From Gammaproteobacteria bacterium (GTDB lineage Bacteria > Pseudomonadota > Gammaproteobacteria > Steroidobacterales > Steroidobacteraceae), in contig JANXZG010000043.1 in assembly GCA_025355645.1 (NCBI GenBank), positions 1 through 64,000 on the forward strand: a stretch of 64,000 nucleotides of DNA. The letters run 5' to 3'. The position numbers and the translations under genes are program-made. This document shows positions 1 to 64,000 of the stretch, in pieces. Positions within the stretch are counted from its first letter, which is position 1; every line of letters starts with the position of its first letter. The notes beneath the pieces were generated by a model that had not been told where the DNA came from, did no database searches, and saw only the letters and a list, made by a program, of their open reading frames with translations.

Positions 1-116
1 GTCCCCTGGTGGCGAGGACATTTCCGCTCGAGCGGATAGCCGATGCGCAACGCGAGTTCCTCGAAAAAAAGCACGTGGGTAAGTTCGTGCTGATACCTGC
101 GCCGCTGCAGATCTGA
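1..116 (+). CDS. C-terminal fragment of a medium-chain (zinc-type/quinone oxidoreductase) dehydrogenase
   Basis: The open frame enters from the left edge (first full codon at position 3) and stops with TGA at 114-116. The 37 visible residues include FPLERIADAQREFLEKKHVGK and end FVLIPAPLQI. The F-PLE-IADAQ-EFLEKKHVGK-VL pattern is the usual end of NAD(P)H:quinone oxidoreductase and zinc-binding alcohol dehydrogenase family proteins, where the last helix and strand close the catalytic domain. The nucleotide-binding fold and any zinc ligands lie outside the window, so substrate and subfamily cannot be stated. Nothing convincing follows in positions 117-366. Confidence 0.7.
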   Translation, partial: PLVARTFPLERIADAQREFLEKKHVGKFVLIPAPLQI

Positions 117-366
117 TTGATGGATGCTGTGTTGGCATACACCTGAGGGGACAGCAGTAACCCCTGAGACCCGCCGCGGCCCGTATTCACCGGCGCTAAT
201 GTCGCTCAGTTGGCGCGCAGTGAACGCGCTCGCGCCGGTGTGTCACTGAAATTACTACCGTAAATTTCCACGAAGGCCAACACTAGGCCAATAGCCGGCG
301 TCGATTATTCCGTTGCCTGCACGGTGCCTACATGACCCAGACGAAATGTGGAAATTCGCTGATTGA

Positions 367-443
367 TGGCGCGCCCGCCGCGATTCGAACGCGGGACCTT
401 CGGCTTCGGAGGCCGACACTCTATCCAGCTGAGCTACGGGCGC
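367..443 (-). tRNA. tRNA-Arg (anticodon CCG)
   Basis: Read on the minus strand the 77 nt fold as a complete cloverleaf. The acceptor stem is GCGCCCG/CGGGCGC. The D-arm is GCTC...GAGT, the anticodon stem is TCGGC/GCCGA around loop CTCCGAA (anticodon CCG), and the T-arm is CCGCG-TTCGAAT-CGCGG. A G discriminator is followed by an encoded CCA end. The anticodon reads CGG (Arg). The first 7 nt lie inside the 3' end of the neighbouring same-strand lactonase-family gene. Confidence 0.97.
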
Positions 444-1498
444 ATCGGGGCCGCGATATTACCCGCGGCAGCGAAGCCCCGTCCAGTTATCTCAATCCAG
501 GTCGGGTTGCGGCCAACCGGGTATTCTCGCAGAGATGCAAGGGCGCCCGTGCCAGGGTCGATCGCGTAGCACTGGATCGTGTTTGACAGTTGTCCGGCAG
601 CGACCAAGTAGTGCCCGGTGGGGTCAATTGCAATCGCTCGCGGCTGTGTGACGCTAGGTACCGACCCGATCAGACGCAGCACGCCACTTGCCCTATCGAC
701 AGCAAATGCGCTCAGTGTGCTGCTCGTGCGCTCCGATGCGTACAGGTACTTTCCGTCGGGGCTCAACCTGAGGTCTGCGGCCCAGGGCTTGCCGGCAAAT
801 CCTGCCGGCAACACGCTGACAGTCTGAATGCACGGGCGCAACGTACCGGCGACGTTGTCGTAAGGGTGCACTGCGATCGAGCCATCCAGCTCGCCGTTCA
901 CGTACACGAATCGCGCATCTGGACTCAGTGCCAGGAATCTCGATCCGCTGCCGAGCTTCATGGCAATTGTCGCCGGCGCGTTCGCTGACAGCTCACCGCT
1001 GCCCGGGTCGAAGTGCTGTTGATAAATGAGATCGCCACCGAGACTCGTGTGCAGGGCGTGGCGGTTCGAGGCGTCCGTGACGATGCAATGGGCCTTGGGC
1101 GCGGTGGCGATGTCCTGCACCAGCGCACCGACCTGGCCGTCGGCGCCAAGCGCATTTACCGTTACCTTATTGCCGGCATACGACGCGCACAAAAGATAGC
1201 GCCCGGCCCGGTCCGTCACCATGTACGCCATCGTGTCTGCCAGCGCGGCCGTGCCGAGCCGTTTCGGAATGCCGTTGCCAGTATCGATGGCGAAGGTCGT
1301 TGCGGCAAACTGCGTGCCAGAAAGATAGGCTGCGTATAGGAAGCGCTGGTCAGGACTTAGCGCGAGCAGCATCGAGCGCCCGGTTTGCGGCGGCGATTGC
1401 GCGGGGATTGTCGCGCAGGCATTGAGCACACCACCGGGCTCCAGACGGAACACCGAAATGTCCTGTGCATCGGCATTGGCAACGTAGACATAGCTCAC
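434..1498 (-). CDS. lactonase-family seven-bladed beta-propeller protein (6-phosphogluconolactonase-like)
   Basis: 354 residues starting [20 protein letters not shown]. Blade-like repeats run throughout, with [48 protein letters not shown] and [19 protein letters not shown] each carrying the S-PDG-(F/Y)-(L/V)Y motif of the Pgl/COG2706 lactonase family. Enzymes of this family hydrolyse 6-phosphogluconolactone or other sugar lactones, but many propellers of this type are uncharacterised, so the substrate is open. No signal peptide is seen, which fits the cytosol. It starts 16 nt after the RidA gene ends and is probably cotranscribed with it. Its stop codon (434-436) lies inside the tRNA-Arg gene. 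Confidence 0.8.
456..485 (-). promoter_or_regulatory. candidate sigma-70 promoter for tRNA-Arg
   Basis: On the minus strand TGGACG (plus 480-485) and TAATAT (plus 456-461) are separated by 18 nt, each matching 4 of 6 consensus bases. A GC-rich stretch follows immediately before the tRNA, as in discriminators of stable-RNA promoters. The site lies inside the last codons of the lactonase-family gene. The tRNA might instead be cotranscribed with that gene and processed. Confidence 0.3.
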
Positions 1499-1514
1499 GT
1501 GCGGCAGGTCCGAG

Positions 1515-1904
1515 TCAGGCGATCGAGCGCTTCAGCGCCGTAACTTCGATCTCGATGCGCATTTTCGGATCGGCGAGCCCCGCACTGATCATGGTAGAGG
1601 CCGGCCGAATCTCGCCAAAGTGCTTGCGCAGTATGGGCCAGCACTGCGGGAATTCCGCCCCATTGGGAAGGATGTAGGTCACCCGAACGACATCCCTGAG
1701 GCTGGCTCCGGCTTTGCCAAGCGCCGCTTCGATGTTGGTCAGTGCCTGCTCGGTCTGCTCCAGCAGTCCCTCCGGCATGATCATCTTTGCATAGTCGTAT
1801 CCGGTCGTGCCGGAGACGAATATCCATTCGCCGTCGACGACCGCCCGGGAGTAGCCGATCTGCGCTTCGAAGGTCGAGCCGGAGCTGATGAGACGTCGTG
1901 CCAT
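1515..1904 (-). CDS. RidA family protein (YjgF/YER057c/UK114)
   Basis: 129 residues beginning MARRLISSGSTFEAQIGYSRAV. The family pattern is clear: G-Y-S-RAV near the N-terminus, then IFVSGTTGYDY and EQTEQALTNIEAALGKAGAS, then V-RVT-YI and the closing IEIEVTAL. RidA proteins are small trimeric enzymes that hydrolyse reactive enamine/imine intermediates. The Arg that binds the substrate carboxylate in canonical RidA corresponds to the R-V-TYI segment here; this copy belongs to the broader Rid family and may have another substrate. It is the first gene of a probable two-gene unit with the lactonase-family protein. Confidence 0.88.
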   Translation of the reverse strand: MARRLISSGSTFEAQIGYSRAVVDGEWIFVSGTTGYDYAKMIMPEGLLEQTEQALTNIEAALGKAGASLRDVVRVTYILPNGAEFPQCWPILRKHFGEIRPASTMISAGLADPKMRIEIEVTALKRSIA

Positions 1905-2037
1905 GGGGAGCGGATTCTAGCGATATGCGGCGTTCCGTGCACGGCCCCGCGCCGCAATCCCCTATCCAAGCCGGGCTGGCCCCTATAATATTGCGCCCGC
2001 CATGCCCGTGGTCCAGCCGTTTATCTAGTGAGTTATT

Positions 2038-2547
2038 GTGTCCTCTAAAGAAGCCTCCGATACCCATTTCTTTAACTCGTTCAGCCTGGTGCTGGGCATC
2101 CTGATCTTTATCGCGATCGTATTGTACTTCTGGGCCCGGGACCTCGGATACCAGCAGGTCGAGCACGCGCAGAGCGACGCGCAGCAAACGGCTGCCGTGA
2201 CGGAAAATATCCAGCCGTTTGCGCAGGTTGCAATTGCGGGCCAGGACAATTCGGCGCTGGCGGCGCTCGAGGCGCCCAAAGCCGCACCCGCCGCGATGGA
2301 AATCCCGAAGACGGGCGAAGCCGCCTACACCGCCGTATGTTCTGCCTGTCACGCGCAGGGCATCAACGGCGCGCCGAAAATCGGCGATCACGCTGCCTGG
2401 GGTCCGCGTCTTGCACAGGGCAAGGCGACCCTTTACGAGCATGCCATCGCTGGCAAGGGCGCGATGCCGCCCCGTGGTGGCACGACGTGGCCCGATGCGA
2501 CGATTCACATGACCATCGACTATATGGTCACGCTCAATAGCAAGTAG
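2038..2547 (+). CDS. membrane-anchored c-type cytochrome (cytochrome c5 family)
   Basis: 169 residues from a GTG start. A hydrophobic segment at about residues 17-33 is an uncleaved signal anchor. After an Ala/Gln-rich linker (about 45-90) comes a class I cytochrome domain with heme-binding CSACH at 101-105. The likely distal Met ligand is Met143 in GKGAMPPRGG. The arrangement (TM anchor, linker, C-terminal domain with CxxCH and MPPRGG) matches cytochrome c5/CycB-like proteins of gammaproteobacteria, which carry electrons in the periplasm, often to terminal oxidases. A TATAAT-like box near 1984-1989 could be its promoter, without a convincing -35. Confidence 0.88.
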   Translation: MSSKEASDTHFFNSFSLVLGILIFIAIVLYFWARDLGYQQVEHAQSDAQQTAAVTENIQPFAQVAIAGQDNSALAALEAPKAAPAAMEIPKTGEAAYTAVCSACHAQGINGAPKIGDHAAWGPRLAQGKATLYEHAIAGKGAMPPRGGTTWPDATIHMTIDYMVTLNSK

Positions 2548-2607
2548 TCTCGCGCTCTTCGTGCGCAGCTGCCTGATGACCCCGGCAGATGCCAGTAGCG
2601 CAGTCCT

Positions 2608-2636
2608 TTGGCAATGATTGATAAAACATATATAAG
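2608..2636 (+). promoter_or_regulatory. sigma-70 promoter candidate upstream of the MFS transporter
   Basis: TTGGCA at 2608-2613 and TATAAG at 2631-2636 are separated by 17 nt; each matches 5 of 6 consensus bases. The start codon of the transporter gene is about 130 nt downstream, so the transcript would have a long 5' leader that contains GC-rich inverted repeats around 2673-2700. No operator is evident. Confidence 0.5.
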
Positions 2637-2770
2637 CCGATTCGGATCCTGATTCGCGCCGTGGGCATTTGCGCCTGCGGCCGTGATCGCGGCCGCCGCT
2701 CTTCACCGTGGCGAATGCGTCGGCATCGTGCCTGATCATGGGGCTGTCGCGCGAGGTGATTGCAATTTAA

Positions 2771-4093
2771 ATGCCGGAGTCGTCGCGCCACCATTTCCGC
2801 TACACAATATTCGTGATGCTTCTGATCATCACGATGCTGAACTACATCGATCGCGGCGCAATGTCCTATGCCGCCGAAGCGATCACTCGTGAATATGTCC
2901 TTGACCGGGTCGCCTGGGGCAAGGTGCTGGGATTCTTTGGTTACGGCTACATGTTCGGCGCACTGCTAGGTGGCGCGCTTGCAGATGCCTGGGGTACGCG
3001 CCGCGTATGGACGATCGCGGGCTTTGCATGGTCCTTTTTTGAGGGTGCCTCGGCGTTTGCGGGCGATCTTGGGCTTGTTGCTTTCGGCGGCTCCGCGCTT
3101 GCCGGCTTTGCGGTCGTACGCGTCGTGTTTGGCTTCTGCGAGGGGCCCGCGTATTCGCTGATCAACAAGACAACCTCAGCGTGGGCCGCGCCGCTGGAAC
3201 GCGGGACCTCCGTATCGGTGGGACTTCTCAGCACGCCGCTCGGTGCGTTGGTCACGGCGCCTGTGTCCGTGGGCCTTTTGCTTCTGACTAACAGCTGGCG
3301 CGTGACCTTTCTCGTGCTCGCGGTATTAAGCGCCGCGGTGTTATTGATCTTCCTGCGTCTGTTCACGAATAGCCCTGCCCAGAACCCACGGGTCAGCGTC
3401 GCTGAGCTGACCCTGATTCGTGGTGGCGAATCGCAACTGACTGCTGCCGCACGTGAACAGGCGGAAGTGCCGGTCAGCTATCTGTCACTGCTGCTCCGCC
3501 CGACGCTGATTTTTAATACCGTGGCCTATTTTTCACTGGTGTACGTCACGTTCATGCTCGTCACGTGGACGCCTAAATACTTGCAGGACCAGTTTCACTT
3601 CAGCCTGTCATCGCTTTGGTACGTTGGCATGATTCCCTGGGCGGGTGCGTGCATGACCATATTGCTCGGTGGGCGGATCTCCGACTGGCTGCTGCGCCGG
3701 ACGGGAAGCCTGGTCATCGCGCGCGGGGTCTTCGCGGCGACGTCCCTGCTGATGACAACTATCTGTCTGGTGCTGGTCTCACAGGCGCAAAGCGCCGCCG
3801 CCGTGATTGGATTGATGACCCTTGCCAATGCCTTCAATTCACTGCCGAACGTGGTTTACTGGACCGTAGTGATGGACTCCGTGCCCGCCGCCCGGGTTGG
3901 GGCAATGAGCGGCACGATGCATTTCGTGGCGAGCCTGGCTGCGATAATCGCGCCTACCCTGACAGGATATCTTTCGGTAGCTTACGGTTACTCATCGATG
4001 TTCCTGGCTGCGGCTGCAGTAACCGCAGTCGCCATGGTCGCGATGCTGCTGGTGCGGCCGGGGCGCGTGTCGCGCCCCGCAACGATCGGTTGA
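2771..4093 (+). CDS. MFS transporter, anion:cation symporter (hexuronate/glucarate-type) family
   Basis: 440 residues with about 12 hydrophobic segments. The N-terminus has LNYIDRGAMSYAAEAI, close to the LNYxDRxxxS signature of the ACS family (ExuT, GudP, DgoT). The loop 2-3 motif G-ALADAWGTRRVW and the loop 8-9 counterpart GGRISDWLLRRTGS are both present. Family members take up organic acids such as glucarate, galactonate, hexuronates or tartrate with protons at the inner membrane. The substrate here is unknown, and no adjacent sugar-acid catabolic genes help. A Shine-Dalgarno-like GAGGTG lies about 12 nt before the ATG. Confidence 0.85.
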   Translation: MPESSRHHFRYTIFVMLLIITMLNYIDRGAMSYAAEAITREYVLDRVAWGKVLGFFGYGYMFGALLGGALADAWGTRRVWTIAGFAWSFFEGASAFAGDLGLVAFGGSALAGFAVVRVVFGFCEGPAYSLINKTTSAWAAPLERGTSVSVGLLSTPLGALVTAPVSVGLLLLTNSWRVTFLVLAVLSAAVLLIFLRLFTNSPAQNPRVSVAELTLIRGGESQLTAAAREQAEVPVSYLSLLLRPTLIFNTVAYFSLVYVTFMLVTWTPKYLQDQFHFSLSSLWYVGMIPWAGACMTILLGGRISDWLLRRTGSLVIARGVFAATSLLMTTICLVLVSQAQSAAAVIGLMTLANAFNSLPNVVYWTVVMDSVPAARVGAMSGTMHFVASLAAIIAPTLTGYLSVAYGYSSMFLAAAAVTAVAMVAMLLVRPGRVSRPATIG

Positions 4094-4162
4094 TCAGCGG
4101 GGATGTAGCTAAAAACACATGTTTGGCCGGGTCCGCGCTGGCGCCGAAGAGGTCAGGACATG

Positions 4163-5173
4163 CTACGGCTGGCCCTGACCCCCACCCGCGCCATAAATGT
4201 TGCCCGTGGTAAAACTCGCGTCACTGGCGGCGAGCTGCACGAAGATCGAGGCGAGTTCGGCGGGTTGCCCGGGACGACCGAGCGCGGTCGTGCTGCCAAA
4301 ATGCGTGTACTTTTCGACCGTAGCACCGCCGCTGATTTGTAACGGTGTCCAGACCGGCCCCGGCGCAACTCCGTTGACCCGGATACCCTTGGGTCCGAAC
4401 TGCTTGGCGAGGGACTTTACGTAATTCATTGTCGCGGCTTTTGTTTGCGCATAATCGTACAGGTCCGGGGAAGGATCGTAGGCTTGTTCGGACGTCGTCC
4501 CGATAATGCAGGAACCTTCGCTCAAATGCGACAAGGCGGCCCTGATGATGTAGAACGGAGCGTAAATATTCGTCTTCATCGTGGAGTCGAAATCCTCATC
4601 GCTGATATCGAGGATGGACGCTTTCGCTTGCTGGCGACCGGCATTGCATACCACGATATCGAGGCCTCCGAGCTTCTGAACAGCCTCCGCCACTAATTTC
4701 TGACAGAACGCCCGGTCGCGCAGATCGCCTGGAATCGCGACGCCGATGCGACCGGCTGCCTTGACGAGTTGGATGACCTCGCGTGCGTCGGGCTCCTCTG
4801 ACGGAAAGTAATTGATCGCTACGTCCGCGCCCTCACGAGCATAGGCAATAGCAGCGGCCCGACCCATTCCCGAATCACCGCCGGTGATCAGCGCCTTGCG
4901 GCCAGCCAGTCGTCCAGAACCGCGATAACTCGTTTCCCCGTGATCCGGCTTCGGATTCATCTTGCCCGCGAGTCCCGGCCAGGGCTGCGACTGCTCCTGG
5001 AAAGGGGGCTTGGGGTATTTGGAGCGTGGGTCATCTTTGGCCGCTTGCGGAGGATTACTGCCTTGCGCGCCCGGCTGCGGCGCAATCGCAGAAGCTTTCG
5101 CGGCAGTCGCGAGTCCCATGCCTGCCAGCTCAACGGCCTGGCGCCGAGAGAGCGTCTTTTTGGTGTCATTCAT
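4163..5173 (-). CDS. SDR family oxidoreductase, YghA-like, with Tat-like N-terminal extension
   Basis: 336 residues from the ATG at 5173, chosen because the protein then begins MNDTKKTLSRRQAVELAG. The core resembles E. coli YghA and B. subtilis YhdG-type dehydrogenases. It has a Pro-rich lead (KYPKPPFQEQ), the Rossmann motif TGGDSGMGRAAAIAYAREGADV, NAG, and the catalytic region with Tyr-Ala-Gln-Thr-Lys (YxxxK) after GTTSEQAY. It also has PGPVWTPLQISGG and a GGG-Q end. Compared with cytosolic YghA it has about 50 extra N-terminal residues with a twin-arginine SRRQ and an Ala-rich hydrophobic stretch, so export by Tat is possible. NAD(P)-dependent; substrate unknown. Confidence 0.88.
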   Translation of the reverse strand: MNDTKKTLSRRQAVELAGMGLATAAKASAIAPQPGAQGSNPPQAAKDDPRSKYPKPPFQEQSQPWPGLAGKMNPKPDHGETSYRGSGRLAGRKALITGGDSGMGRAAAIAYAREGADVAINYFPSEEPDAREVIQLVKAAGRIGVAIPGDLRDRAFCQKLVAEAVQKLGGLDIVVCNAGRQQAKASILDISDEDFDSTMKTNIYAPFYIIRAALSHLSEGSCIIGTTSEQAYDPSPDLYDYAQTKAATMNYVKSLAKQFGPKGIRVNGVAPGPVWTPLQISGGATVEKYTHFGSTTALGRPGQPAELASIFVQLAASDASFTTGNIYGAGGGQGQP

Positions 5174-5569
5174 TGTCGACTTCGCTGCGAGTGAAGGCCG
5201 CACCCTAACCAAGACCAAGGCACGTGCATTTAGGATAATGAAGCGACTGCGTGTAGGGCAATTGCACCCCGAAGAGATCGCTTTTCGACGCGGGCGGCGC
5301 GGTTGGCCAATGTGACAGCGGGCCGACCTAAAGGGTGGACCTTGCCAGTAGGGCTACATGGCGCGCGCGCTGGTGCAGGGCTCGATCGGGGGCAACGCGA
5401 ACCGGCTGCGCGATCCCAAACGCAGCAGCAAGATGCGCAAGCCGCAGTTAAACGATACGCATCTGTTTCTTGACAGTGCCACTAGAAGCCGCGGGTCAGC
5501 GCGCGGCTGTGGCAGGCATGCCGGACATCCTGGGTAACCATAGCGATTGCGCCTGTGCGCAACCCGGAG
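5174..5569. other. intergenic region between the SDR gene and ubiK
   Basis: No gene is recognisable in these 396 nt. A 59-codon open frame at 5358-5537 (plus strand, Arg/Ser-rich, begins MARALVQGSIGGNANRL) has only a weak AGGG in front and no family I know; it is probably chance or a remnant. A perfect 6-bp inverted repeat TTGCGC-ctgt-GCGCAA at 5547-5562 lies just after the ubiK stop codon on the minus strand. It could be a weak hairpin but lacks a following T-tract. Confidence 0.4.
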
Positions 5570-5818
5570 TTACTTTTTTTCTTCAAGCTCCTGCAGCCGC
5601 TTGTCGAGCGTTGCAAGTTTTTCCTGGGTGCGGACGAGCAGAGCAGCCTGTACATCGAACTCCTGCCGGTTCACCAGATCGAGCTTGCTGAGCTGCGCCT
5701 GCAGCACCGCCTTGAAGTTGCCCTCGAGATCCCGGCCGACCGTGCGCAGTGATTCCGGCACCGAAGCGGCCAAGCGGCGGGCCAATTCATCCAATGCGGT
5801 GGAATTAAGGAAGCTCAA
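5570..5818 (-). CDS. ubiK: ubiquinone biosynthesis accessory factor UbiK (BMFP/YqiC family)
   Basis: 82 residues, mostly helical. The N-terminal half has LDELARRLAASVPESLRTVGRDLEGNFKAVLQAQLSKLDLVNRQEFDVQ, the typical membrane fusogenic/UbiK pattern. It is followed by a C-terminal coiled coil with heptad-like leucines (LVRTQEKLATLDKRLQELEEKK). UbiK forms a complex with UbiJ and supports aerobic coenzyme Q assembly. The start is TTG at 5818; no in-frame ATG gives a full-length protein. Its partner gene ubiJ lies 8.4 kb away with ubiE and ubiB. Confidence 0.88.
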   Translation of the reverse strand: MSFLNSTALDELARRLAASVPESLRTVGRDLEGNFKAVLQAQLSKLDLVNRQEFDVQAALLVRTQEKLATLDKRLQELEEKK

Positions 5819-6069
5819 CGGTAACTCATTGATAAATATAATAATAAAAAAGGCATTCGACAGCGCCAGTCCGACACGATACTAACCCGATAACGCGTGG
5901 TTTGCCGTATGAAATTAACCGTCGGTGCCCGGCCCATGGCATTTAAAGCCGTCGACATGTAGTGGCACGGGAGCGCCGCGGCAATTGCGCTTGAGATTGC
6001 GTCGAATGCGGCCGCTTGTAGTATAAGCCATATATTTCAATGAGTTACAAGTCCACATTCGGGGGCTGA

Positions 6070-6444
<375 letters not shown>

Positions 6445-6465
6445 GATTATGTCCGGAGGGTTAAC

Positions 6466-6915
6466 ATGAAGCGCGTACTGCTGTTCTCTGCATTGATCAT
6501 CTGGTCAGCGGTCGCATCCGCCGTGGTCTACAAGTGGTCCGATGCCGAGGGCAAGGTGCACTACGGCGACCGGCCGCCGGACGGAGTCAAAGCGCAAATC
6601 GTCGAGGGGCTGGGCACGCATGTTTCCACGCCGGCCACATCCTCGCCAGCGCCCGCGCGTGCGCCAGCGCCTGCGCAAAATGCTGCCGCAACAAAAGACA
6701 AGCCGCTCGACGCCGCCGCCCAGGATGCTGCCAGCGCCGCGCACGAGGCACAATGCACCGCCGCGCAGGCCCGCCTGAAACAGGCGAGCGAGGGGCGGCA
6801 TCTTTTCAAGCCCGGCCCGAACGGCGAGCATGAGTACCTGACTTCCGACCAGATCGACACTGAACGCGCGGATGCAAAGAAGGAAGTCGATACGGTCTGC
6901 GGTACTGCTAACTAG
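6466..6915 (+). CDS. exported DUF4124 domain protein
   Basis: 149 residues. A signal peptide covers about residues 1-19 (hydrophobic LLFSALIIWSAVASA). It is followed directly by the DUF4124 motif VVYKWSDAEGKVHYGDRPPDGV. A Pro/Ala-rich linker (about 48-75) leads to a charged helical segment with two cysteines. DUF4124 proteins are periplasmic or envelope proteins common in beta/gammaproteobacteria and of unknown function. The start has a strong GGAGGG 5 nt upstream. It follows glnB by 21 nt and could be cotranscribed. Confidence 0.85.
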   Translation: MKRVLLFSALIIWSAVASAVVYKWSDAEGKVHYGDRPPDGVKAQIVEGLGTHVSTPATSSPAPARAPAPAQNAAATKDKPLDAAAQDAASAAHEAQCTAAQARLKQASEGRHLFKPGPNGEHEYLTSDQIDTERADAKKEVDTVCGTAN

Positions 6916-6961
6916 CAAGCGCGAATCCGTCTTTGCCGTGACGCACGCAAAGCCGTAGGCT

Positions 6962-7837
6962 ATGCGTATGACTACCGGATTCGTAGGTTTGGGCGCCATG
7001 GGCGCGCACATGGCGCGCAACCTACATCGCGCCGGACTGCTAAAAGGCGTCTGGAACCGCACTGCGGAAAAAGCCGCCGCGCTGGCCACTGAGTTACCTA
7101 CCAAGGCTTACACCGATCTTGCCGCCTTGGCAGCAGACTGCGACGTCATCATCATCTGCGTCTCGGCCGATGCCGATGTACGCAGCGTCGTCGCAGCGCT
7201 CAGGCCCGGCCTTAGGTCCGCGGCGACCGTCATCGACTGCTCCACCGTCAGTGCGGCGACAGCGCGAGAGATGCACGCCCTGCTGGCAAAGCAGGGCATT
7301 GGATTTCTTGACTGCCCCGTCAGTGGCGGTGTCGAGGGCGCGCGCCTCGGCACACTTGCGATGATGGCCGGTGGCGAGCAAAGCGTATTCGATCGCGTGC
7401 GTCCCGTGCTCGAAAAACTTGGCAAGACGATTGCCTATCTCGGCCCCAGTGGCGCAGGCCAGGCCGCCAAGGCCACCAACCAGATCATGTGCGCCGGAAT
7501 CATCCAGGCAGTTGCTGAAGCCATGGCATTTGCGAAGGCCGAGGGCCTGCCGCTTGAGAAAGTCATCGAGACGCTCGGCCAGGGCGCGGGATCCAGCTGG
7601 TATTTCGTGAACCGCGCGCCGTTCATGGCCAAGGGAAGTTTTCCCGCTGGATTTCGCGTGCGCCTGCATGACAAGGACCTGCGCATCTGCCGCGACATGG
7701 CGGCAGCCCATGGCGCAAAGCTTCCCGTAGTGGAGTCCACGCTAGCCGAATATGCTCGGCTGATCGCGGGCGGCCATGCCGATGAGGATATCTCCTCGAT
7801 TTATCTGCTGAAGTCGCTGCTGTTCAACAGTCCATGA
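6962..7837 (+). CDS. NAD(P)-dependent beta-hydroxyacid dehydrogenase (3-hydroxyisobutyrate dehydrogenase family)
   Basis: 291 residues. The N-terminal Rossmann motif is GFVGLGAMGAHMARNL. The family signature DCPVSGGVEGARLGTLAMMAGG and the catalytic-lysine helix GQAAKATNQIMCAG are intact. The C-terminal all-helical domain includes HDKDLRICRDMA. Related enzymes oxidise 3-hydroxyisobutyrate or reduce tartronate semialdehyde or succinic semialdehyde; the sequence does not separate these. Its stop overlaps the hemC start (ATGA at 7834-7837), implying translational coupling with heme genes although the function is unrelated. A second in-frame ATG lies at 6968. Confidence 0.9.
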   Translation: MRMTTGFVGLGAMGAHMARNLHRAGLLKGVWNRTAEKAAALATELPTKAYTDLAALAADCDVIIICVSADADVRSVVAALRPGLRSAATVIDCSTVSAATAREMHALLAKQGIGFLDCPVSGGVEGARLGTLAMMAGGEQSVFDRVRPVLEKLGKTIAYLGPSGAGQAAKATNQIMCAGIIQAVAEAMAFAKAEGLPLEKVIETLGQGAGSSWYFVNRAPFMAKGSFPAGFRVRLHDKDLRICRDMAAAHGAKLPVVESTLAEYARLIAGGHADEDISSIYLLKSLLFNSP

Positions 7838-8766
7838 CGCGCGGCAGCTTGCTGCGTATCGCGACCCGCAAGAGCCAGCTGGCACTGTGGCAGGCTGAAC
7901 ACGTAGCAGCGTTACTTTGCAGCGCCCACCCGGGCCTGGCCGTTGAACTCGTGCCGATGACAACCAGGGGTGATCAGATCCTGGATCGAAGCCTTGCTGC
8001 CATCGGCGGCAAGGGGCTTTTCATCAAGGAGCTGGAAGTCGCGATTGCCGAAGGAAGGGCGGATCTCGCCGTGCACTCGATGAAGGATGTCCCGGCCGAA
8101 TTGCCCCCGGGCTTCGTGATCGGCGCGGCGCTCGAGCGCGCCAATGCGCACGACGCGCTGCTCTGCACGCGCTTTCCAAGCCTCTTGCACCTGCCGGCGG
8201 GCGCTCGCGTTGGCACTTCGAGCCTGCGTCGCCAGGCACAGCTCCTGTCCCTGCGCCCGGACCTGCAAATCGAGGGCCTGCGCGGCAATGTCGGCACGCG
8301 CCTGAAGCGCCTGGATGATGGCGAACTTGATGCCATCGTGCTCGCCTGCGCGGGCCTCGTTCGCCTCGGGCTCGAGGCACGCATCACCGTGCAGCTGGAG
8401 ATCGCCGCGTGCCTGCCCGCCGTCGGCCAGGGCATCATCGGGGTAGAATGCCGCGCCAATAATGCGAGCGCGCTTGCCATGCTCGCTGCGCTCGAACACC
8501 CGGCGAGCCGCGCTGCGCTGCGAGCGGAGCGCGCTTTCTCAGGCCGGCTGGGCGGCAATTGCCAGTCGCCGATCGCGGCCTACGCCAGCTGCGCAAATGG
8601 CATGCTCGACCTGCAGGGCCTCGTCGCGGAACCGGATGGTTCGCGCCTGCTGCGCGATCAGCTAGCGGGGCCGGCGGCCGACCCGGAAGCTCTTGGCGAT
8701 GCGCTCGCGCAGCGGCTGCTTGCGGCGGGCGCAGGGCCGCTGCTCGACCGACTGCGTGTGGCCTGA
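7834..8766 (+). CDS. hemC: hydroxymethylbilane synthase (porphobilinogen deaminase)
   Basis: 310 residues. Recognisable blocks are IATRKSQLALWQAEHV and GDQILDRSLAAIGGKGLFIKELE. They are followed by ADLAVHSMKDVPAELP, GTSSLRRQAQLL and GNVGTRL-RLD. The dipyrromethane-cofactor loop GGNCQSPIAAYA carries the attachment cysteine. The enzyme polymerises four porphobilinogens to hydroxymethylbilane in tetrapyrrole synthesis in the cytosol. It is followed after 3 nt by hemD, the next step of the pathway. Confidence 0.98.
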   Translation: MTRGSLLRIATRKSQLALWQAEHVAALLCSAHPGLAVELVPMTTRGDQILDRSLAAIGGKGLFIKELEVAIAEGRADLAVHSMKDVPAELPPGFVIGAALERANAHDALLCTRFPSLLHLPAGARVGTSSLRRQAQLLSLRPDLQIEGLRGNVGTRLKRLDDGELDAIVLACAGLVRLGLEARITVQLEIAACLPAVGQGIIGVECRANNASALAMLAALEHPASRAALRAERAFSGRLGGNCQSPIAAYASCANGMLDLQGLVAEPDGSRLLRDQLAGPAADPEALGDALAQRLLAAGAGPLLDRLRVA

Positions 8767-8769
8767 GCG

Positions 8770-9555
8770 ATGAGCGCCCTGTCTGGGCTCGGCGTATTGG
8801 TTACAAGGCCCGAGATGCAGGCAATGCCCTTATGCCGCCTGCTGGAGGCGCAGGGCGCGAGCGCCTATCGATTTCCCGCCATCGACATCAGGCCGAGCGT
8901 CGATCGGGACGCGCAGCAAGCCTGCCTCGGACCTCTGCAGAAATTCGACGTGATTATTTTCCTGAGCGCCAATTCAGTGCGTTTTGGGGCGGCCCTGCTT
9001 GATCAGCGGCGCGACCTGAACCTCGCAGCGGTGGGTCCGGCGACGCTGCGCGCCCTGAACCAGGCGGGATATCGCGTGCCGATCCTGCCGAGCAAGGGGT
9101 TCGATTCCGAAGGGTTGCTTGAGCATCCGCGCCTGCAGAACCTGAAGGGACAACGCGTGCTGACGGTGCGCGGCGTTGGCGGACGCGAGCTGCTCGAACA
9201 GATGCTCGAGCAGCGCGGCGCAGTGGTCACCGCCTGCGCCGTGTATGAGCGGCACCCGTCGATTCCGGACTTCGCATCGCTGAAGGCGGTCGCGCAACTG
9301 CTGCAGGCCAATGCGCTACATGTGATTACGGCGACCAGCCTTGAGATCGCGAAGAGCCTGCTGGCCATTTGCGCGGCGAACCCGGTCCTGCTCGAGCCGG
9401 CCTCCCGCCTGCACTGGCTCGTTCCCAGCCAGCGCATCGCGGCGGGCGTGCAAGCGCTCGGCTGGGCTGCGCCGCTCATTGTCGCCGAATCGGCCGAGGA
9501 TCAGATGCTGGTGGATGCGCTGCTGCGCTGGCGCTCCAGCGTATCTGGTGCGTAG
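8770..9555 (+). CDS. hemD: uroporphyrinogen-III synthase
   Basis: 261 residues beginning MSALSGLGVLVTRPEMQAMPL. HemD sequences are poorly conserved, but VLVTRP at the start is typical. So are FLSANSVRFG, AAVGPATLRAL, ILPSKGFDSEGLLEHP, LTVRGVGGRELLEQML and AVYERHP, and the position right after hemC is expected. It cyclises hydroxymethylbilane with D-ring inversion to uroporphyrinogen III. Its last 55 nt overlap the convergent ferredoxin-reductase gene. No hemX/hemY follows, unlike in enterobacteria and pseudomonads. Confidence 0.93.
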   Translation: MSALSGLGVLVTRPEMQAMPLCRLLEAQGASAYRFPAIDIRPSVDRDAQQACLGPLQKFDVIIFLSANSVRFGAALLDQRRDLNLAAVGPATLRALNQAGYRVPILPSKGFDSEGLLEHPRLQNLKGQRVLTVRGVGGRELLEQMLEQRGAVVTACAVYERHPSIPDFASLKAVAQLLQANALHVITATSLEIAKSLLAICAANPVLLEPASRLHWLVPSQRIAAGVQALGWAAPLIVAESAEDQMLVDALLRWRSSVSGA

Positions 9556-10538
9556 TCGAACGAATCGAAGTACAGTCGCACAGGATCCGCGCCGCGCCCG
9601 GCAAATCCCGCGCGCACCGCCTCGATCATCGCGGGCGGGCCACTCGCATAGATGTCATGCCCCGCCAGGCTGCGGTAATCCTCGAGCACGGCCTCGTGCA
9701 CGAAGCCGCGCCTGCCACTCCACTGCGGTGACGGTGCCGATAGCACCGCCAGATAGTGAAAGCCGGCCGATTCCTTGGCAAGTTCCTCCAGCGCTGGCAA
9801 GGTGTACAAGTCAGACTCGCTGCGCACGCCCCAGTAGAGCGTGATGTCGCGCAAAATGCCGTTCTCGATGACATGCCGCAGAATGCATAGTAGCGGCGCA
9901 AGCCCGGTTCCGCCGCCGACCATCAGGATCTTTGCATCGGACTGCCTATACGTGAACTGTCCGAGCGGGCCTTCGATCGTCAGCAGCGTATTTTGCGCGT
10001 GGCCGCCGAACAATCGCTCGGTGAATTCTCCGCCAGCGACCCGGCGCACGTGCAGCTCAAGCGGCCTTGATGCGTGCGGTGGCGAAGCGATGGAGAAACT
10101 GCGGCGGCGGCCGCCCTCGAGCATCACGTCAATATATTGACCGGCTTCAAACGCAAAATCCTCGGCCGCCGGCAGCCGCAGGTACAGCGCCATGACGTCA
10201 TGCGATAGCGCCACGGCGCGCTCGACGCGGCATGGCAGTCGCCTGACCGTGACTTCATGCGCGGGGCGGATCTCCATCGTCTCGATCACGATGTCGGAAC
10301 GAGCGCGCGCCTGGCACATCAGGATGAAACCATCAGCACTTTCCGCATCGCTCAAGCCCAGCGGCTTGCCGAACGCATAGTCGACCTGTCCAGAAAGCAG
10401 CCGAGCGCGACAGGCGGAGCAGTTGCCGCTCTTGCAGCTATGCGGCAGGTTGAGCCCGGCGGCAAGCGCGGCGTCGAGCACCGACTGTTCGCGCTCTACG
10501 CTGAAATCGCAGCCGGAATTGGCTAGACTGACGCGCAT
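9501..10538 (-). CDS. 2Fe-2S ferredoxin / FAD-NAD(P)H reductase fusion (CDP-6-deoxy-glucoseen reductase-like)
   Basis: 345 residues from ATG 10538, preceded by GGAG at good spacing. Residues about 1-90 form a plant-type ferredoxin domain with the cluster motif CKSGNCSACRARL and a fourth Cys in ILMCQA. An FNR-type FAD domain follows (AGQYIDVMLEGGRRRSFSIASP), then an NAD(P) domain (MVGGGTGLAPLL and YASGPPAMIEAV). Such proteins feed electrons from NAD(P)H to an oxygenase or other partner. In many gammaproteobacteria this homologue is annotated by similarity to AscD/RfbI, but no deoxysugar genes are near, so its partner is unknown. Confidence 0.88.
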   Translation of the reverse strand: MRVSLANSGCDFSVEREQSVLDAALAAGLNLPHSCKSGNCSACRARLLSGQVDYAFGKPLGLSDAESADGFILMCQARARSDIVIETMEIRPAHEVTVRRLPCRVERAVALSHDVMALYLRLPAAEDFAFEAGQYIDVMLEGGRRRSFSIASPPHASRPLELHVRRVAGGEFTERLFGGHAQNTLLTIEGPLGQFTYRQSDAKILMVGGGTGLAPLLCILRHVIENGILRDITLYWGVRSESDLYTLPALEELAKESAGFHYLAVLSAPSPQWSGRRGFVHEAVLEDYRSLAGHDIYASGPPAMIEAVRAGFAGRGADPVRLYFDSFDYAPDTLERQRSSASTSI

Positions 10539-10613
10539 CGCAAACACTCCATACCTTCAGATTAGCATGCGGTCGGCTCGCGGCCTGATGGCGCTTCGGC
10601 TATGCTCTGCGCC

Positions 10614-11450
10614 ATGCGGATCGAGTTCGTGAAGATGCAGGGCCTCGGCAACGATTTCTTCGTCTTCGATACACCGACCACGGCGCCTGGCGACCGGCTC
10701 GATAACGCCACATTGCGCGCGATTGCGGACCGGCGCACCGGCGTCGGTTTCGATCAGGCGCTGATGATTGAGCCGCCCCATGACGCCGCGAGCCGCGCCT
10801 ATTACCGGATATTCAATGCCGATGGCGGCGAGGTCGAGCAGTGCGGCAACGGCGCGCGTTGCGTGGCCGCGCTTCTGCATTCACGTGCGCCTGAACTCGG
10901 ACGGGACTTCACGCTTGGGAGCCCCGGCGGCACCGTGCGCGCACATGTGCGCGAGGATCACACTGTATCGGTCGAGATGGGCGCGCCAGATTTTGAGCCG
11001 AAGTCGCTGCCGATGCGCGCCCGCGAGGCGGCCGCGCTCTACGCTTTGCGCACCGCTGTGGGCGACGTGGAATTCGGCGCGGTGTCGGTCGGAAATCCCC
11101 ACGTCGTCATCGAGGTCGCCGACGTCGATTCGGCGCCGGTCGAACGCGTGGGTGCTGCGCTTGGGAGTCACGCGCACTTCCCGCGGCAAACCAACGTCGG
11201 CTTCATGCAGATTGTCGATCGCGGCAATATCCGGCTGCGCGTGTTCGAGCGCGGCGTCGGAGAGACGCGCGCCTGCGGTACGGGCGCCTGTGCGGCCGTT
11301 GCGATCGGCCGCAAGCGCGGCGCGTTGGATGCCACGGTCCGGGTCGAGCTCCCGGGAGGCGCGGCGCAGGTTTCCTGGGAGGGGCCGGGCCAGCCGCTCT
11401 GGCTGACAGGTCCAGCCACAAAAGTATTTACCGGATCGATCGAGATATAA
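10614..11450 (+). CDS. dapF: diaminopimelate epimerase
   Basis: 278 residues starting MRIEFVKMQGLGNDFFVFD. Both catalytic cysteines are present: the first in VEQCGNGARC and the second in GVGETRACGTGACA. It interconverts LL- and meso-diaminopimelate for lysine and peptidoglycan. The first gene of a dapF-DUF484-xerC series, an order conserved in many gammaproteobacteria. The divergent reductase gene begins 75 nt upstream. Confidence 0.98.
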   Translation: MRIEFVKMQGLGNDFFVFDTPTTAPGDRLDNATLRAIADRRTGVGFDQALMIEPPHDAASRAYYRIFNADGGEVEQCGNGARCVAALLHSRAPELGRDFTLGSPGGTVRAHVREDHTVSVEMGAPDFEPKSLPMRAREAAALYALRTAVGDVEFGAVSVGNPHVVIEVADVDSAPVERVGAALGSHAHFPRQTNVGFMQIVDRGNIRLRVFERGVGETRACGTGACAAVAIGRKRGALDATVRVELPGGAAQVSWEGPGQPLWLTGPATKVFTGSIEI

Positions 11451-11476
11451 ATGCCAAACATGGGGAGTATCGAATC

Positions 11477-12184
11477 ATGACGACCAGCCACGCACGCGGC
11501 GTATCGAAGCCCAGCCTCGATGAGGGCAGCGTCGCGGAATTCCTGCTGAACAGTCCGGATTTTTTCGAGCGCAACGCGGTGCTGCTCGCGAAACTGCGTC
11601 TTCCGCACCTGCGCAACGAGGGCTCCACGGTCAGCCTGGTCGAGCGGCAGATTGAAGTGCTGCGGGACCGCAACCAGGTGCTCGAGCGCAAGCTCAAGGA
11701 GCTGATCGATGTGGCACGCAGCAACGACGCACTGGCCGAGCGCATCCATCGCCTGAGCCAGCGCCTGATCCGCGCGCGCGACCTGCTGCAAACAGTCAAC
11801 GCGATCGAGGTCTCGCTGCGCGAGGATTTCGAGGCCCGGCATGTGGTCCTTGTGCTGTTCACCGAGGCGGTCCGGGCTCTGCAGGCCGACGCACCGCTGT
11901 TCCTGCGGCTCGATAGTCCCGACAGCCCCGATATGCGCACATTCGATTCCTTGCTTCAGTCCGGCAAGCCGCGCTGCGGCCAGATCCGCGACACGCAGCG
12001 TGATTTCCTGTTCGGCACGGACACGGTGGCCATCGGCTCGGTGGCGCTCGCGCCGCTGGGGCCCAAGGGAAACCTCGGACTGCTGGCCGTCGGCGCGAGC
12101 GATGCTGACCGATTTCACCCGGGCATGAGCACCGAATTCCTGTCACGCATCGCCGACCTTGTTGCGTTTGCCCTCACGCGCTGA
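11477..12184 (+). CDS. DUF484 family protein (GAF-like)
   Basis: 235 residues. The N-terminal part VAEFLLNSPDFFERNAVLLAKLRLPH is the DUF484 signature. A coiled-coil stretch follows (SLVERQIEVLRDRNQVLERKLKEL), then a GAF-like domain ending FLSRIADLVAFALTR. Function unknown; it sits between dapF and xerC as in E. coli (yigA) and Pseudomonas, but no link to either has been shown. GGAG lies 9 nt before the ATG. Confidence 0.9.
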   Translation: MTTSHARGVSKPSLDEGSVAEFLLNSPDFFERNAVLLAKLRLPHLRNEGSTVSLVERQIEVLRDRNQVLERKLKELIDVARSNDALAERIHRLSQRLIRARDLLQTVNAIEVSLREDFEARHVVLVLFTEAVRALQADAPLFLRLDSPDSPDMRTFDSLLQSGKPRCGQIRDTQRDFLFGTDTVAIGSVALAPLGPKGNLGLLAVGASDADRFHPGMSTEFLSRIADLVAFALTR

Positions 12185-12207
12185 AGGCATGCGGAGAGTC
12201 GCCTACA

Positions 12208-13119
12208 GTGGATGCCGCCGCGCGCGAGTGGGTCGATCGGTTCCTGCGACATCTGCGCAGCGAACGGCGGGTCAGCGACCATACAGTTTCCGCTTACCGG
12301 CAGGACCTTAAAGCCCTTCTCGCGCATTGCGAGCGGCGCAAGTTTCCGTCCTGGGGCGCTGTTGGCAACGGCGAGATCCGCGCGTTTGCGGCTGCCCAGC
12401 ATGCAGGCGGCCTTGCCCCGCGTAGTATCCAGCGGCGCCTGTCGGCGGCGCGCACCTTCTTCAGCTATCTGCAGCGCGAGGGCGCGGGCACTCAGAATCC
12501 CGCCCTTGAAGTACGGGCGCCGAGGGGGAAAAAGCGCCTGCCAGGCACGCTGGACACTGACCAGATGGCGCGCCTGCTCGCGTTCCGTGTGCAGGATTCG
12601 CTTTCGGTTCGCGACAAGGCGATCATGGAACTGTTCTACTCGTCCGGCCTGCGTCTGAGCGAGCTCGTCGGCCTGAACATGGGCGACGTGGACTTTGCCG
12701 ATCTGACGGTGCGGGTGCTCGGCAAAGGCGCCAAGGGGCGCATCGTTCCGGTCGGGCGCTATGCGATTGCCGCGTTGCAGGCCTGGCTCAATGAGCGCGT
12801 AAAATTGCGGGACATCGAGCGCACGCCGCAGCCTGCGCTTTTCCTTGGTCGCGGCGGGCAGCGCCTGACGGCGCGCGCCGTGCAGTTGCGGGTCAGTGAG
12901 TGGGCGCGCCGGCAGGGCATCAGCATGCACGTGCATCCGCACATGTTCCGCCATTCCTTCGCAACTCACCTGCTCGAGTCGAGCGGCGATTTGCGCGGCG
13001 TGCAGGAGCTGCTCGGCCACTCGGACATCGGCACGACGCAGATCTACACGCATCTGGACTTCCAGCACCTGGCAAAAGTCTACGATGCGGCGCACCCGCG
13101 TGCGCGGCGCCGGCCATGA
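12208..13119 (+). CDS. xerC: site-specific tyrosine recombinase XerC
   Basis: 303 residues from a GTG start. The N-terminal core-binding SAM-like domain has HTVSAYRQDLKALL. The catalytic domain carries the conserved Arg in SGLRLSELVGL, the Lys-bearing VLGKGAKGRIVP, HPHMFRHSFATHLLE (HxxR), GHSDIGTTQIYTH (His and nucleophilic Tyr). Length and position after dapF-DUF484 identify XerC, which with XerD resolves chromosome dimers at dif, rather than a phage integrase. It overlaps the next gene by ATGA. Confidence 0.96.
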   Translation: MDAAAREWVDRFLRHLRSERRVSDHTVSAYRQDLKALLAHCERRKFPSWGAVGNGEIRAFAAAQHAGGLAPRSIQRRLSAARTFFSYLQREGAGTQNPALEVRAPRGKKRLPGTLDTDQMARLLAFRVQDSLSVRDKAIMELFYSSGLRLSELVGLNMGDVDFADLTVRVLGKGAKGRIVPVGRYAIAALQAWLNERVKLRDIERTPQPALFLGRGGQRLTARAVQLRVSEWARRQGISMHVHPHMFRHSFATHLLESSGDLRGVQELLGHSDIGTTQIYTHLDFQHLAKVYDAAHPRARRRP

Positions 13120-13484
13120 GCACACCGCATCCGCACCCGACCGACATCCGGCTTCGCACCGGCTCACGCCTGCTGGAGGTCAGTTTTAGCGACGGCCAGA
13201 CTTACCCGCTGAGCTTCGAATACCTGAGGGTGTTTTCGCCGTCGGCGGAGGTCAAGGGCCATGGCGGGGGCGAGGGCATCCTGCAAACCGGCAAGGAGCA
13301 GGTCGGCATCAGCGCGATCGAGCCGGTCGGTAACTACGCCGTACGGCTGGTGTTCGACGACGGGCATAACACCGGGCTGTATTCATGGAGCCTGCTGCAT
13401 GAACTCGGACGGGATCAGCGCGCCAATTGGGCGCGCTATCTCGAGCGTTGCAGGGACGCCGGGGTTACGCGTCAGGAAGGGTAA
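13116..13484 (+). CDS. DUF971 (gamma-butyrobetaine hydroxylase-like N-terminal domain) protein
   Basis: 122 residues from the ATG that overlaps the xerC stop. The core has LEVSFSDGQTYPLSFEYLRVFSPSAEV, IEPVGNYAVRLVFDDGHNTGLYSW and LHELG, matching the stand-alone DUF971 domain. The same domain forms the N-terminus of eukaryotic gamma-butyrobetaine hydroxylases and occurs in some Fe-S/Mrp-like proteins; alone its role is not established. It lies 18 nt before ubiE, as in several proteobacteria. Confidence 0.9.
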   Translation: MSTPHPHPTDIRLRTGSRLLEVSFSDGQTYPLSFEYLRVFSPSAEVKGHGGGEGILQTGKEQVGISAIEPVGNYAVRLVFDDGHNTGLYSWSLLHELGRDQRANWARYLERCRDAGVTRQEG

Positions 13485-13502
13485 CTCGGCTACAATGCCG
13501 GC

Positions 13503-14255
13503 ATGGATAAGCGCGGCGAGACCGTCGATTTTGGCTACCAGAAAGTCCCCCGGGACGAAAAAGCGCACCGGGTACGCCAGGTGTTCGCCTCTGTCGCCGG
13601 CAAATACGACGTCATGAACGACCTGATGTCTCTCGGCGTGCATCGCCTGTGGAAGCAGTTCACCCTGTCCGTGAGCGGTTTGCGAGTAGGCCAACACGCG
13701 CTCGATGTGGCGGGCGGCACCGGCGACCTGGCCTTAGGAATGCTGCGGCAGGTTGGAAAGCAGGGCCGGGTAACCTTAAGCGACATCAACGAGCCGATGC
13801 TCGAGCGCGGCCGCGACCGGCTGCTGGATGCCGGCTTTGTCAGCAATGTCGAGTGCATCGTTGCCGACGCCGAGCAGCTGCCCTTCGATGACAATTCCTT
13901 CGACTGCGTGACGATTGGTTTCGGGCTGCGCAACGTGACCGACAAGGACGCGGCGCTGCGCTCGATGTACCGTGTCCTGAAGCCAGGTGGGCAGCTGCTC
14001 GTGCTGGAGTTCTCCACCCCGACGCTGCCGGGGCTGAAGCCTTTTTACGATGCTTATTCATTCCACGTGCTGCCGCTGCTCGGTCGCCTCGTTGCCGGGG
14101 ACGAGGCGAGCTACCGCTACCTGGCCGAATCGATCCGCATGCACCCGGATCAGGAGGCGCTGCTCGCCATGCTGCAAAGCGCCGGCTTCGCGCAGGCGCG
14201 CTATCACAACCTCTCCGGCGGCATCGTCGCGTTGCATCGCGGGTACAAAGTCTGA
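13503..14255 (+). CDS. ubiE: C-methyltransferase UbiE (demethylmenaquinone / 2-octaprenyl-benzoquinol methylase)
   Basis: 250 residues. Family signatures seen: [45 protein letters not shown] motif [24 protein letters not shown], and [24 protein letters not shown] with LEFSTP. It methylates the benzoquinol ring in ubiquinone synthesis using S-adenosylmethionine. It heads the ubiE-ubiJ-ubiB cluster, with 1 nt to ubiJ. Confidence 0.97.
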
Positions 14256-14256
14256 C

Positions 14257-14877
14257 ATGCCCGCAACTCCTGCGTGGCTGGCGCCTGTTGAGACCGTGCT
14301 AAACCGCAATATTGGCGCACAGGCCAACGCCTCTGCATTGCTGCGCAGGCTCGAGGGAAGATCGCTTCAAGTGGAGGTCTTGGGCCTGGTGCCCATCCGG
14401 GTGCGCGCGCTGGCCGCGCAGGGACGCCTGGCACTGCTCGGCGGCGATGAGTCCCCGGCCGATGCCATGCTGAGCGGCAGCGTGCCCGCACTCCTTGCGA
14501 TGATGCGCGGCGCGCCGGCGCCCGCCGCCGGCGCAAATGCCGTCAAGGTCAGCGGGGATGCCGAGGTCGCCGGGCTTTATCGCGAACTGCTCGCACTCGC
14601 CCGACCGGATGCGGAGGAAGAACTGTCGCGCATTCTTGGCGATGTGCCGGCGCGCCGCCTTGGCAACCTCGCCCGGCAGACGCTTGGCTGGCTCAAGGGC
14701 GCGAAGCGCAGCATCGGGGAAAATATAGCGGAATACCTGACCGAGGAAAGCCGGGATCTCGTTAACCGGACGGAACTCGAGGAATTCCTGCGCGGCGTCG
14801 ATGTCGTGCGCGAGGGCGCCGACCGCCTCGAAGCGCGCATTGAGCGGCTGGGATCGCGCGCGGCGGCGAATTCCTGA
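14257..14877 (+). CDS. ubiJ: ubiquinone biosynthesis accessory factor UbiJ (SCP2 domain)
   Basis: 206 residues from ATG 14257, directly after ubiE. The N-terminal half is SCP2-like ([17 protein letters not shown], then [20 protein letters not shown] and [17 protein letters not shown]). The C-terminus is a helical segment ([15 protein letters not shown]) that in homologues forms the coiled coil contacting UbiK. UbiJ binds polyprenyl intermediates and is required for aerobic ubiquinone synthesis. Its stop overlaps the ubiB start. Confidence 0.93.
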
Positions 14878-16535
14878 TGCGCTTGCAGGTGCTGTTACGG
14901 CTGCTGCAGATCCAGCGCGCCCTGGTCCGACATGGACTCGATGACTTCGTGCGCGCTACGCACCTGTACCGGCCATTCCGCTTTCTCGTGCTGCTGTCGC
15001 CGTGGACGTGGTTCCAGCGCAGCCGCGGCGTCACGCGCGGTGAGCGACTGCGGCTCGCGCTGGAGGAACTCGGGCCGATATTTGTGAAATTCGGGCAAGC
15101 AGTATCCACGCGGCGCGATCTGCTGCCCATCGACATCGCCGACGAACTCGCGAGATTGCAGGATCGCGTGCCGCCCTTTGATGGCACCACGGCGATCGCC
15201 ACGGTCGAAGCGGCTTTTGGGCGCCCCCTGGGCGATATTTTTGCGGATTTCCAGGCAACGCCCCTCGCCGCCGCGTCGATCGCACAGGTGCACGTCGCGA
15301 CGCTCAAGAGCGGCGAGGAAGTCATCGTCAAGGTGCTGCGGCCGCGCATGCGCGAAGTGATCGAGCTTGACTTGACGGTGCTCGAGGCGCTCGCCGCGCT
15401 CGCCGAGGAATACTGGGCGGAAGGTCGCCGCCTGCGCCCTATGGAAGTAGTCGCCGAATATCGCAAGACGATCACGGATGAGCTCGACCTGCTGCGCGAG
15501 GCCGGCAATGCCTCGCAGCTGCGTCGCAACTTTGCTGGCTCGAATCTTTTGTATGTGCCCCAGGTGTACTGGGATTACTGCCGCATCAATGTCATGGTCA
15601 TGGAACGCATCCACGGCATCGTCGTCAGCCAGATCGATGAGCTTCGCGCGCGCGGCACTAATATCCGCAAGCTGGCGGAAAATGGCGTGGAGATTTTCTT
15701 CACGCAGGTGTTCCGCCACAACTTTTTCCACGCCGACATGCACCCCGGCAATATCTTCGTGCAGGTCGAGGACCCGGAAAATCCGCGCTATGCCGCGATT
15801 GACTTTGGCATCGTCGGCACGCTCGATCCGCGCGACCAGCACTACCTTGCCGAGAATTTCCTGGCTTTCTTCGAGCGCAATTATCACCGCGTCGCGGCTT
15901 TGCACGTTGAATCCGGCTGGGTGCCCGCCACCACACGCGTGGATGAGCTCGAGAGCGCGGTGCGCACCGTTTGCGAGCCGATATTCAACAAGCCGCTGAA
16001 GGACATTTCATTCGCGCACGTGCTGCTACGCCTGTTCGAGACCGCGCGCCGCTTCGAGATGCGCGTGCAGCCGCAACTGATCCTGCTGCAGAAGACCCTG
16101 CTGAACGTCGAGGGCCTGGGTCGCCAGCTATATCCGGAGCTTGACCTGTGGAACACCGCGCAGCCGGTGCTGCGTGCCTGGATGCGCGAACGCTCAAGCC
16201 CGCGCGCTGTGCTGCGTTCGCTGCGGCAGCAGCTCCCCGATGCACTGGAGTCACTGCGCCTGATGCCTCGCATCGCCAACGTCGCAGTACGGGCCGCCGC
16301 CGACGGCGAGTTTCGATTGCCGATCCGCAGTGATGAGGTTAATTTTCTGCGGGCAGAAATGCGCCTGGGCGCGCGCCGGCGTGAGGCCGCGGTCGCGGCC
16401 GGTATCCTGTGGCTGTCAGGGCTTATCTGGCTGGTTGCGGGCCCTTCTTATCGGTCCGCCGGCTGGTTTGTGATGGCGACCGCGGTGGCGCTGTTCATGC
16501 TGAGACGTCGGCACCGCAACGCCAGCAGTGTGTGA
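14877..16535 (+). CDS. ubiB: ubiquinone biosynthesis protein kinase-like ATPase UbiB
   Basis: 552 residues. The KxGQ motif of the UbiB/ABC1/ADCK family is in [16 protein letters not shown]. The Ala-rich loop is AAASIAQVH, the ATP-lysine region is VIVKVLRP, and the catalytic DMHPGN and metal-binding DFG (IDFGIVG) are intact. Two C-terminal transmembrane helices ([14 protein letters not shown] and [13 protein letters not shown]) anchor it. UbiB is an atypical kinase/ATPase supporting ubiquinone synthesis at the membrane. The last 41 nt overlap the convergent DUF2007 gene. Confidence 0.97.
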
Positions 16536-16800
16536 ACTGCGCCTCGAGGCGCTCGCCGCAGGATTCGCAAATCCACGGCGCGCCGGAAGCGGGCGCGGAC
16601 GCGCGCTCGAGAACCTGCAGTGAGCGCGCCTCGTCCGCATCTGCCACCATCAGCTGCGGCCATGTTTCCATCAGCGGCAGCTCGCCCATGGCGCCGGCCA
16701 GATACTGATTGTGTATTTCGCAGTCGATGCCGGCGGTAACCAACAGGTTCCGGGCATGCGCAACCTGGAACAGGGAGGCGGCGCGATAGACCCGCTTCAC
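16495..16800 (-). CDS. DUF2007 protein with C-terminal zinc ribbon
   Basis: 101 residues. The first about 70 form a DUF2007 (putative signal-transducing) fold: [41 protein letters not shown], then [15 protein letters not shown]. The C-terminal tail has [19 protein letters not shown], two CxxC knuckles for a zinc ribbon. It starts 13 nt after trpA and is probably the distal gene of the trp operon. Function unknown; homologues are often linked to housekeeping genes. The 3' end overlaps ubiB. Confidence 0.82.
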
Positions 16801-16813
16801 CGGGGCCGGCCCA

Positions 16814-17581
16814 TCAGCGCAGCGAGGCGAGAAAAGCGCCTGGATCCTCGCCCCGCTCCAGCGCTTCGATCAGCGCAGAGCCAACCACCACGCCGTCGAC
16901 ATGCGCCCCGAACAGTGTCACCTGGTCGCGCGAGCGGATGCCGAACCCAGCGCACACCGGGACGGGCGCGACCTTCTTGACCCGGTCCATGTAGGCGAGC
17001 ACATCCTGCGGCACGACCACGGTTTTCCCCGTGGTGCCGGTCATGGTCACGGCATAAATGAATCCCTGCGCGCCCGCACACAGGCGCGCGAGCCGCTCGG
17101 GCGGCGTGACCGGCGTGACCATCTGCACCAGCGCAAGGCCCTCGCCGTCGAGTGCCGCCTTCAGCTCGTCGCTTTCCTCGAACGGCAGGTCGGGCACGAT
17201 GAATCCTGCGATGCCCGCGGCCGCGGCATCGCGCGGCAGTCTCTTGAGGCCATAGGCAAGCAGCGGATTTAAGTAACTCATCAGCAGGACCGGGGCCGCC
17301 GGGCGCGGTGAGAGCTCGCGCACCTGCGCGATGATCCACGGCAACGAAACCCCTTGCTTCAGGGCCGCAAAGCTCGCGCGCTGGATCGTCGTGCCATCGG
17401 CCATCGGATCAGTGAACGGCACGCCGATCTCGACCACATCGCATTCGCCGGCCACTGCCTGCAGGTTGCCCGAAAACCCTGCCATATCCGGAAATCCTGC
17501 CGTCAGGAATCCGACCAGTGCGGTGCGGCCCTGGCGCTTTGCGCTGTCGATGCTCGCCGATATCTGCTGGTGCCCTTTCAC
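16814..17581 (-). CDS. trpA: tryptophan synthase alpha subunit
   Basis: 255 residues. Signature FLTAGFPDM is at the start, followed by VVEIGVPFTDPMADGTTIQRA with the catalytic Glu and Asp region. LMSYLNPLLAYG, GFIVPDLPFEES (Asp), FIYAVTMTGTTG and GFGIRSRDQV complete the barrel. It cleaves indole-3-glycerol phosphate to indole, channelled to TrpB. Two nt separate it from trpB. The N-terminus is slightly short compared with enterobacterial TrpA (268). Confidence 0.97.
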   Translation of the reverse strand: MKGHQQISASIDSAKRQGRTALVGFLTAGFPDMAGFSGNLQAVAGECDVVEIGVPFTDPMADGTTIQRASFAALKQGVSLPWIIAQVRELSPRPAAPVLLMSYLNPLLAYGLKRLPRDAAAAGIAGFIVPDLPFEESDELKAALDGEGLALVQMVTPVTPPERLARLCAGAQGFIYAVTMTGTTGKTVVVPQDVLAYMDRVKKVAPVPVCAGFGIRSRDQVTLFGAHVDGVVVGSALIEALERGEDPGAFLASLR

Positions 17582-17583
17582 GG

Positions 17584-18783
17584 TCAGGCCAGCTCCTTGA
17601 GGACCGTACGCTGCAGGATCGGCATATCCTTGTCGCCGCGGCCGGAGCAGCCGATCAGGATGCGAGCGCCGGGGTTCGCCGTGGCGAAGCGGCGCGCGCC
17701 CGCGAAGGCATGGGCGGTCTCGATCGCCGGCAGAATTCCTTCATGCTTCGCACATTCCAGCAGCGCGTCGAGCGCCTCGGCATCGGTCGCCACCTCGTAC
17801 TGCGCACGGCCGCTTTGCATCAGGTAAGCATGCTCGGGGCCGACGCCTGAATAATCAAGTCCAGCGGACACCGAATGGGTTTCCTGCACCTGGCCATGGG
17901 CATCCTGCAATATCAGCGTGTAACTGCCCTGCAGAACCCCGGGCGTCCCGGCGGTCAGCGAGGCCGCGTTGTCGCCGAGACCCGGGCCGCGCCCACCCGC
18001 CTCGATACCGAGCAGACGTACCGAGGAGTCACCGATGAAGGGATGAAACAGGCCTATGGCGTTCGAGCCGCCGCCAACACAGGCCACTGCCACGTCGGGG
18101 AGGCCGCCCGCCTGCTGCTGCATCTGCGCACGCGCTTCGCGGCCGATGACCGACTGCAGTTCGCGCACCAGAAAGGGATATGGGTGCGGGCCCACCGCCG
18201 ATCCGAGCACGTAATACGTGCCATCGGGGTCTGCAACCCAGTCGCGCAGCGCCTCGTCGATTGCCGCGCGCAACGTCTGATCGCCGCCCGTGACCGGAAC
18301 GACGGTCGCACCGAGCAGTTTCATGCGATCGACATTCGGCGCCTGTCGCTCGACATCGACTGCGCCCATGTACACGACGCATGGCAGGCCCACGCGCGCA
18401 GCGGCGGCCGCGCTGGCAACGCCGTGCTGGCCGGCGCCAGTCTCCGCGATCACCCGCTTTGCGCCGAGGCGACGCGCGAGCAGGGTCTGTCCGATCGCAT
18501 TGTTGATCTTGTGCGCGCCGGTGTGCGCGAGGTCCTCGCGCTTGAGCCAGACCTCCGCGCCCCAGCGCTTGCCCAATGTGGTTGCGCGCGTGAGCGCCGT
18601 CGGGCGTCCGGCCCAGCTCATGAGCTCGCTCGCGTACTCCGCCTGGAATCCAGGATCCGGCAGGAAGCGATCGACGCCCGCCTGCAGCCGATCGAGCGCT
18701 GGCACCAGGGTCTCCGGAACATAGCGTCCCCCGAACGCGCCATAGCGGCCCTTTGCATCGGGATGCCCGGGCGATGCGCTCAT
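17584..18783 (-). CDS. trpB: tryptophan synthase beta subunit
   Basis: 399 residues. GAFGGRYVPETLVPAL is at the N-terminus, and the PLP-lysine motif is KREDLAHTGAHKINNA. The downstream signatures AETGAGQHGVA, GGGSNAIGLFHPF and the C-terminal GCSGRGDKD are intact. It condenses indole with serine. Its start overlaps the trpF stop (ATGA), indicating translational coupling. Confidence 0.98.
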   Translation of the reverse strand: MSASPGHPDAKGRYGAFGGRYVPETLVPALDRLQAGVDRFLPDPGFQAEYASELMSWAGRPTALTRATTLGKRWGAEVWLKREDLAHTGAHKINNAIGQTLLARRLGAKRVIAETGAGQHGVASAAAAARVGLPCVVYMGAVDVERQAPNVDRMKLLGATVVPVTGGDQTLRAAIDEALRDWVADPDGTYYVLGSAVGPHPYPFLVRELQSVIGREARAQMQQQAGGLPDVAVACVGGGSNAIGLFHPFIGDSSVRLLGIEAGGRGPGLGDNAASLTAGTPGVLQGSYTLILQDAHGQVQETHSVSAGLDYSGVGPEHAYLMQSGRAQYEVATDAEALDALLECAKHEGILPAIETAHAFAGARRFATANPGARILIGCSGRGDKDMPILQRTVLKELA

Positions 18784-19400
18784 GTTTCTGCCTTTAACAG
18801 AGCTGCCGCCGCGCGCGCCCTGTTGACGAATTCGATGATCTTGGCCGGATCCTTGACGCCGGCGGAAGCTTCCACGCCGCTGCTGACATCGACGCCGTAC
18901 GGGCGCACCGCGGCAATCGCATCGGCCACGTTTGCTGGGGTCAGGCCTCCGGCCAGGATCAGCTCCGTCTGCGCCGAGAGCTCGGCAGCGCGGCCCCAGT
19001 CCGCCATCTCGCCAATGCCGCTGGACGGTCCCTCGAATAACATGCGCGCTGGCAGCGGATGCGGCGTCTTGCGGCCGAAGCGCACGACGGGAAGTATCTT
19101 GATATGCGCGGGGACCTTCAGCTCACGCAGGTCCTCCACATCGGTCTGAAAAAAATCCGGCTTCAGCGTGCGGCAGATCTCATCGACCAGGATTTGCAGC
19201 GGGTGCTGCGTGACTGCGATGCGCAGGATCCCAGGCGGCGCGAGCGCGGCCAACTGCGCCGCCTGTCGCGGCGTGACCTGGCGCGGACTCGGCGCGAATA
19301 CGAATCCAATCGCATCAACGTTCGATGCCTCGGCGGCCGTGATCGCATCGACGGTCGTGATGCCGCATATCTTTATCCACATCCGTCGGAGTGTAGCCAT
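18780..19400 (-). CDS. trpF: phosphoribosylanthranilate isomerase
   Basis: 206 residues. The family motif WIKICGITTVDAITAAEASNVDAIGFVFAPSPRQVT is at the N-terminus, with LAGGLTPANVADAI and VDVSSGVEASAGVKD at the end. It isomerises phosphoribosylanthranilate (fourth pathway step counted from chorismate with TrpE/G as first). An internal ATG at 19382 would give the common MWIKICGIT start; the upstream ATG is used because it lies 1 nt after the trpC stop. Confidence 0.96.
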   Translation of the reverse strand: MATLRRMWIKICGITTVDAITAAEASNVDAIGFVFAPSPRQVTPRQAAQLAALAPPGILRIAVTQHPLQILVDEICRTLKPDFFQTDVEDLRELKVPAHIKILPVVRFGRKTPHPLPARMLFEGPSSGIGEMADWGRAAELSAQTELILAGGLTPANVADAIAAVRPYGVDVSSGVEASAGVKDPAKIIEFVNRARAAAALLKAET

Positions 19401-19401
19401 C

Positions 19402-20232
19402 TTAGCGGCCCCCCGCGCGGGCAGTATTCAGGATTCCGGCCAGCTGCGCCGCCGGATCGCTGCTCTGCATCAGCGCGGTGCCGATCAGCGCAATGCCGAA
19501 ACCCAGCTTGCGCACGGCGAGAGCCTCCACGGGGCTGCCCACACCGCTTTCGGCAACCGCTGGCAAGCCCTTCGGCAGATGCGCGGCGAGCTCGGCAAAG
19601 CGCTCCGGCCGGACCTGAAGCGTCTGCAGGTCGCGACAATTGACCCCGATCAGGACGGTGCCGCGATCGGCGCGCGTGCGCAGCGCCAGGATAACCGCCG
19701 CGACCGCCAGGTCAGCCGCGTCGAATGCCTCTAGCAGCACGAACATGCCAAGTCGCAGCGCAACATCCATCAGCTGCGCAATGCCCTCGCGCGAGAGCAT
19801 CCTCAGGATCAGCAAGACCCCCCCTGCCCCGCAGGCACGCGCCTCGAGCACCTGGTACGGATCGACCAGGAAATCCTTGCGCATCGCGGGCACCCCAAAC
19901 GGCGCGAGCAGGCCGGCAGCCGCACGCAGGTGCTCCAGCGAGCCATCGAAGCGGCTCTCTTCGGTCAGTACGGACACGGCGGCGGCGCCTGCGCTGGCAT
20001 AGGCGCAAGCGCGACCCATCCAGTTGTCGCTCGCCTCGCCGAGCACGCCTGCGGCGGGCGAGCGCAACTTGATCTCGGCGATGACATCGAAGCCCGCTGC
20101 GGATAATCGCAATGGCGGCGCCGGTGCCTGGGCTGCGGCGCGCCGCTCGAGCGCCGCATAGTTCTCGTGCGCACTGGCCTTCGCTACCCGCAGCGCGCTG
20201 GCCGACTTCATTTGATCCAGGAACCCGTTCAC
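19402..20232 (-). CDS. trpC: indole-3-glycerol phosphate synthase
   Basis: 276 residues from a GTG at 20232 that overlaps the trpD stop (GTGA); an ATG at 20268 would extend 36 nt into trpD. Motifs: FDVIAEIKLRSPAAGV (catalytic Lys), AAAVSVLTEESRFDGSLEHL, MRKDFLVDPYQV, LLILRML, IGVNCRDLQTL and VAESGV. It closes the indole ring from CdRP. It is a stand-alone TrpC, not fused to TrpF as in E. coli. Confidence 0.96.
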   Translation of the reverse strand: MNGFLDQMKSASALRVAKASAHENYAALERRAAAQAPAPPLRLSAAGFDVIAEIKLRSPAAGVLGEASDNWMGRACAYASAGAAAVSVLTEESRFDGSLEHLRAAAGLLAPFGVPAMRKDFLVDPYQVLEARACGAGGVLLILRMLSREGIAQLMDVALRLGMFVLLEAFDAADLAVAAVILALRTRADRGTVLIGVNCRDLQTLQVRPERFAELAAHLPKGLPAVAESGVGSPVEALAVRKLGFGIALIGTALMQSSDPAAQLAGILNTARAGGR

Positions 20233-21254
20233 GCCGCTGCGCCCCATTTTGCAAGTTTGTCGAGCCATCGCTGCGCGCGGCCGCTATCGATGGCGGCAAG
20301 GGCCAGCGCGACGCCGTCGGCCGCGGATGCCGCGCGCCCGGCGATGTGCAACGCGATGCCAGCCTGCAAGGCAAGCGCCGAACGATGCGCGCCGCGATCC
20401 AGGCGGGCGAAAACCGCGCGAAGCGCGGCTGCATTGGTGCTGGCATCACCTCCGGCAAGGTCCGCAGCACTGCAGCGCGCAAGCCCCAGGCTCGCAGGGT
20501 CGATCTCCATGGGCCGTACATTCCCGGGCGTGACGTCAAACACCGCAAAGGGTCCGATGGGCGTCGCTTCATCCCAGCCCGCGGCGCCATGCACGACCCA
20601 CGCGCGGGCCAGCTGCATGCCGCTTAAAGTCGCCGCGATCAGCTGCGCCGCCGCCGTGTCGTACGCGCCGATCAGTTGATAGCGTGGCGCGGCCGGATTT
20701 GTCAGCGGACCCAGCAAGTTGAATACCGTACGCACGGCGAGCGCCGCGCGTATCGGCACGAGCGCCTTCATCGCCGGATGATAATAAGGGGCGAACAGGA
20801 ACGTGAATCCGCTGGCCTCGAAGCAGCGCGCCGCCGCTGCCTCGTCGAGCGGCAGCTTCAGGCCCAGCTGTTCGATCAGGTCGGCGCTGCCGCAGCGGCT
20901 GGAGACCGAACGATTGCCATGCTTGATGACCGGCATGCCGCAGGCGGCAGTCAGCAGCGCCGCCCCAGTCGAAAGATTCAAGCTGCCCGACCCATCGCCG
21001 CCGGTCCCGACCAGATCGATCGCATCGAGGCCCGCCGCCAGACCGGGCCGGCGCGCAAGCGAGCGCATCGCGGCGGCAAAGCCACGCACCTCGGCTGCCG
21101 TGACGCCTTTGGCCCGCAATGCCGCCAGCAGTCCGCCGGCGAGCGCCGGATGCCCTTCGCCCGCGGCAAGCCATTGCATCAACTCGCCGGCGCCCTGCTC
21201 CGACAGGTCGTTGCCGCACAGCAGGCTCTCGAGGGATTCACGCGGCGTCTGCAA
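20229..21254 (-). CDS. trpD: anthranilate phosphoribosyltransferase
   Basis: 341 residues. Glycine-rich DLVGTGGDGSGSLNLSTGAA binds PRPP, and KHGNRSVSSRCGSADLIEQLG is the anthranilate-site signature. FLFAPYYHPAMKAL and FNLLGPLTNPA follow. The start is a TTG at 21254 with GAGG 8 nt before it; the next in-frame ATG would remove about 25 residues of the N-terminal helical domain. It sits 10 nt after trpG and is not fused to it. Confidence 0.96.
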   Translation of the reverse strand: MQTPRESLESLLCGNDLSEQGAGELMQWLAAGEGHPALAGGLLAALRAKGVTAAEVRGFAAAMRSLARRPGLAAGLDAIDLVGTGGDGSGSLNLSTGAALLTAACGMPVIKHGNRSVSSRCGSADLIEQLGLKLPLDEAAAARCFEASGFTFLFAPYYHPAMKALVPIRAALAVRTVFNLLGPLTNPAAPRYQLIGAYDTAAAQLIAATLSGMQLARAWVVHGAAGWDEATPIGPFAVFDVTPGNVRPMEIDPASLGLARCSAADLAGGDASTNAAALRAVFARLDRGAHRSALALQAGIALHIAGRAASAADGVALALAAIDSGRAQRWLDKLAKWGAAA

Positions 21255-21264
21255 GGTCGGGGCC

Positions 21265-21840
21265 TCAGAGCTTCAGGAAATTGCCCATCAGGATCGGCCC
21301 GTCGGGCGTCAGCACGCTCTCCGGGTGAAATTGCACGCCCTCGATCGGCAGCGAGGTATGGCGCACACCCATGATCTCGCCCTCCGGGGTGCGAGCCGTG
21401 ACTTCAAGAACAGCCGGGATGCTGTGCGCCTCAGCAATCAGCGAGTGATAGCGTCCGGCCTGGAAATCCTGCGGCATGCCCGCGTACAGTCCGCGCCCGT
21501 CATGATGGGCCGGGGAAACCTTGCCGTGCATCAGGCGCCCGGCGCGTACGACCCTGCCGCCGAACACCTCCACCAGCGACTGGTGCCCGAGGCACACGCC
21601 AAAGATCGGGATGCGCCCGGCAAAGGCCCGGATCATGTCCATCGAGACGCCCGCATCCTTCGGCGTGCCGGGACCCGGCGAAATCACCAGGTGCGTGTGA
21701 TCCATCGCGAGCGCGGCCTCGACGCTGATCGCATCATTGCGGTACACGTCGACCTGGGCGCCTTGCATCAGGAATGCCTGTACGAGGTTATAGGTGAACG
21801 AATCGTAGTTATCGATCAGCAACAGTTTCGCTGCGCGCAT
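21265..21840 (-). CDS. trpG: anthranilate synthase glutamine amidotransferase subunit
   Basis: 191 residues. DNYDSFTYNLVQAF is at the start, then ISPGPGTPKDAG, the nucleophile loop GVCLGHQ (Cys) and the His-Glu pair in VQFHPESVLTPDG. It supplies ammonia from glutamine to TrpE. It could also serve p-aminobenzoate synthesis (as PabA) in organisms with one such subunit; the position immediately after trpE makes tryptophan the main role. Confidence 0.96.
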   Translation of the reverse strand: MRAAKLLLIDNYDSFTYNLVQAFLMQGAQVDVYRNDAISVEAALAMDHTHLVISPGPGTPKDAGVSMDMIRAFAGRIPIFGVCLGHQSLVEVFGGRVVRAGRLMHGKVSPAHHDGRGLYAGMPQDFQAGRYHSLIAEAHSIPAVLEVTARTPEGEIMGVRHTSLPIEGVQFHPESVLTPDGPILMGNFLKL

Positions 21841-21843
21841 GGC

Positions 21844-23229
21844 CTACAACCCGTCCGCCGCTAGTTCGAGCGCGCGGCGCAATACCGCGCTCTTCGCGAG
21901 CACTTCTTCATATTCGGCCTGCGGGACGCTGTCGGCGACAATGCCGCCGCCCGCCTGGTAACTGTAGGTGTCGCCCCGAAACACCAGCGTGCGGATCGTG
22001 ATTGCCTGGTCCATGGCGCCCTGGCGCCCGAAATAGCCGATCGTGCCGCCATACAGCTGCCGGCCCACGGGCTCGAGCTCGTCGATGATTTCCATCGCCC
22101 GCACTTTCGGCGCACCCACGAGAGTACCTGCGGGGAAGGTCGCGGCGAACAGATCGAACGCATCCTTGCCCGGCGCCAGCGTGCCGCTGACGCCGCTGAC
22201 TATGTGCATGATATGGCTGTAGCGCTCGATGACCCGGTAGGGATCGACATTGACCGAGCCAGCGGTGGCCACGCGCCCCAGGTCATTGCGCGCGAGGTCC
22301 ACCAGCATCACATGCTCGGCATTCTCCTTGGGGTCGCCCAGCAGTTCGCGCTCCAGCGCCGCATCGCTCTCGGCATCCTGCCCGCGCGGCCTTGAACCTG
22401 CGATAGGGCGCAGCTGCGCATGGCCTTGGTTCAGTTTGACCAGCGCCTCGGGCGAGGAGCCCACCACGGTGATATCGCCCAGCTCGCAGAAGTACATGTA
22501 GGGTGATGGATTCAGCAGGCGCAGCGCGCGATAGACCTCAAACGGCGAGAGCGCATGCGCGCCCTCAAAGCGCGAGGCCAGCACCAGTTGGTAGACATCG
22601 CCTGCGCCGATATGCTCCTGTGCACGATGTACCAGCTCAGCGTGCCGGGATTGCGACAATGAGGGCGTGGCGGGCGAGAATTTCCCAGCTGTTGCCAGCG
22701 TGGGGACGGGTCCGCGCAGCGCCCGGATGACTTCGCGCCGCAGGCTCTGTCGCTGCGCTTCGCTGCCATCGTGCAGCACGGCAACGCCGCGTGTCAGGTG
22801 ATCGAAGACTAGCAGCGAGCGCGGCGCGACGTAGTGGGCATGCGGCGCCTGCGTGGCATCGAGGCTGCGTCCGGGCAGCCGCTCGAAATAACGCACCGAG
22901 TCGTAGGCGGTGTAACCGACCAGCCCTCCGAGCAGCGGCACGCCCGGCAGATCCGGCAGGGGCTGCGGTGCAAGCGTGAGTGCGGCGCGCAACGCATCGA
23001 GAAATTCGGCGCGCGACTTCGGCCGCGGCGATTGCTGGCCGTCGATATGCATGCCTGCGGCATCAAGCCGTACCTCCAGGCAGTCGCCGAAGCCGATGAA
23101 TGAATAGCGCGCCAGGCGCTCGCCGCCCTCGACACTCTCGAGCAGGAACCTTGGCCGGAACGGCGCCAGTTTCAGGTAAGCCGATACCGGGGTATCAAGA
23201 TCAGCGGCTATGTCAAAAGGTGGCTTCAT
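21844..23229 (-). CDS. trpE: anthranilate synthase component I
   Basis: 461 residues. The N-terminal domain has the feedback-inhibition element FLLESVEGGERLARYSFIG (LLES). The chorismate-binding domain has RPIAGSRPRG, LLGDPKENAEHVMLVDLARND, HIVSGVSG, FPAGTLVGAPK and the C-terminal YQAGGGIVADS. With TrpG it converts chorismate and glutamine to anthranilate. Its ATG is 9 nt past the oligo-T of an attenuator terminator, so expression depends on readthrough from trpL. Confidence 0.97.
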   Translation of the reverse strand: MKPPFDIAADLDTPVSAYLKLAPFRPRFLLESVEGGERLARYSFIGFGDCLEVRLDAAGMHIDGQQSPRPKSRAEFLDALRAALTLAPQPLPDLPGVPLLGGLVGYTAYDSVRYFERLPGRSLDATQAPHAHYVAPRSLLVFDHLTRGVAVLHDGSEAQRQSLRREVIRALRGPVPTLATAGKFSPATPSLSQSRHAELVHRAQEHIGAGDVYQLVLASRFEGAHALSPFEVYRALRLLNPSPYMYFCELGDITVVGSSPEALVKLNQGHAQLRPIAGSRPRGQDAESDAALERELLGDPKENAEHVMLVDLARNDLGRVATAGSVNVDPYRVIERYSHIMHIVSGVSGTLAPGKDAFDLFAATFPAGTLVGAPKVRAMEIIDELEPVGRQLYGGTIGYFGRQGAMDQAITIRTLVFRGDTYSYQAGGGIVADSVPQAEYEEVLAKSAVLRRALELAADGL

Positions 23230-23237
23230 AATTCTGC

Positions 23238-23275
23238 AAAAAAAAACCCATCACCGGTGTTGTCGGGGATGGGTT
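23238..23275 (-). terminator. trp attenuator (Rho-independent terminator before trpE)
   Basis: On the minus strand an 8-bp stem AACCCATC (plus 268-275 of this block, i.e. 23268-23275) pairs with GATGGGTT (23245-23252) across a 15-nt loop. It runs into nine T residues (23238-23246) just before trpE. Upstream, GGAGTGGG near the end of trpL can pair with CCCATCCC of the terminator's left arm (7 of 8 positions, one G-U, one mismatch), giving an antiterminator. This is the classic layout for ribosome-mediated attenuation. Confidence 0.9.
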
Positions 23276-23299
23276 CTGGATTGGCGAAAATCTAAGATA

Positions 23300-23380
23300 T
23301 CAAGCGGCCAGCGCCCACTCCTTCAGGCAGGACGTGCGCCACCAGCAGCGGGGATTGCCCGAAAATATCGTTTGCGACAT
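23300..23380 (-). CDS. trpL: trp operon leader peptide
   Basis: A 26-codon frame starts ATG 23380 and ends TGA 23300-23302. Trp-Trp is at residues 13-14 (PRCWWRTS) and a third Trp at 22 (KEWALAA). Three Trp codons in 26, 25 nt before the attenuator hairpin, identify it as the leader whose translation senses charged tRNA-Trp. When ribosomes stall at WW, the downstream GGAGTGGG is freed to form the antiterminator. No clear Shine-Dalgarno precedes the ATG. The frame is open further upstream (TTG at plus 23416), so the exact start is uncertain. Confidence 0.85.
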   Translation of the reverse strand: MSQTIFSGNPRCWWRTSCLKEWALAA

Positions 23381-23386
23381 GCCATG

Positions 23387-23416
23387 AGTATCGCCGTCCG
23401 CAGTGGCCAGCGTCAA
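23387..23416 (-). promoter_or_regulatory. candidate trp operon promoter
   Basis: Minus-strand TTGACG (23411-23416, 5 of 6) and GATACT (23387-23392, 4 of 6) are 18 nt apart. Transcription would start about 23378-23382, essentially at the trpL ATG, making the leader mRNA leaderless. No TrpR operator half-site pair is evident. An alternative promoter inside the preceding gene cannot be excluded. Confidence 0.45.
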
Positions 23417-23427
23417 GCGAAGCCCCG

Positions 23428-23748
23428 TTATTTGAGACTTCGTCGATGTTTGCGGCACAGCTCGATGAAGCGTGGCGTGAGTCCGACATCTTCGTATACC
23501 GGATCGCCATGATCATCCCTTGAAATGACCTTGGGACCCGCCACATAAGGCATGCAGGCGGCCAGCTCATCGAGTCCCGCATGCAAAAGGTCGGTGATGA
23601 GGTCCTCGATGGAACGGCCTGGAAAGAGTTCGGCGAGGGCATGTATCCGGCTGGCATCCTCGAGCGGCAGGCGCACCGCATACTCGCGCGCAGTCAGGGC
23701 GGGCGGAGCCTGCCGTGTCCAGCGATCGAGCAGTGCCCGGAATTTCAT
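23428..23748 (-). CDS. conserved small protein (often annotated type 1 pili tip component)
   Basis: 106 residues beginning MKFRALLDRWTRQAPPALTAREYAVRLPLEDASRIHALAELFPG. It resembles short gammaproteobacterial proteins that databases label 'type 1 pili tip component' or 'pilin assembly protein'. I see no signal peptide, Cys pair or donor strand typical of pilins, so that name is doubtful. The TAREYAVRLP and LFPGRSIEDLITDLL segments could be a helical regulator-like domain. It lies upstream of trpL on the same strand and may share its transcript or host its promoter. Confidence 0.65.
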   Translation of the reverse strand: MKFRALLDRWTRQAPPALTAREYAVRLPLEDASRIHALAELFPGRSIEDLITDLLHAGLDELAACMPYVAGPKVISRDDHGDPVYEDVGLTPRFIELCRKHRRSLK

Positions 23749-23794
23749 ATGAGTATTATAGCGGCACGCCGCAAGCCCTGCAGGAGAGGCCCAG

Positions 23795-24177
23795 ATGGAT
23801 CAGCCGCTTACCAGCGACGAACGCAATTGGGCGATGTGGGCTCACCTATGCGGCCTGCTGTGGATATTCGCAGGGCCCAGCCTGCTGTTCTTCCCCATCG
23901 GCGCGTTCGTGCTGTTCTCGATCCTGGGGCCGCTGATCATCTGGCGCTCCAAGCGCGAAACCATGCCCTTCGCGGCGGCCCAGGCCAAGGAATCGCTGAA
24001 TTTCCAGATCACGGTGTGGTTGCTCGGCCTCCTATTCGGCGTGCTGGCCCTCGTGCTGATCGGGCTCGTGTTCCTGTGGATCCTCGGGCTCGTCAATGTC
24101 GTGCTGGTCATCATTGCCGCGATCCAGGTGCGTGACGGCAAGCCCTATCGCTATCCGTTCTGCCTGCGCCTGGTCAC

Positions 24178-24181
<4 letters not shown>
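23795..24181 (+). CDS. DUF4870 membrane protein
   Basis: 128 residues. The N-terminus MDQPLTSDERNWAMWAHLCGLLW matches the DUF4870 family (Tic20-like small membrane proteins). Three hydrophobic segments at about 17-48, 70-95 and 88-112 flank the cytoplasmic loop IIWRSKRETMPFAAAQAKESLNFQI, and the tail ends QVRDGKPYRYPFCLRLV. Function unknown. AGGAGA lies 8 nt upstream of the ATG. Its TGA overlaps the TTG start of the ABC transporter (TTGA), so the two are probably coupled. Confidence 0.85.
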
Positions 24182-25989
<1,808 letters not shown>

Positions 25990-26044
25990 TTGCCAGCGGT
26001 AAGATGGCCCCAGATCGGGGGCTGGCAACAAAGGGGAGAGCGAC

Positions 26045-26503
26045 ATGAACCGACTGATCATGGCCTGCGGCGCGGGCCTGCTGACGAGCTTCGCATTCGC
26101 ACAGACACCGGCCACTGCCCCGGCTGCGCCGCCCGCGGCGACGGCTATGGCGCCGGCTGCGGGCGCCAACGTCTACTTTATCTCGCCCAAGGATGGCGCG
26201 AAGCTGCATGGACCGGTGACGGTCCAATTCGGTTTGAAGGGCATGGGCATCGCGCCGGCCGGCATTAAATTCGACAATACCGGCCACCATCACCTGCTGA
26301 TCGACACCGACATCAAGGATGTGAATCTCGATGAGTCGATGCCGATGACAGACAAGATCGTGCATTTCGGCAAGGGGCAGACGGAGACCACGCTGAACCT
26401 GAGCCCCGGCAAGCACACGCTCGAGCTGCTGTTCGCCGATTACACGCACCGCTCCTTCGATCCGCCGCTGCATTCGGCGAAGATTACGATCACGGTGGAC
26501 TGA
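26045..26503 (+). CDS. exported DUF4399 domain protein
   Basis: 152 residues. A signal peptide covers about 1-20 (ends SFAFA), then an Ala/Pro-rich linker to about residue 42. The DUF4399 domain has VYFISPKDGAKLHGPVTVQFGLKGMGIAPAG, a His-rich NTGHHHLLID, then HFGKGQTETTLNLSPGKHTLELLFADYTH. The His cluster suggests metal binding, but no function is established. The start has GGGGAG upstream. It ends 11 nt before the convergent icmF gene. Confidence 0.88.
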   Translation: MNRLIMACGAGLLTSFAFAQTPATAPAAPPAATAMAPAAGANVYFISPKDGAKLHGPVTVQFGLKGMGIAPAGIKFDNTGHHHLLIDTDIKDVNLDESMPMTDKIVHFGKGQTETTLNLSPGKHTLELLFADYTHRSFDPPLHSAKITITVD

Positions 26504-26514
26504 GGGCGCTGGCC

Positions 26515-29500
26515 CTACATGTTGCGGCGGTAGCGCCCGCCGACTTCGTACAGCGCATGGGTGATCTCGCCCAGCGAGCAGACGCGCACGGCGTCCATCA
26601 GGACCTCGAAGGTGTTGCCGTCGTTAATCACTGCTGCCCGTAGCCTCTGCAGCATGGCGGCAGATTTATCCGCATGACGCGCCTGGAACTCATGCAGCCG
26701 CTTTAGCTGCGACTGCTTTTCCGCATCGGTCGAGCGCGCAAGCTCGATCGGCCCGGACGAGGCTTCCCCCGCAGGGCTGCGAAAGGTGTTGACGCCGATA
26801 ATCGGGTAACTGCCGTCGTGCTTCTGGCGCTCGTAGAACAGCGACTCTTCCTGGATCTTGCCGCGCTGATAACCCGTCTCCATGGCGCCCAACACGCCGC
26901 CGCGACTTGCAATCGCATCGAACTCCTTCAGCACCGCCTCTTCCACGAGGTCAGTCAGCTCATCAATGATGAAGCTGCCCTGGTTCGGGTTCTCGTTCTT
27001 GGCGAGGCCCCATTCGCGGTTGATGATCAGCTGGATCGCCATCGCCCGCCGCACGCTCTCCTCGGTCGGCGTCGTGACCGCCTCGTCATAGGCGTTGGTG
27101 TGCAGGCTGTTGCAGTTATCATAAATTGCACATAGCGCCTGCAGGGTCGTGCGTATGTCGTTGAAGGACATTTCCTGCGCGTGCAGTGAGCGGCCCGAGG
27201 TCTGCACGTGATACTTGAGCTTCTGACTGCGCTCGTTGGCGCCGTAGCGGCGCCTCATAGCCACAGCCCAGATGCGTCGCGCGACGCGCCCGATGACCGA
27301 GTATTCCGGATCCATGCCGTTGGAGAAGAAGAATGACAGGTTGCCGGCGAAATCATCAACCGCCATGCCGCGCGCGAGGTAGGACTCGACATAAGTGAAG
27401 CCGTTGGCGAGCGTGAAGGCGAGCTGCGAGATCGGATTCGCACCGGCCTCGGCGATGTGATAGCCGGAAATCGAGACCGAATAGAAATTCTGCACCTCGT
27501 TGCGCACGAAGTACTCCTGGATATCGCCCATCATCTTCAGCGCGAACTCGGTCGAGAAGATGCAGGTGTTCTGCCCCTGGTCCTCCTTCAGGATATCGGC
27601 CTGCACGGTACCGCGCACGGTCGACATCGCATACGCCTTGATCGTGCCGCGTTCCTGGGCATCCGGCGCGCGGCCATGCTTGTGCTGGAATTTATCCAGC
27701 TGCTGGTCAATTGCTGTATTCATGAACATCGCGAGAATCATCGGCGCCGGGCCATTGATGGTCATCGACACGGAAGTCGTCGGCGAGCAAAGGTCGAAGC
27801 CTGAATACAAAACCTTGAGATCATCGAGCGTCGCGATCGACACGCCGGCGTTGCCCACCTTGCCGTAGATGTCGGGTCTAAGGTCCGGGTCCCAGCCATA
27901 CAGGGTCACCGAATCAAAGGCGGTGGACAGGCGGTGCGCCGGCATGCCCTCCGACACGCGCTTGAAGCGCTGGTTGGTGCGAAACGCATCGCCCTCGCCG
28001 GCGAACATGCGGGTGGGGTCCTCTCCTTCGCGCTTGAACGGAAACACGCCGGCGGTAAACGGATAAAAGCCCGGCAGGTTCTCCTTCAGCAGGAAGCGCA
28101 GAACCTCCCCGTCATCCTCGAAGCGCGGCAGCGAGACCTTGCGAATCTGCGTGCCGGACAGGGACTGCGAGATCAGGCGCGTCCGCATCTCCTGGTCGCG
28201 GATCCTGACGACGTAATCGCTTTGCGCGTAGCGCTCCTGCGTCTGCGGCCATCCTTCCAGCAGCTGGCGCGCCCCAGGGTCGAGGCCCGCCTCGGCCACG
28301 GCCAGCAGCTCCTCAAAGCCCGCGGCCTCCTTGCCCGCCTTCGCGAACAAATGCTGCGATATGCGCAGGCTCTGGCGCTCGCGCGCCATGCGCACCTGGG
28401 CGCGGATGTCGCGGTGAAAATCGCGCAGCGTAGCGGCGATCTCGGCAAGGTATCGCACCCGCTCCGGCGGCACGATCGCGCGCCCTCTGGATGAGGCCCT
28501 GACCGTGGTAGGCGGGAGCTGGCCTGGGCCGAGCGCGAGGCCCTTGTCCTTCAGGCGCGGCAGCATCGCCTGGTACAGCGCGGTGACGCCATCATCATTG
28601 AAGCGCGACGCCATCGTGCCGAACACCGGCATCCGCTCAGAAGGCTCCTTGAACAGCTCGCGATTGCGCTGGTACTGCTTGCGCACATCGCGCAGCGCAT
28701 CCTCGGCACCCTTGCGATCGAACTTGTTGATCGCGACGAAATCGGCAAAATCCAGCATGTCGATTTTCTCGAGCTGCGAGGCCGCGCCGAATTCAGGCGT
28801 CATCACGTACAGCGACATATCGACGAGCGGCACGATCGCTGACCCACCCTGGCCGATGCCGGAGGTCTCGACGATGATCAGGTCAAAGCCGCTGAGCTTG
28901 CACACGGCCAGCACGTCCGGAAGCGCTGCGGATAGTTCAGTGCCGGCATCGCGCGTCGCAAGCGAACGCATGTAGATCTGCTGCGACTCGATGGCATTCA
29001 TGCGAATGCGATCGCCGAGCAGCGCGCCGCCGGTTCGCTTGCGTGACGGATCGATCGAGATGATGGCCACGCGCAGCCGGTCCTGCTGATCGAGACGCAG
29101 GCGCAGGATCAGCTCATCCGTCAGCGAGGACTTGCCCGCGCCGCCGGTGCCGGTGATGCCGAGTATCGGGGTTCCAACGGCGGCGGCGGCCTGCAACAGT
29201 GCCTGGCGCGTGCGCGCAGGATAGGCGCGGTTTTCGACACCGGTAATTACATGCGCGAGCTGGCGCTTGTCGCCGCCGCGCAGGATCTGCAAAACATCGG
29301 CCTCGGCGGGCACGAAGCTGCCGAGGTCATAATCGCTGCGGCGGATCACATCATCGATCATGCCCTGCAGCCCGAGGCTCGCGCCGTCCTCCGGGGAATA
29401 AAGCCGCGTGACGCCATAGTTCATCAGCTCGCGGATCTCGGCCGGCACAATGACACCGCCACCACCGCCGAAGACCTTGATATTTTCACCGCCGCTGCTG

Positions 29501-29781
29501 CGCAGCAGGTCGATCATGTATTTGAAGAATTCGATGTGGCCGCCCTGGTAGGAGGTCACGGCAATGGCCTGCACGTCCTCTTGCAGTGCGGCATTCACGA
29601 TTTCCTGGACCGAGCGATTGTGCCCGAGGTGGATAACCTCGGCTCCAGAGGCCTGCAGCACGCGGCGCATGATATTGACGGCCGCATCATGCCCATCAAA
29701 GAGCGAGGTGGCGGTGACAATACGCACCTTGTTCTTGGGCTGATACGGCAATGGCGTCTTGGCCATGGAGACGGCGTTCAT
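26515..29781 (-). CDS. icmF: fused isobutyryl-CoA mutase (IcmF) with G-protein chaperone domain
   Basis: 1088 residues, the length of IcmF fusions. Residues about 17-150 are the B12-binding domain with [15 protein letters not shown] (His31 as cobalt ligand), TSYQGGH and GGGGGV. About 205-450 is a MeaI-type GTPase with P-loop GTGGAGKSS (211-219), the [18 protein letters not shown] switch and [12 protein letters not shown]. The C-terminal half (about 530-1080) is the acyl-CoA mutase TIM barrel ([27 protein letters not shown]). It rearranges isobutyryl-CoA and n-butyryl-CoA (some also isovaleryl/pivalyl-CoA) with adenosylcobalamin, and the G domain gates cofactor loading. GGAG precedes the ATG. 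No B12 or branched-chain genes adjoin it. Confidence 0.96.
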
Positions 29782-29837
29782 GAAGGCGGCTCCGGTCGCT
29801 CTGGAAGCTCTAGGATAGCAGGGCCCGGGGCTGACCC

Positions 29838-30617
29838 CTAGAACCTTGGCGAGCGTTTGACCAGGAACGCGCCGATACCCTCAATGCCCTCCGCGGTCGC
29901 CGCCTGCAGGCTGATGGCGCGCCCTTCCCGGGCCAGCTGCTCGGCATAGCCGGGCTGGGATTCGGCCAGCAGGCGCTTCACGGTGCCATAGGCATGCCGC
30001 GGGCCCTGGGAGAGGCGCTCAGCGAGCCTTGTGGCAGAGGCCCCCAGATCGGCGTCCTCGACGACTTTGTTGACCAGACCCCATTCCAACGCTTCGGCGG
30101 CATCGAGCGTACGGTTGGTCAGCAACATCTCCATCGCCCGCCGCGCGCCGATCGTGCGCGGCAGCAGGAAGGTGCAGCCGGCATCCGGAGTCAGCCCGAC
30201 GCCTGTATAAGCGGTCGTGAACCTGGCGCTGCTGCCTGCGATCGCGAGGTCCGCCATCAGCACGAGCCCAAGCCCTGCTCCGGCTGCCATCCCGTTGACC
30301 GCAGCGATGACAGGGAGGGGCTGGGCCGCCAGGTACGCAAGCCCCTTATGCAGATTTGTCGTCAGCTCGGCAAGATACGCTGTTACATCAGCGCCGGATG
30401 CGATCATGCCGCGAAGGTCGCCGCCAAAGCAGAAGTTCTTGCCGTCGCCAGACAGCACGACCGCGCGCACGCCATCACCCTTGACGGCAAGCGCCGCCGA
30501 CAGGAAGTCCCTGCCGAAATCGAGGTTCATCGTGTTCCCGCTATCTGGGCGGGCCATCGTCAAAAAGGCGATGCGGTCGCGAATTTCCAGCCGGACAGTT
30601 GGCGCGCTCGTGCTCAT
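29838..30617 (-). CDS. enoyl-CoA hydratase/isomerase family protein, PaaG-like
   Basis: 259 residues from ATG 30617; longer upstream frames are discarded because they run into the divergent gene. Crotonase-fold motifs: oxyanion-hole residues in [10 protein letters not shown] and [13 protein letters not shown], and [21 protein letters not shown]. The last stretch carries Asp where true enoyl-CoA hydratases have catalytic Glu, as in the isomerase PaaG (LVPD-G-TW-LPR). The other hydratase Glu (after GGGCE) is also absent. It is therefore more likely an isomerase or other crotonase than a standard hydratase. Substrate unknown; phenylacetate genes are not nearby. Confidence 0.85.
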
Positions 30618-30673
30618 CGGGCAATCATACCGCGATCTTTTCATCGCGCCATCGCGCGCGTATCGTTGCATCC

Positions 30674-31939
30674 ATGAACACCCCGATCTCGATCCATCCT
30701 GCTGCCCTGCCCTTTGCAACGGCGCTCTTATGCCTTGCCGCGCTGTTCAGTCTGGCGGCCGGGGCCGCCGATCCCGCCATTGCGCTCGGCCATTACCGGG
30801 TGGTGCTGACGCTGCCCGCGGGCGAGTTGCCGTTTGGCCTTGAGCTGAAGCGTGAGGGGGCGACGACTGTCGCCTATCTGCTGAATGCGCAGGAGCGGCT
30901 GCGCTGTTCCGAGGTCATGATCAAAGGCTCGCACGTGGAAATCCAGATGCCGGGGTTCGAGAACCGCATCATCGCTGATGCCAGCGACGGCCAGCTGAAG
31001 GGCGAACTGGAACGCACGCGGCCCGGCGCGGCGCTGCAGCACATACCGCTGAGCGCGCAACTCGGGGACCATTTCCGCTTCTTTGCGGCGCCGGCGCCGC
31101 GCGCTGCGAATGTCGCCGGCCGATGGGCCGTGGTGTTTGTCGATGCGGGCGATGGCAGCAAGGAAAAGGGCGTTGGTGAGTTTGCCCAGAGCGGCGATCA
31201 TGTGACCGGGACCTTCCTTGCCGAGACCGGCGATCATCGCTACCTTGAAGGCCAGATGCGCGGGGACGAGCTATTCCTGTCGGTGTTCGATGGTTCGCAC
31301 GTATTCCTGTACCACGCCAGGCTCGGCGCCTCCGGTATCCTGCAGGGCGACTGGTGGTCAGGGCTCACGGGGCACGAGAGCTGGACCGGCACACGGGATC
31401 AGCACGCCGCTCTTCCGGATGCCTATGCGATGACGCATATGAAGGATCCGAGCCAGCGTTTTTCGATTACATTTCCCGACGAGAACGGCAAGCCGGTCAG
31501 CCTGGATGACCCGCGCTTCCATGGCAAGGTACTGATCGTAACGCTGGCCGGGAGCTGGTGCCCCAATTGTCACGACGAAGCGGCCTTCCTCGAGCCGTTT
31601 TACCGTGAATACCGGCCAAAGGGCGTCGAGGTCGTCTCGCTGATGTTTGAATACTACGGCGATTTTGCGCGCGCGGCGGAGTCGACTGTCCGGTTCCGCA
31701 AGCACTATGGCATCGACTACACGACGCTGATCGCCGGCATGTCGAACAAGGAGGACGCGGGCAAGCAATTGCCGATGCTTGACCGCGTGGTTGCCTACCC
31801 GACGACGATCTTCATCGATCGCAGCGGGCATGTGCAACGGATCCACACCGGCTTCTCGGGTCCGGGCACGGGCGCCCACTACGATGTGCTGGTGAAGGAA
31901 TTCCGCACGCAAGTCAATCGTATGCTCGCCGGTTCCTGA
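30674..31939 (+). CDS. exported TlpA/ResA-like thioredoxin-fold protein
   Basis: 421 residues from ATG 30674. A signal peptide covers about 1-31 (hydrophobic FATALLCLAALFSLAAGA). The middle (about 35-255) is beta-rich (FGLELKREG, RWAVVFVDAGDG, FLSVFDGSHVFLYHARL) and resembles a lipocalin-like or reporter domain of unknown role. The C-terminal thioredoxin domain has the redox motif Trp-Cys-Pro-Asn-Cys at 295-299 and a cis-Pro region VAYPTTIFIDRSGHV. Periplasmic thiol-disulfide exchange is likely. One nt separates it from yajQ. Confidence 0.85.
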   Translation: MNTPISIHPAALPFATALLCLAALFSLAAGAADPAIALGHYRVVLTLPAGELPFGLELKREGATTVAYLLNAQERLRCSEVMIKGSHVEIQMPGFENRIIADASDGQLKGELERTRPGAALQHIPLSAQLGDHFRFFAAPAPRAANVAGRWAVVFVDAGDGSKEKGVGEFAQSGDHVTGTFLAETGDHRYLEGQMRGDELFLSVFDGSHVFLYHARLGASGILQGDWWSGLTGHESWTGTRDQHAALPDAYAMTHMKDPSQRFSITFPDENGKPVSLDDPRFHGKVLIVTLAGSWCPNCHDEAAFLEPFYREYRPKGVEVVSLMFEYYGDFARAAESTVRFRKHYGIDYTTLIAGMSNKEDAGKQLPMLDRVVAYPTTIFIDRSGHVQRIHTGFSGPGTGAHYDVLVKEFRTQVNRMLAGS

Positions 31940-31940
31940 C

Positions 31941-32423
31941 ATGCCCTCATTTGACGTGGTCTCAGAGATCGACAGCCATGAACTGACGAACGCGGTCGAC
32001 CAGGCCAACCGCGAGCTGTCGCAGCGCTTCGATTTCAAGGGCACCGGGGCTACCTTCGAGCTGATGGATACGACCGTGACAATGATCGCGGAGGCCGAAT
32101 TCCAGCTTAAGCAGATGCTCGATATCCTGAAGCTGCGCGTCGCCAAGCGCGGCATCGACCTTACCTGCCTCGACGTGCAGGAGCCGCTTGTGAACCTGGC
32201 ACGGGCCAAGCAACCGGTCGTGCTCCGGCATGGCATCGACGCGGAAGCGGGACGCAAGGTTGCGCGCCTGATCAAGGATTCGAAACTGAAGGTCCAGGCG
32301 CAGGTGCAGGGTGACAAGGTACGCGTGACCGGCAAGAAGCGCGACGACCTGCAGGAGGCGATTGTGTTCCTGCGCAAGGCAGAAGTCGGCGTGCCGCTGC
32401 AGTTCAATAATTTCCGCGACTAG
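31941..32423 (+). CDS. yajQ: YajQ family cyclic-di-GMP-binding / nucleotide-binding protein
   Basis: 160 residues, the usual length. Conserved blocks MPSFDVVSEIDSHELTNAVDQANRELSQRFDFKGT, DILKLRVAKRGID, GRKVARLIKDSKLKVQAQVQGDKVRVTGKKRDDLQEAI and QFNNFRD define the family. In Xanthomonas YajQ binds cyclic di-GMP and modulates transcription; E. coli YajQ binds nucleotides. It lies in the cytosol. It probably shares a transcript with the TlpA-like gene. Confidence 0.96.
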   Translation: MPSFDVVSEIDSHELTNAVDQANRELSQRFDFKGTGATFELMDTTVTMIAEAEFQLKQMLDILKLRVAKRGIDLTCLDVQEPLVNLARAKQPVVLRHGIDAEAGRKVARLIKDSKLKVQAQVQGDKVRVTGKKRDDLQEAIVFLRKAEVGVPLQFNNFRD

Positions 32424-32448
32424 GCGCTGAATTGACCCAGCGCATTCG

Positions 32449-33852
32449 ATGCCTCAGAGTCATCCCCCGATGAGCAATTTCGATTCGATCAGTGAACGCG
32501 AAAGCGGCCTGCGCCAGCGGCTCAGCGCGCGGCAGCTGACGATGATTGCGATCGGCGGTGCGATCGGCACCGGCCTCTTCCTGGGCAGCAGCCTCGCGAT
32601 CCACTTTGCCGGCCCCAGCGTGCTGCTGAGCTATTCGATCGCGGCTGTGATCAGCCTGCTGCTGATGGGATGTCTCGCGGAGATGACCGCCGTGCACCCG
32701 ACGCCAGGCTCCTTCGGTGCCTATGCCGAATATTACATCCACCCGCTGGCGGGCTTCCTGGTGCGCTATGCCTACTGGTCCTGCATCGTGCTCGCGGTTG
32801 GCGCCGAGGTGACGGCGGTTGCCACCTACATGCAATATTGGTTCCCAGCATCGCCCGCGTGGCTGTGGGTCGTGCTGTTTTCCGCCGTGCTGGTCGGCGT
32901 CAATGCGATGAACGTCAAGGTCTTCGGCACGGTCGAGTACTGGTTCTCATCCATCAAGGTCACTGCGATACTCGCGTTCATTGCGATCGGCAGCTATGTG
33001 GTGTTTTATTCGCGGCCTGTCGGGATAGGTTTCGATAACTACACCAACCACGGCGGGTTTTTCCCGCACGGAGCGCTCGGTATGTGGTTTGCCGTAATCC
33101 CCGCGGTGTTCGGCTATCTCAGCATCGAGATGATTGCAGTCGCTGCGGGCGAGGCAGAAGACCCGCAAAGGGCCGTGATCAGCGCCTTTCGTGCAACCCT
33201 GGGACGCCTGGCCATATTCTACTTGCTGTCGCTCGCGTTGATGCTCGCCATCGTGCCCTGGCAAGCCGCGGGCATGGACAAGAGCCCGTTCGTGCGGGTC
33301 ATGGAGATCATTGGCCTGCCAGGTGGCGCGGCCGTGATCAATTTCGTCGTGCTGATCGCCGCGCTCTCGGCCATGAACAGCCAGCTCTACATCACGACGC
33401 GCATGATGTTCAGCCTCTCGCGTGGTGGCTATGCGCCGGCGCGCTTCGGGCGCCTGCGCCGCAGCGGCGTGCCAGTCGATGCGCTCGCGTTGTCCTGCAT
33501 CGGGATCGGCATTGCCATGGTGCTGTCGATCTGGCAGCCCGAACGCGCGTTCGTGCTGATGATGTCTATCTCCATATTCGGGGCGATGTTTACCTGGTTT
33601 ATGATCTTCGTGACGCACTGGTTCTTCCGGCGCCAATGGGCCGCGCAGGGAGATGCCCTGCGGCCTTTCCGAATGTGGGGATTCCCGTGGTTGACGCTGC
33701 TCGGCGCAACGCTGATCCTGGCCGTCATGCTGACGACACCCTTCACGGCGCTATTCGCCATGACGCTGGCGACCGGCATCCCGTTCCTTGCGTTGCTCAC
33801 GATCATCTACCTGGTCTGGTATCGCGGGAAAGCGGGCCTGCCTGCGGGCTGA
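32449..33852 (+). CDS. APC family amino acid permease
   Basis: 467 residues with about 12 membrane segments. The family hallmark ARQLTMIAIGGAIGTGLFLGSSLAI is at about 30-50, and EYWFSSIKVTAILAFIAIGSYV, EMIAVAAGEAEDPQRAV and NSQLYITTRMMFSLSRGGYAP follow, as in AAT-family transporters (AroP, LysP, GabP). It imports an amino acid with protons; which one is not visible. A second ATG at 32470 (MSNFDSISER) is an equally good start. Seven nt separate it from the TPR gene. Confidence 0.92.
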   Translation: MPQSHPPMSNFDSISERESGLRQRLSARQLTMIAIGGAIGTGLFLGSSLAIHFAGPSVLLSYSIAAVISLLLMGCLAEMTAVHPTPGSFGAYAEYYIHPLAGFLVRYAYWSCIVLAVGAEVTAVATYMQYWFPASPAWLWVVLFSAVLVGVNAMNVKVFGTVEYWFSSIKVTAILAFIAIGSYVVFYSRPVGIGFDNYTNHGGFFPHGALGMWFAVIPAVFGYLSIEMIAVAAGEAEDPQRAVISAFRATLGRLAIFYLLSLALMLAIVPWQAAGMDKSPFVRVMEIIGLPGGAAVINFVVLIAALSAMNSQLYITTRMMFSLSRGGYAPARFGRLRRSGVPVDALALSCIGIGIAMVLSIWQPERAFVLMMSISIFGAMFTWFMIFVTHWFFRRQWAAQGDALRPFRMWGFPWLTLLGATLILAVMLTTPFTALFAMTLATGIPFLALLTIIYLVWYRGKAGLPAG

Positions 33853-33858
33853 GGTCCG

Positions 33859-35748
33859 ATGCAAGTCCCGCAGCCACCGCCCGACCCGGCCGTCGCACAC
33901 TACCGGCGCGGCAACGCGCAAAAGGATGCGGGCGAATTCGCCGCGGCGCTGCAAAGCTACGAGCGCGCACTTGAGCTTATGCCCGCCTACGCGCACGCCC
34001 TGTGTAACCGCGGGGTCGTGCTCGCCGCGCTTAACCGGCGCGACGAGGCGCTCGCGAGCTACGATCTGGCACTTTCCCTGGATCCTCGCGATGCCATCAC
34101 CCATAACAACCGCGCCGTGTTGCTGCAGGAACTTCGGCGTTGGGACGATGCCCTGGCGAGCTATGCGCTGGCCACCGACTGCGATCCCGGCCTGTTCAAT
34201 GCCTGGTTCAATCGCGGCGCCGTGCACAAGGAGCTGGGCCAGCATGCGGCGGCGCTTGCAAGTTACGATCGCGCTATTGTGCTGAATCCCGCATTTGCAC
34301 CGGCGCATTTCAACCGGGGTGTGCTGCTGCAGCAACGCTTGCAACTGCAAGGCGCACTGCAGAGCTACGAGCAGGCGATCGCGCTTGACGCAGAGCTATT
34401 CCAGGCCCACTTCAAGCGCGGCAGCATATTGCAGGAGCTGAAGGAATTCGGCGAGTCGCTGCAAAGCTATGATCGTGCGATTGCCATCCATCCAGCCTAC
34501 CCTGAGGCCTGGCTCAATCGCGGCGTGGTGCTGCAGGAGCTTGAACGGGCGCAGCAGGCACTCGCGAGCTACGATCAGGCCGTTGCGCTGAATCCTGACT
34601 ATGCGGAAGCTTGGTGCAACCGCGGCATGCTGCAAAAGGAGCTTGGCCAGACGGATGCCGCCATCGCGAGCTTCGATCAGGCCATCCGGGTCCGCGGTGA
34701 TTTTGCCGACGCGTGGTTCGGCCGCGGCGCGAGCCTAACGCAAGCGCGCGACGTGGACGCTGCGCTCGCGAGCTATGATCGGGCTATTGCGCTGAAGCCT
34801 GAGTTCGCCGAGGCGCATTACAACCGCGCATTGGCCCAGCTGCTCGCAGGTAACTATGCACCCGGGTGGCAAGGCTATGAATGGCGTTGGAAAAACACGG
34901 CGAAGCTTTCCATGGGCGAGCCGCGCAGGTTCCGCGAACCGCTCTGGCTCGGCCAGAATGACCTGCATGGGCGGCGCATCCTGATCTACGCTGAGCAGGG
35001 GCTCGGCGATACACTGCAGTTCTGCCGCTATATCGGGCTGCTGGCCGAGCGCGGCGCGCAGGTGATATTCGAAGTGCAGGCGCCGCTCGTCGCGATGCTG
35101 GGCCGCCTCCCCGGGGTAAGTCGCATCATCGCTGCGGGCGACCCGCTGCCGCCATTCGACATTCAGTGCCCGCTGATGAGCCTGCCGCTGTGCTTTAACA
35201 CCGCGGTGACGAGCATCCCGGCCGTGATTCCCTATCTCACCAACGACGCGCAAGCCCTGCGCGACTGGCAGGCGCGCCTGGGAGCGAAGAGTCGTCCGCG
35301 CATCGGCCTTGTATGGAGCGGCAATGCGCTGCAGGGCAACGATCGCAATCGCAGCATCGCGATCGCCGATCTGATCGCGGAACTGCCGCGCGAGTTTGAA
35401 TATATCTGCCTGCAGAAGGAGATTCGCGCGACCGACCGCAGCGCGCTCGCCGCGAATCCCTGGATCAAGACCCATGAGGCGGAGCTGGCCGATTTCCGCG
35501 ACACCGCGGCACTTGCGGCGACGACCGACCTGGTCATCAGCGTGTGCACTAGTGCCGTGCACTTGGCCGGTGCGCTGGGCCTTCGTACCTGGTCCCTGCT
35601 CTGCTTCGATGCGGACTGGCGCTGGCTGCTCGAGCGCAGCGATTCCCCTTGGTATCCGACGATGACTTTATACCGGCAGGCGCGTCCGGGAGACTGGCGC
35701 GGCGTATTGCTGCGCGTGGCTAGCGACTTGCGCCGGGAGTTTGGCTAG
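33859..35748 (+). CDS. TPR protein with C-terminal glycosyltransferase-like domain
   Basis: 629 residues. Ten 34-residue TPR units run from about residue 11 to 350, very regular (A-FNRG-L-EL----AL-SYD-AI-L-P-). The remaining about 280 residues start with GYEWRWKN and include LIYAEQGLGDTLQFCRYIGLLAERGA, then RIGLVWSGNALQGNDRNRSIA and the end DLVISVCTSAVHLAGALGLRTWSLLCFDADWRWL. This tail resembles ADP-heptose/GT9-type glycosyltransferases and is often found fused to TPRs. No signal peptide is present. Acceptor unknown; it could modify a protein or glycan. The last 29 nt overlap apbE on the other strand. Confidence 0.88.
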   Translation: MQVPQPPPDPAVAHYRRGNAQKDAGEFAAALQSYERALELMPAYAHALCNRGVVLAALNRRDEALASYDLALSLDPRDAITHNNRAVLLQELRRWDDALASYALATDCDPGLFNAWFNRGAVHKELGQHAAALASYDRAIVLNPAFAPAHFNRGVLLQQRLQLQGALQSYEQAIALDAELFQAHFKRGSILQELKEFGESLQSYDRAIAIHPAYPEAWLNRGVVLQELERAQQALASYDQAVALNPDYAEAWCNRGMLQKELGQTDAAIASFDQAIRVRGDFADAWFGRGASLTQARDVDAALASYDRAIALKPEFAEAHYNRALAQLLAGNYAPGWQGYEWRWKNTAKLSMGEPRRFREPLWLGQNDLHGRRILIYAEQGLGDTLQFCRYIGLLAERGAQVIFEVQAPLVAMLGRLPGVSRIIAAGDPLPPFDIQCPLMSLPLCFNTAVTSIPAVIPYLTNDAQALRDWQARLGAKSRPRIGLVWSGNALQGNDRNRSIAIADLIAELPREFEYICLQKEIRATDRSALAANPWIKTHEAELADFRDTAALAATTDLVISVCTSAVHLAGALGLRTWSLLCFDADWRWLLERSDSPWYPTMTLYRQARPGDWRGVLLRVASDLRREFG

Positions 35749-36739
35749 CGGCGGCAGCCGGTTGCATGCGTTTTGAGTACGCGACCGTGCCGTCGAGGCG
35801 CACGAGGATTGCATCGACATCGCCGATCCGGTTATAGATCTCCATCGCCTTGTCCGGCCCCAGCACAAATGCCGTCTTCGACAGGCCATCCGTGCGGACT
35901 GCCGTCGGCCCGATGACGGTTGCACTGCGCACCTTGCTGGCCGAATGGCCGGTATGAGGATCGATGATGTGATGATAGCGGACGCCCGCTTCATCGAAGA
36001 ACCGCTCGTAGTCGCCGGAGGTCGACATGGCCGCATCGACGAGCGGCACGCGCGCGATCACAGATCCCTCACCCTTGCTCGGATCGCGTATGCCGACGAC
36101 CCACGGCTTGCCGAGGCGATCGCCAATCATGCGGCTGTCGCCGCCCGCCGCCACATAGCCGTGCGTGATGCCTAAAGATCGCAGCGCCTCGATGCCGCAA
36201 TCGACGGCATAGCCCTTGGCTATGCCACCCAGGTCGATGCGAACGCCTTTTTGCGAAAACTGCACGGTCTGGTGCTTGCCATCGAGCAGTACATGCTCGT
36301 AGTTGACCGCGGGCAGGGCATCCCGGATATGCGCCTCATCCGGATGGATGCGTTTGCGAAAATCGTATAAATAACCGACGCTCGCATAGGTGATGTCAAA
36401 GGCGCCGTCGGTCAGGCGCGAATACTCCCGCGCCGTAACCAGCAGATCAAACAACTCCTTGCTGACCGGCATCGGCCCGTCGGCGGCGCGCGCGTTGACC
36501 TGCGAGACCTCGCTGTCACTTTTATAGGTGCTCATCGTCGCATCGACGTGGCGCATGACCGCAAGCACCGCAGCGTTGGCCTTGTCGGCACTCGCGGCAT
36601 CATCGGTCCACAGCTCTACCGTGATGCGCGTGCCCATGATGCCGTCGGTTACGCGCGTCTCCCATGCCCCCTGCGCCGGCGCGCACCAGCCGGCCAGAAG
36701 GACAAGCACCGCGATACCACCGCAAAAGCCGCGCCTCAC
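35720..36739 (-). CDS. apbE: FAD:protein FMN transferase
   Basis: 339 residues from GTG 36739, which overlaps the rhomboid stop (GTGA) and gives a compact signal peptide MRRGFCGGIAVLVLLAGW ending AQGA; an ATG at 36763 is an alternative. ApbE motifs: GTRITVELW, DATMSTYKSDSEVSQVN, FDITYASVGYLYDF, RIDLGGIAKGYAVD, GGDSRMIG, and AMSTSGDYERFF with HHIIDPHTGHSASKV (metal/FAD site). It attaches FMN covalently to Thr of exported flavoproteins such as NqrB/RnfG-type subunits. None of those targets is in the window. Confidence 0.93.
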   Translation of the reverse strand: MRRGFCGGIAVLVLLAGWCAPAQGAWETRVTDGIMGTRITVELWTDDAASADKANAAVLAVMRHVDATMSTYKSDSEVSQVNARAADGPMPVSKELFDLLVTAREYSRLTDGAFDITYASVGYLYDFRKRIHPDEAHIRDALPAVNYEHVLLDGKHQTVQFSQKGVRIDLGGIAKGYAVDCGIEALRSLGITHGYVAAGGDSRMIGDRLGKPWVVGIRDPSKGEGSVIARVPLVDAAMSTSGDYERFFDEAGVRYHHIIDPHTGHSASKVRSATVIGPTAVRTDGLSKTAFVLGPDKAMEIYNRIGDVDAILVRLDGTVAYSKRMQPAAAASQTPGASR

Positions 36740-37341
36740 TGGCGGAACCGCCGCCACTGCCATACTACGCAGGCGCTGCCGATCATGCCGCCAATGTGCG
36801 CGAAATGCGCGACGCTTGCCTGCCATCCCGTAACGCCGAGGACCAGCTCGGCGCCCGCATACAGCGCGGCAAACAACCACGCTGGCATGGGTATCGGCAG
36901 GATCAGCGGGATGACCTTGTGACGCGAAAAAAGGTATCCATAAGCCAGCAGCAACCCGAACACACCGCCCGAAGCGCCGATCGTCGCTTCCGGTTCAGTG
37001 CCCAGCAATGCCGGCACGAATAACTGGCTCAGCGCCGCCGCGATAACTGAAGCGAAGTAGCAGCCCAGTAACCGGCGCGATCCTACGCAACGCTCGACCT
37101 GGGCGCCGAATATCCACAATCCCAGCATGTTGAACAACAGGTGGCTGAAATCGGTTCGGCTGTGCAGGAAGGCGTAAGTGACAATCTGCCATACGTGAAA
37201 CCCGGGCTCGCCCTCCACCGGTTGCAGCGGCCATAGCGCGAACCACAGGTCAAGGTTGCCGCGCGACAGATATTGGCAGATATACACCGCGACATTCGCG
37301 ATGATCAACGTGCGGACGGCGTTGGTTTTCATATTGATCAT
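36736..37341 (-). CDS. rhomboid family intramembrane serine protease
   Basis: 201 residues from ATG 37341 (AGGG upstream); ATG 37332 is nearly equal. About six membrane segments. The catalytic Ser is in IGASGGVFGLLLAYG (GxSG) and the His in AHFAHIGGMIG. The loop element WQIVTYAFLH and the HLLFNMLGLWIFG helix are typical, including HxxxN for oxyanion stabilisation. Substrate unknown. The divergent dehydrogenase gene starts only 17 nt away. Confidence 0.93.
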   Translation of the reverse strand: MINMKTNAVRTLIIANVAVYICQYLSRGNLDLWFALWPLQPVEGEPGFHVWQIVTYAFLHSRTDFSHLLFNMLGLWIFGAQVERCVGSRRLLGCYFASVIAAALSQLFVPALLGTEPEATIGASGGVFGLLLAYGYLFSRHKVIPLILPIPMPAWLFAALYAGAELVLGVTGWQASVAHFAHIGGMIGSACVVWQWRRFRQ

Positions 37342-37358
37342 GCGTATTCTACCCTGCA

Positions 37359-38312
37359 ATGCAAGCCATATATCTGGATTACGACAGCGTCTCCTACTCC
37401 GATCTTGATCCGGCGCCGCTGCTCGCGGTGCTGCCGGAACTTAAGTTCGTCGACACGCCGCCCGCCGCAGAAGTGCCTGGCCTGATTCGCGACGCGCAGA
37501 TACTGCTTGTCAACAAATCCCTGCTGACGCGCGCCGTGCTCGCCGCCGCGCCGCAGCTGCGACTCATCGTGTGCTCGGGAACCGGCACGGACAATGTCGA
37601 TTTGGCTGCCGCGCGCGAGCGCGGCATTGCGGTCTGCAACGTCGTGAACTACTGCACAGCTTCAGTCGCGCAACACGCCTGGAGCCTGATCCTGTGCCTG
37701 ACGCAGCGCCTGTTTGAATACCGCCGCGCGAGTGTCGATGGCTCGTGGGCGAGCGGCGTCGAATCGCGGGTGCGGGTCTACGAGATCCGCGAGCTTGCCG
37801 GCCGCACGCTCGGGATCATCGGCTGGGGAAATCTCGGCCGCACTGTCGCGCAGATGGCCCAGGCCTTCGGCATGAAGGTCGTGATCGCGAACCGGGCCGG
37901 GGCCAGGCCGGCTGCCGATCGCATGGACTTGCGGGAACTGCTGAAGGTCGCCGACGTGGTGTCGCTGCATTGCCCGCTGACCAAGGCGACGCGCGGGATG
38001 ATCGGCGCGGCGGAACTGGCGTTGATGAAGCGCGACGCGCTGCTGATCAATACCGCACGCGGCGGCCTCGTCGATGCACCGGCGCTCGCGCATGCGCTAC
38101 GCGCAGGCCTGCTGGGAGGGGCCGGCATCGATGTGCTGGCACGCGAACCGCCGACCGACGCGAACCCGCTGCTGGATCCTGATATTCCAAACCTGATCGT
38201 GACGCCGCACGTCGCCTGGGGCGCGCGCGAGGCACGCCAGCGCTGCCTGCAGGAGATGGCCGCCAATATCCGCGAGTTCCTGGGCGGCGGCCGCCGCATG
38301 CGGGTCGACTAG
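37359..38312 (+). CDS. D-2-hydroxyacid dehydrogenase (NAD-dependent)
   Basis: 317 residues. The NAD fold has LGIIGWGNLGRTVAQMAQAFG. The catalytic Arg is in INTARGGLVDAPALAHAL, the Glu lies in the ARGGL-to-REPP region (VLAREPPTD), and the His is in TPHVAWG. LIVCSGTGTDNVDLAAARERGI is the substrate-domain loop. Family enzymes include glycerate, lactate and phosphoglycerate dehydrogenases; it is short for SerA and lacks an ACT domain, so a hydroxypyruvate/glycerate role is plausible but unproven. Confidence 0.92.
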   Translation: MQAIYLDYDSVSYSDLDPAPLLAVLPELKFVDTPPAAEVPGLIRDAQILLVNKSLLTRAVLAAAPQLRLIVCSGTGTDNVDLAAARERGIAVCNVVNYCTASVAQHAWSLILCLTQRLFEYRRASVDGSWASGVESRVRVYEIRELAGRTLGIIGWGNLGRTVAQMAQAFGMKVVIANRAGARPAADRMDLRELLKVADVVSLHCPLTKATRGMIGAAELALMKRDALLINTARGGLVDAPALAHALRAGLLGGAGIDVLAREPPTDANPLLDPDIPNLIVTPHVAWGAREARQRCLQEMAANIREFLGGGRRMRVD

Positions 38313-38325
38313 GGAGCTTTAAGGC

Positions 38326-38430
38326 CTAGCCTTTGGATGCCTTCTTTTCCCGCTTCGCGGCGCGCTTCTCTTCCAGCGTCTTGGCCGGCTTTTTCTTGCC
38401 TTCCTTCTTTCGGTCCATTCCCTTGCCCAT
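38326..38430 (-). CDS. small highly basic protein (34 aa), unknown
   Basis: ATG 38430 is preceded by a perfect AAGGAG 7 nt upstream, and the 34 codons end at TAG 38326-38328. The peptide starts MGKGMDRKKEGKKKPAKTLE and is about 40% Lys/Arg with no hydrophobic segment. MGKG-DR-KE-KKP starts are shared with short proteins seen in other gammaproteobacteria, so it looks real, but no function is known. It lies between a dehydrogenase and deaD. Nucleic-acid or ribosome contact is a guess from charge only. Confidence 0.65.
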   Translation of the reverse strand: MGKGMDRKKEGKKKPAKTLEEKRAAKREKKASKG

Positions 38431-38471
38431 GACTCGCTCCTTAAGGTTCAAACCAATGGATCAACTCTGAA

Positions 38472-40217
38472 TCAGCGCCGCGTAAGGACCTTGCGCGGCT
38501 TCGGCGGCTTCTCGGTCACATGCGTCAGGCGCAGCTCCCTGCCCGCGATCCGCACCTTCTGCAGCTTGGCAAATATCGTCTTGGGCATACCGCCCGGTAA
38601 ATCGACGAAACTGTGGTCCTCGCGAATATCCACCCGCCCGATGTGCACACCTTCGATGTCAGCCTCGTTGGCGATGGCGCCTACGATATTACCCGGCTTG
38701 ACGCCGTGGATCGAGCCGACCGCTATCCGGTACGTCTCCTTCTGGTACATCTCCTCCTTGAGCTTGCCGCGCTCCGGGCGCGGACGCTCCACACGCTGCT
38801 GTTCGGCGTCGGGAAGTGGCGGCGTTGCGGATGGCGGCGGCTCCGGCGGAGCATCGGTGCGCAGGGCTGGCAGCGGCAGATCCGGCGGCCGCGCTGCGGG
38901 CTTGCCGGCGAGCAGCAACGGCGTCTCCCCTTGCGCAAGCGAGGCGAGCGCCGCCGCGATGTCGACCAGCGGAATGCCGGTCTCCGCTTCGAGCTGTTCC
39001 AGCACCGGCTTGTAGTGCTCGATGCCCCCCGCCGCAAGCACATCGGTCACGCGCTTCCTGAACTTCGCGATGCGCCGGGTATTGACGGCATCGACACTCG
39101 GCAGGTTCATCTGCTCTATGGTCTGCCGTGTCGCTCGCTCGATCGCGCGCAGCATGTTGCGCTCGCGCGGCGCAATGAAGAGGATCGCCTCGCCCTTGCG
39201 CCCGGCACGTCCGGTGCGGCCGACCCGATGTACATAGGACTCCGTGTCATACGGGACGTCGTAATTGACAACATGTCCGATCCGCTCGACATCGAGGCCG
39301 CGTGCGGCCACATCGGTTGCTACGACGATGTCGATCTGCCCGGACTTCAGGCGCGCGATCGTGCGCTCGCGCAGCGGCTGCGGAATATCGCCGTTTAGAG
39401 GCGCCGCCGCGAAGCCGCGCGCCTCGAGCTTCTCGGCGAGTTCCACGGTCGAGTGCTTGGTGCGCGTGAACACCAGCATGCCGTCGAAGGGTTCAGCCTC
39501 GAGGATCCGGGTCAGGGCATCGAGCTTGTGCACGCCACTGACGACCCAGTAGCGATGATGGATGTTGGGCGCCGTGCTGGTCTTGCTCTTGACCGTGACT
39601 TCGACGGGTGATTTCAGGTGCTTTTGCGCGATCCGGCGGATCGGCGCGGCCAGCGTCGCGGAGAACAGTGCAACCTGCCTCTGCGGCGGCGTCTGCTCGA
39701 GGATGCTCTCGACCGCATCGACGAACCCCATGGCGAGCATTTCATCGGCTTCGTCGAGCACCAGCAGCTTCAGGCTGCCAAGCTTCAGCGTGCCCCGGTT
39801 CATATGGTCGATCACGCGCCCGGGCGTGCCCACGACGACGTGTACGCCGCGGCGCAAAGCATTGAGCTGCGGCTGATAACTCTGCCCGCCATAGATCGGC
39901 AGCACATGAAAGCCCGGCAGGCGCGCGGCATAGCGCTGGAACGCCTCGGCGACCTGTAGGGCGAGCTCGCGGGTCGGCACCAGCACGAGCACCTGCGGCT
40001 CGCGCCCCGCAAGGTCGATCTGCGTAAGTGCCGGCAACGCAAACGCCGCGGTCTTGCCGGTCCCGGTCTGCGCCTGGCCCAGCATGTCCTTGCCCGACAA
40101 AAGCACCGGGATCGTGGCGGCCTGGATCGGCGAGGGGGATTCGTAACCTACATCGGTCAGGGCCTGCAGAACCGGCTCGGATAACGCCAACTCGCGGAAA
40201 CTGGGGGTCTCACTCAT
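38472..40217 (-). CDS. deaD: DEAD-box ATP-dependent RNA helicase, DeaD/CsdA type
   Basis: 581 residues from ATG 40217. Q motif [19 protein letters not shown]; Walker A AQTGTGKT (49-56); DEAD (155-158); SAT (186-188); and [17 protein letters not shown] in the second RecA domain. The region after about 370 has the DeaD dimerisation-like segment. Residues about 500-570 form a DbpA-type RNA-binding domain ([28 protein letters not shown]), and the tail is basic. Cold-shock and ribosome-assembly helicases have this layout; a Pro-rich insertion near 450-475 separates the two C-terminal domains. Confidence 0.94.
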
Positions 40218-40282
40218 GGGGTGCCTTCGGGAAAATTGGCGCACAGTCTAGCCCTTTGAATAGGTATTGCTACCATGACGGC

Positions 40283-41008
40283 ATGGGACGCATATTCGAA
40301 GTCAGGAAACATGCCATGTTCGCCCGCTGGAACCGCATGGCGAAGCAGTTCACTCGCGTCGCAAAGGACATCGCGATCGCGGTGCATGCGGGCGGCCCAG
40401 ACCCGGCAGCGAATTCCACGCTGCGCCGTGTGCTGCAGAATGCGCGTGCGGTCAACATGCCCAAGGACAAGACCGATGCCGCGATTCGCCGCGCCTCAGG
40501 CCAGGAGGCTGCTAATTATCTGCAGATACTCTACGAGGGCTACGCGCCGCATGGCGTCGCGCTGCTGGTGGAGACGGCGACCGACAACCCGACCCGCACC
40601 GTGGGCAATGTGCGCAATATTTTCTCGAAGAATGGCGGCAATCTCGGCACCACCGGCAGCGTCAGTTTCCAGTTCAAGAAGATGGGCGTGTTCCGCCTCG
40701 ATCCATCGGTGGTGAAGGATCAGGACGAGCTGGAGCTCGACCTGATCGACCACGGGCTGGAGGAGATGGGCGAGAGCACGGGCGATAAGGGCGAGGCGCA
40801 GCTGGTCATCCGCTGCGCATTCAACGATTTCGGCAAATTACAGGAAGCGCTGGAGAAGCGCGGCCTCGTGCCGCTGTCTGCCGAGCATGAATACATCTGC
40901 AGCGTGCCGACGGCATTGCCTGAGAGCCACGCCGCCGAAGTCCTCGCCCTGATCGACAAGCTCGAGCAGGATGATGACGTGCAGAAAGTCTTCCACACGC
41001 TCGCCTGA
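40283..41008 (+). CDS. YebC/PmpR family protein
   Basis: 241 residues from ATG 40283. [55 protein letters not shown] is the family core. [22 protein letters not shown] and the C-terminal [13 protein letters not shown] follow. The N-terminus [24 protein letters not shown] is unlike the usual gammaproteobacterial MAGHSKWANIKHRK start and closer to the version common in Bacteroidetes. YebC proteins act as transcription regulators or, as recently shown, relieve ribosome stalling at polyproline. The usual ruvC-linked yebC is not in this window, so this is probably a second copy. Confidence 0.9.
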
Positions 41009-41127
41009 TGCCCCGGCTGGGCGCCGCCCGCCCTGCCCGTCCGTTAATGATGCTTAATCCCGTCATCCGGCGCGGGGTGCCGGCCGTTGTTCTTCTCAGG
41101 AACAGGTCAAGTTAAGGAGAGCGGGCC

Positions 41128-41286
41128 ATGAACACCGTACTGAAGTTACTCGTGCCGATTGGATTCACGTTGATGGCCGGCTGCGTGATCGCACCGGTGG
41201 GTCCGCGGCACCCCTATCCGGGTCTTTATTATGGCGCTCGTGTCGGGCTGATCGCGCCGGTCCCGGTGATCGTCGTCCGGCCGTAA
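41128..41286 (+). CDS. small predicted lipoprotein (52 aa)
   Basis: ATG 41128 follows a strong AAGGAGA 7 nt upstream. The N-terminus MNTVLKLLVPIGFTLMAGC is a lipoprotein signal with Cys19 in a TLMAGC lipobox. The mature 34 residues are rich in Pro, Gly, Tyr and Val (HPYPGLYYGARVG) and end IVVRP. No family recognised; similar tiny lipoproteins with PYPGxYYG-like tails are common in proteobacterial envelopes. It ends 12 nt before the convergent Nudix gene. Confidence 0.7.
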   Translation: MNTVLKLLVPIGFTLMAGCVIAPVGPRHPYPGLYYGARVGLIAPVPVIVVRP

Positions 41287-41298
41287 CCCGCGCCGCAA

Positions 41299-41757
41299 TT
41301 ATGGTTGTACGGGAACGTGGAAGATGGTCGAGTGCGCCCATTGCACGACCGGCTTCAGCCGCGGTGAAACGATCGAAAGGGCCTTTTCGAAATTGACCCA
41401 GCAGGCTTCCTGGTGCTCCGGGAAGCCGAGCTCCGGATTGACTTTCAATTCAACGTGGCGCTGCTTGCTGCGTGCGATGTAGTAGCGCGCAACCTTGTCC
41501 TTGCGATAGGGCCCCGTCTCCATGAATATCGGTCCCCAGTCGAACGAGACTTCGCCAATCGAAGTCTCCTCGAGCAGCTCGCGTAGCGCCGCATCGATCG
41601 GCGCCTCGCCAGCCTCGACCATTCCCTTCGGGAAATCCCAGTTGCGGTAGGCGCGCAGCAACAGGAAATGCAATTTCCGGTTTGCGAGATTTACCACCAC
41701 GACCCCGGCCGAGAGTCTGGCTTTGGTTGCTGCTGCCACGGTGGTGGGGCCCTGCAT
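41299..41757 (-). CDS. Nudix hydrolase (Ap4A-type)
   Basis: 152 residues. The Nudix box G-x5-E-x7-REUxEExGU is present as GMVEAGEAPIDAALRELLEETSI, preceded by NWDFPKG. The pattern WDFPKG...REL-EET is that of bis(5'-nucleosyl)-tetraphosphatases and related pyrophosphohydrolases. The substrate is not certain: dinucleoside polyphosphates, nucleotides or mRNA caps are all possible. Divergent from oxyR across 42 nt, which may indicate shared oxidative-stress context. Confidence 0.88.
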   Translation of the reverse strand: MQGPTTVAAATKARLSAGVVVVNLANRKLHFLLLRAYRNWDFPKGMVEAGEAPIDAALRELLEETSIGEVSFDWGPIFMETGPYRKDKVARYYIARSKQRHVELKVNPELGFPEHQEACWVNFEKALSIVSPRLKPVVQWAHSTIFHVPVQP

Positions 41758-41799
41758 GAAATAGTTCAGCGACGATATGGGTATACTTGTCGATCATAC

Positions 41800-42696
41800 A
41801 TGAACCTCAAAGACCTGAAATATCTGGTTGCGCTGGCTGATACCGGACATTTTGGCAAGGCCGCGGAGCGGACCTTTGTCAGCCAGCCGACGCTGTCCGC
41901 GCAGCTGAAAAAGCTTGAGGAATTCCTGGGGGTCAAGCTGGTCGAGCGGCAACCCAACAATGTGCAGTTGACTGACGTCGGCAAGCAGGTCGTGATCCGC
42001 GCGCGGCGCATGCTTGAGCATGGCGAGGAGATCGTTGCGCTCGCGCGCAACCAGGCCGATCCCCTGTCAGGACGGATCAAGGTGGCGCTGATCCCGACCG
42101 TGGGTCCGTACCTGTTGCCGCGGGTCACACAGAAAATCCGCAAGGCGCTGCCGAACCTCGGCCTCATGCTGTACGAATATCAGACGGAGCCACTGCTGAA
42201 ACGCCTGCGCGATGGGGAAATTGATCTTGGCATCATTGCCCTGCCGAGCGATGCGGAGGGGCTCGAATCGCGCGTGTTATATCAGGAGGCCTTCATGCTC
42301 GCCATCCCCCAGCAACATCCGCTCAGGGACAAGGCGGTTATCAAGATTCAGGACTTGCAAGGCCAGGCGCTGTTGCTGCTCGAGGACGGGCATTGCCTGC
42401 GCGACCAGGCCCTCGAGGTATGCAGCCGGGTTGATGTGCACGAAGTGGAAGATTTCCGCGCGACCAGCCTCGAGACGCTTAGGCAAATGGTCGTCGCGGG
42501 CCTTGGCATCACGCTGCTGCCGGAACTGGCCGTGGAATCGCCCTTTGGAGGACAGCGCGGCCTGACGATCCGCCCGTTCGCAAAACCCGCGCCCTCGCGC
42601 ACGATCGGCGCCGTGTGGCGTAAGTCCAGCACCCGTACGGCAGCCATCGGCGAGTTTTGCCGAGTCGTCGATCAGGTCATGGCGCGGCGCGGCTGA
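41800..42696 (+). CDS. oxyR: LysR-type peroxide sensor OxyR
   Basis: 298 residues from ATG 41800. The winged HTH has MNLKDLKYLVALADTGHFGKAAERTFVSQPTLSAQLKKLEE. The redox cysteines fall at exactly 199 and 208 in LEDGHCLRDQALEVC, the E. coli OxyR positions that form the regulatory disulfide. The inducer domain ends with TIGAVWRKSSTR. It activates katG/ahpC-type genes on peroxide exposure. The 42-nt gap to the Nudix gene contains TATACT (41782-41787) as a possible -10. Confidence 0.95.
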   Translation: MNLKDLKYLVALADTGHFGKAAERTFVSQPTLSAQLKKLEEFLGVKLVERQPNNVQLTDVGKQVVIRARRMLEHGEEIVALARNQADPLSGRIKVALIPTVGPYLLPRVTQKIRKALPNLGLMLYEYQTEPLLKRLRDGEIDLGIIALPSDAEGLESRVLYQEAFMLAIPQQHPLRDKAVIKIQDLQGQALLLLEDGHCLRDQALEVCSRVDVHEVEDFRATSLETLRQMVVAGLGITLLPELAVESPFGGQRGLTIRPFAKPAPSRTIGAVWRKSSTRTAAIGEFCRVVDQVMARRG

Positions 42697-42704
42697 CCTG
42701 CGCC

Positions 42705-43928
42705 GTGAGCGACCAGGACTGGCCATTTCACGCCGCTGACGCGGCCATATTCGAGGCGCTCGCGAGCGGTGCGCATGCGCCAAGTTTGCGAGCCTATTTT
42801 GGCGCGGCGAATTATGCCGACCTTGTCGCGCTCGCGGCAGGCAAGGCTCGAAAAATACGGCGCGGCGCGCAGGTGCTGATATTGCCGGGCATCATGGGAT
42901 CGAAGCTCGGGTGCGCGCCCGAGGCGCATAAACCCGGCGCGGTCGTGTGGTTCGATCCTGCGACCATTTCCACCGGGGCGCTGGACGAACTTGCACTGCC
43001 TGAGGGTCGCAAGCTCGGGCTTAAGGGCGTACAGCTATTCGCCTATGCGCGGCTGCTGCTCGAGTTGCGCCAGCAGGGCTACGATGCCGCCCTGCACCCT
43101 TACGATTGGCGCCTTGGGCTCGAGGAACTGGGAGAACTGCTCGCGGCGCGCATCGAGGCAAGTCGCGAGCCCGTCATCCTGGTCGGTCATAGCATGGGGG
43201 GCCTCATCGCGCGCATGGCGATGGCGATGCTGCCGAAGCGCCATGTGCGCAAGCTGATACTGCTCGCTACGCCGAATTTCGGCTCGTTCGCCGCGGTGCA
43301 GGCGCTGCGCGGCACCTATGGCTTCGTGCGCAAGGTCGCGCGCCTGGACCTGGCGAACTCGCCGGCCTATCTCGCCAGCCGCGTCTTCCATACCTTCACC
43401 GGTCTCTATCATTTGCTGCCGTCGGGCGGCGCGCCTAAGGTCGATAATTTGTGCCGCGCCCATCGCTGGCCGGCGAGCGGATTGCAGCCTGACGAGCAGC
43501 AGCTGCGGCAGGTCGCACAGGTGCGCGCGAAACTTGCGCCCCCGGACCAGCGCATGGTGCAGATCGCCGGCGTCAATCAGCCGACGGTCGTCGGCGTTCG
43601 CCGCAAGGCCAACGGCTTCGAATATCGCTTGGGATGGCGCGGCGATGGGACCGTGCCGCTGGTCATGGCCTTGCTGCCAAAACTTCCGACCTACTATGTA
43701 CGCGAGCTGCACGCGCGGCTGCCCTGCAATGGCGCCGTCATTCGAGGTGTCATTGATATCATCCGCAGCGGCCGCGCCCACACCCTGCCCAAGCGCTGGC
43801 GCAGCCGTGTAGAATTGCTGCCCAGCACCGACGATGCCACGTTGAGCAAAACCGGCCGTGGCAAGATCGACTGGCTGGATCTTGATGCGGACGGCCGCGA
43901 AGCAGTTATGGCGGATCTGAACTCATGA
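42705..43928 (+). CDS. LCAT/lipase-like alpha/beta hydrolase
   Basis: 407 residues from GTG 42705, 8 nt after oxyR. ILPGIMGSKLGC at about 59-70 is the oxyanion-side motif typical of LCAT and related acyltransferases/phospholipases. The nucleophile elbow is VGHSMGGLIAR with Ser163. RGDGTVP near 315 provides the likely acid region and a His follows in ELHARL. No signal peptide is seen. It probably hydrolyses or transfers an acyl chain, with the substrate unknown. Its stop overlaps the next gene by ATGA. Confidence 0.82.
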   Translation: MSDQDWPFHAADAAIFEALASGAHAPSLRAYFGAANYADLVALAAGKARKIRRGAQVLILPGIMGSKLGCAPEAHKPGAVVWFDPATISTGALDELALPEGRKLGLKGVQLFAYARLLLELRQQGYDAALHPYDWRLGLEELGELLAARIEASREPVILVGHSMGGLIARMAMAMLPKRHVRKLILLATPNFGSFAAVQALRGTYGFVRKVARLDLANSPAYLASRVFHTFTGLYHLLPSGGAPKVDNLCRAHRWPASGLQPDEQQLRQVAQVRAKLAPPDQRMVQIAGVNQPTVVGVRRKANGFEYRLGWRGDGTVPLVMALLPKLPTYYVRELHARLPCNGAVIRGVIDIIRSGRAHTLPKRWRSRVELLPSTDDATLSKTGRGKIDWLDLDADGREAVMADLNS

Positions 43929-44641
43929 CAACGGCCGGCATACCACCGATCGATCGGGCGTTCGTCGATGCGAACCAGCTCGTGGAACGCTACCTCGACA
44001 ACAAGTTGCCCTACAAGGGCCAGCGCGACCTGGAAAATTGGTGCCGGGCAAATCCCGATTACGTGCGCGAGCGGCAGCTGTCCGAGCGCACTGTAGCGAG
44101 CCTTAAGCTGCTCGAAGCCAGCGGCATGCCGCAGGACCTGTCCGAACCCCGAGTACCATGGTGGAAAAAGCCACAGGTGCTGGGGCTTGCCTGCGCCATT
44201 GCGCTCGCCTCCCTGGTCGCATGCGCTGTGCTCGCTGGCAAGCTGACGCTGATCAGCGGGCGGCTCGAGGATGCGCACCGGCTGGCCACGCAGGGATCGC
44301 TCGCACCGCCGAATTCCATGCATGCCCTGCGCATCCAGCCGGATCGCGCGGCTGGGCTCGGCAACGCGATGATCAAGGTCGATCACACCGTGCCGCAGCT
44401 GATTGATGTCGGCATCGACATGTCGTATTCGTCGGAGAAGCGCTTCCGGGTCACGATCGACAAGCGCGACCAGGCGCGTGCGCTGGTGCTTGGGGCCCTG
44501 TCGAAGGATTCAAATGGTGAAATGCATGTCTCTTTCAACACTACCGCGCTCAGCAGCGGCCGCTACGACGTCAGCATCCAGGCCCTGCCGTTGATCGGCG
44601 CCGCGGTGGATGCGGGCTGGCTGACCATTGAGGTGCGCTAA
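43925..44641 (+). CDS. hypothetical single-pass membrane protein
   Basis: 238 residues, no family recognised. An acidic-basic N-terminal region of about 75 residues (LVERYLDNKLPYKGQRDLENWCRANPDYVRERQL) resembles the cytosolic head of anti-sigma-like proteins but lacks the HxxxCxxC zinc motif. A transmembrane helix at about 82-106 is followed by an extracytoplasmic beta-rich domain (RFRVTIDKRDQARALVLG, ending WLTIEVR). It overlaps the LCAT-like hydrolase by ATGA, so the two are likely expressed together. Confidence 0.65.
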   Translation: MTTAGIPPIDRAFVDANQLVERYLDNKLPYKGQRDLENWCRANPDYVRERQLSERTVASLKLLEASGMPQDLSEPRVPWWKKPQVLGLACAIALASLVACAVLAGKLTLISGRLEDAHRLATQGSLAPPNSMHALRIQPDRAAGLGNAMIKVDHTVPQLIDVGIDMSYSSEKRFRVTIDKRDQARALVLGALSKDSNGEMHVSFNTTALSSGRYDVSIQALPLIGAAVDAGWLTIEVR

Positions 44642-44644
44642 ACG

Positions 44645-47134
44645 CTAGTTCTCGCGCAGGCTCACGACCGGCGGCGTGGTCACGACGCGCCGCGTCGCCA
44701 GCGTTCCGCTGATTCCGACCAGCAGGGTCCCGCAGACCAGGCCAACGATCCAGACCAGCGGGTCGAAATGATATTCGAGCGAGAGCAGCCGCCGCGCCAG
44801 CACCAGGCCAATCAGGCTTGCGCCGATGGCGGCAAGAATGCCGGCAAGAAATCCGAGCGCGCAGAATTCCGCGGCGATTCCCTGCAGCACCGTGGCGCGA
44901 CTCGCGCCAAGTGTGCGCAGCATCGCGCTTTCATAGCGCCGTTCATCGCGCGTTGACTGCACTGCGGCCAGCAGCACGACAACGCCGGCGGCCAGCGTGA
45001 ACAGGAACACATACTGCACGGCGAGCGAGGCGCGATCCATGATCTCGCGGATCTGCCGCAGGATCGCATCCACGTCGACCACCGAGACCGTTGGAAAGCG
45101 GCGTACCAGTCCGAGCAACGCGGGGCGCTCGGCGGGAGTCAGGTAGACGCTGGTCATATAGGTACCGGCCGTGCCATCCAGCAGGCCTGGCGGGAAGACC
45201 AGGAAGAAGTTCGGCCGGAAACTATCCCAGCGGATCTTGCGCACGCTCGCGACCTCGACGTTCAGCGTCTCGCCGGCTACATCAAAGCGCAGATGATCGC
45301 CGGGCTTTAGGTGCAAGGCTTCCTGGTATTCGGAGGAGATCGACACCAGCGGCTTGCCCCGGTCGGCAGCGCTCCACCAGCGCCCTTCGATCAGCTGGTT
45401 GTCCGGCATCAGCTCCTCGGACCATGTCAGGTTCTGCTCGCGCTCGAGAAAGGACCGGCCGGAATCCTGCTTGAATTTCAGCTGCTCCGCAGGGGTATCG
45501 TTGATCGCCGTCATGCGCGCGCGGATCATCGGGTACATCACGGGACTGCCCAGGTGGTTAGCAGCCAGGTAGTCCTGCAGCGGCGCGCGTTCGTCGGGAC
45601 GTATGTTGATCAGGAAATTGTTCGGCACGTCGTTCGCGAGGCTGTGGCGCCAATCGGCGAGCAGGTCGCCGCGCACGACGGCGAGCACCAGCAGCACCAT
45701 CAGCCCCAAGCCGAATGCAACGATCTGCACCACGCTGGAGGCGCCGCGGCGTGAGACATTCGCGAGGCCATAGCGCCAGGCCACGCCCACGCCGCCGCGC
45801 AAGCGCCCCGTTAGGCGCACCAGCGCGACGCCCGCGAGTGCCAGGGCGGCGCCGACCACAACGACGCCCGCCAGCACCGTGAATACAAGCTCGGTGTCCC
45901 GCACCAGTACCCACAGGATCGCAACCAGTGCCGCCACCGCGAGCAGGTAGCTGATGCCGTAACGCAATGGCGGGGCCGCAACGGTCTTGCGCAGCACCCG
46001 TGCGGGTGGTGTGTTCTTCAGCTGCAACAGCGGCGGCAGGGCAAAGCCAATCAGCATGGCACTGACCGTAACGAATGCGAGCAGCAATGGCGCGAGCGAA
46101 GCGGGCGGCAGATTGGTGCGGATCAGGTCGCGCAACAGCCAGGCAATTCCCTGCTGCGCCAGGAACCCGGTGACGGCGCCGACGCCAACCGCCGCCGCCG
46201 CGAGCAGCGCAAGTTCAACGACTGACACGGCCAATACGAAACCCTGCGCCGCGCCCATGCATTTCATCAGGGCCACCGCATCGATATGCCGCGCCACATA
46301 GCGCCTCGCACCCATGGCAACCGCCACAGCCCCCAGCAGCACGGAGGCGAGGCTGGCCAGGCTCAGGAAGCGGCTTGCCCGATCGATGGCGGCAGTCAGT
46401 TGCCGGCTGGCGTCGTCGACTTCGCGCAGCCGCTCACCCGCGCCTTTATGGGCGGTCAGCCAGTCTCGAAATCCGTTAACCGATGCCGGGGGCCCGGCGA
46501 ATAGCGCGGCATAGTTGACGCGGCTGCCCGGCTGGATCAGCTGAGTGGCGTCGAGGTCCGCAATATTCATCAACACAGCGGGCGCCAGGCTGACAAACCC
46601 CGTGCCCTGGTCGGGACGGTAATCAAGCACCCGCGTGATGCGCAGTGCTGACTCGCCGATCCGCACCCTAGCGCCGACGCTGAGCGACAACTGGGCCATG
46701 GCGCGCCCATCGACCCAGCACTCGCCAGAGTTTGGGATCAGGGTCGTCGCCTGTGCGGCCCCGAAGGGCGTATCGGCGATGCGCAGCCGCCCGCGCAGCG
46801 GATAGCCGCTCGTGATTGCCTGGATGGATACCAGCTGGCTGGCCGCGCCGTTGAATACGGCGGTCGGAAAGGACCAGATCTGCGCGGTCGCCAGGCCCTG
46901 CTCTTGCGCCGCATCGAAGTAGCGCTGCGGCACAGGCTGTGAGGACTCGAGGCGCAGGTCCGCGGCCAGGACTTCGCCTGCCTGCGCGCGGACCGCCTGC
47001 GTGATGCGGTTGGTGAAGAACCCTACTGCCGTCAAGGATGCCGTCGCGACGGTCAGGGCCAGCAGCAATACCGACAGCTCGCCCGATTTCAAGTCGCGCC
47101 ACAGATTACGCAAGGCAAAACGCAGGACGCGCAT
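44645..47134 (-). CDS. ybbP: FtsX-like ABC transporter permease (YbbP type)
   Basis: 829 residues. Starts RFALRNLWRDLKSGELSVLLLALTVA and ends ISGTLATRRVVTTPPVVSLREN, the signature of YbbP-like permeases with about 10 membrane helices and two large periplasmic MacB-like domains (about residues 45-240 and 500-690). Two FtsX cores lie near 255-350 and 700-825. MacB/FtsX-superfamily systems transmit ATP energy to the periplasm, possibly for lipid or protein handling. It is 10 nt after the ATPase gene and forms one system with it. Confidence 0.93.
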   Translation of the reverse strand: MRVLRFALRNLWRDLKSGELSVLLLALTVATASLTAVGFFTNRITQAVRAQAGEVLAADLRLESSQPVPQRYFDAAQEQGLATAQIWSFPTAVFNGAASQLVSIQAITSGYPLRGRLRIADTPFGAAQATTLIPNSGECWVDGRAMAQLSLSVGARVRIGESALRITRVLDYRPDQGTGFVSLAPAVLMNIADLDATQLIQPGSRVNYAALFAGPPASVNGFRDWLTAHKGAGERLREVDDASRQLTAAIDRASRFLSLASLASVLLGAVAVAMGARRYVARHIDAVALMKCMGAAQGFVLAVSVVELALLAAAAVGVGAVTGFLAQQGIAWLLRDLIRTNLPPASLAPLLLAFVTVSAMLIGFALPPLLQLKNTPPARVLRKTVAAPPLRYGISYLLAVAALVAILWVLVRDTELVFTVLAGVVVVGAALALAGVALVRLTGRLRGGVGVAWRYGLANVSRRGASSVVQIVAFGLGLMVLLVLAVVRGDLLADWRHSLANDVPNNFLINIRPDERAPLQDYLAANHLGSPVMYPMIRARMTAINDTPAEQLKFKQDSGRSFLEREQNLTWSEELMPDNQLIEGRWWSAADRGKPLVSISSEYQEALHLKPGDHLRFDVAGETLNVEVASVRKIRWDSFRPNFFLVFPPGLLDGTAGTYMTSVYLTPAERPALLGLVRRFPTVSVVDVDAILRQIREIMDRASLAVQYVFLFTLAAGVVVLLAAVQSTRDERRYESAMLRTLGASRATVLQGIAAEFCALGFLAGILAAIGASLIGLVLARRLLSLEYHFDPLVWIVGLVCGTLLVGISGTLATRRVVTTPPVVSLREN

Positions 47135-47144
47135 TCGTGGCCGC

Positions 47145-47846
47145 TCAGCCAGCGCCCTGCATCACGGTGCGTCCGCCATCGAGTTCCAGCATGCGGTTGC
47201 AGCGGCTCGCCAGCGAGCGGTCATGCGTGACCAGCACGAGCGTGCTGCCAGTGCTTCGATTCAGCTCAAACATCAGGTCGGTGACGCGCTGTCCGGTGTG
47301 GGTATCGAGGTTGCCCGTCGGCTCATCGGCGAACAGCACGTCAGGATGGGTTACGTAGGCGCGCGCGATTGCAACGCGTTGCTGCTCGCCGCCCGATAAT
47401 TGTTTCGGGTAATGCGCCAGGCGCGCGCCGAGCCCCACCTGTACGAGCGCCTCGCCAGCAATCTTGCGCGCATCGGGCCTTGCCCCTAGCTCTAGCGGCA
47501 GCATGACGTTCTCGATCGCGGTCAGCGAGGGGATCAGGTGAAAGGACTGGAACACGAATCCGACATGCCGGCCGCGTAGGGCCGCACGGCCATCCTCGCC
47601 CAGTGGGCCAAGATCAATGCCGGCGATCAGGACCTGCCCGGTCGAGGGGGTGTCGAGCCCCGCGAGCAGCGCCAGTAACGTAGATTTTCCGGCGCCGGAG
47701 GGGCCGACGATCGCGAGCGATTCCCCGGCGCGCACACGTAGGCTGACGTCGGCGAGTATAGTCAGCGAACCTTCGGGGCTCGCCACTGTCTTCGATACCT
47801 GCCGGGCTTCGAGGACGATTTTTCCCTGTATGTCGTGATCAGTCAT
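47145..47846 (-). CDS. ybbA: ABC transporter ATP-binding protein (YbbA type)
   Basis: 233 residues from ATG 47846; an ATG at 47855 is possible but lies 3 nt from the divergent gene's start. Walker A GPSGAGKSTLL, Q-loop VFQSFHL, signature LSGGEQQRVAIARA, Walker B DVLFADEPTGNLD and H-loop VTHDRSLA are all present. This is the MacB/LolD-like ATPase class. The ybbA-ybbP pair divergent from a TesA-type gene is the E. coli arrangement. Confidence 0.94.
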   Translation of the reverse strand: MTDHDIQGKIVLEARQVSKTVASPEGSLTILADVSLRVRAGESLAIVGPSGAGKSTLLALLAGLDTPSTGQVLIAGIDLGPLGEDGRAALRGRHVGFVFQSFHLIPSLTAIENVMLPLELGARPDARKIAGEALVQVGLGARLAHYPKQLSGGEQQRVAIARAYVTHPDVLFADEPTGNLDTHTGQRVTDLMFELNRSTGSTLVLVTHDRSLASRCNRMLELDGGRTVMQGAG

Positions 47847-47857
47847 CCGGAGCATCC

Positions 47858-48472
47858 GTGAAGCGCTTAGCCGTCCTGTTGCTGTTGACCCTCTTGAACC
47901 TGCCGGCCGTGTCCAGCACCGGCCCGATCCTGGTCCTGGGCGATAGCATCAGCGCGGGCCTGAGGCTCGCCTCTCTCGAGAGTGGCTGGGTCGCCTTGCT
48001 ACAGCACAAGTTACAAAACGAAGGGTACGGTTACCAGGTGCTCAACGCCAGCGTCAGCGGCGAGACGACCGCCGGCGGGCTTGCGCGCCTGCCGCGCGCC
48101 CTCGCCCTGCATCATCCCGCAATCGTCGTTCTGGAACTTGGCGCCAACGATGGCCTCAGGGCCCTGCCAATCGCAGCCATGCGCGAGAATCTGCAGCAGA
48201 TGATCACGCTTGCCCGAGCCGCCGGCGCTGAGGTCTTGCTGCTCGGCATGCGCATACCGCCAAACTACGGCGCCGCCTATTCGGAGCAGTTTCACTCGGC
48301 ATTTGGCCAGATCGCTGAGCAGCTCAAAATACGCTCAGTGTCTTTCCTGCTGCAGGACGTCGCGCTGTCGCCCGCGCTGATGCAGTCGGATGGGTACCAT
48401 CCGAATGAGCGCGGCCAGCCCGTCCTGCTGAATAATGTGTGGCCCCAGCTGCAGCCGATGCTGAAAAAATGA
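47858..48472 (+). CDS. tesA: SGNH-family esterase/thioesterase, TesA-like
   Basis: 204 residues from GTG 47858 with CGGAG upstream. Signal peptide about 1-19 (RLAVLLLLTLLNLPAVSS). Block I ILVLGDSISAG holds the catalytic Ser, block II the Gly in SVSGETTAGG, block III GANDGL the Asn, and block V SDGYHPNERG the Asp and His. TesA homologues act in the periplasm as thioesterase, arylesterase and lysophospholipase. The divergent ybbAP context supports orthology. Confidence 0.93.
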   Translation: MKRLAVLLLLTLLNLPAVSSTGPILVLGDSISAGLRLASLESGWVALLQHKLQNEGYGYQVLNASVSGETTAGGLARLPRALALHHPAIVVLELGANDGLRALPIAAMRENLQQMITLARAAGAEVLLLGMRIPPNYGAAYSEQFHSAFGQIAEQLKIRSVSFLLQDVALSPALMQSDGYHPNERGQPVLLNNVWPQLQPMLKK

Positions 48473-48484
48473 GGCGAAAAGCCT
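48464..48484 (-). terminator. weak intrinsic terminator after the DUF3761-like gene
   Basis: Read on the minus strand a short stem AGGC-TTTTC-GCCT (plus 48472-48484) is followed by CA and six T residues (plus 48464-48469). It overlaps the last codons of the convergent tesA gene. The stem is only 4 bp, so efficiency is doubtful. Confidence 0.4.
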
Positions 48485-48489
48485 AAAGC

Positions 48490-48981
48490 TTACTTGCCGT
48501 CCAGCCACTTACCGACGCCGCCATGGCTGGAGCAGGCTCCCTGGTGGTTCTTCGCCATCGAGTAGCTGCCGTCCTTGCACTGGGCCGTCGCACCCGCGGG
48601 CGCCAGGCCCGCGCCCGACGACGCCGGCGTCGCGGTCGCTGCTGCGCCCGGTTTTGCTGCCGCCGTGGCCGGCTTGGCCGGCGCCGCCGCAGCGCTTGAC
48701 GGGGCAGCCTTATTTACGCCGCCATGCCCCGAGCAAGCGCCTTTTCCGATTGCCGTTGAAGTTGTGCCGTCGTTGCAGTTGGTCGGCGCAGCCGCAGCGC
48801 CTGACGGCGCTGACTTGTTCACACCGCCATGCCCTGAGCAGGTGCCACTTCCGGTCGCCGTCGAGGTCGTGCCGTCGTTGCAGTTGGTCGGCGCGGACGC
48901 CGACTGTGCCGGCAGCGGCGTGCCGGCCAGCGAAAAAAGGACCGCGGCAGCGGCGATGGTCAGCAGAGATTTGATACGCAT
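48490..48981 (-). CDS. exported protein with three DUF3761-like Cys/His repeats
   Basis: 163 residues. Signal peptide about 1-26 (hydrophobic SLLTIAAAAVLFSLAG). Three copies of C-x-DG(T/S)-(T/Y)S-x9-11-CSxHGGV lie at about 34-54, 69-89 and 135-156. They are joined by Ala/Pro/Lys linkers; the first two repeats are near identical and the third (CKDGSYSMAKNHQGACSSHGGVGKWL) is closest to the usual DUF3761 form. Two Cys and one His per repeat suggest disulfides or metal binding in the periplasm. Function unknown. AAGGAA precedes the ATG. Confidence 0.8.
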   Translation of the reverse strand: MRIKSLLTIAAAAVLFSLAGTPLPAQSASAPTNCNDGTTSTATGSGTCSGHGGVNKSAPSGAAAAPTNCNDGTTSTAIGKGACSGHGGVNKAAPSSAAAAPAKPATAAAKPGAAATATPASSGAGLAPAGATAQCKDGSYSMAKNHQGACSSHGGVGKWLDGK

Positions 48982-49035
48982 GCGTTCCTTCCTCGTTTGA
49001 TTCGACTGGCCGGAAAGCCCGGCATAATACTCTCG

Positions 49036-49443
49036 CTACCGGCTTTGGCCGGCGCCCCCCACCGGCGCGACCGTGGCGACATTCATCAGAAATTGCGTGT
49101 GCTGGTGGGCGGCCGCCGCTTCGAACAGCGAGCCATGCACCGTAATATGCGCTCCCTCGACAATGTCCGGCGGAAACTCCGACCAGCCAACCAGCTGGAT
49201 GTCATTGACCGGCATGCAGGAATGGCTTTCGGCCGGCGCATAGACATGTGCGGTCCTGTCCAGGGCCAGCACCGGTACATTATCGACACCGCTGCCGGTC
49301 GGAAAATCACGAAAATGAATCTTGCCGGTCAGAGTCGCATTGATCGGCTCAAGGAAAAAACACCGGCCGCCCCCGATGACGCATCCGGCAAGCGTAGTCG
49401 CGAGTGCCAGGCAAAGAATAAGGCGAGTCATCATCACTGCCAT
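49036..49443 (-). CDS. predicted lipoprotein, unknown
   Basis: 135 residues with a lipoprotein signal (LILCLALATTLAGC, Cys21). The mature part has a few Cys and beta-like stretches (TGKIHFRDFPTG, VPVLALDRTAHVYAP, IVEGAHITVHGSLFEAAAAHQHTQFLMNV). I recognise no family. ATG codons at 49434 and 49431 are alternative starts. It lies upstream of, and on the same strand as, the DUF3761-like gene and divergent from fadD. Confidence 0.6.
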   Translation of the reverse strand: MAVMMTRLILCLALATTLAGCVIGGGRCFFLEPINATLTGKIHFRDFPTGSGVDNVPVLALDRTAHVYAPAESHSCMPVNDIQLVGWSEFPPDIVEGAHITVHGSLFEAAAAHQHTQFLMNVATVAPVGGAGQSR

Positions 49444-49530
49444 CCTGTGTTTGCACCGCCGTCGTCATTCGGCCGTTGCCGTGCGCCGGGCGCGGTGCTA
49501 TACCCATGAGATCATAGTCCGGAGTGACGC

Positions 49531-51237
49531 GTGGACCCAATTTGGCTGAAGCACTATCCGGAGGGCGTTCCTGCAACGATCGACCCCGGCAAGTATACGT
49601 CGATCAGGCAGCTTTTCGACGAGGCCTGCGCCAAGTTTGGCGATGCCCCGGCCTTTACGAACATGGGCACGACGCTGACATACGCCGAGCTCGACTCGCT
49701 GTCCGGCGCATTCGCCGGGTGGTTGCAAAAGCGTGCGGGCCTTGCCCAGGGCGATCGCGTAGCGCTGATGATGCCCAACGTACTGCAATATCCAGTGGCA
49801 TTGTTCGGCGCCCTGCGCGCGGGCATGGTCGTGGTCAACACCAATCCGCTATACACGGCGCGGGAACTTGAGCACCAGCTGTGCGATTCCGGCGCCACGG
49901 CGATCGTGATCCTCGAGAATTTCGCCCATGTGCTTCAGCAGGTCCTGCCGCGAACGCAGGTCAAGACCGTGCTCGTGACGGGTGTCGGGGACCTGCTGCG
50001 CAAGCCGCGCGGCTGGCTCGTCAATTTCGTGCTGCGGCATATCAGGAGAAAAGTCCCGGCCTGGCGCATTGCGGGGGTGCAGGATTTCAGGTCGGCGCTC
50101 GCCTCAGGCGCGGGCGTGGCACTGCAGGATATCGTCGCAGCGGCGGAGGATATCGCGTTCCTGCAATACACTGGTGGGACGACGGGCGTCGCGAAGGGTG
50201 CCATTCTCACTCACCGCAACATGATCGCCAACGTATTGCAGGCAGATTCCTGGATCAGGCCGAGCCTGCCGCCGCAGGCCGAGACGATCGTGATCACCGC
50301 GCTGCCGCTCTACCATATCTTTTCCCTGACGGCGAATTGCCTGCTGTTCGTCGTGGTCGGCGCGCACAATATCCTGATCACCAATCCTCGTGACTTCCCG
50401 GGCTTTGTCGCAGAGCTGAAGAAATTCCGGTTCTACTTCATCAGCGGCGTCAACACGCTGTTCAATGCCTTGCTGCACAATCCGGATTTTGCCGGTGTCG
50501 ACTTCAGCGCGCTGCGCGTATCGCTCGGGGGTGGCATGGCGGTACAAGCTGCAGTCGCGGCCCGCTGGAAAAAAGTCACGGGCTGCGTGCTGACGCAGGC
50601 CTGGGGCCTGACGGAAACTTCCCCAGCGGCCTGCATAAATCCGGTCGGCCTCGATTTCAATGGCTCCATCGGCCTGCCCATCCCCTCGACGTTCATCTCG
50701 ATCAGGAACGATGATGGTAGCGAGCTCGACATGGGCGAACACGGCGAGATCTGCGTGCGCGGACCGCAGGTGACGCCGGGCTACTGGAACCGGCCCGATG
50801 AAACGGCGAAGGTTTTCTTCGGCGACTGGCTGCGGACCGGAGATATCGGTCATATCGATTCCAGCGGATTCGTTTATATCGACGACCGCAAGAAGGACAT
50901 GATCCTGGTGTCCGGGTTCAACGTGTACCCAAACGAAATCGAGGGCGTTGTCGCCGAGCACCCCGGTGTGCTCGAAGTCGCGGCCGTGGCCCAGCCCGAT
51001 GAAGCCTCCGGCGAGGCTGTCGCGATTTTTGTGGTCAAGAAGGATCCGAACCTGACCGCAACCGCGCTGATCGAGCACTGCCGCCAGAGCCTGACCGGCT
51101 ACAAAATTCCAAAGTATGTGTATTTCCGCGACGAGTTGCCGAAGACCAATGTCGGCAAGATCCTGCGCCGGGCGCTGCGCGAGGAGCTGGACGTCGCAAG
51201 CGGAGCGGCCACCAAAGGCGCTCAGGCGGGCACGTAA
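49531..51237 (+). CDS. fadD: long-chain fatty acid-CoA ligase
   Basis: 568 residues from GTG 49531 with CCGGAG upstream. AMP-binding P-loop [16 protein letters not shown] at about 213-228, [11 protein letters not shown], and the FACS signature region [40 protein letters not shown]. The end has [10 protein letters not shown] with the adenylation Lys. N-terminal [30 protein letters not shown] fits FadD. It activates fatty acids with ATP and CoA at the inner membrane for beta-oxidation. Convergent 16-nt overlap with hemE. No FadR site can be called. Confidence 0.95.
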
Positions 51238-52280
51238 CCCCTGACCGTATCGACCAGCAGCGCGACCCGCTCCGGGTCCACACCGGGCGTAATGCCATGG
51301 CCGAGGTTGAACACATGGCCGGGACCTGCGCCAAAGCTGTCGAGCACGCGCAGCGTCTCGGCGCGCAGTCGCTCCGGGGGCGCCAGCAGCGCCGCCGGAT
51401 CGAGATTGCCCTGTAGCGCGACCCGGCCCTCCACCAGGGCACGAGCCGCGGACAAATCTGTCGTCCAGTCGACTCCCACCGCATCACAGCCGATCGAGGC
51501 GATTTTCCGGAGCCACGCGCCCCCGCCCTTGGTGAAAACAATGCTCGGGACACGGCGCCCTTGCGCCTCACGCGTAAGCGAAGAGATGATCTGCTCCATG
51601 TAATGGAGAGAGAATTCCTGGTACTGGCGCGGTGTCAGGATCCCGCCCCAGGTGTCGAAAATCATCACGGCCTGCGCGCCTGCGGCGATTTGTGCATTCA
51701 GGTACAGGATCGTCGCCTTGCCAAGCAATTCCAGCAGCCGGTGCAGGTCGCGCGGCGCCGCATACATCATGCCTTTGATGTATGAGTAGGACTTGCTGCT
51801 GCCACCCTCGACCATGTACGTGGCCACGGTCCAGGGACTGCCCGCAAATCCAATCAGCGGAATGCGGCCGCCCAGCTCGCGGCGCACGAGCGCCACCGCA
51901 TCAATCACGTACTTCAACTCGCTGCCAGGATCAGGAAGGCCAAGTGCATCGATGTCAGCGGAGCAGCGCACCGGGCGCTGAAATACCGGCCCATCGCCGC
52001 CCTCGAATTCCAACCCCAGCTTCATCGCATGCGGAATCGTCAGGATGTCGGAGAACAGGATCGCGGCATCAAGCGGATAGCGATCGATCGGCTGCAGCGT
52101 GACCTCGCAGGCTAGCTGCGGGTTCGTGCATAGCGCCAGAAAATTTCCCGCTTTTGCGCGTGTCGCGCGATATTCCGGCAGGTAACGCCCGGCCTGGCGC
52201 ATCAGCCAGATGGGCCGGCGCGCTACGGGCTCGCGCAGTAGCGCGCGCAACAGCAGGTCGTTCTTCAGCGCAACGCTCAA
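51222..52280 (-). CDS. hemE: uroporphyrinogen decarboxylase
   Basis: 352 residues. Signatures [16 protein letters not shown] near residue 23 and [17 protein letters not shown] near 145; also [19 protein letters not shown] with the catalytic Asp. The start is TTG 52280, overlapping the dgt stop (TTGA). It decarboxylates uroporphyrinogen III to coproporphyrinogen III in the cytosol. Last gene of the aroK-aroB-dgt-hemE series, an order seen in several gammaproteobacteria. Confidence 0.97.
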
Positions 52281-53428
52281 GTTCTTTCGCCGGGATCAAA
52301 CAGCCGCCGGTGCTCAAGGATCGCGTAGCGATCGGTCATGCCAGCAATGTAATCGGCCACCGCGCGCGCGTGGCCATGGGGCCCGGACAGCGACTCGTGC
52401 CGGGGCCCGGTCGCGCGGTGCTCATCGGGCATCAGCGCAGGATCGCCGTGGAACGCGTTAAACAGTTCGGTGACCACGCGCCGTGCCTTCGAGGTCATCC
52501 TTTGCACTTTGTAGTGCCGGTAGACCTGCTCGCGCAGAAACCTCTTCAGCCCCAGATTCTTCGCTTGCAGCGATTCGGAAAACCCGATCAGGTAGGCAGG
52601 CTGCGCACGCACCTCAGCGATCGAGGCGACCCCGGACGCGCGCAGCCTCGCACTGGACGCATCGAGCAGGTCGATCACCATGTGATTAATCATGCGCCTG
52701 AGCACCTCGTACACCAGGCGCTTGCCGGCAAGCCCTGGATGCAGCGTCAGGACCTCGGCGTGATGTTCGCCGAACAGCGGCAGCTCGAGCAGCTGCTCGA
52801 CCGTGATGAGGCCTGCGCGAATGCCATCGTCGATATCATGGTTGTTATAGGCGATCTCATCGGCAAAATTGGCAAGCTGGGCCTCCAGGCCCGGCTGCTG
52901 GCGCTTCAGGAAGCGCTCGCCGACGTCGCCGAGTCGCGCGGCATTCATGGCCGAGCAATGCTTGAGTATCCCTTCCCGGCATTCAAACGTCAGATTAAGG
53001 CCATTGAATAGCGCATAACGCTCCTCGAGTTCATCGACGACCCGCAGCGACTGCAGGTTATGCTCGAACCCGTCGAACCCCGCCATGCACTCGTTCAGTG
53101 CATCCTGCCCGGCATGGCCGAACGGCGTGTGGCCGAGGTCATGGGCCAGGCATATCGCCTCGGCCAGCACCTCATTGAGCTGCATCGAGCGCGCCACGGT
53201 GCGCGCGATCTGCGCGACCTCGAGCGAATGGGTCAGGCGCGTCCTATACAGGTCGCCTTCGTGATTGACGAACACCTGGGTCTTGTAGACCAGGCGGCGG
53301 AATGCGGCCGAATGCACGATCCGATCACGGTCGCGCTGGTATTCCGAACGTTGCGCAGGGGGCTCCTCCGGATGGCGGCGGCCCCTCGATTGCGCATCGT
53401 GCGCGGCGTAGGGCGCAAGTTCACTCAT
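52277..53428 (-). CDS. dgt: deoxyguanosinetriphosphate triphosphohydrolase-like protein
   Basis: 383 residues. HD-domain motifs: [39 protein letters not shown] (His), [25 protein letters not shown] (His-Asp) and [12 protein letters not shown]. It belongs to the shorter type-2 dGTPase family (about 380 residues), which cleaves triphosphate from dNTPs. It overlaps aroB upstream (ATGA) and hemE downstream. Confidence 0.93.
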
Positions 53429-54513
53429 CCGAAATGATCCTTCAAGAGACCCGCCAGCGCAGCCTCGGGGTAGCTGCCGACGATTTGAGCCTTTCCCAGG
53501 CGCTCGAGCAGCACAAAGCGGATCGTCCCAGCCAGAACTTTTTTGTCCATTTGCATCAGCTCCTGCAGGCGCGCCGCGCCAATTTTCGGCATCTCGGTAG
53601 GCAACGCGGCGATTTTCAGCAATTCACGCAGGCGCTGCACGACTGCTTTATCGATCATGCCCAGACGCGCCGAGAAGTCGGCCGCCAGCTGCATGCCGAG
53701 GGCCACTGCCTCGCCGTGCAGATAGCGCGAATAACCCGTCGCCGCCTCGATCGCATGGGCGAACGTGTGGCCAAAATTCAGGATCGCCCGCAAGTTAAGT
53801 TCACGCTCATCCTGGGCGACAACCTGCGCCTTGATCTCGCAGGAGCGGGCTATCGCCTGCGTCAGCAACGCTGGATCACGCGCGAGTATATTTGCGAGGT
53901 TTCGCTCCAGCCAATCGAACAGGGCCGCATCCCAGATGCAACCGTATTTAATCACTTCGGCAAGCCCCGCGCGCAGCTCCCGGTCCGGCAGACTCGACAA
54001 CGTATCGGTGTCCGCGGCGACCGCGAGCGGCTGATGGAACGCGCCAATCAGGTTCTTGCCGCCCGGGTGATTCACACCGGTCTTGCCACCGACCGACGAG
54101 TCGACCTGGGCCAGCAGCGTGGTCGGCGCCTGCACATAGCCGATGCCGCGTTGATAGCAGGCAGCTGCGAAGCCCGCTACATCACCGACTACGCCGCCTC
54201 CCAAGGCCACCAGCGTCGCATCGCGGTGCATCTTGTGGTGGACCAGTGAATCGAGCACGGCGCTGGCCGATTGCAAGGTCTTATGCGATTCGCCATCTGG
54301 CAGGATGCAGCGCGCGATGCGCCGCTCTCCGAGGGCCTCGAGCAGGCGCTCGAGGTAAAGGGGCGCGACCGTCGTATTGCTGACGATCAGCAGGGCGCTC
54401 CCCGGGACGTTCTCTGTCATCCATCGCCGGTCCGTCAGAAGCCCCGCCCCGATCGCGATCGGATAGCGCGCATGCCCTGTGTCAACGTGAATGGTTTGCA
54501 CGGGGGCAGGCAT
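53425..54513 (-). CDS. aroB: 3-dehydroquinate synthase
   Basis: 362 residues from ATG 54513. NAD-binding [22 protein letters not shown], substrate loop [32 protein letters not shown], and metal-site [29 protein letters not shown] are intact. It makes 3-dehydroquinate from DAHP in the shikimate pathway. Six nt separate it from aroK. Confidence 0.97.
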
Positions 54514-54519
54514 CAACGC

Positions 54520-55050
54520 TTAAGGAGCACCACGCGCGGCGCGCAGTTTTTGCTGGATTTCTTCGGCGACCGTCTGTGCGCGCCGGTTGTCGGTGCTGAC
54601 CGTGATGTCGGCGATTTCCGTATACAGGGCCGCGCGCCGCTCCATCAAATCATGCAATTTCTGCTGCGGATCGGTGTCGTTAAGCAGGGGACGGTGCCTT
54701 GCATGGCGCGTGCGCTCAAGCTGCTGCTCGACCGAGGTCGCGAGGTAGACGACCACGCCGCGTTCAGCGAGGGTGCGGCGATTATCCACGTTGATGACCG
54801 CCCCGCCACCGGTTGCGAGCACGATGTTATCCATTTGCGCGAGGCGCGCGATCGCGTCGCGCTCGCGCACTCTGAATCCGACCTCGCCCTCTTTTTCGAA
54901 TATGAAGGCAATGTCGACACCGGTCTTGGCCTCGACATCCGCATCGCTGTCATGAAACGTGAAATGAAATAGCCGCGCCAGGTTCTTGCCGACGGCGGTC
55001 TTGCCGGAGCCCATGGGGCCGATCAGGAAGATGTTGCGCTGGGAAAGCAT
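54520..55050 (-). CDS. aroK: shikimate kinase
   Basis: 176 residues. P-loop FLIGPMGSGKTAVGKNLA, shikimate-binding DSDADVEAKTGVDI, second G motif LATGGGAVI, and lid region ERTRHARHRPLL. It phosphorylates shikimate. In many gammaproteobacteria aroK follows pilQ directly; here an Ig-like lipoprotein gene intervenes, with a palindrome in the 81-nt gap. Confidence 0.97.
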   Translation of the reverse strand: MLSQRNIFLIGPMGSGKTAVGKNLARLFHFTFHDSDADVEAKTGVDIAFIFEKEGEVGFRVRERDAIARLAQMDNIVLATGGGAVINVDNRRTLAERGVVVYLATSVEQQLERTRHARHRPLLNDTDPQQKLHDLMERRAALYTEIADITVSTDNRRAQTVAEEIQQKLRAARGAP

Positions 55051-55082
55051 GGTGGACGCAAATGATAGCCCACCAAAAGCGG

Positions 55083-55116
55083 ATAGTCCGGGATCCCGAT
55101 CGGGATCCCGGACTAT
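55083..55116. repeat. perfect 34-nt palindrome between aroK and the Ig-like lipoprotein gene
   Basis: The 17-nt half ATAGTCCGGGATCCCGA is followed directly by its exact reverse complement. As RNA it would form a 15-bp hairpin with a GATC loop, in either direction. On the minus strand it follows the stop of the lipoprotein gene by about 15 nt and precedes aroK by 32 nt. After the hairpin comes CCGCTTTT rather than a clean T-tract. It may act as terminator or mRNA stabiliser, or be a mobile repeat unit. Its inner core repeats GGGATCCC. Confidence 0.9.
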
Positions 55117-55131
55117 CTGGGAATAAACGCT

Positions 55132-57456
55132 TCAATTACTCAAGGCATAGGAGACGTTCGTCGTGATGCCGCCAGGCGTGACCGTGGTAATCGTCAAAAT
55201 ACCCGCGGTCGGAGTTCCCGAGATCGGCGTTATATTGAAAACATCGGTACGCCCGCCGAGATCGGCACTGCAAGGCCATTTATAGGAGGAAGGGCCGTTG
55301 ATCGTGCCGGCAGAGCCGGGGGATATGGCAAGACTGACCAGCGTGCCGGCCGGCATTTGCTGGTAGCGCGCGTCGGTGATATTGACGGCCAGGTTGATGG
55401 GCAGCACATAACCGGGCGCCGCGGGCTGCGCGGGGTTCACCGTGATTATCGGCGTGTTGCCCGACACGATGATGATGTCACTGGCGGAAATGCCGACAGT
55501 AGCAGACGGGGCGCACAGCGCACTGCCGGCCGGCCCGCATAGCGCCGATTCGATCACCCCGTCCGGAGCGGCCCAGGCACCGGTGTTGAAGAAGTCGTAA
55601 TAAAACTCGCCCGGTACATAGATCCCGTCACACACTGAGCCCAGGGCGTAGCAAGTGAACAGTTCCCACTGGTTATTGAATGGATCGCCAATATCCTGAA
55701 ACGGCTTCGGCCCGCCGGACGGCGGCGTAAGAGCGCCGTAGGGACCGGAGTAGTTGCCGTAATTGTTCCAGGGATCATTGGCATTCCACGGAAGGGTATC
55801 GAGGTTCGCGTCGAACACGCCATTTCCGACCTTATCGACAAAGCTCTCCTCGCCGATCGCGTACGCGAGGATGGGGCTACGGGCGTTGGTCGTGCCGTTG
55901 CAGGTCAGTGCGCCGTTCGGTGCAACGAAGGTTCCGGGAACCGCGCCCACCATGGCACAGTAGGAAGAATAGTAGTCGTAGTATGAAGGCACTGCAGCCG
56001 CGCTAAAAGTTGACTGAGGGTTTCCGGCCACCGAATACGGATTTTGGCTGACCCAGTTGACGGTACAGGTACCGGTGCCCGCAGTGGCCTGGGTGCTGCC
56101 CGTCTGGCAACTCGGATCGATATGCCCAAGCAGCGTGTGGAAATTGACCGTGGTGCCGTCGGGTACCGGGTTGGTGAAGCGATCGCGCATACGCACCGTC
56201 ACCGGCACGACCACGCCGTCCTGATCCCAGGCTTCGACGTTGGGACACAACACGGCCAGCGAAATACCGACGCTCGCCGGTATGCCGGTCGAAATAGTCA
56301 GCGCGTTGGAATCGGTAGAGATTATATAAGGCGAGGCCGGTGGCAGTGGTGTAACCGTCGTGGCGGCGTGAACGGTCACCGGCTCTGCGACGGTGCCGCT
56401 GCTGATGACGGTCTGGACCTTGCCATTGGCATCGGTAACCCCCGAGGCGGGAGTAAATGTCACTCCGCCGACGGTTGTGGATAACGAAAAATCGACGGTT
56501 GCGCCGGGTCTCGGCCCGCCGCCACTATCGAGCACCTGGAAGACGACGGTGGACGTGGACGAGCCCCCGATGCTGCCAAGTCCCTTGAGGGTCATGGTCG
56601 GAGGCGTCGCTGATATGAACTTGATGGAACCGATCGCGGCTGGCGAGATCGTCACAGTGCCGCTTGCCGAAAGATTCTGGCTGTTCGGAGTTGCAGTTGC
56701 GGTTACCAAGTCGTTACCGCTGCAACCGGTCGCCACATACGTCGCGGTCGCTGTACCGCTCGTGGTCGTAACCGTGGGGGTTCCGGTCGGCTGTCCGAAG
56801 CCGGTAATGGTGGCCAAGTTCTGGCCAACGCAGGCGGAGCTGAACGTGACGACCGTTGATGTCGTGTACGGCGCGCCGGTCTGGTCGATCAGGTTGACCT
56901 GCAGCGAGGTGCTGCCGCCAGCTGATAGCGACGCGGTCGAAATCGCGATGACCCCCGGCGTGAACGATGCGCCCGTACCGTTGCCCATCGAGACCGTCGT
57001 CCCGCCGCTCGTCGCTGAAACGACAGAAACGGGAACCTGCTGGGTTAGTGATCCGGAAGCGGCCGTTACCGTGATGACTGAGCCTGCTGCCGCGCCATTG
57101 GCGGTCAGTGTAGCGATCGCCGCACCATTGCTGTTCGTGGTGTAGTTGGTTACCACAATCGCGCCGCCGACGCTGGCGGTAAAGGTTACGGCCACGCCCG
57201 GAATCAGGGTATTGGACGCATTGCTCGCAAGTACTGTTATGGTCGCGCCGGAGGATCCGTCCGACGGAATAGTGGGGACGCTCGACTTGATCGAGATCGC
57301 CGCCGCGGTCACAGTGCCGCCGCCGGAGGTTCCGCCCGAGGTTCCGCTCGAGCTGCCGCCGCTGGAGGACCCTACCGTTCCAAGTGTCGCGCTGCCGCTG
57401 CCGCAGCCTGCGAGCAGGGCAAGGCACAGGCAAGTGATAACAGATAATCTACGCAT
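55132..57456 (-). CDS. large Ig-like (Big) repeat lipoprotein
   Basis: 774 residues. A lipoprotein signal with lipobox LLAGC (Cys18) is followed by a Gly/Ser/Thr linker to about 50. About four immunoglobulin-like Big_1/invasin-type domains follow, roughly 52-150, 155-265, 268-375 and 378-470; an example is VPVTVRMRDRFTNPVPDGTTVNFHT. Beyond 470 is an unusual part rich in Trp, Asn, Tyr, Pro and Gly (about 545-630, WNANDPWNNYGNY, GEFYYDFFNTGAW) and a final beta-rich domain. It is anchored in the outer membrane or exported. Low charge and high Thr/Ala/Gly differ from its neighbours. It interrupts the pilQ-aroK junction. Confidence 0.8.
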   Translation of the reverse strand: MRRLSVITCLCLALLAGCGSGSATLGTVGSSSGGSSSGTSGGTSGGGTVTAAAISIKSSVPTIPSDGSSGATITVLASNASNTLIPGVAVTFTASVGGAIVVTNYTTNSNGAAIATLTANGAAAGSVITVTAASGSLTQQVPVSVVSATSGGTTVSMGNGTGASFTPGVIAISTASLSAGGSTSLQVNLIDQTGAPYTTSTVVTFSSACVGQNLATITGFGQPTGTPTVTTTSGTATATYVATGCSGNDLVTATATPNSQNLSASGTVTISPAAIGSIKFISATPPTMTLKGLGSIGGSSTSTVVFQVLDSGGGPRPGATVDFSLSTTVGGVTFTPASGVTDANGKVQTVISSGTVAEPVTVHAATTVTPLPPASPYIISTDSNALTISTGIPASVGISLAVLCPNVEAWDQDGVVVPVTVRMRDRFTNPVPDGTTVNFHTLLGHIDPSCQTGSTQATAGTGTCTVNWVSQNPYSVAGNPQSTFSAAAVPSYYDYYSSYCAMVGAVPGTFVAPNGALTCNGTTNARSPILAYAIGEESFVDKVGNGVFDANLDTLPWNANDPWNNYGNYSGPYGALTPPSGGPKPFQDIGDPFNNQWELFTCYALGSVCDGIYVPGEFYYDFFNTGAWAAPDGVIESALCGPAGSALCAPSATVGISASDIIIVSGNTPIITVNPAQPAAPGYVLPINLAVNITDARYQQMPAGTLVSLAISPGSAGTINGPSSYKWPCSADLGGRTDVFNITPISGTPTAGILTITTVTPGGITTNVSYALSN

Positions 57457-57493
57457 AGCTCTCGTCCCTCACCGGTCAGGCCGGCGCCAGAAA

Positions 57494-59623
57494 TCAGTAA
57501 ATGTTCGACCCTTCACGCAGAATCTTCGGCGTGAGGAATATCAACAACTCAGTCTTGTTGTTGATGTTTTTGGTCGATTTGAACAGGTTGCCCAGCACCG
57601 GAATGTCGCCGAGCAGCGGTACCTTGTCCGTTGACTTGGTCTTCACCGTCTCGAGGATGCCGCCGAGGACGACCGTCTGGCCGTCATTGACGAGCACCTG
57701 AGTGGTGATCTCGCGCGTGTCGATCGAAGGCACCGAGCCGCCCTGCGCGGTCGACACATTGGCGCCGACCGTATCGTCCGCGACGTCGATATCGAGGATC
57801 ACGCGGTTATCCGGCGTCACCAGCGGCGTCACTTTCAGCGACAGCACCGCGTTCTTGAACTGCACCGTGGTCGCGCCACTGGATGCGGACTCCGTGTACG
57901 GGATTTCCGTACCTTGCAGGATCGTGGCCTGCTTCTGGTTCGCCGTGATGACCCGCGGTGAGGAAATCGTCTCGCTGCGGCCCTCGTTCTGCGCCGCTGA
58001 CAACTCCAGGTCGAGCAGGTAGCTGCTGCCGAGCAGCGAGATGCCGATCGAACCGGAGGGATTGGAGACAGGCAGGTTCACCGCATACCGGTTCGCCAGC
58101 GCGGGAGCCGTAATGCCGCCCAAAGCTCCGTTGGATGCCAGGTTCGTCAGCGCCGACTGTGTCATGACATCGGCGCCGGTACCGGAGCCCGTAATCGATA
58201 ACAGCCCGTTGTTCCCGTTCTTCTGGATGTTGGTAACACCGAATCTGGCGCCGAGGTCGCGCTCGAAGGTGTCCGAGACCACGACGATGCGCGCCTCGAT
58301 CAGCACCTGGCGGACCGGCACATCGAGTGTCTGCACCATACGGCGGATGGTCTCGAGACGTTCCGCGGTATCCATCACCAGCAGGGTGTTGGTGCGGTCA
58401 TCGACCGACAGGGATCCCCGCGCCGACAGCATCGAGTCCTTCTGGTTGTTGTTGGCCTTGATCAGCTTTGCGAGATCCGAGACCTTCGCGTAGTTGACCT
58501 GCAGGAACTCGGAGCGCAGCGGCGAGAGCTCCTGGATGTCCTTGCGCGCGGACAATTCCGATTTCTCGCGCGTCGCGAGCTCCTCGGTCGGCCCAATGAT
58601 GATCACGTTGTCCTGGCGGCGCTTGTCCAGCCCCTTGGTGCGCAGCACGATGTCGAGCGCCTGATCCCAGGGAACATTCTGCAGGCGCAGCGTCAGGTTG
58701 CCGGTGACCGAGTCACTGACAACGATGTTCTGGCCACTGGTATCGGCCAGCAGCTGCAGGACCGAACGCACGTCGATGTCCTGGAAGTTCAGCGTCAGGC
58801 GCTCGCCGGTATATTCCTTCTTCTCGTCGACGGCAGCATGCTTGGTCGCCGGTTTGATCTCGATCGTGTACTGGTTATCCGACTGGTACGCAAGCTGCTC
58901 GAATTCACCTTGCGCGCTGATGATCAGGCGGGAGCTGCCCTCGATTCGCACCGCGTCGACGGTCTGCACCGGCGTCGCGAAGTCCATCACGTCATAGCGG
59001 CGCAGCAGGTTCTTCGGCATCAGCGTGCCGGCGAAATCGACGATCACCTGGTTGCCTTCCTGGCGGACATTGACCGGCGTCTTCGGGTCGGACAACTGCA
59101 CGATGACACGGCCGGTGCCATCCGAGCCACGGCGGAAGTCAATCGTGCGGATCTGGCGCTCGGCGCTGCCGCCGGCAGGCGATGATGCGCCGCGGGATGC
59201 CGTGCGGGCCACATCGCTCGGCGCTGCGCCCAGCGTCACAACAATCATGTTGCCGTCGACCTTGGTCGAATACGGAATCAGGGTATCGACATTGACGACC
59301 AGGCGGGTGCGCCCGTTCGCTTCAGCGGCGAGGACTGTATCGACTCCGCCGCTGCGCACGTCGAAACGGCGCTGCGTCAGGGCGAGTGAGGTGTTCGGCA
59401 GGTCGAACGCAATGCGCGCCGGCTTGTCGATGGTGAACGGCAACGGCTCGGGAGCCGGACCACTGAGGTGCAGCTTCAGTACGACCTGCTGGCCGGAAAG
59501 TGCCTGAACGTCGATCGATTCGAGTTTGTTGGGCTCGGCGGCCTGCGTGCGTAACGCAAAGCTCACACAGGCAACGGCAAACATCGCCGCGATCGTAGTC
59601 AGTCTTTTATGAAATCTGCTCAT
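57494..59623 (-). CDS. pilQ: type IV pilus secretin PilQ
   Basis: 709 residues. Signal peptide about 1-28. Two AMIN domains (about 35-130 and 165-255) bind peptidoglycan. An STN domain (LTLNFQDIDVRSVLQLLADTSGQNIVVSDSV, about 275) and a secretin N-domain (FLQVNYAKVSDLAKLI) follow. The secretin barrel has SSPRVITANQKQATILQGTEIPY, VTPLVTPDNRVILDIDVADD and VLGGILETVKTKSTDKVPLLGDIPVLGNLFKS. It forms the outer-membrane pore for pili. Last pil gene of the cluster. Confidence 0.97.
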   Translation of the reverse strand: MSRFHKRLTTIAAMFAVACVSFALRTQAAEPNKLESIDVQALSGQQVVLKLHLSGPAPEPLPFTIDKPARIAFDLPNTSLALTQRRFDVRSGGVDTVLAAEANGRTRLVVNVDTLIPYSTKVDGNMIVVTLGAAPSDVARTASRGASSPAGGSAERQIRTIDFRRGSDGTGRVIVQLSDPKTPVNVRQEGNQVIVDFAGTLMPKNLLRRYDVMDFATPVQTVDAVRIEGSSRLIISAQGEFEQLAYQSDNQYTIEIKPATKHAAVDEKKEYTGERLTLNFQDIDVRSVLQLLADTSGQNIVVSDSVTGNLTLRLQNVPWDQALDIVLRTKGLDKRRQDNVIIIGPTEELATREKSELSARKDIQELSPLRSEFLQVNYAKVSDLAKLIKANNNQKDSMLSARGSLSVDDRTNTLLVMDTAERLETIRRMVQTLDVPVRQVLIEARIVVVSDTFERDLGARFGVTNIQKNGNNGLLSITGSGTGADVMTQSALTNLASNGALGGITAPALANRYAVNLPVSNPSGSIGISLLGSSYLLDLELSAAQNEGRSETISSPRVITANQKQATILQGTEIPYTESASSGATTVQFKNAVLSLKVTPLVTPDNRVILDIDVADDTVGANVSTAQGGSVPSIDTREITTQVLVNDGQTVVLGGILETVKTKSTDKVPLLGDIPVLGNLFKSTKNINNKTELLIFLTPKILREGSNIY

Positions 59624-59644
59624 GCTTTTCCTCTCCCTGAGGCC

Positions 59645-60157
59645 TCAGTCGGCCAACGCCAACGAAGCCGGTCGCTCGATATAGCCGCCAAGGCCATCCG
59701 GGATGATCTCGGTTACGCTAATTTTGCTGGCCGTAATTTCTGTAATTTTCCCGTCGTTCTGTCCCACATAACTTCCCGGCTGCACCTTGTGCACCAGCCC
59801 GTCTTTCGATTGCACCAAACCATAGGAATTCTTGCCGACCTTGAAGGTGCCCACCATCCGCAGCGTATCGAGCGGGAATGCCTCGAGAAACTCGCGGTTA
59901 CGACGCACGACCGGGCGCACGCCGCCGATGCCTGCGTTCGGGCCCTGCGGCTGGAACGGCGAGCGCATGGCCCCGGGCTGGTAGATATAAGACTCGTACG
60001 GCTTGACCTCAGGCAGCGGCGCGATGCGCCCGCCCGGCTTTTTCTTGGTCTCCTCGATCCACTGCTGCAGATCGGATTGCCCGCCGGAGCAGCCCGCCAA
60101 CCCGAGAGTCGCGGCGAGCGCGATGCCGATTGAAATCTTGCGAGCGACCGGCTTCAT
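59645..60157 (-). CDS. pilP: type IV pilus inner-membrane lipoprotein PilP
   Basis: 170 residues with lipobox GLAGC (Cys23). Low-complexity PYESYIYQPGAMRSPFQPQGP precedes the C-terminal domain LEAFPLDTLRMVGTFKVGKNSYGLVQSKDGLVHKVQPGSYVGQNDGKITEI, the HR domain that contacts the PilQ N-domains. It links the inner-membrane PilMNO complex to the secretin. It overlaps the pilO stop (ATGA). Confidence 0.96.
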   Translation of the reverse strand: MKPVARKISIGIALAATLGLAGCSGGQSDLQQWIEETKKKPGGRIAPLPEVKPYESYIYQPGAMRSPFQPQGPNAGIGGVRPVVRRNREFLEAFPLDTLRMVGTFKVGKNSYGLVQSKDGLVHKVQPGSYVGQNDGKITEITASKISVTEIIPDGLGGYIERPASLALAD

Positions 60158-60813
60158 GTCGGGCCTCCGCTTTTCTTGGCGGCCTTGCCCGAGTCCGCAG
60201 CCTCATCCTCGATGTATCGATAGGTCTTCGCCGTGACATCCATCGTCAGGTTGTCGAAACCGCTGCCGGTCGCGCTGACCGGCTTGATCTCGATGTCATG
60301 CAGGGTAACGATGCGCGGCAGCGCGGCAATGCCGCTGACGAAGGCGCCAAACTGGTGATAGCTGCCGACCAGCCGGATCTTGATCGGCAGTTCGGCGTAG
60401 AACCCCTTGTTCTGCTCGATCGACGGCTGGAACAGCTTCTCCTGGAGTCCCGCTGCAAGGCCGGTCTGGGAAATGTCCACGAGCAGGTTTGGCACCTCGG
60501 TGCGACCCGGGAGCTGGCGCAGCATGGCGCCGAACGTGCGCTCCATCTCCCCCAGCTGCCCCTTGTAGGCGGCGAGGTTGGCAGCACGCTGCTGCTTGTT
60601 CTCGAACTGCGCGCGCAGGTCCAGTTCTTCCTGTTGCGCCTTCTGCAACACTGGCCGGTCATCGTCCCAGACCAGGAAATACCAGGCAAGCCCGGTACAG
60701 AATGCGAACACCAGGAAGACGCAGAAGCCGCGCACCACGCCTGGCCAGCGACCGGGATCGCGCGGATCAAGGCTGCGCGGATCAAGTGTTTTTAACTGCT
60801 CGAGAAGATTCAT
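60154..60813 (-). CDS. pilO: type IV pilus assembly protein PilO
   Basis: 219 residues. One N-terminal transmembrane helix (about 24-44, FCVFLVFAFCTGLAWYFLV), a coiled coil (about 50-95), then a ferredoxin-like periplasmic domain containing LPGRTEVPNLLVDISQTGLAAGL and YHQFGAFVSGIAALPRIVTLHDIEIKP. It dimerises with PilN. ATGA overlaps join it to pilN and pilP. Confidence 0.96.
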   Translation of the reverse strand: MNLLEQLKTLDPRSLDPRDPGRWPGVVRGFCVFLVFAFCTGLAWYFLVWDDDRPVLQKAQQEELDLRAQFENKQQRAANLAAYKGQLGEMERTFGAMLRQLPGRTEVPNLLVDISQTGLAAGLQEKLFQPSIEQNKGFYAELPIKIRLVGSYHQFGAFVSGIAALPRIVTLHDIEIKPVSATGSGFDNLTMDVTAKTYRYIEDEAADSGKAAKKSGGPT

Positions 60814-61400
60814 TTCGCGGCAACCTTCTTGGAACCAGCACGGGAGTTGTCATCCAGGTCGACACCGATGGTGTCGGTAAACAATGTGAAGCTTGAACCG
60901 CCGGTCGGCGAGTTGGGCGCCGCTTCGACGACCTGCAGGACCGGGTTCGTAATCCATGACGATGCGTCGATATTGCGCATGTAGGTCGATACGCGGGTGC
61001 TCGACTGCGCAATGCCATGCAGCTCGAGCTTTTTCCCGGTCTCCTTGATCGAGGTCAGGTACACGCCCTCGGGGACGGTCTTAACCATGTCATCGAACAG
61101 GTGCACGATCTCGGGACGGCTGCGCTGTAGCTTGTCGATGATCTCCATGCGCGCGAGCAGATGCTGCTTGCGGTTCTCCAGATCCAGGATGTCGGTGATC
61201 TGCGAGTCGAGCTTGCCGATTTCGCGCTTCAGCAGGTCGTTCTTGGTGTTCTGTGCGTCGATCCAGCTCGCATACAGCAGCTTGCCGCCGAGTGCGAACA
61301 TGACGCCCGCGAATATGGCGGCGCCGGCCGCCAACGCGAACTCGCGCCGCTTCAGTTTGCGTGCTTCCTCGCGATGCGGTAATAGATTGATACGCGGCAT
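60810..61400 (-). CDS. pilN: type IV pilus assembly protein PilN
   Basis: 196 residues from ATG 61400. The cytosolic tail MPRINLLPHREEARKLKRREF carries the INLLP motif that binds PilM. One membrane helix (about 24-44), then coiled coil and a periplasmic domain (VPEGVYLTSIKETGKKLELHGIAQSSTRVSTYMRNID). It is 8 nt after pilM. Confidence 0.96.
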   Translation of the reverse strand: MPRINLLPHREEARKLKRREFALAAGAAIFAGVMFALGGKLLYASWIDAQNTKNDLLKREIGKLDSQITDILDLENRKQHLLARMEIIDKLQRSRPEIVHLFDDMVKTVPEGVYLTSIKETGKKLELHGIAQSSTRVSTYMRNIDASSWITNPVLQVVEAAPNSPTGGSSFTLFTDTIGVDLDDNSRAGSKKVAAK

Positions 61401-61408
61401 GGCTTCCC

Positions 61409-62467
61409 TCAGTCGAAACTTCGCAGCGCAAGGCCGCAAGCGATCAGCAGCGCGGTGGCGTCATTGACGACCGACTGCGCCTTTGATGCAATCTTCATAT
61501 TGCCGAGCGGATCGCCTTTCAGGGCGGCGACGCCGACCCGGCTTGAGATCACGTCGGCGACCCCGGGGATGTTGGCGCATCCGCCGCAGATCAGCATCTG
61601 GTCCGGCTGCGAGCGACCGCTGCCCGACGCCAGGTAAAACTGCAGCGAGCGGCTGACCTGCTGGGTCATGTCATCGATGAACGGATCCAGCACTTCGGGC
61701 TGGTAGTTGCTCGGCAGGCCGCCCTCTTTCTTGGCCCGACCGGCCTCTTCCATCGTCAGTCCGTAGGTGCGCATGATCTCTTCGGTCAGCAATTGGCCGC
61801 CGAAGGCGAAATCGCGGGTATACACGACTTTCAGGTCGCGCAGCACGCTGAATGTCGTTGCACTGGCGCCGAAATCCACGACTGCCACGGTGCGGTCCAT
61901 GCCGCCGTCCGGCATCTGATGGCGCATCAGCGCGCAGGCATTCTCGAGGGCGAAGGCTTCGACATCGACGAGTTTCGCGTTCAGGCCGGCGGCGTGGACT
62001 GCGGCGCGCCGCTGTTCCACGTTCTCGGTGCGGGTCGCGACCAGCAGCACATCCATCATGGTCGAGTCCTTGTCCGAGGGCCCCACGACCTGGTAGTCGT
62101 AGCTGACCTCTTCCATCGGAAACGGGATGTATTGGTCCGCCTGCATCTCGACCTGCGCTTCGAGCTCGTTCTCGCGCAGGCTCAGGGGCATTTGGATGAC
62201 TTTGGTGATCGCGGCATCACCGCTGATCGCAATGGCCGCATTGCGGCTTTTGGCGCCGGCGCGCTTGACGGCCCGGCGAATTGCCTCGCCCACCGCATCC
62301 GCGTCAACAATCGCCTTTTCGTTGATGGCGTTGTGCGGCGTGGGCTCCGCCGCATAGGATTCCACGCGATATTGGCCACCCGACATCGTGAGCTCAATGA
62401 GCTTCACCGACGACGTGGTTATGTCAAGTCCCAGCAGGGGCCGGTATTTTTTAGCGAACGAGAACAC
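61409..62467 (-). CDS. pilM: type IV pilus assembly ATPase-like protein PilM
   Basis: 352 residues from GTG 62467, with AAGGA 9 nt upstream. Actin-like fold: LLGLDITTSSVKLIEL is phosphate loop 1, VAVVDFGASATTFSVLRD phosphate 2, and MLICGGCANIPGVADVISSRVG the adenosine motif. It sits at the inner-membrane face, binding PilN. First gene of pilMNOPQ, divergent from the PBP1A gene as in E. coli (hofM/mrcA) and Pseudomonas. Confidence 0.97.
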   Translation of the reverse strand: MFSFAKKYRPLLGLDITTSSVKLIELTMSGGQYRVESYAAEPTPHNAINEKAIVDADAVGEAIRRAVKRAGAKSRNAAIAISGDAAITKVIQMPLSLRENELEAQVEMQADQYIPFPMEEVSYDYQVVGPSDKDSTMMDVLLVATRTENVEQRRAAVHAAGLNAKLVDVEAFALENACALMRHQMPDGGMDRTVAVVDFGASATTFSVLRDLKVVYTRDFAFGGQLLTEEIMRTYGLTMEEAGRAKKEGGLPSNYQPEVLDPFIDDMTQQVSRSLQFYLASGSGRSQPDQMLICGGCANIPGVADVISSRVGVAALKGDPLGNMKIASKAQSVVNDATALLIACGLALRSFD

Positions 62468-62562
62468 AGAATTTTCCTTTTTCGCTCAGGGCCTTGTGGT
62501 TATAAACTGCTGAACAAGATTAACTTATACCATCCAAACTTAGCAAGAACCCCAAAGTTTGA

Positions 62563-62580
62563 ACGTGACAATAGTCACGT
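62563..62580. promoter_or_regulatory. CRP/Vfr/Clp-like inverted repeat in the pilM-mrcA intergenic region
   Basis: ACGTGAC-aata-GTCACGT is a perfect 7-bp inverted repeat; its core GTGA-N6-TCAC is the consensus of CRP-family regulators. The centre is about 104 nt upstream of the pilM start and 130 nt upstream of the mrcA start. Vfr in Pseudomonas and Clp in Xanthomonas control type IV pilus functions through such sites, so regulation of pilM is plausible. Outer bases are C/G rather than the preferred T/A. Confidence 0.5.
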
Positions 62581-62701
62581 AAATTGAATTAAAGGCGAAC
62601 TTAGCTGGTCTCCCCCGGAGGATTTGATGACTCTAGTATTGGCCCGCAGCGGTAATATGCTTTGTTGATAACACTCATAGAATAAGTTAAATCCATCGAC
62701 C

Positions 62702-64000
62702 GTGACAAAAAATTACCTTCTTTTCTTGTCTCGGACCGGGGTGGCCCTGGCGGGGGCACTTGCGCTGTTCGTTTACGCCAACGTCTGCGCCTATGTATAC
62801 CTGCAGCCGGCGCTGCCGGATGTCGACACTTTGCGCGACGTGCAGCTGCAGGTGCCCCTGCGCATTTACAGCCGGGACGGGCGACTGATCGCTTCGATCG
62901 GCGAGCAGCGGCGCATTCCGGTGCGCTACCAGCAGATCCCCGTGCAGCTGGTTCACGCCTTTTTGGCGGCCGAGGACGACCGCTTTTTTCAGCACCATGG
63001 TGTTGATTGGCAAGGGATTTTACGCGCGGCACTCGCAAACGCTCGGGCCGGCGGCGTGCGTCAGGGCGGCAGTACGATCACGATGCAGGTGGCGCGCGAT
63101 GTCTTTTTGACGCCGCGGCGCGACATCAAGCGCAAGGTCAGCGAAATCTACATCTCCTTGTTGATGGAACTCGAGTTCTCCAAGGAAGAGATCTTCTCGC
63201 TATATGCCAACAAGACTTTCCTAGGCCAGCGCGCTTATGGCGTTGCCGCAGCGGCCGAAGTCTATTTCGGCAAGCCGCTCGAGCAGCTGAACGTGGCCGA
63301 GATGGCACTGATCGCCGGTATTCCGAAGGCGCCCTCGCAGGTCAATCCGGTCGCAAATCCCGAAGCCGCGCGTAACCGGCGCGCCTATGTGCTGCATCGG
63401 ATGCTGGACTTGGGCTACATCACGCGCGCGGAACATGATGCGGCCGAGGCGACCCCGATCGAGTCGCGCCTGCACGGCCCATCGGTCGAAGTCGATGCGC
63501 CGTACGTATCCGAGATGGTGCGCAACGACATGGCCACGAAATACGGCGAGGATGTCTACACCGCCGGCTATAAAGTATTCACGACGATCGATTCGCGTCT
63601 CGAGGTTGCCGCGACGATCGCACTGCGCACGGGACTGCTTGAATACGACCGGCGCCATGGCTATCGCGGGCCCGCCGCCAGGGTCGAGATTCCAAAGACG
63701 GTGGAGCCGGCCGCCTGGGAGGGCGCGCTCGAGCGCTTTGGGCCGATTGGCGGGCTGCGCGCAACCCTGGTCAAGTCAGTCGATCCGCGCAGCGCCGAGG
63801 TCTACGTCAAGGGCATTGGCTTCGTGACGCTGCCGTGGGAGAAACTCGCCTGGGCACGGCGCGCCCTGCCGGACGAAAAAACCGATCGCTCGCCTACGCA
63901 GGCCGCGCAGATCCTGAGCCGCGGCGATGTGATCTACACGGTGGGCAGCAACGCCCAGAACCTGCAGTTTGTGCAGGTGCCGGAGGCGCAGGGCGCACTG
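62702..64000 (+). CDS. mrcA: penicillin-binding protein 1A (bifunctional), 5' part
   Basis: 433 residues are visible from GTG 62702, the first possible start after in-frame TGA, TAA and TAG at 62666-62680; the gene runs off the window. A membrane anchor covers about 8-30. The GT51 glycosyltransferase domain has FLAAEDDRFFQHHGVDWQGI (catalytic Glu), RQGGSTITMQVARDVFL and RKVSEIYISLLMELEFSKEEIFSLYANKTFLGQRAYGVAAAAEVYFGK. An OB-like region follows near 250-430. The transpeptidase SxxK lies beyond the end. It builds peptidoglycan at the inner membrane. No clear Shine-Dalgarno precedes the start. Confidence 0.95.
   Translation, partial: MTKNYLLFLSRTGVALAGALALFVYANVCAYVYLQPALPDVDTLRDVQLQVPLRIYSRDGRLIASIGEQRRIPVRYQQIPVQLVHAFLAAEDDRFFQHHGVDWQGILRAALANARAGGVRQGGSTITMQVARDVFLTPRRDIKRKVSEIYISLLMELEFSKEEIFSLYANKTFLGQRAYGVAAAAEVYFGKPLEQLNVAEMALIAGIPKAPSQVNPVANPEAARNRRAYVLHRMLDLGYITRAEHDAAEATPIESRLHGPSVEVDAPYVSEMVRNDMATKYGEDVYTAGYKVFTTIDSRLEVAATIALRTGLLEYDRRHGYRGPAARVEIPKTVEPAAWEGALERFGPIGGLRATLVKSVDPRSAEVYVKGIGFVTLPWEKLAWARRALPDEKTDRSPTQAAQILSRGDVIYTVGSNAQNLQFVQVPEAQGAL

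Follow-up and report, generated by a model that had tools for sequence, protein, structure and literature searches.

A probable trp operon attenuator with a predicted leaderless leader peptide in a relative of Steroidobacter

The trp operon carried by the window (the whole 64,000-nucleotide stretch of DNA that we analysed) appears to be governed by a ribosome-mediated transcription attenuator whose RNA would start at, or very near, the ATG of its own leader peptide, and we would put the probability of this reading at about 0.93. The minus-strand stretch 23416-23238, which the initial annotation had singled out as a tryptophan attenuator, consists of a promoter, a 26-codon open reading frame, a hairpin and nine T residues, all ahead of trpE (Table 1). 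The reading as attenuation is now supported by conservation and covariation across the bacterial order to which the organism belongs, and the account of the leader given in that annotation has been borne out; a transcript that is predicted to be leaderless was absent from it, and is our refinement.

It is helpful to consider what lies behind the leader and in whose genome. Seven ORFs follow in one direction, trpE-G-D-C-F-B-A, separated by gaps of 1-10 nt or overlapping by 4-40 nt, and of these trpG, trpD, trpB and trpA exceed their NCBIfam cut-offs while trpE, trpC and trpF are identified by best matches that fall below them (for trpE, 480.3 bits with trpE_most, under a curated cut-off of 517.7). 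It is this gene order that suggests leader control over all seven trp genes. Within trpD, on the strand of the operon, there is also a promoter-like TTCACG-18-TATCAT (20807-20778, minus strand), against a chance expectation of 0.7 such sites for the region scanned; trpD of Escherichia coli contains an internal promoter. The enterobacterial logic of attenuation that was originally invoked appears to hold here, but TrpE identities make the host a relative of Steroidobacter and not an enterobacterium: the nearest TrpE relatives come from metagenome-assembled genomes (82-85% identity), and the nearest with genus names belong to Steroidobacter and Peristeroidobacter (74% identity), the order of Steroidobacter being Steroidobacterales.

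Table 1. Features of the trp leader and operon, in window coordinates
Feature	Position	Strand	Basis or remark
Sigma-70 type promoter, TTGACG-18-GATACT	23387..23416	-	-35 at 23416-23411, -10 at 23392-23387
Leader peptide ORF, 26 codons + TGA	23300..23380	-	Predicted leaderless
Segment 1, pairs with segment 2 in the ribosome-free full-length fold	23337..23352	-	Predicted fold
Tandem Trp control codons 13 and 14	23339..23344	-	Adjacent Trp in 62 of 63 leader ORFs of relatives
Segment 2, GGAGTGGGCGCTGG, antiterminator 5' arm, holds the Trp22 codon	23308..23321	-	Duplex, alignment
Segment 3, CCAGAACCCATCCCC, antiterminator 3' arm; its part CCCATCCCC is the terminator 5' arm	23265..23279	-	Duplex, alignment
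Intrinsic terminator hairpin; segment 4, GGTGATGGG, at 23255-23247	23243..23277	-	Fold, covariation
Nine-T run of the terminator	23238..23246	-	Ends 8 nt before the trpE ATG at 23229
trpE, anthranilate synthase component I	21844..23229	-	Best NCBIfam model trpE_most
trpG, trpD, trpC, trpF, trpB, trpA, co-directional	16814..21840	-	ORFs and NCBIfam

The terminator with nine T residues that had been claimed ahead of trpE is confirmed. Its folding energy of -15.5 kcal/mol is equalled by none of 200 shuffles, whose mean is -7.2 (z -3.7), and in an alignment of 57 leaders that begins at the first Trp codon and extends to the T run, 96.6% of the terminator cells are paired and five of the nine pairs carry two-sided changes. 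These amount to 18 two-sided cells as compared with 2.5 in shuffled alignments, and on none of five measures was the real structure reached by any of 500 shuffles. The likely reason that simple terminator scans listed nothing at the leader locus is an interruption in the long stem: what its continuous portion encloses exceeds the 8-nt loop limit of the scans. When the whole leader was folded without its last bases, the result was no better than shuffles (z 0.45). The T run on which the alignment depends was recognised by script in 58 of the 63 rows that hold a leader ORF and missed in five, and one row (L051, a near copy of L050) was left out.

The alternative pairing that was said to exclude this terminator is present too. 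GGAGTGGG and CCCATCCC pair apart from a single mismatch, and the duplex of segments 2 and 3, together with its flanking CTGG:CCAG, reaches -17.2 kcal/mol against a shuffle mean of -10.0, with 3 of 200 shuffles as good. It also recurs in relatives, where the mean z is -2.8 over 58 rows: in 43 of these at most 10 of 200 shuffles are as good, in the other 15 the duplex fails to beat 95% of shuffles, and in all 58 the best partner of segment 3 starts 15-24 nt past the start of the first Trp codon. Turning to the 57-leader alignment, the main helix (helix 1) of the antiterminator, GGAG(A/T)GGG:CCCATCTCC, is paired in 95.7% of cells and the outer helix in 66.7%. Across the structure as a whole, two-sided changes fill 17 cells, where shuffles average 4.9 and none of 500 attains 17; the count of pairs with two-sided changes is reached by 23 of 500 and that of pair types by 4 of 500. 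Sliding the antiterminator by -2 columns leaves 16 two-sided cells as against 17, with 54.6% of cells paired as against 87.1%. The hairpin between segments 1 and 2 is predicted in the full-length fold, and a partial transcript prefers 2:3; in relatives 44 of 57 rows show five or more segment 2 bases paired with upstream sequence (the fifty-eighth, L122, has no recognised segment 2), and the hairpin is weakly better than shuffles, with a mean z of -1.4 and 21 of 57 rows below -1.64.

How widely is this arrangement kept? With duplicates removed, 63 of 64 upstream regions of trpE relatives hold a leader ORF with Trp-Trp or, once, Trp-Arg-Trp; 62 of the 63 leader peptides have Trp-Trp, 42 have three Trp in a row and 32 have Trp-Trp-Trp-Arg. 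The one upstream region in which we read no leader ORF belongs to a TrpE orthologue from a member of the order with a 1.6 Mb genome (L126 in G041). Besides duplicates, L058, L060 and L066 (contig ends) and L045 (same genome as L018) were dropped, and L068-L111, which make up 44 of the 80 listed TrpE loci and are 42-48% identical, were left out. Among relatives, it had been proposed, the Trp codons and both stems should be maintained: the codons are kept in 63 of 64, and the aligned leaders point clearly to covariation in the terminator and to modest covariation in an antiterminator that is conserved. Since Trp codons, terminator and antiterminator all recur in relatives, the leader is more than a chance arrangement.

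A covariance model built from the 57 leaders, which starts at the Trp codons and is hence promoter-free, gives the window leader 76.1 bits, and its sole other match in the source genome (20.2 bits) falls on the complementary strand of the terminator already matched. It matches 125 of 147 genomes and 50 of 55 genera of the order, the sources of the model included. Across 200 genomes of the phylum 13 matched, one of them the source genome; the other 12 were rejected as leaders, none having a Trp-Trp leader ORF nearby, and 11 of these are hairpins ending in a T run (L255 is not), while a Trp-x-Trp frame at L252 resembles the final part of an ordinary gene. A class-wide reading took in 110 of 132 matched genomes (30 + 80 loci, two regions being shortened by contig ends), in which the matches were trpE-like by score and the script saw adjacent Trp codons only. 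From these 110 regions ahead of trpE-like genes in other orders of the class, three Trp-Trp leaders were kept (L132, L136 and L134); adjacent-Trp frames at L202, L151 and L220 were read and not counted as leaders, and the remaining ones were set aside from the script listing. Rfam's own Trp_leader model (RF00513) gives the window 17.7 bits, below its gathering score of 41, and on the loci of 20 relatives it listed one, at 22.2 bits.

From this anatomy we infer a start site, translation, stalling and a tryptophan response that would work as follows. RNA polymerase would start on the leader ATG or no more than a few bases away from it, and a ribosome would begin on the 5'-terminal AUG without a Shine-Dalgarno site. 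When charged tRNA-Trp is scarce, the ribosome would stall at Trp13 or Trp14 and mask segment 1, leaving segment 2 available for pairing with newly emerging segment 3; with 2:3 formed, the terminator would come too late and trpEGDCFBA would be transcribed. When tRNA-Trp is charged, the ribosome would reach the stop codon and mask segment 2, whereupon 3:4 would pair and transcription would end at about 23238, yielding a leader RNA of about 143 nt. A masking model of the window leader, which assumes a ribosome footprint of 13 nt counted from the A-site codon and RNA that has emerged up to segment 3, gives 2:3 occupancies of 0.88 with the ribosome at codon 13, 0.99 at codon 14 and 0.00 at codon 22 or the stop. 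Against the simple picture, the ribosome-free partial transcript also favours 2:3 (occupancy 0.88), and for this reason termination without translation may be leaky in the window row. Once the RNA is complete, 3:4 has the greatest stability in each of the five modelled cases, and the switch must therefore be kinetic; the choice made by the E. coli trp attenuator is kinetic as well.

The 26-codon frame, translated as MSQTIFSGNPRCWWRTSCLKEWALAA with Trp at codons 13, 14 and 22, is present where the initial annotation had placed it, and this raises the question of whether all three Trp codons, Trp22 included, act as sensors. We consider this unlikely. Trp22 is in frame in the window row, and 7 of the 19 rows in which GGAGTGGG is found are translated through it, but the other 12 retain GGAGTGGG downstream of the leader stop, and in the model, placing the ribosome at codon 22 hides segment 2, which tips the balance towards termination. 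The Trp22 codon (23317-23315) falls within GGAGTGGG, which is the antiterminator 5' arm, and because that arm goes untranslated in 12 of the 19 rows, Trp22 is probably not a sensing codon at all and instead a by-product of a conserved RNA segment. More generally, the leader stop codon comes before segment 2 in 29 of 57 rows and within or beyond it in 28. Among close pairs, the N-terminal codons of the leader show no third-position excess (55, 91 and 87 changes at positions 1, 2 and 3), so that the peptide, its start and Trp codons aside, does not look selected.

What of the beginning of the transcript? In the window the A of the leader ATG is the seventh base after the -10 element, with 6 nt between, and this promoter-to-ATG pattern occurs a single time in the 3.88 Mb source genome. 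Using an approximate sigma-70 matrix, the best-scoring promoter upstream of the Trp codons was found by script to end 6-10 nt before the chosen leader ATG in 56 of the 63 discovery rows; on hand reading, the remaining seven have an earlier in-frame start 6-8 nt past the -10 (six ATG, one GTG), so that all 63 have a start codon 6-10 nt after it. A further set of 99 regions, selected with the leader model (80 + 19 loci), gave 87 in which the script recognised the Trp site and 12 in which it was missed, and 85 of the 87 have a start at the same 6-10 nt (81 in-frame ATG, 4 in-frame GTG), two having neither; two of these further rows, L278 and L281, have leader peptides identical to those of discovery rows L057 and L059 and are probably from the same genomes. 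Taking both sets together, 143 rows had a recognised site and 20 did not, and the first ATG 3-13 nt past the -10 shares the frame of the Trp codons in 134 and lies in another frame in 3, while 6 have no such ATG; in-frame ATGs are thus found in 134 of the 137 rows that have one, where chance would lead us to expect one third. In addition, a Shine-Dalgarno 4-mer 4-14 nt upstream accompanies 1 of 134 leader starts as compared with 24 of 53 trpE starts, and 6 of 134 control windows placed 30 nt further upstream of the leader starts. These motif counts were made after an energy-based anti-Shine-Dalgarno score that showed no separation between the leader and trpE starts (medians -4.7 and -4.8). The close spacing from -10 to start and the rarity of the 4-mer lead us to predict that the leader mRNA is very probably leaderless, or else has a 5' UTR of a few bases.

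A classical attenuator with an ordinary 5' UTR, in which the TTGAC/GATACT motif would have another role (that of an operator, for instance), is an alternative reading, given that the start sites are predicted ones and that trpR, for which the source genome gave no match, was found in 23 of the 30 genomes searched, making an operator possible. We nevertheless hold it to be improbable: all 63 discovery rows have this motif as their best sigma-70 promoter, with a spacing of 16-18 nt, 133 of 134 leader starts are without the Shine-Dalgarno 4-mer, and the same script locates the E. coli trp promoter and finds the trpL ATG there 33 nt after the -10. It is highly improbable that the locus is just a constitutive leader terminator with a chance ORF, dampening transcription with no sensing of Trp, for although the Trp response is our inference and the 1:2 pairing is weakly supported, Trp-Trp or Trp-x-Trp stands in frame at a fixed promoter-to-start distance in 63 of 64 rows and the antiterminator is conserved and modestly covarying.

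The three leaders kept from other orders of the class were put through the same script. The first in-frame ATG of L136 comes 39 nt after the -10, and the best promoter score of L132 is weak (4.4), so its position says little. L134, whose genome (G159) is placed in a different order of the class, has four consecutive Trp and TTGACA-17-TACAGT, with in-frame ATGs 1 and 7 nt later; it is possibly a second leaderless trp leader in the class.

The search for trpR that found nothing in the source genome should not be read as evidence of absence, and we have rejected it as such, hisG being likewise without a match in the source assembly. In each of the 19 genomes in which both were found, trpR is the immediate upstream neighbour of hisG and shares its strand (for example, G003:C80, G011:C108 and G037:C27), and because the two adjoin in this way and neither was matched, a gap in the source assembly is likely. 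We also looked ahead of other amino acid biosynthesis genes, where ATG-started leader ORF candidates numbered 0 in 20 hisG, 7 in 18 leuA-type and 0 in 17 ilv-type upstream regions, and six of the seven leu candidates were examined further. Leu-rich leader ORFs stand upstream of leuA-type genes at L396, L398, L391 and L397, those of L391 and L396 by more than 1.2 kb. The best promoter ends 8 nt before the ATG at L396 and L398; at L391 a second in-frame ATG follows the best promoter by 7 nt, and at L397 a GATACT outside the best-scoring promoter lies 7 nt before the ATG, while L392 and L400 do not fit the leaderless pattern. Leaderless initiation may therefore not be limited to trp, and some Leu-rich leaders in the order may share it.

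It is worth setting all of this against systems that are already known. The E. coli trpL leader has segments 1-4. Like the leader described here, trpL (RF00513) places a leader ORF and then a terminator in front of trpE, and Trp-Trp-Arg-Thr-Ser is common to both peptides; unlike ours, in which 6 nt with no AAGG separate the -10 from the ATG, it has 33 nt with AAGG between them. A likeness at the start is found in Sinorhizobium meliloti trpL/rnTrpL, whose RNA 5' end is reported to be (PMC7298713, PMC10117765) the ATG of a Trp-rich ORF, just as the leader start is predicted to stand at the RNA 5' end here. This is an alphaproteobacterium with three trp operons of which only trpE(G) is reported to be attenuated (PMC7298713), whereas seven trp genes follow in one run in the window; trans roles of the rnTrpL RNA and peptide have been demonstrated in S. 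meliloti. In another phylum, PMC8079986 describes LeuL, MetL and ThrL of Streptomyces lividans as amino-acid-rich leader ORFs on leaderless transcripts, those it names as leaderless serving amino acids other than tryptophan, with termination unclear or lacking for several of the leader peptides. Leader peptides ahead of trpE and other genes are described in Corynebacterium glutamicum, no leaderless start being mentioned in the accessible part of that paper (PMC3890552), and leaderless poly-cysteine attenuators in mycobacteria are the subject of a paper cited in PMC13236596. Searches of open-access literature turned up neither a description of leaderless trp leaders from Gammaproteobacteria nor one of an attenuator from Steroidobacter.

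In kind, then, the window leader is an ordinary trp attenuator in a little-studied order, and its notable feature is the predicted leaderless start that seems to be kept throughout that order, with a precedent in another class. We lean slightly towards the idea that leaderless initiation has been selected order-wide in the trp attenuator, which would then sense initiation capacity in addition to the charging of tRNA-Trp and would free a leaderless small mRNA. What the finding means is, in the first place, that the textbook trp attenuator is extended to a little-studied order in which Rfam's model misses it. A second implication is that leaderless leader peptides of the kind known in rhizobia and actinobacteria may occur throughout a gammaproteobacterial order, and the presence within one class of trp leaders that are led by a Shine-Dalgarno site and of others that are predicted to be leaderless would offer a natural comparison for the effect of ribosome loading on attenuation.
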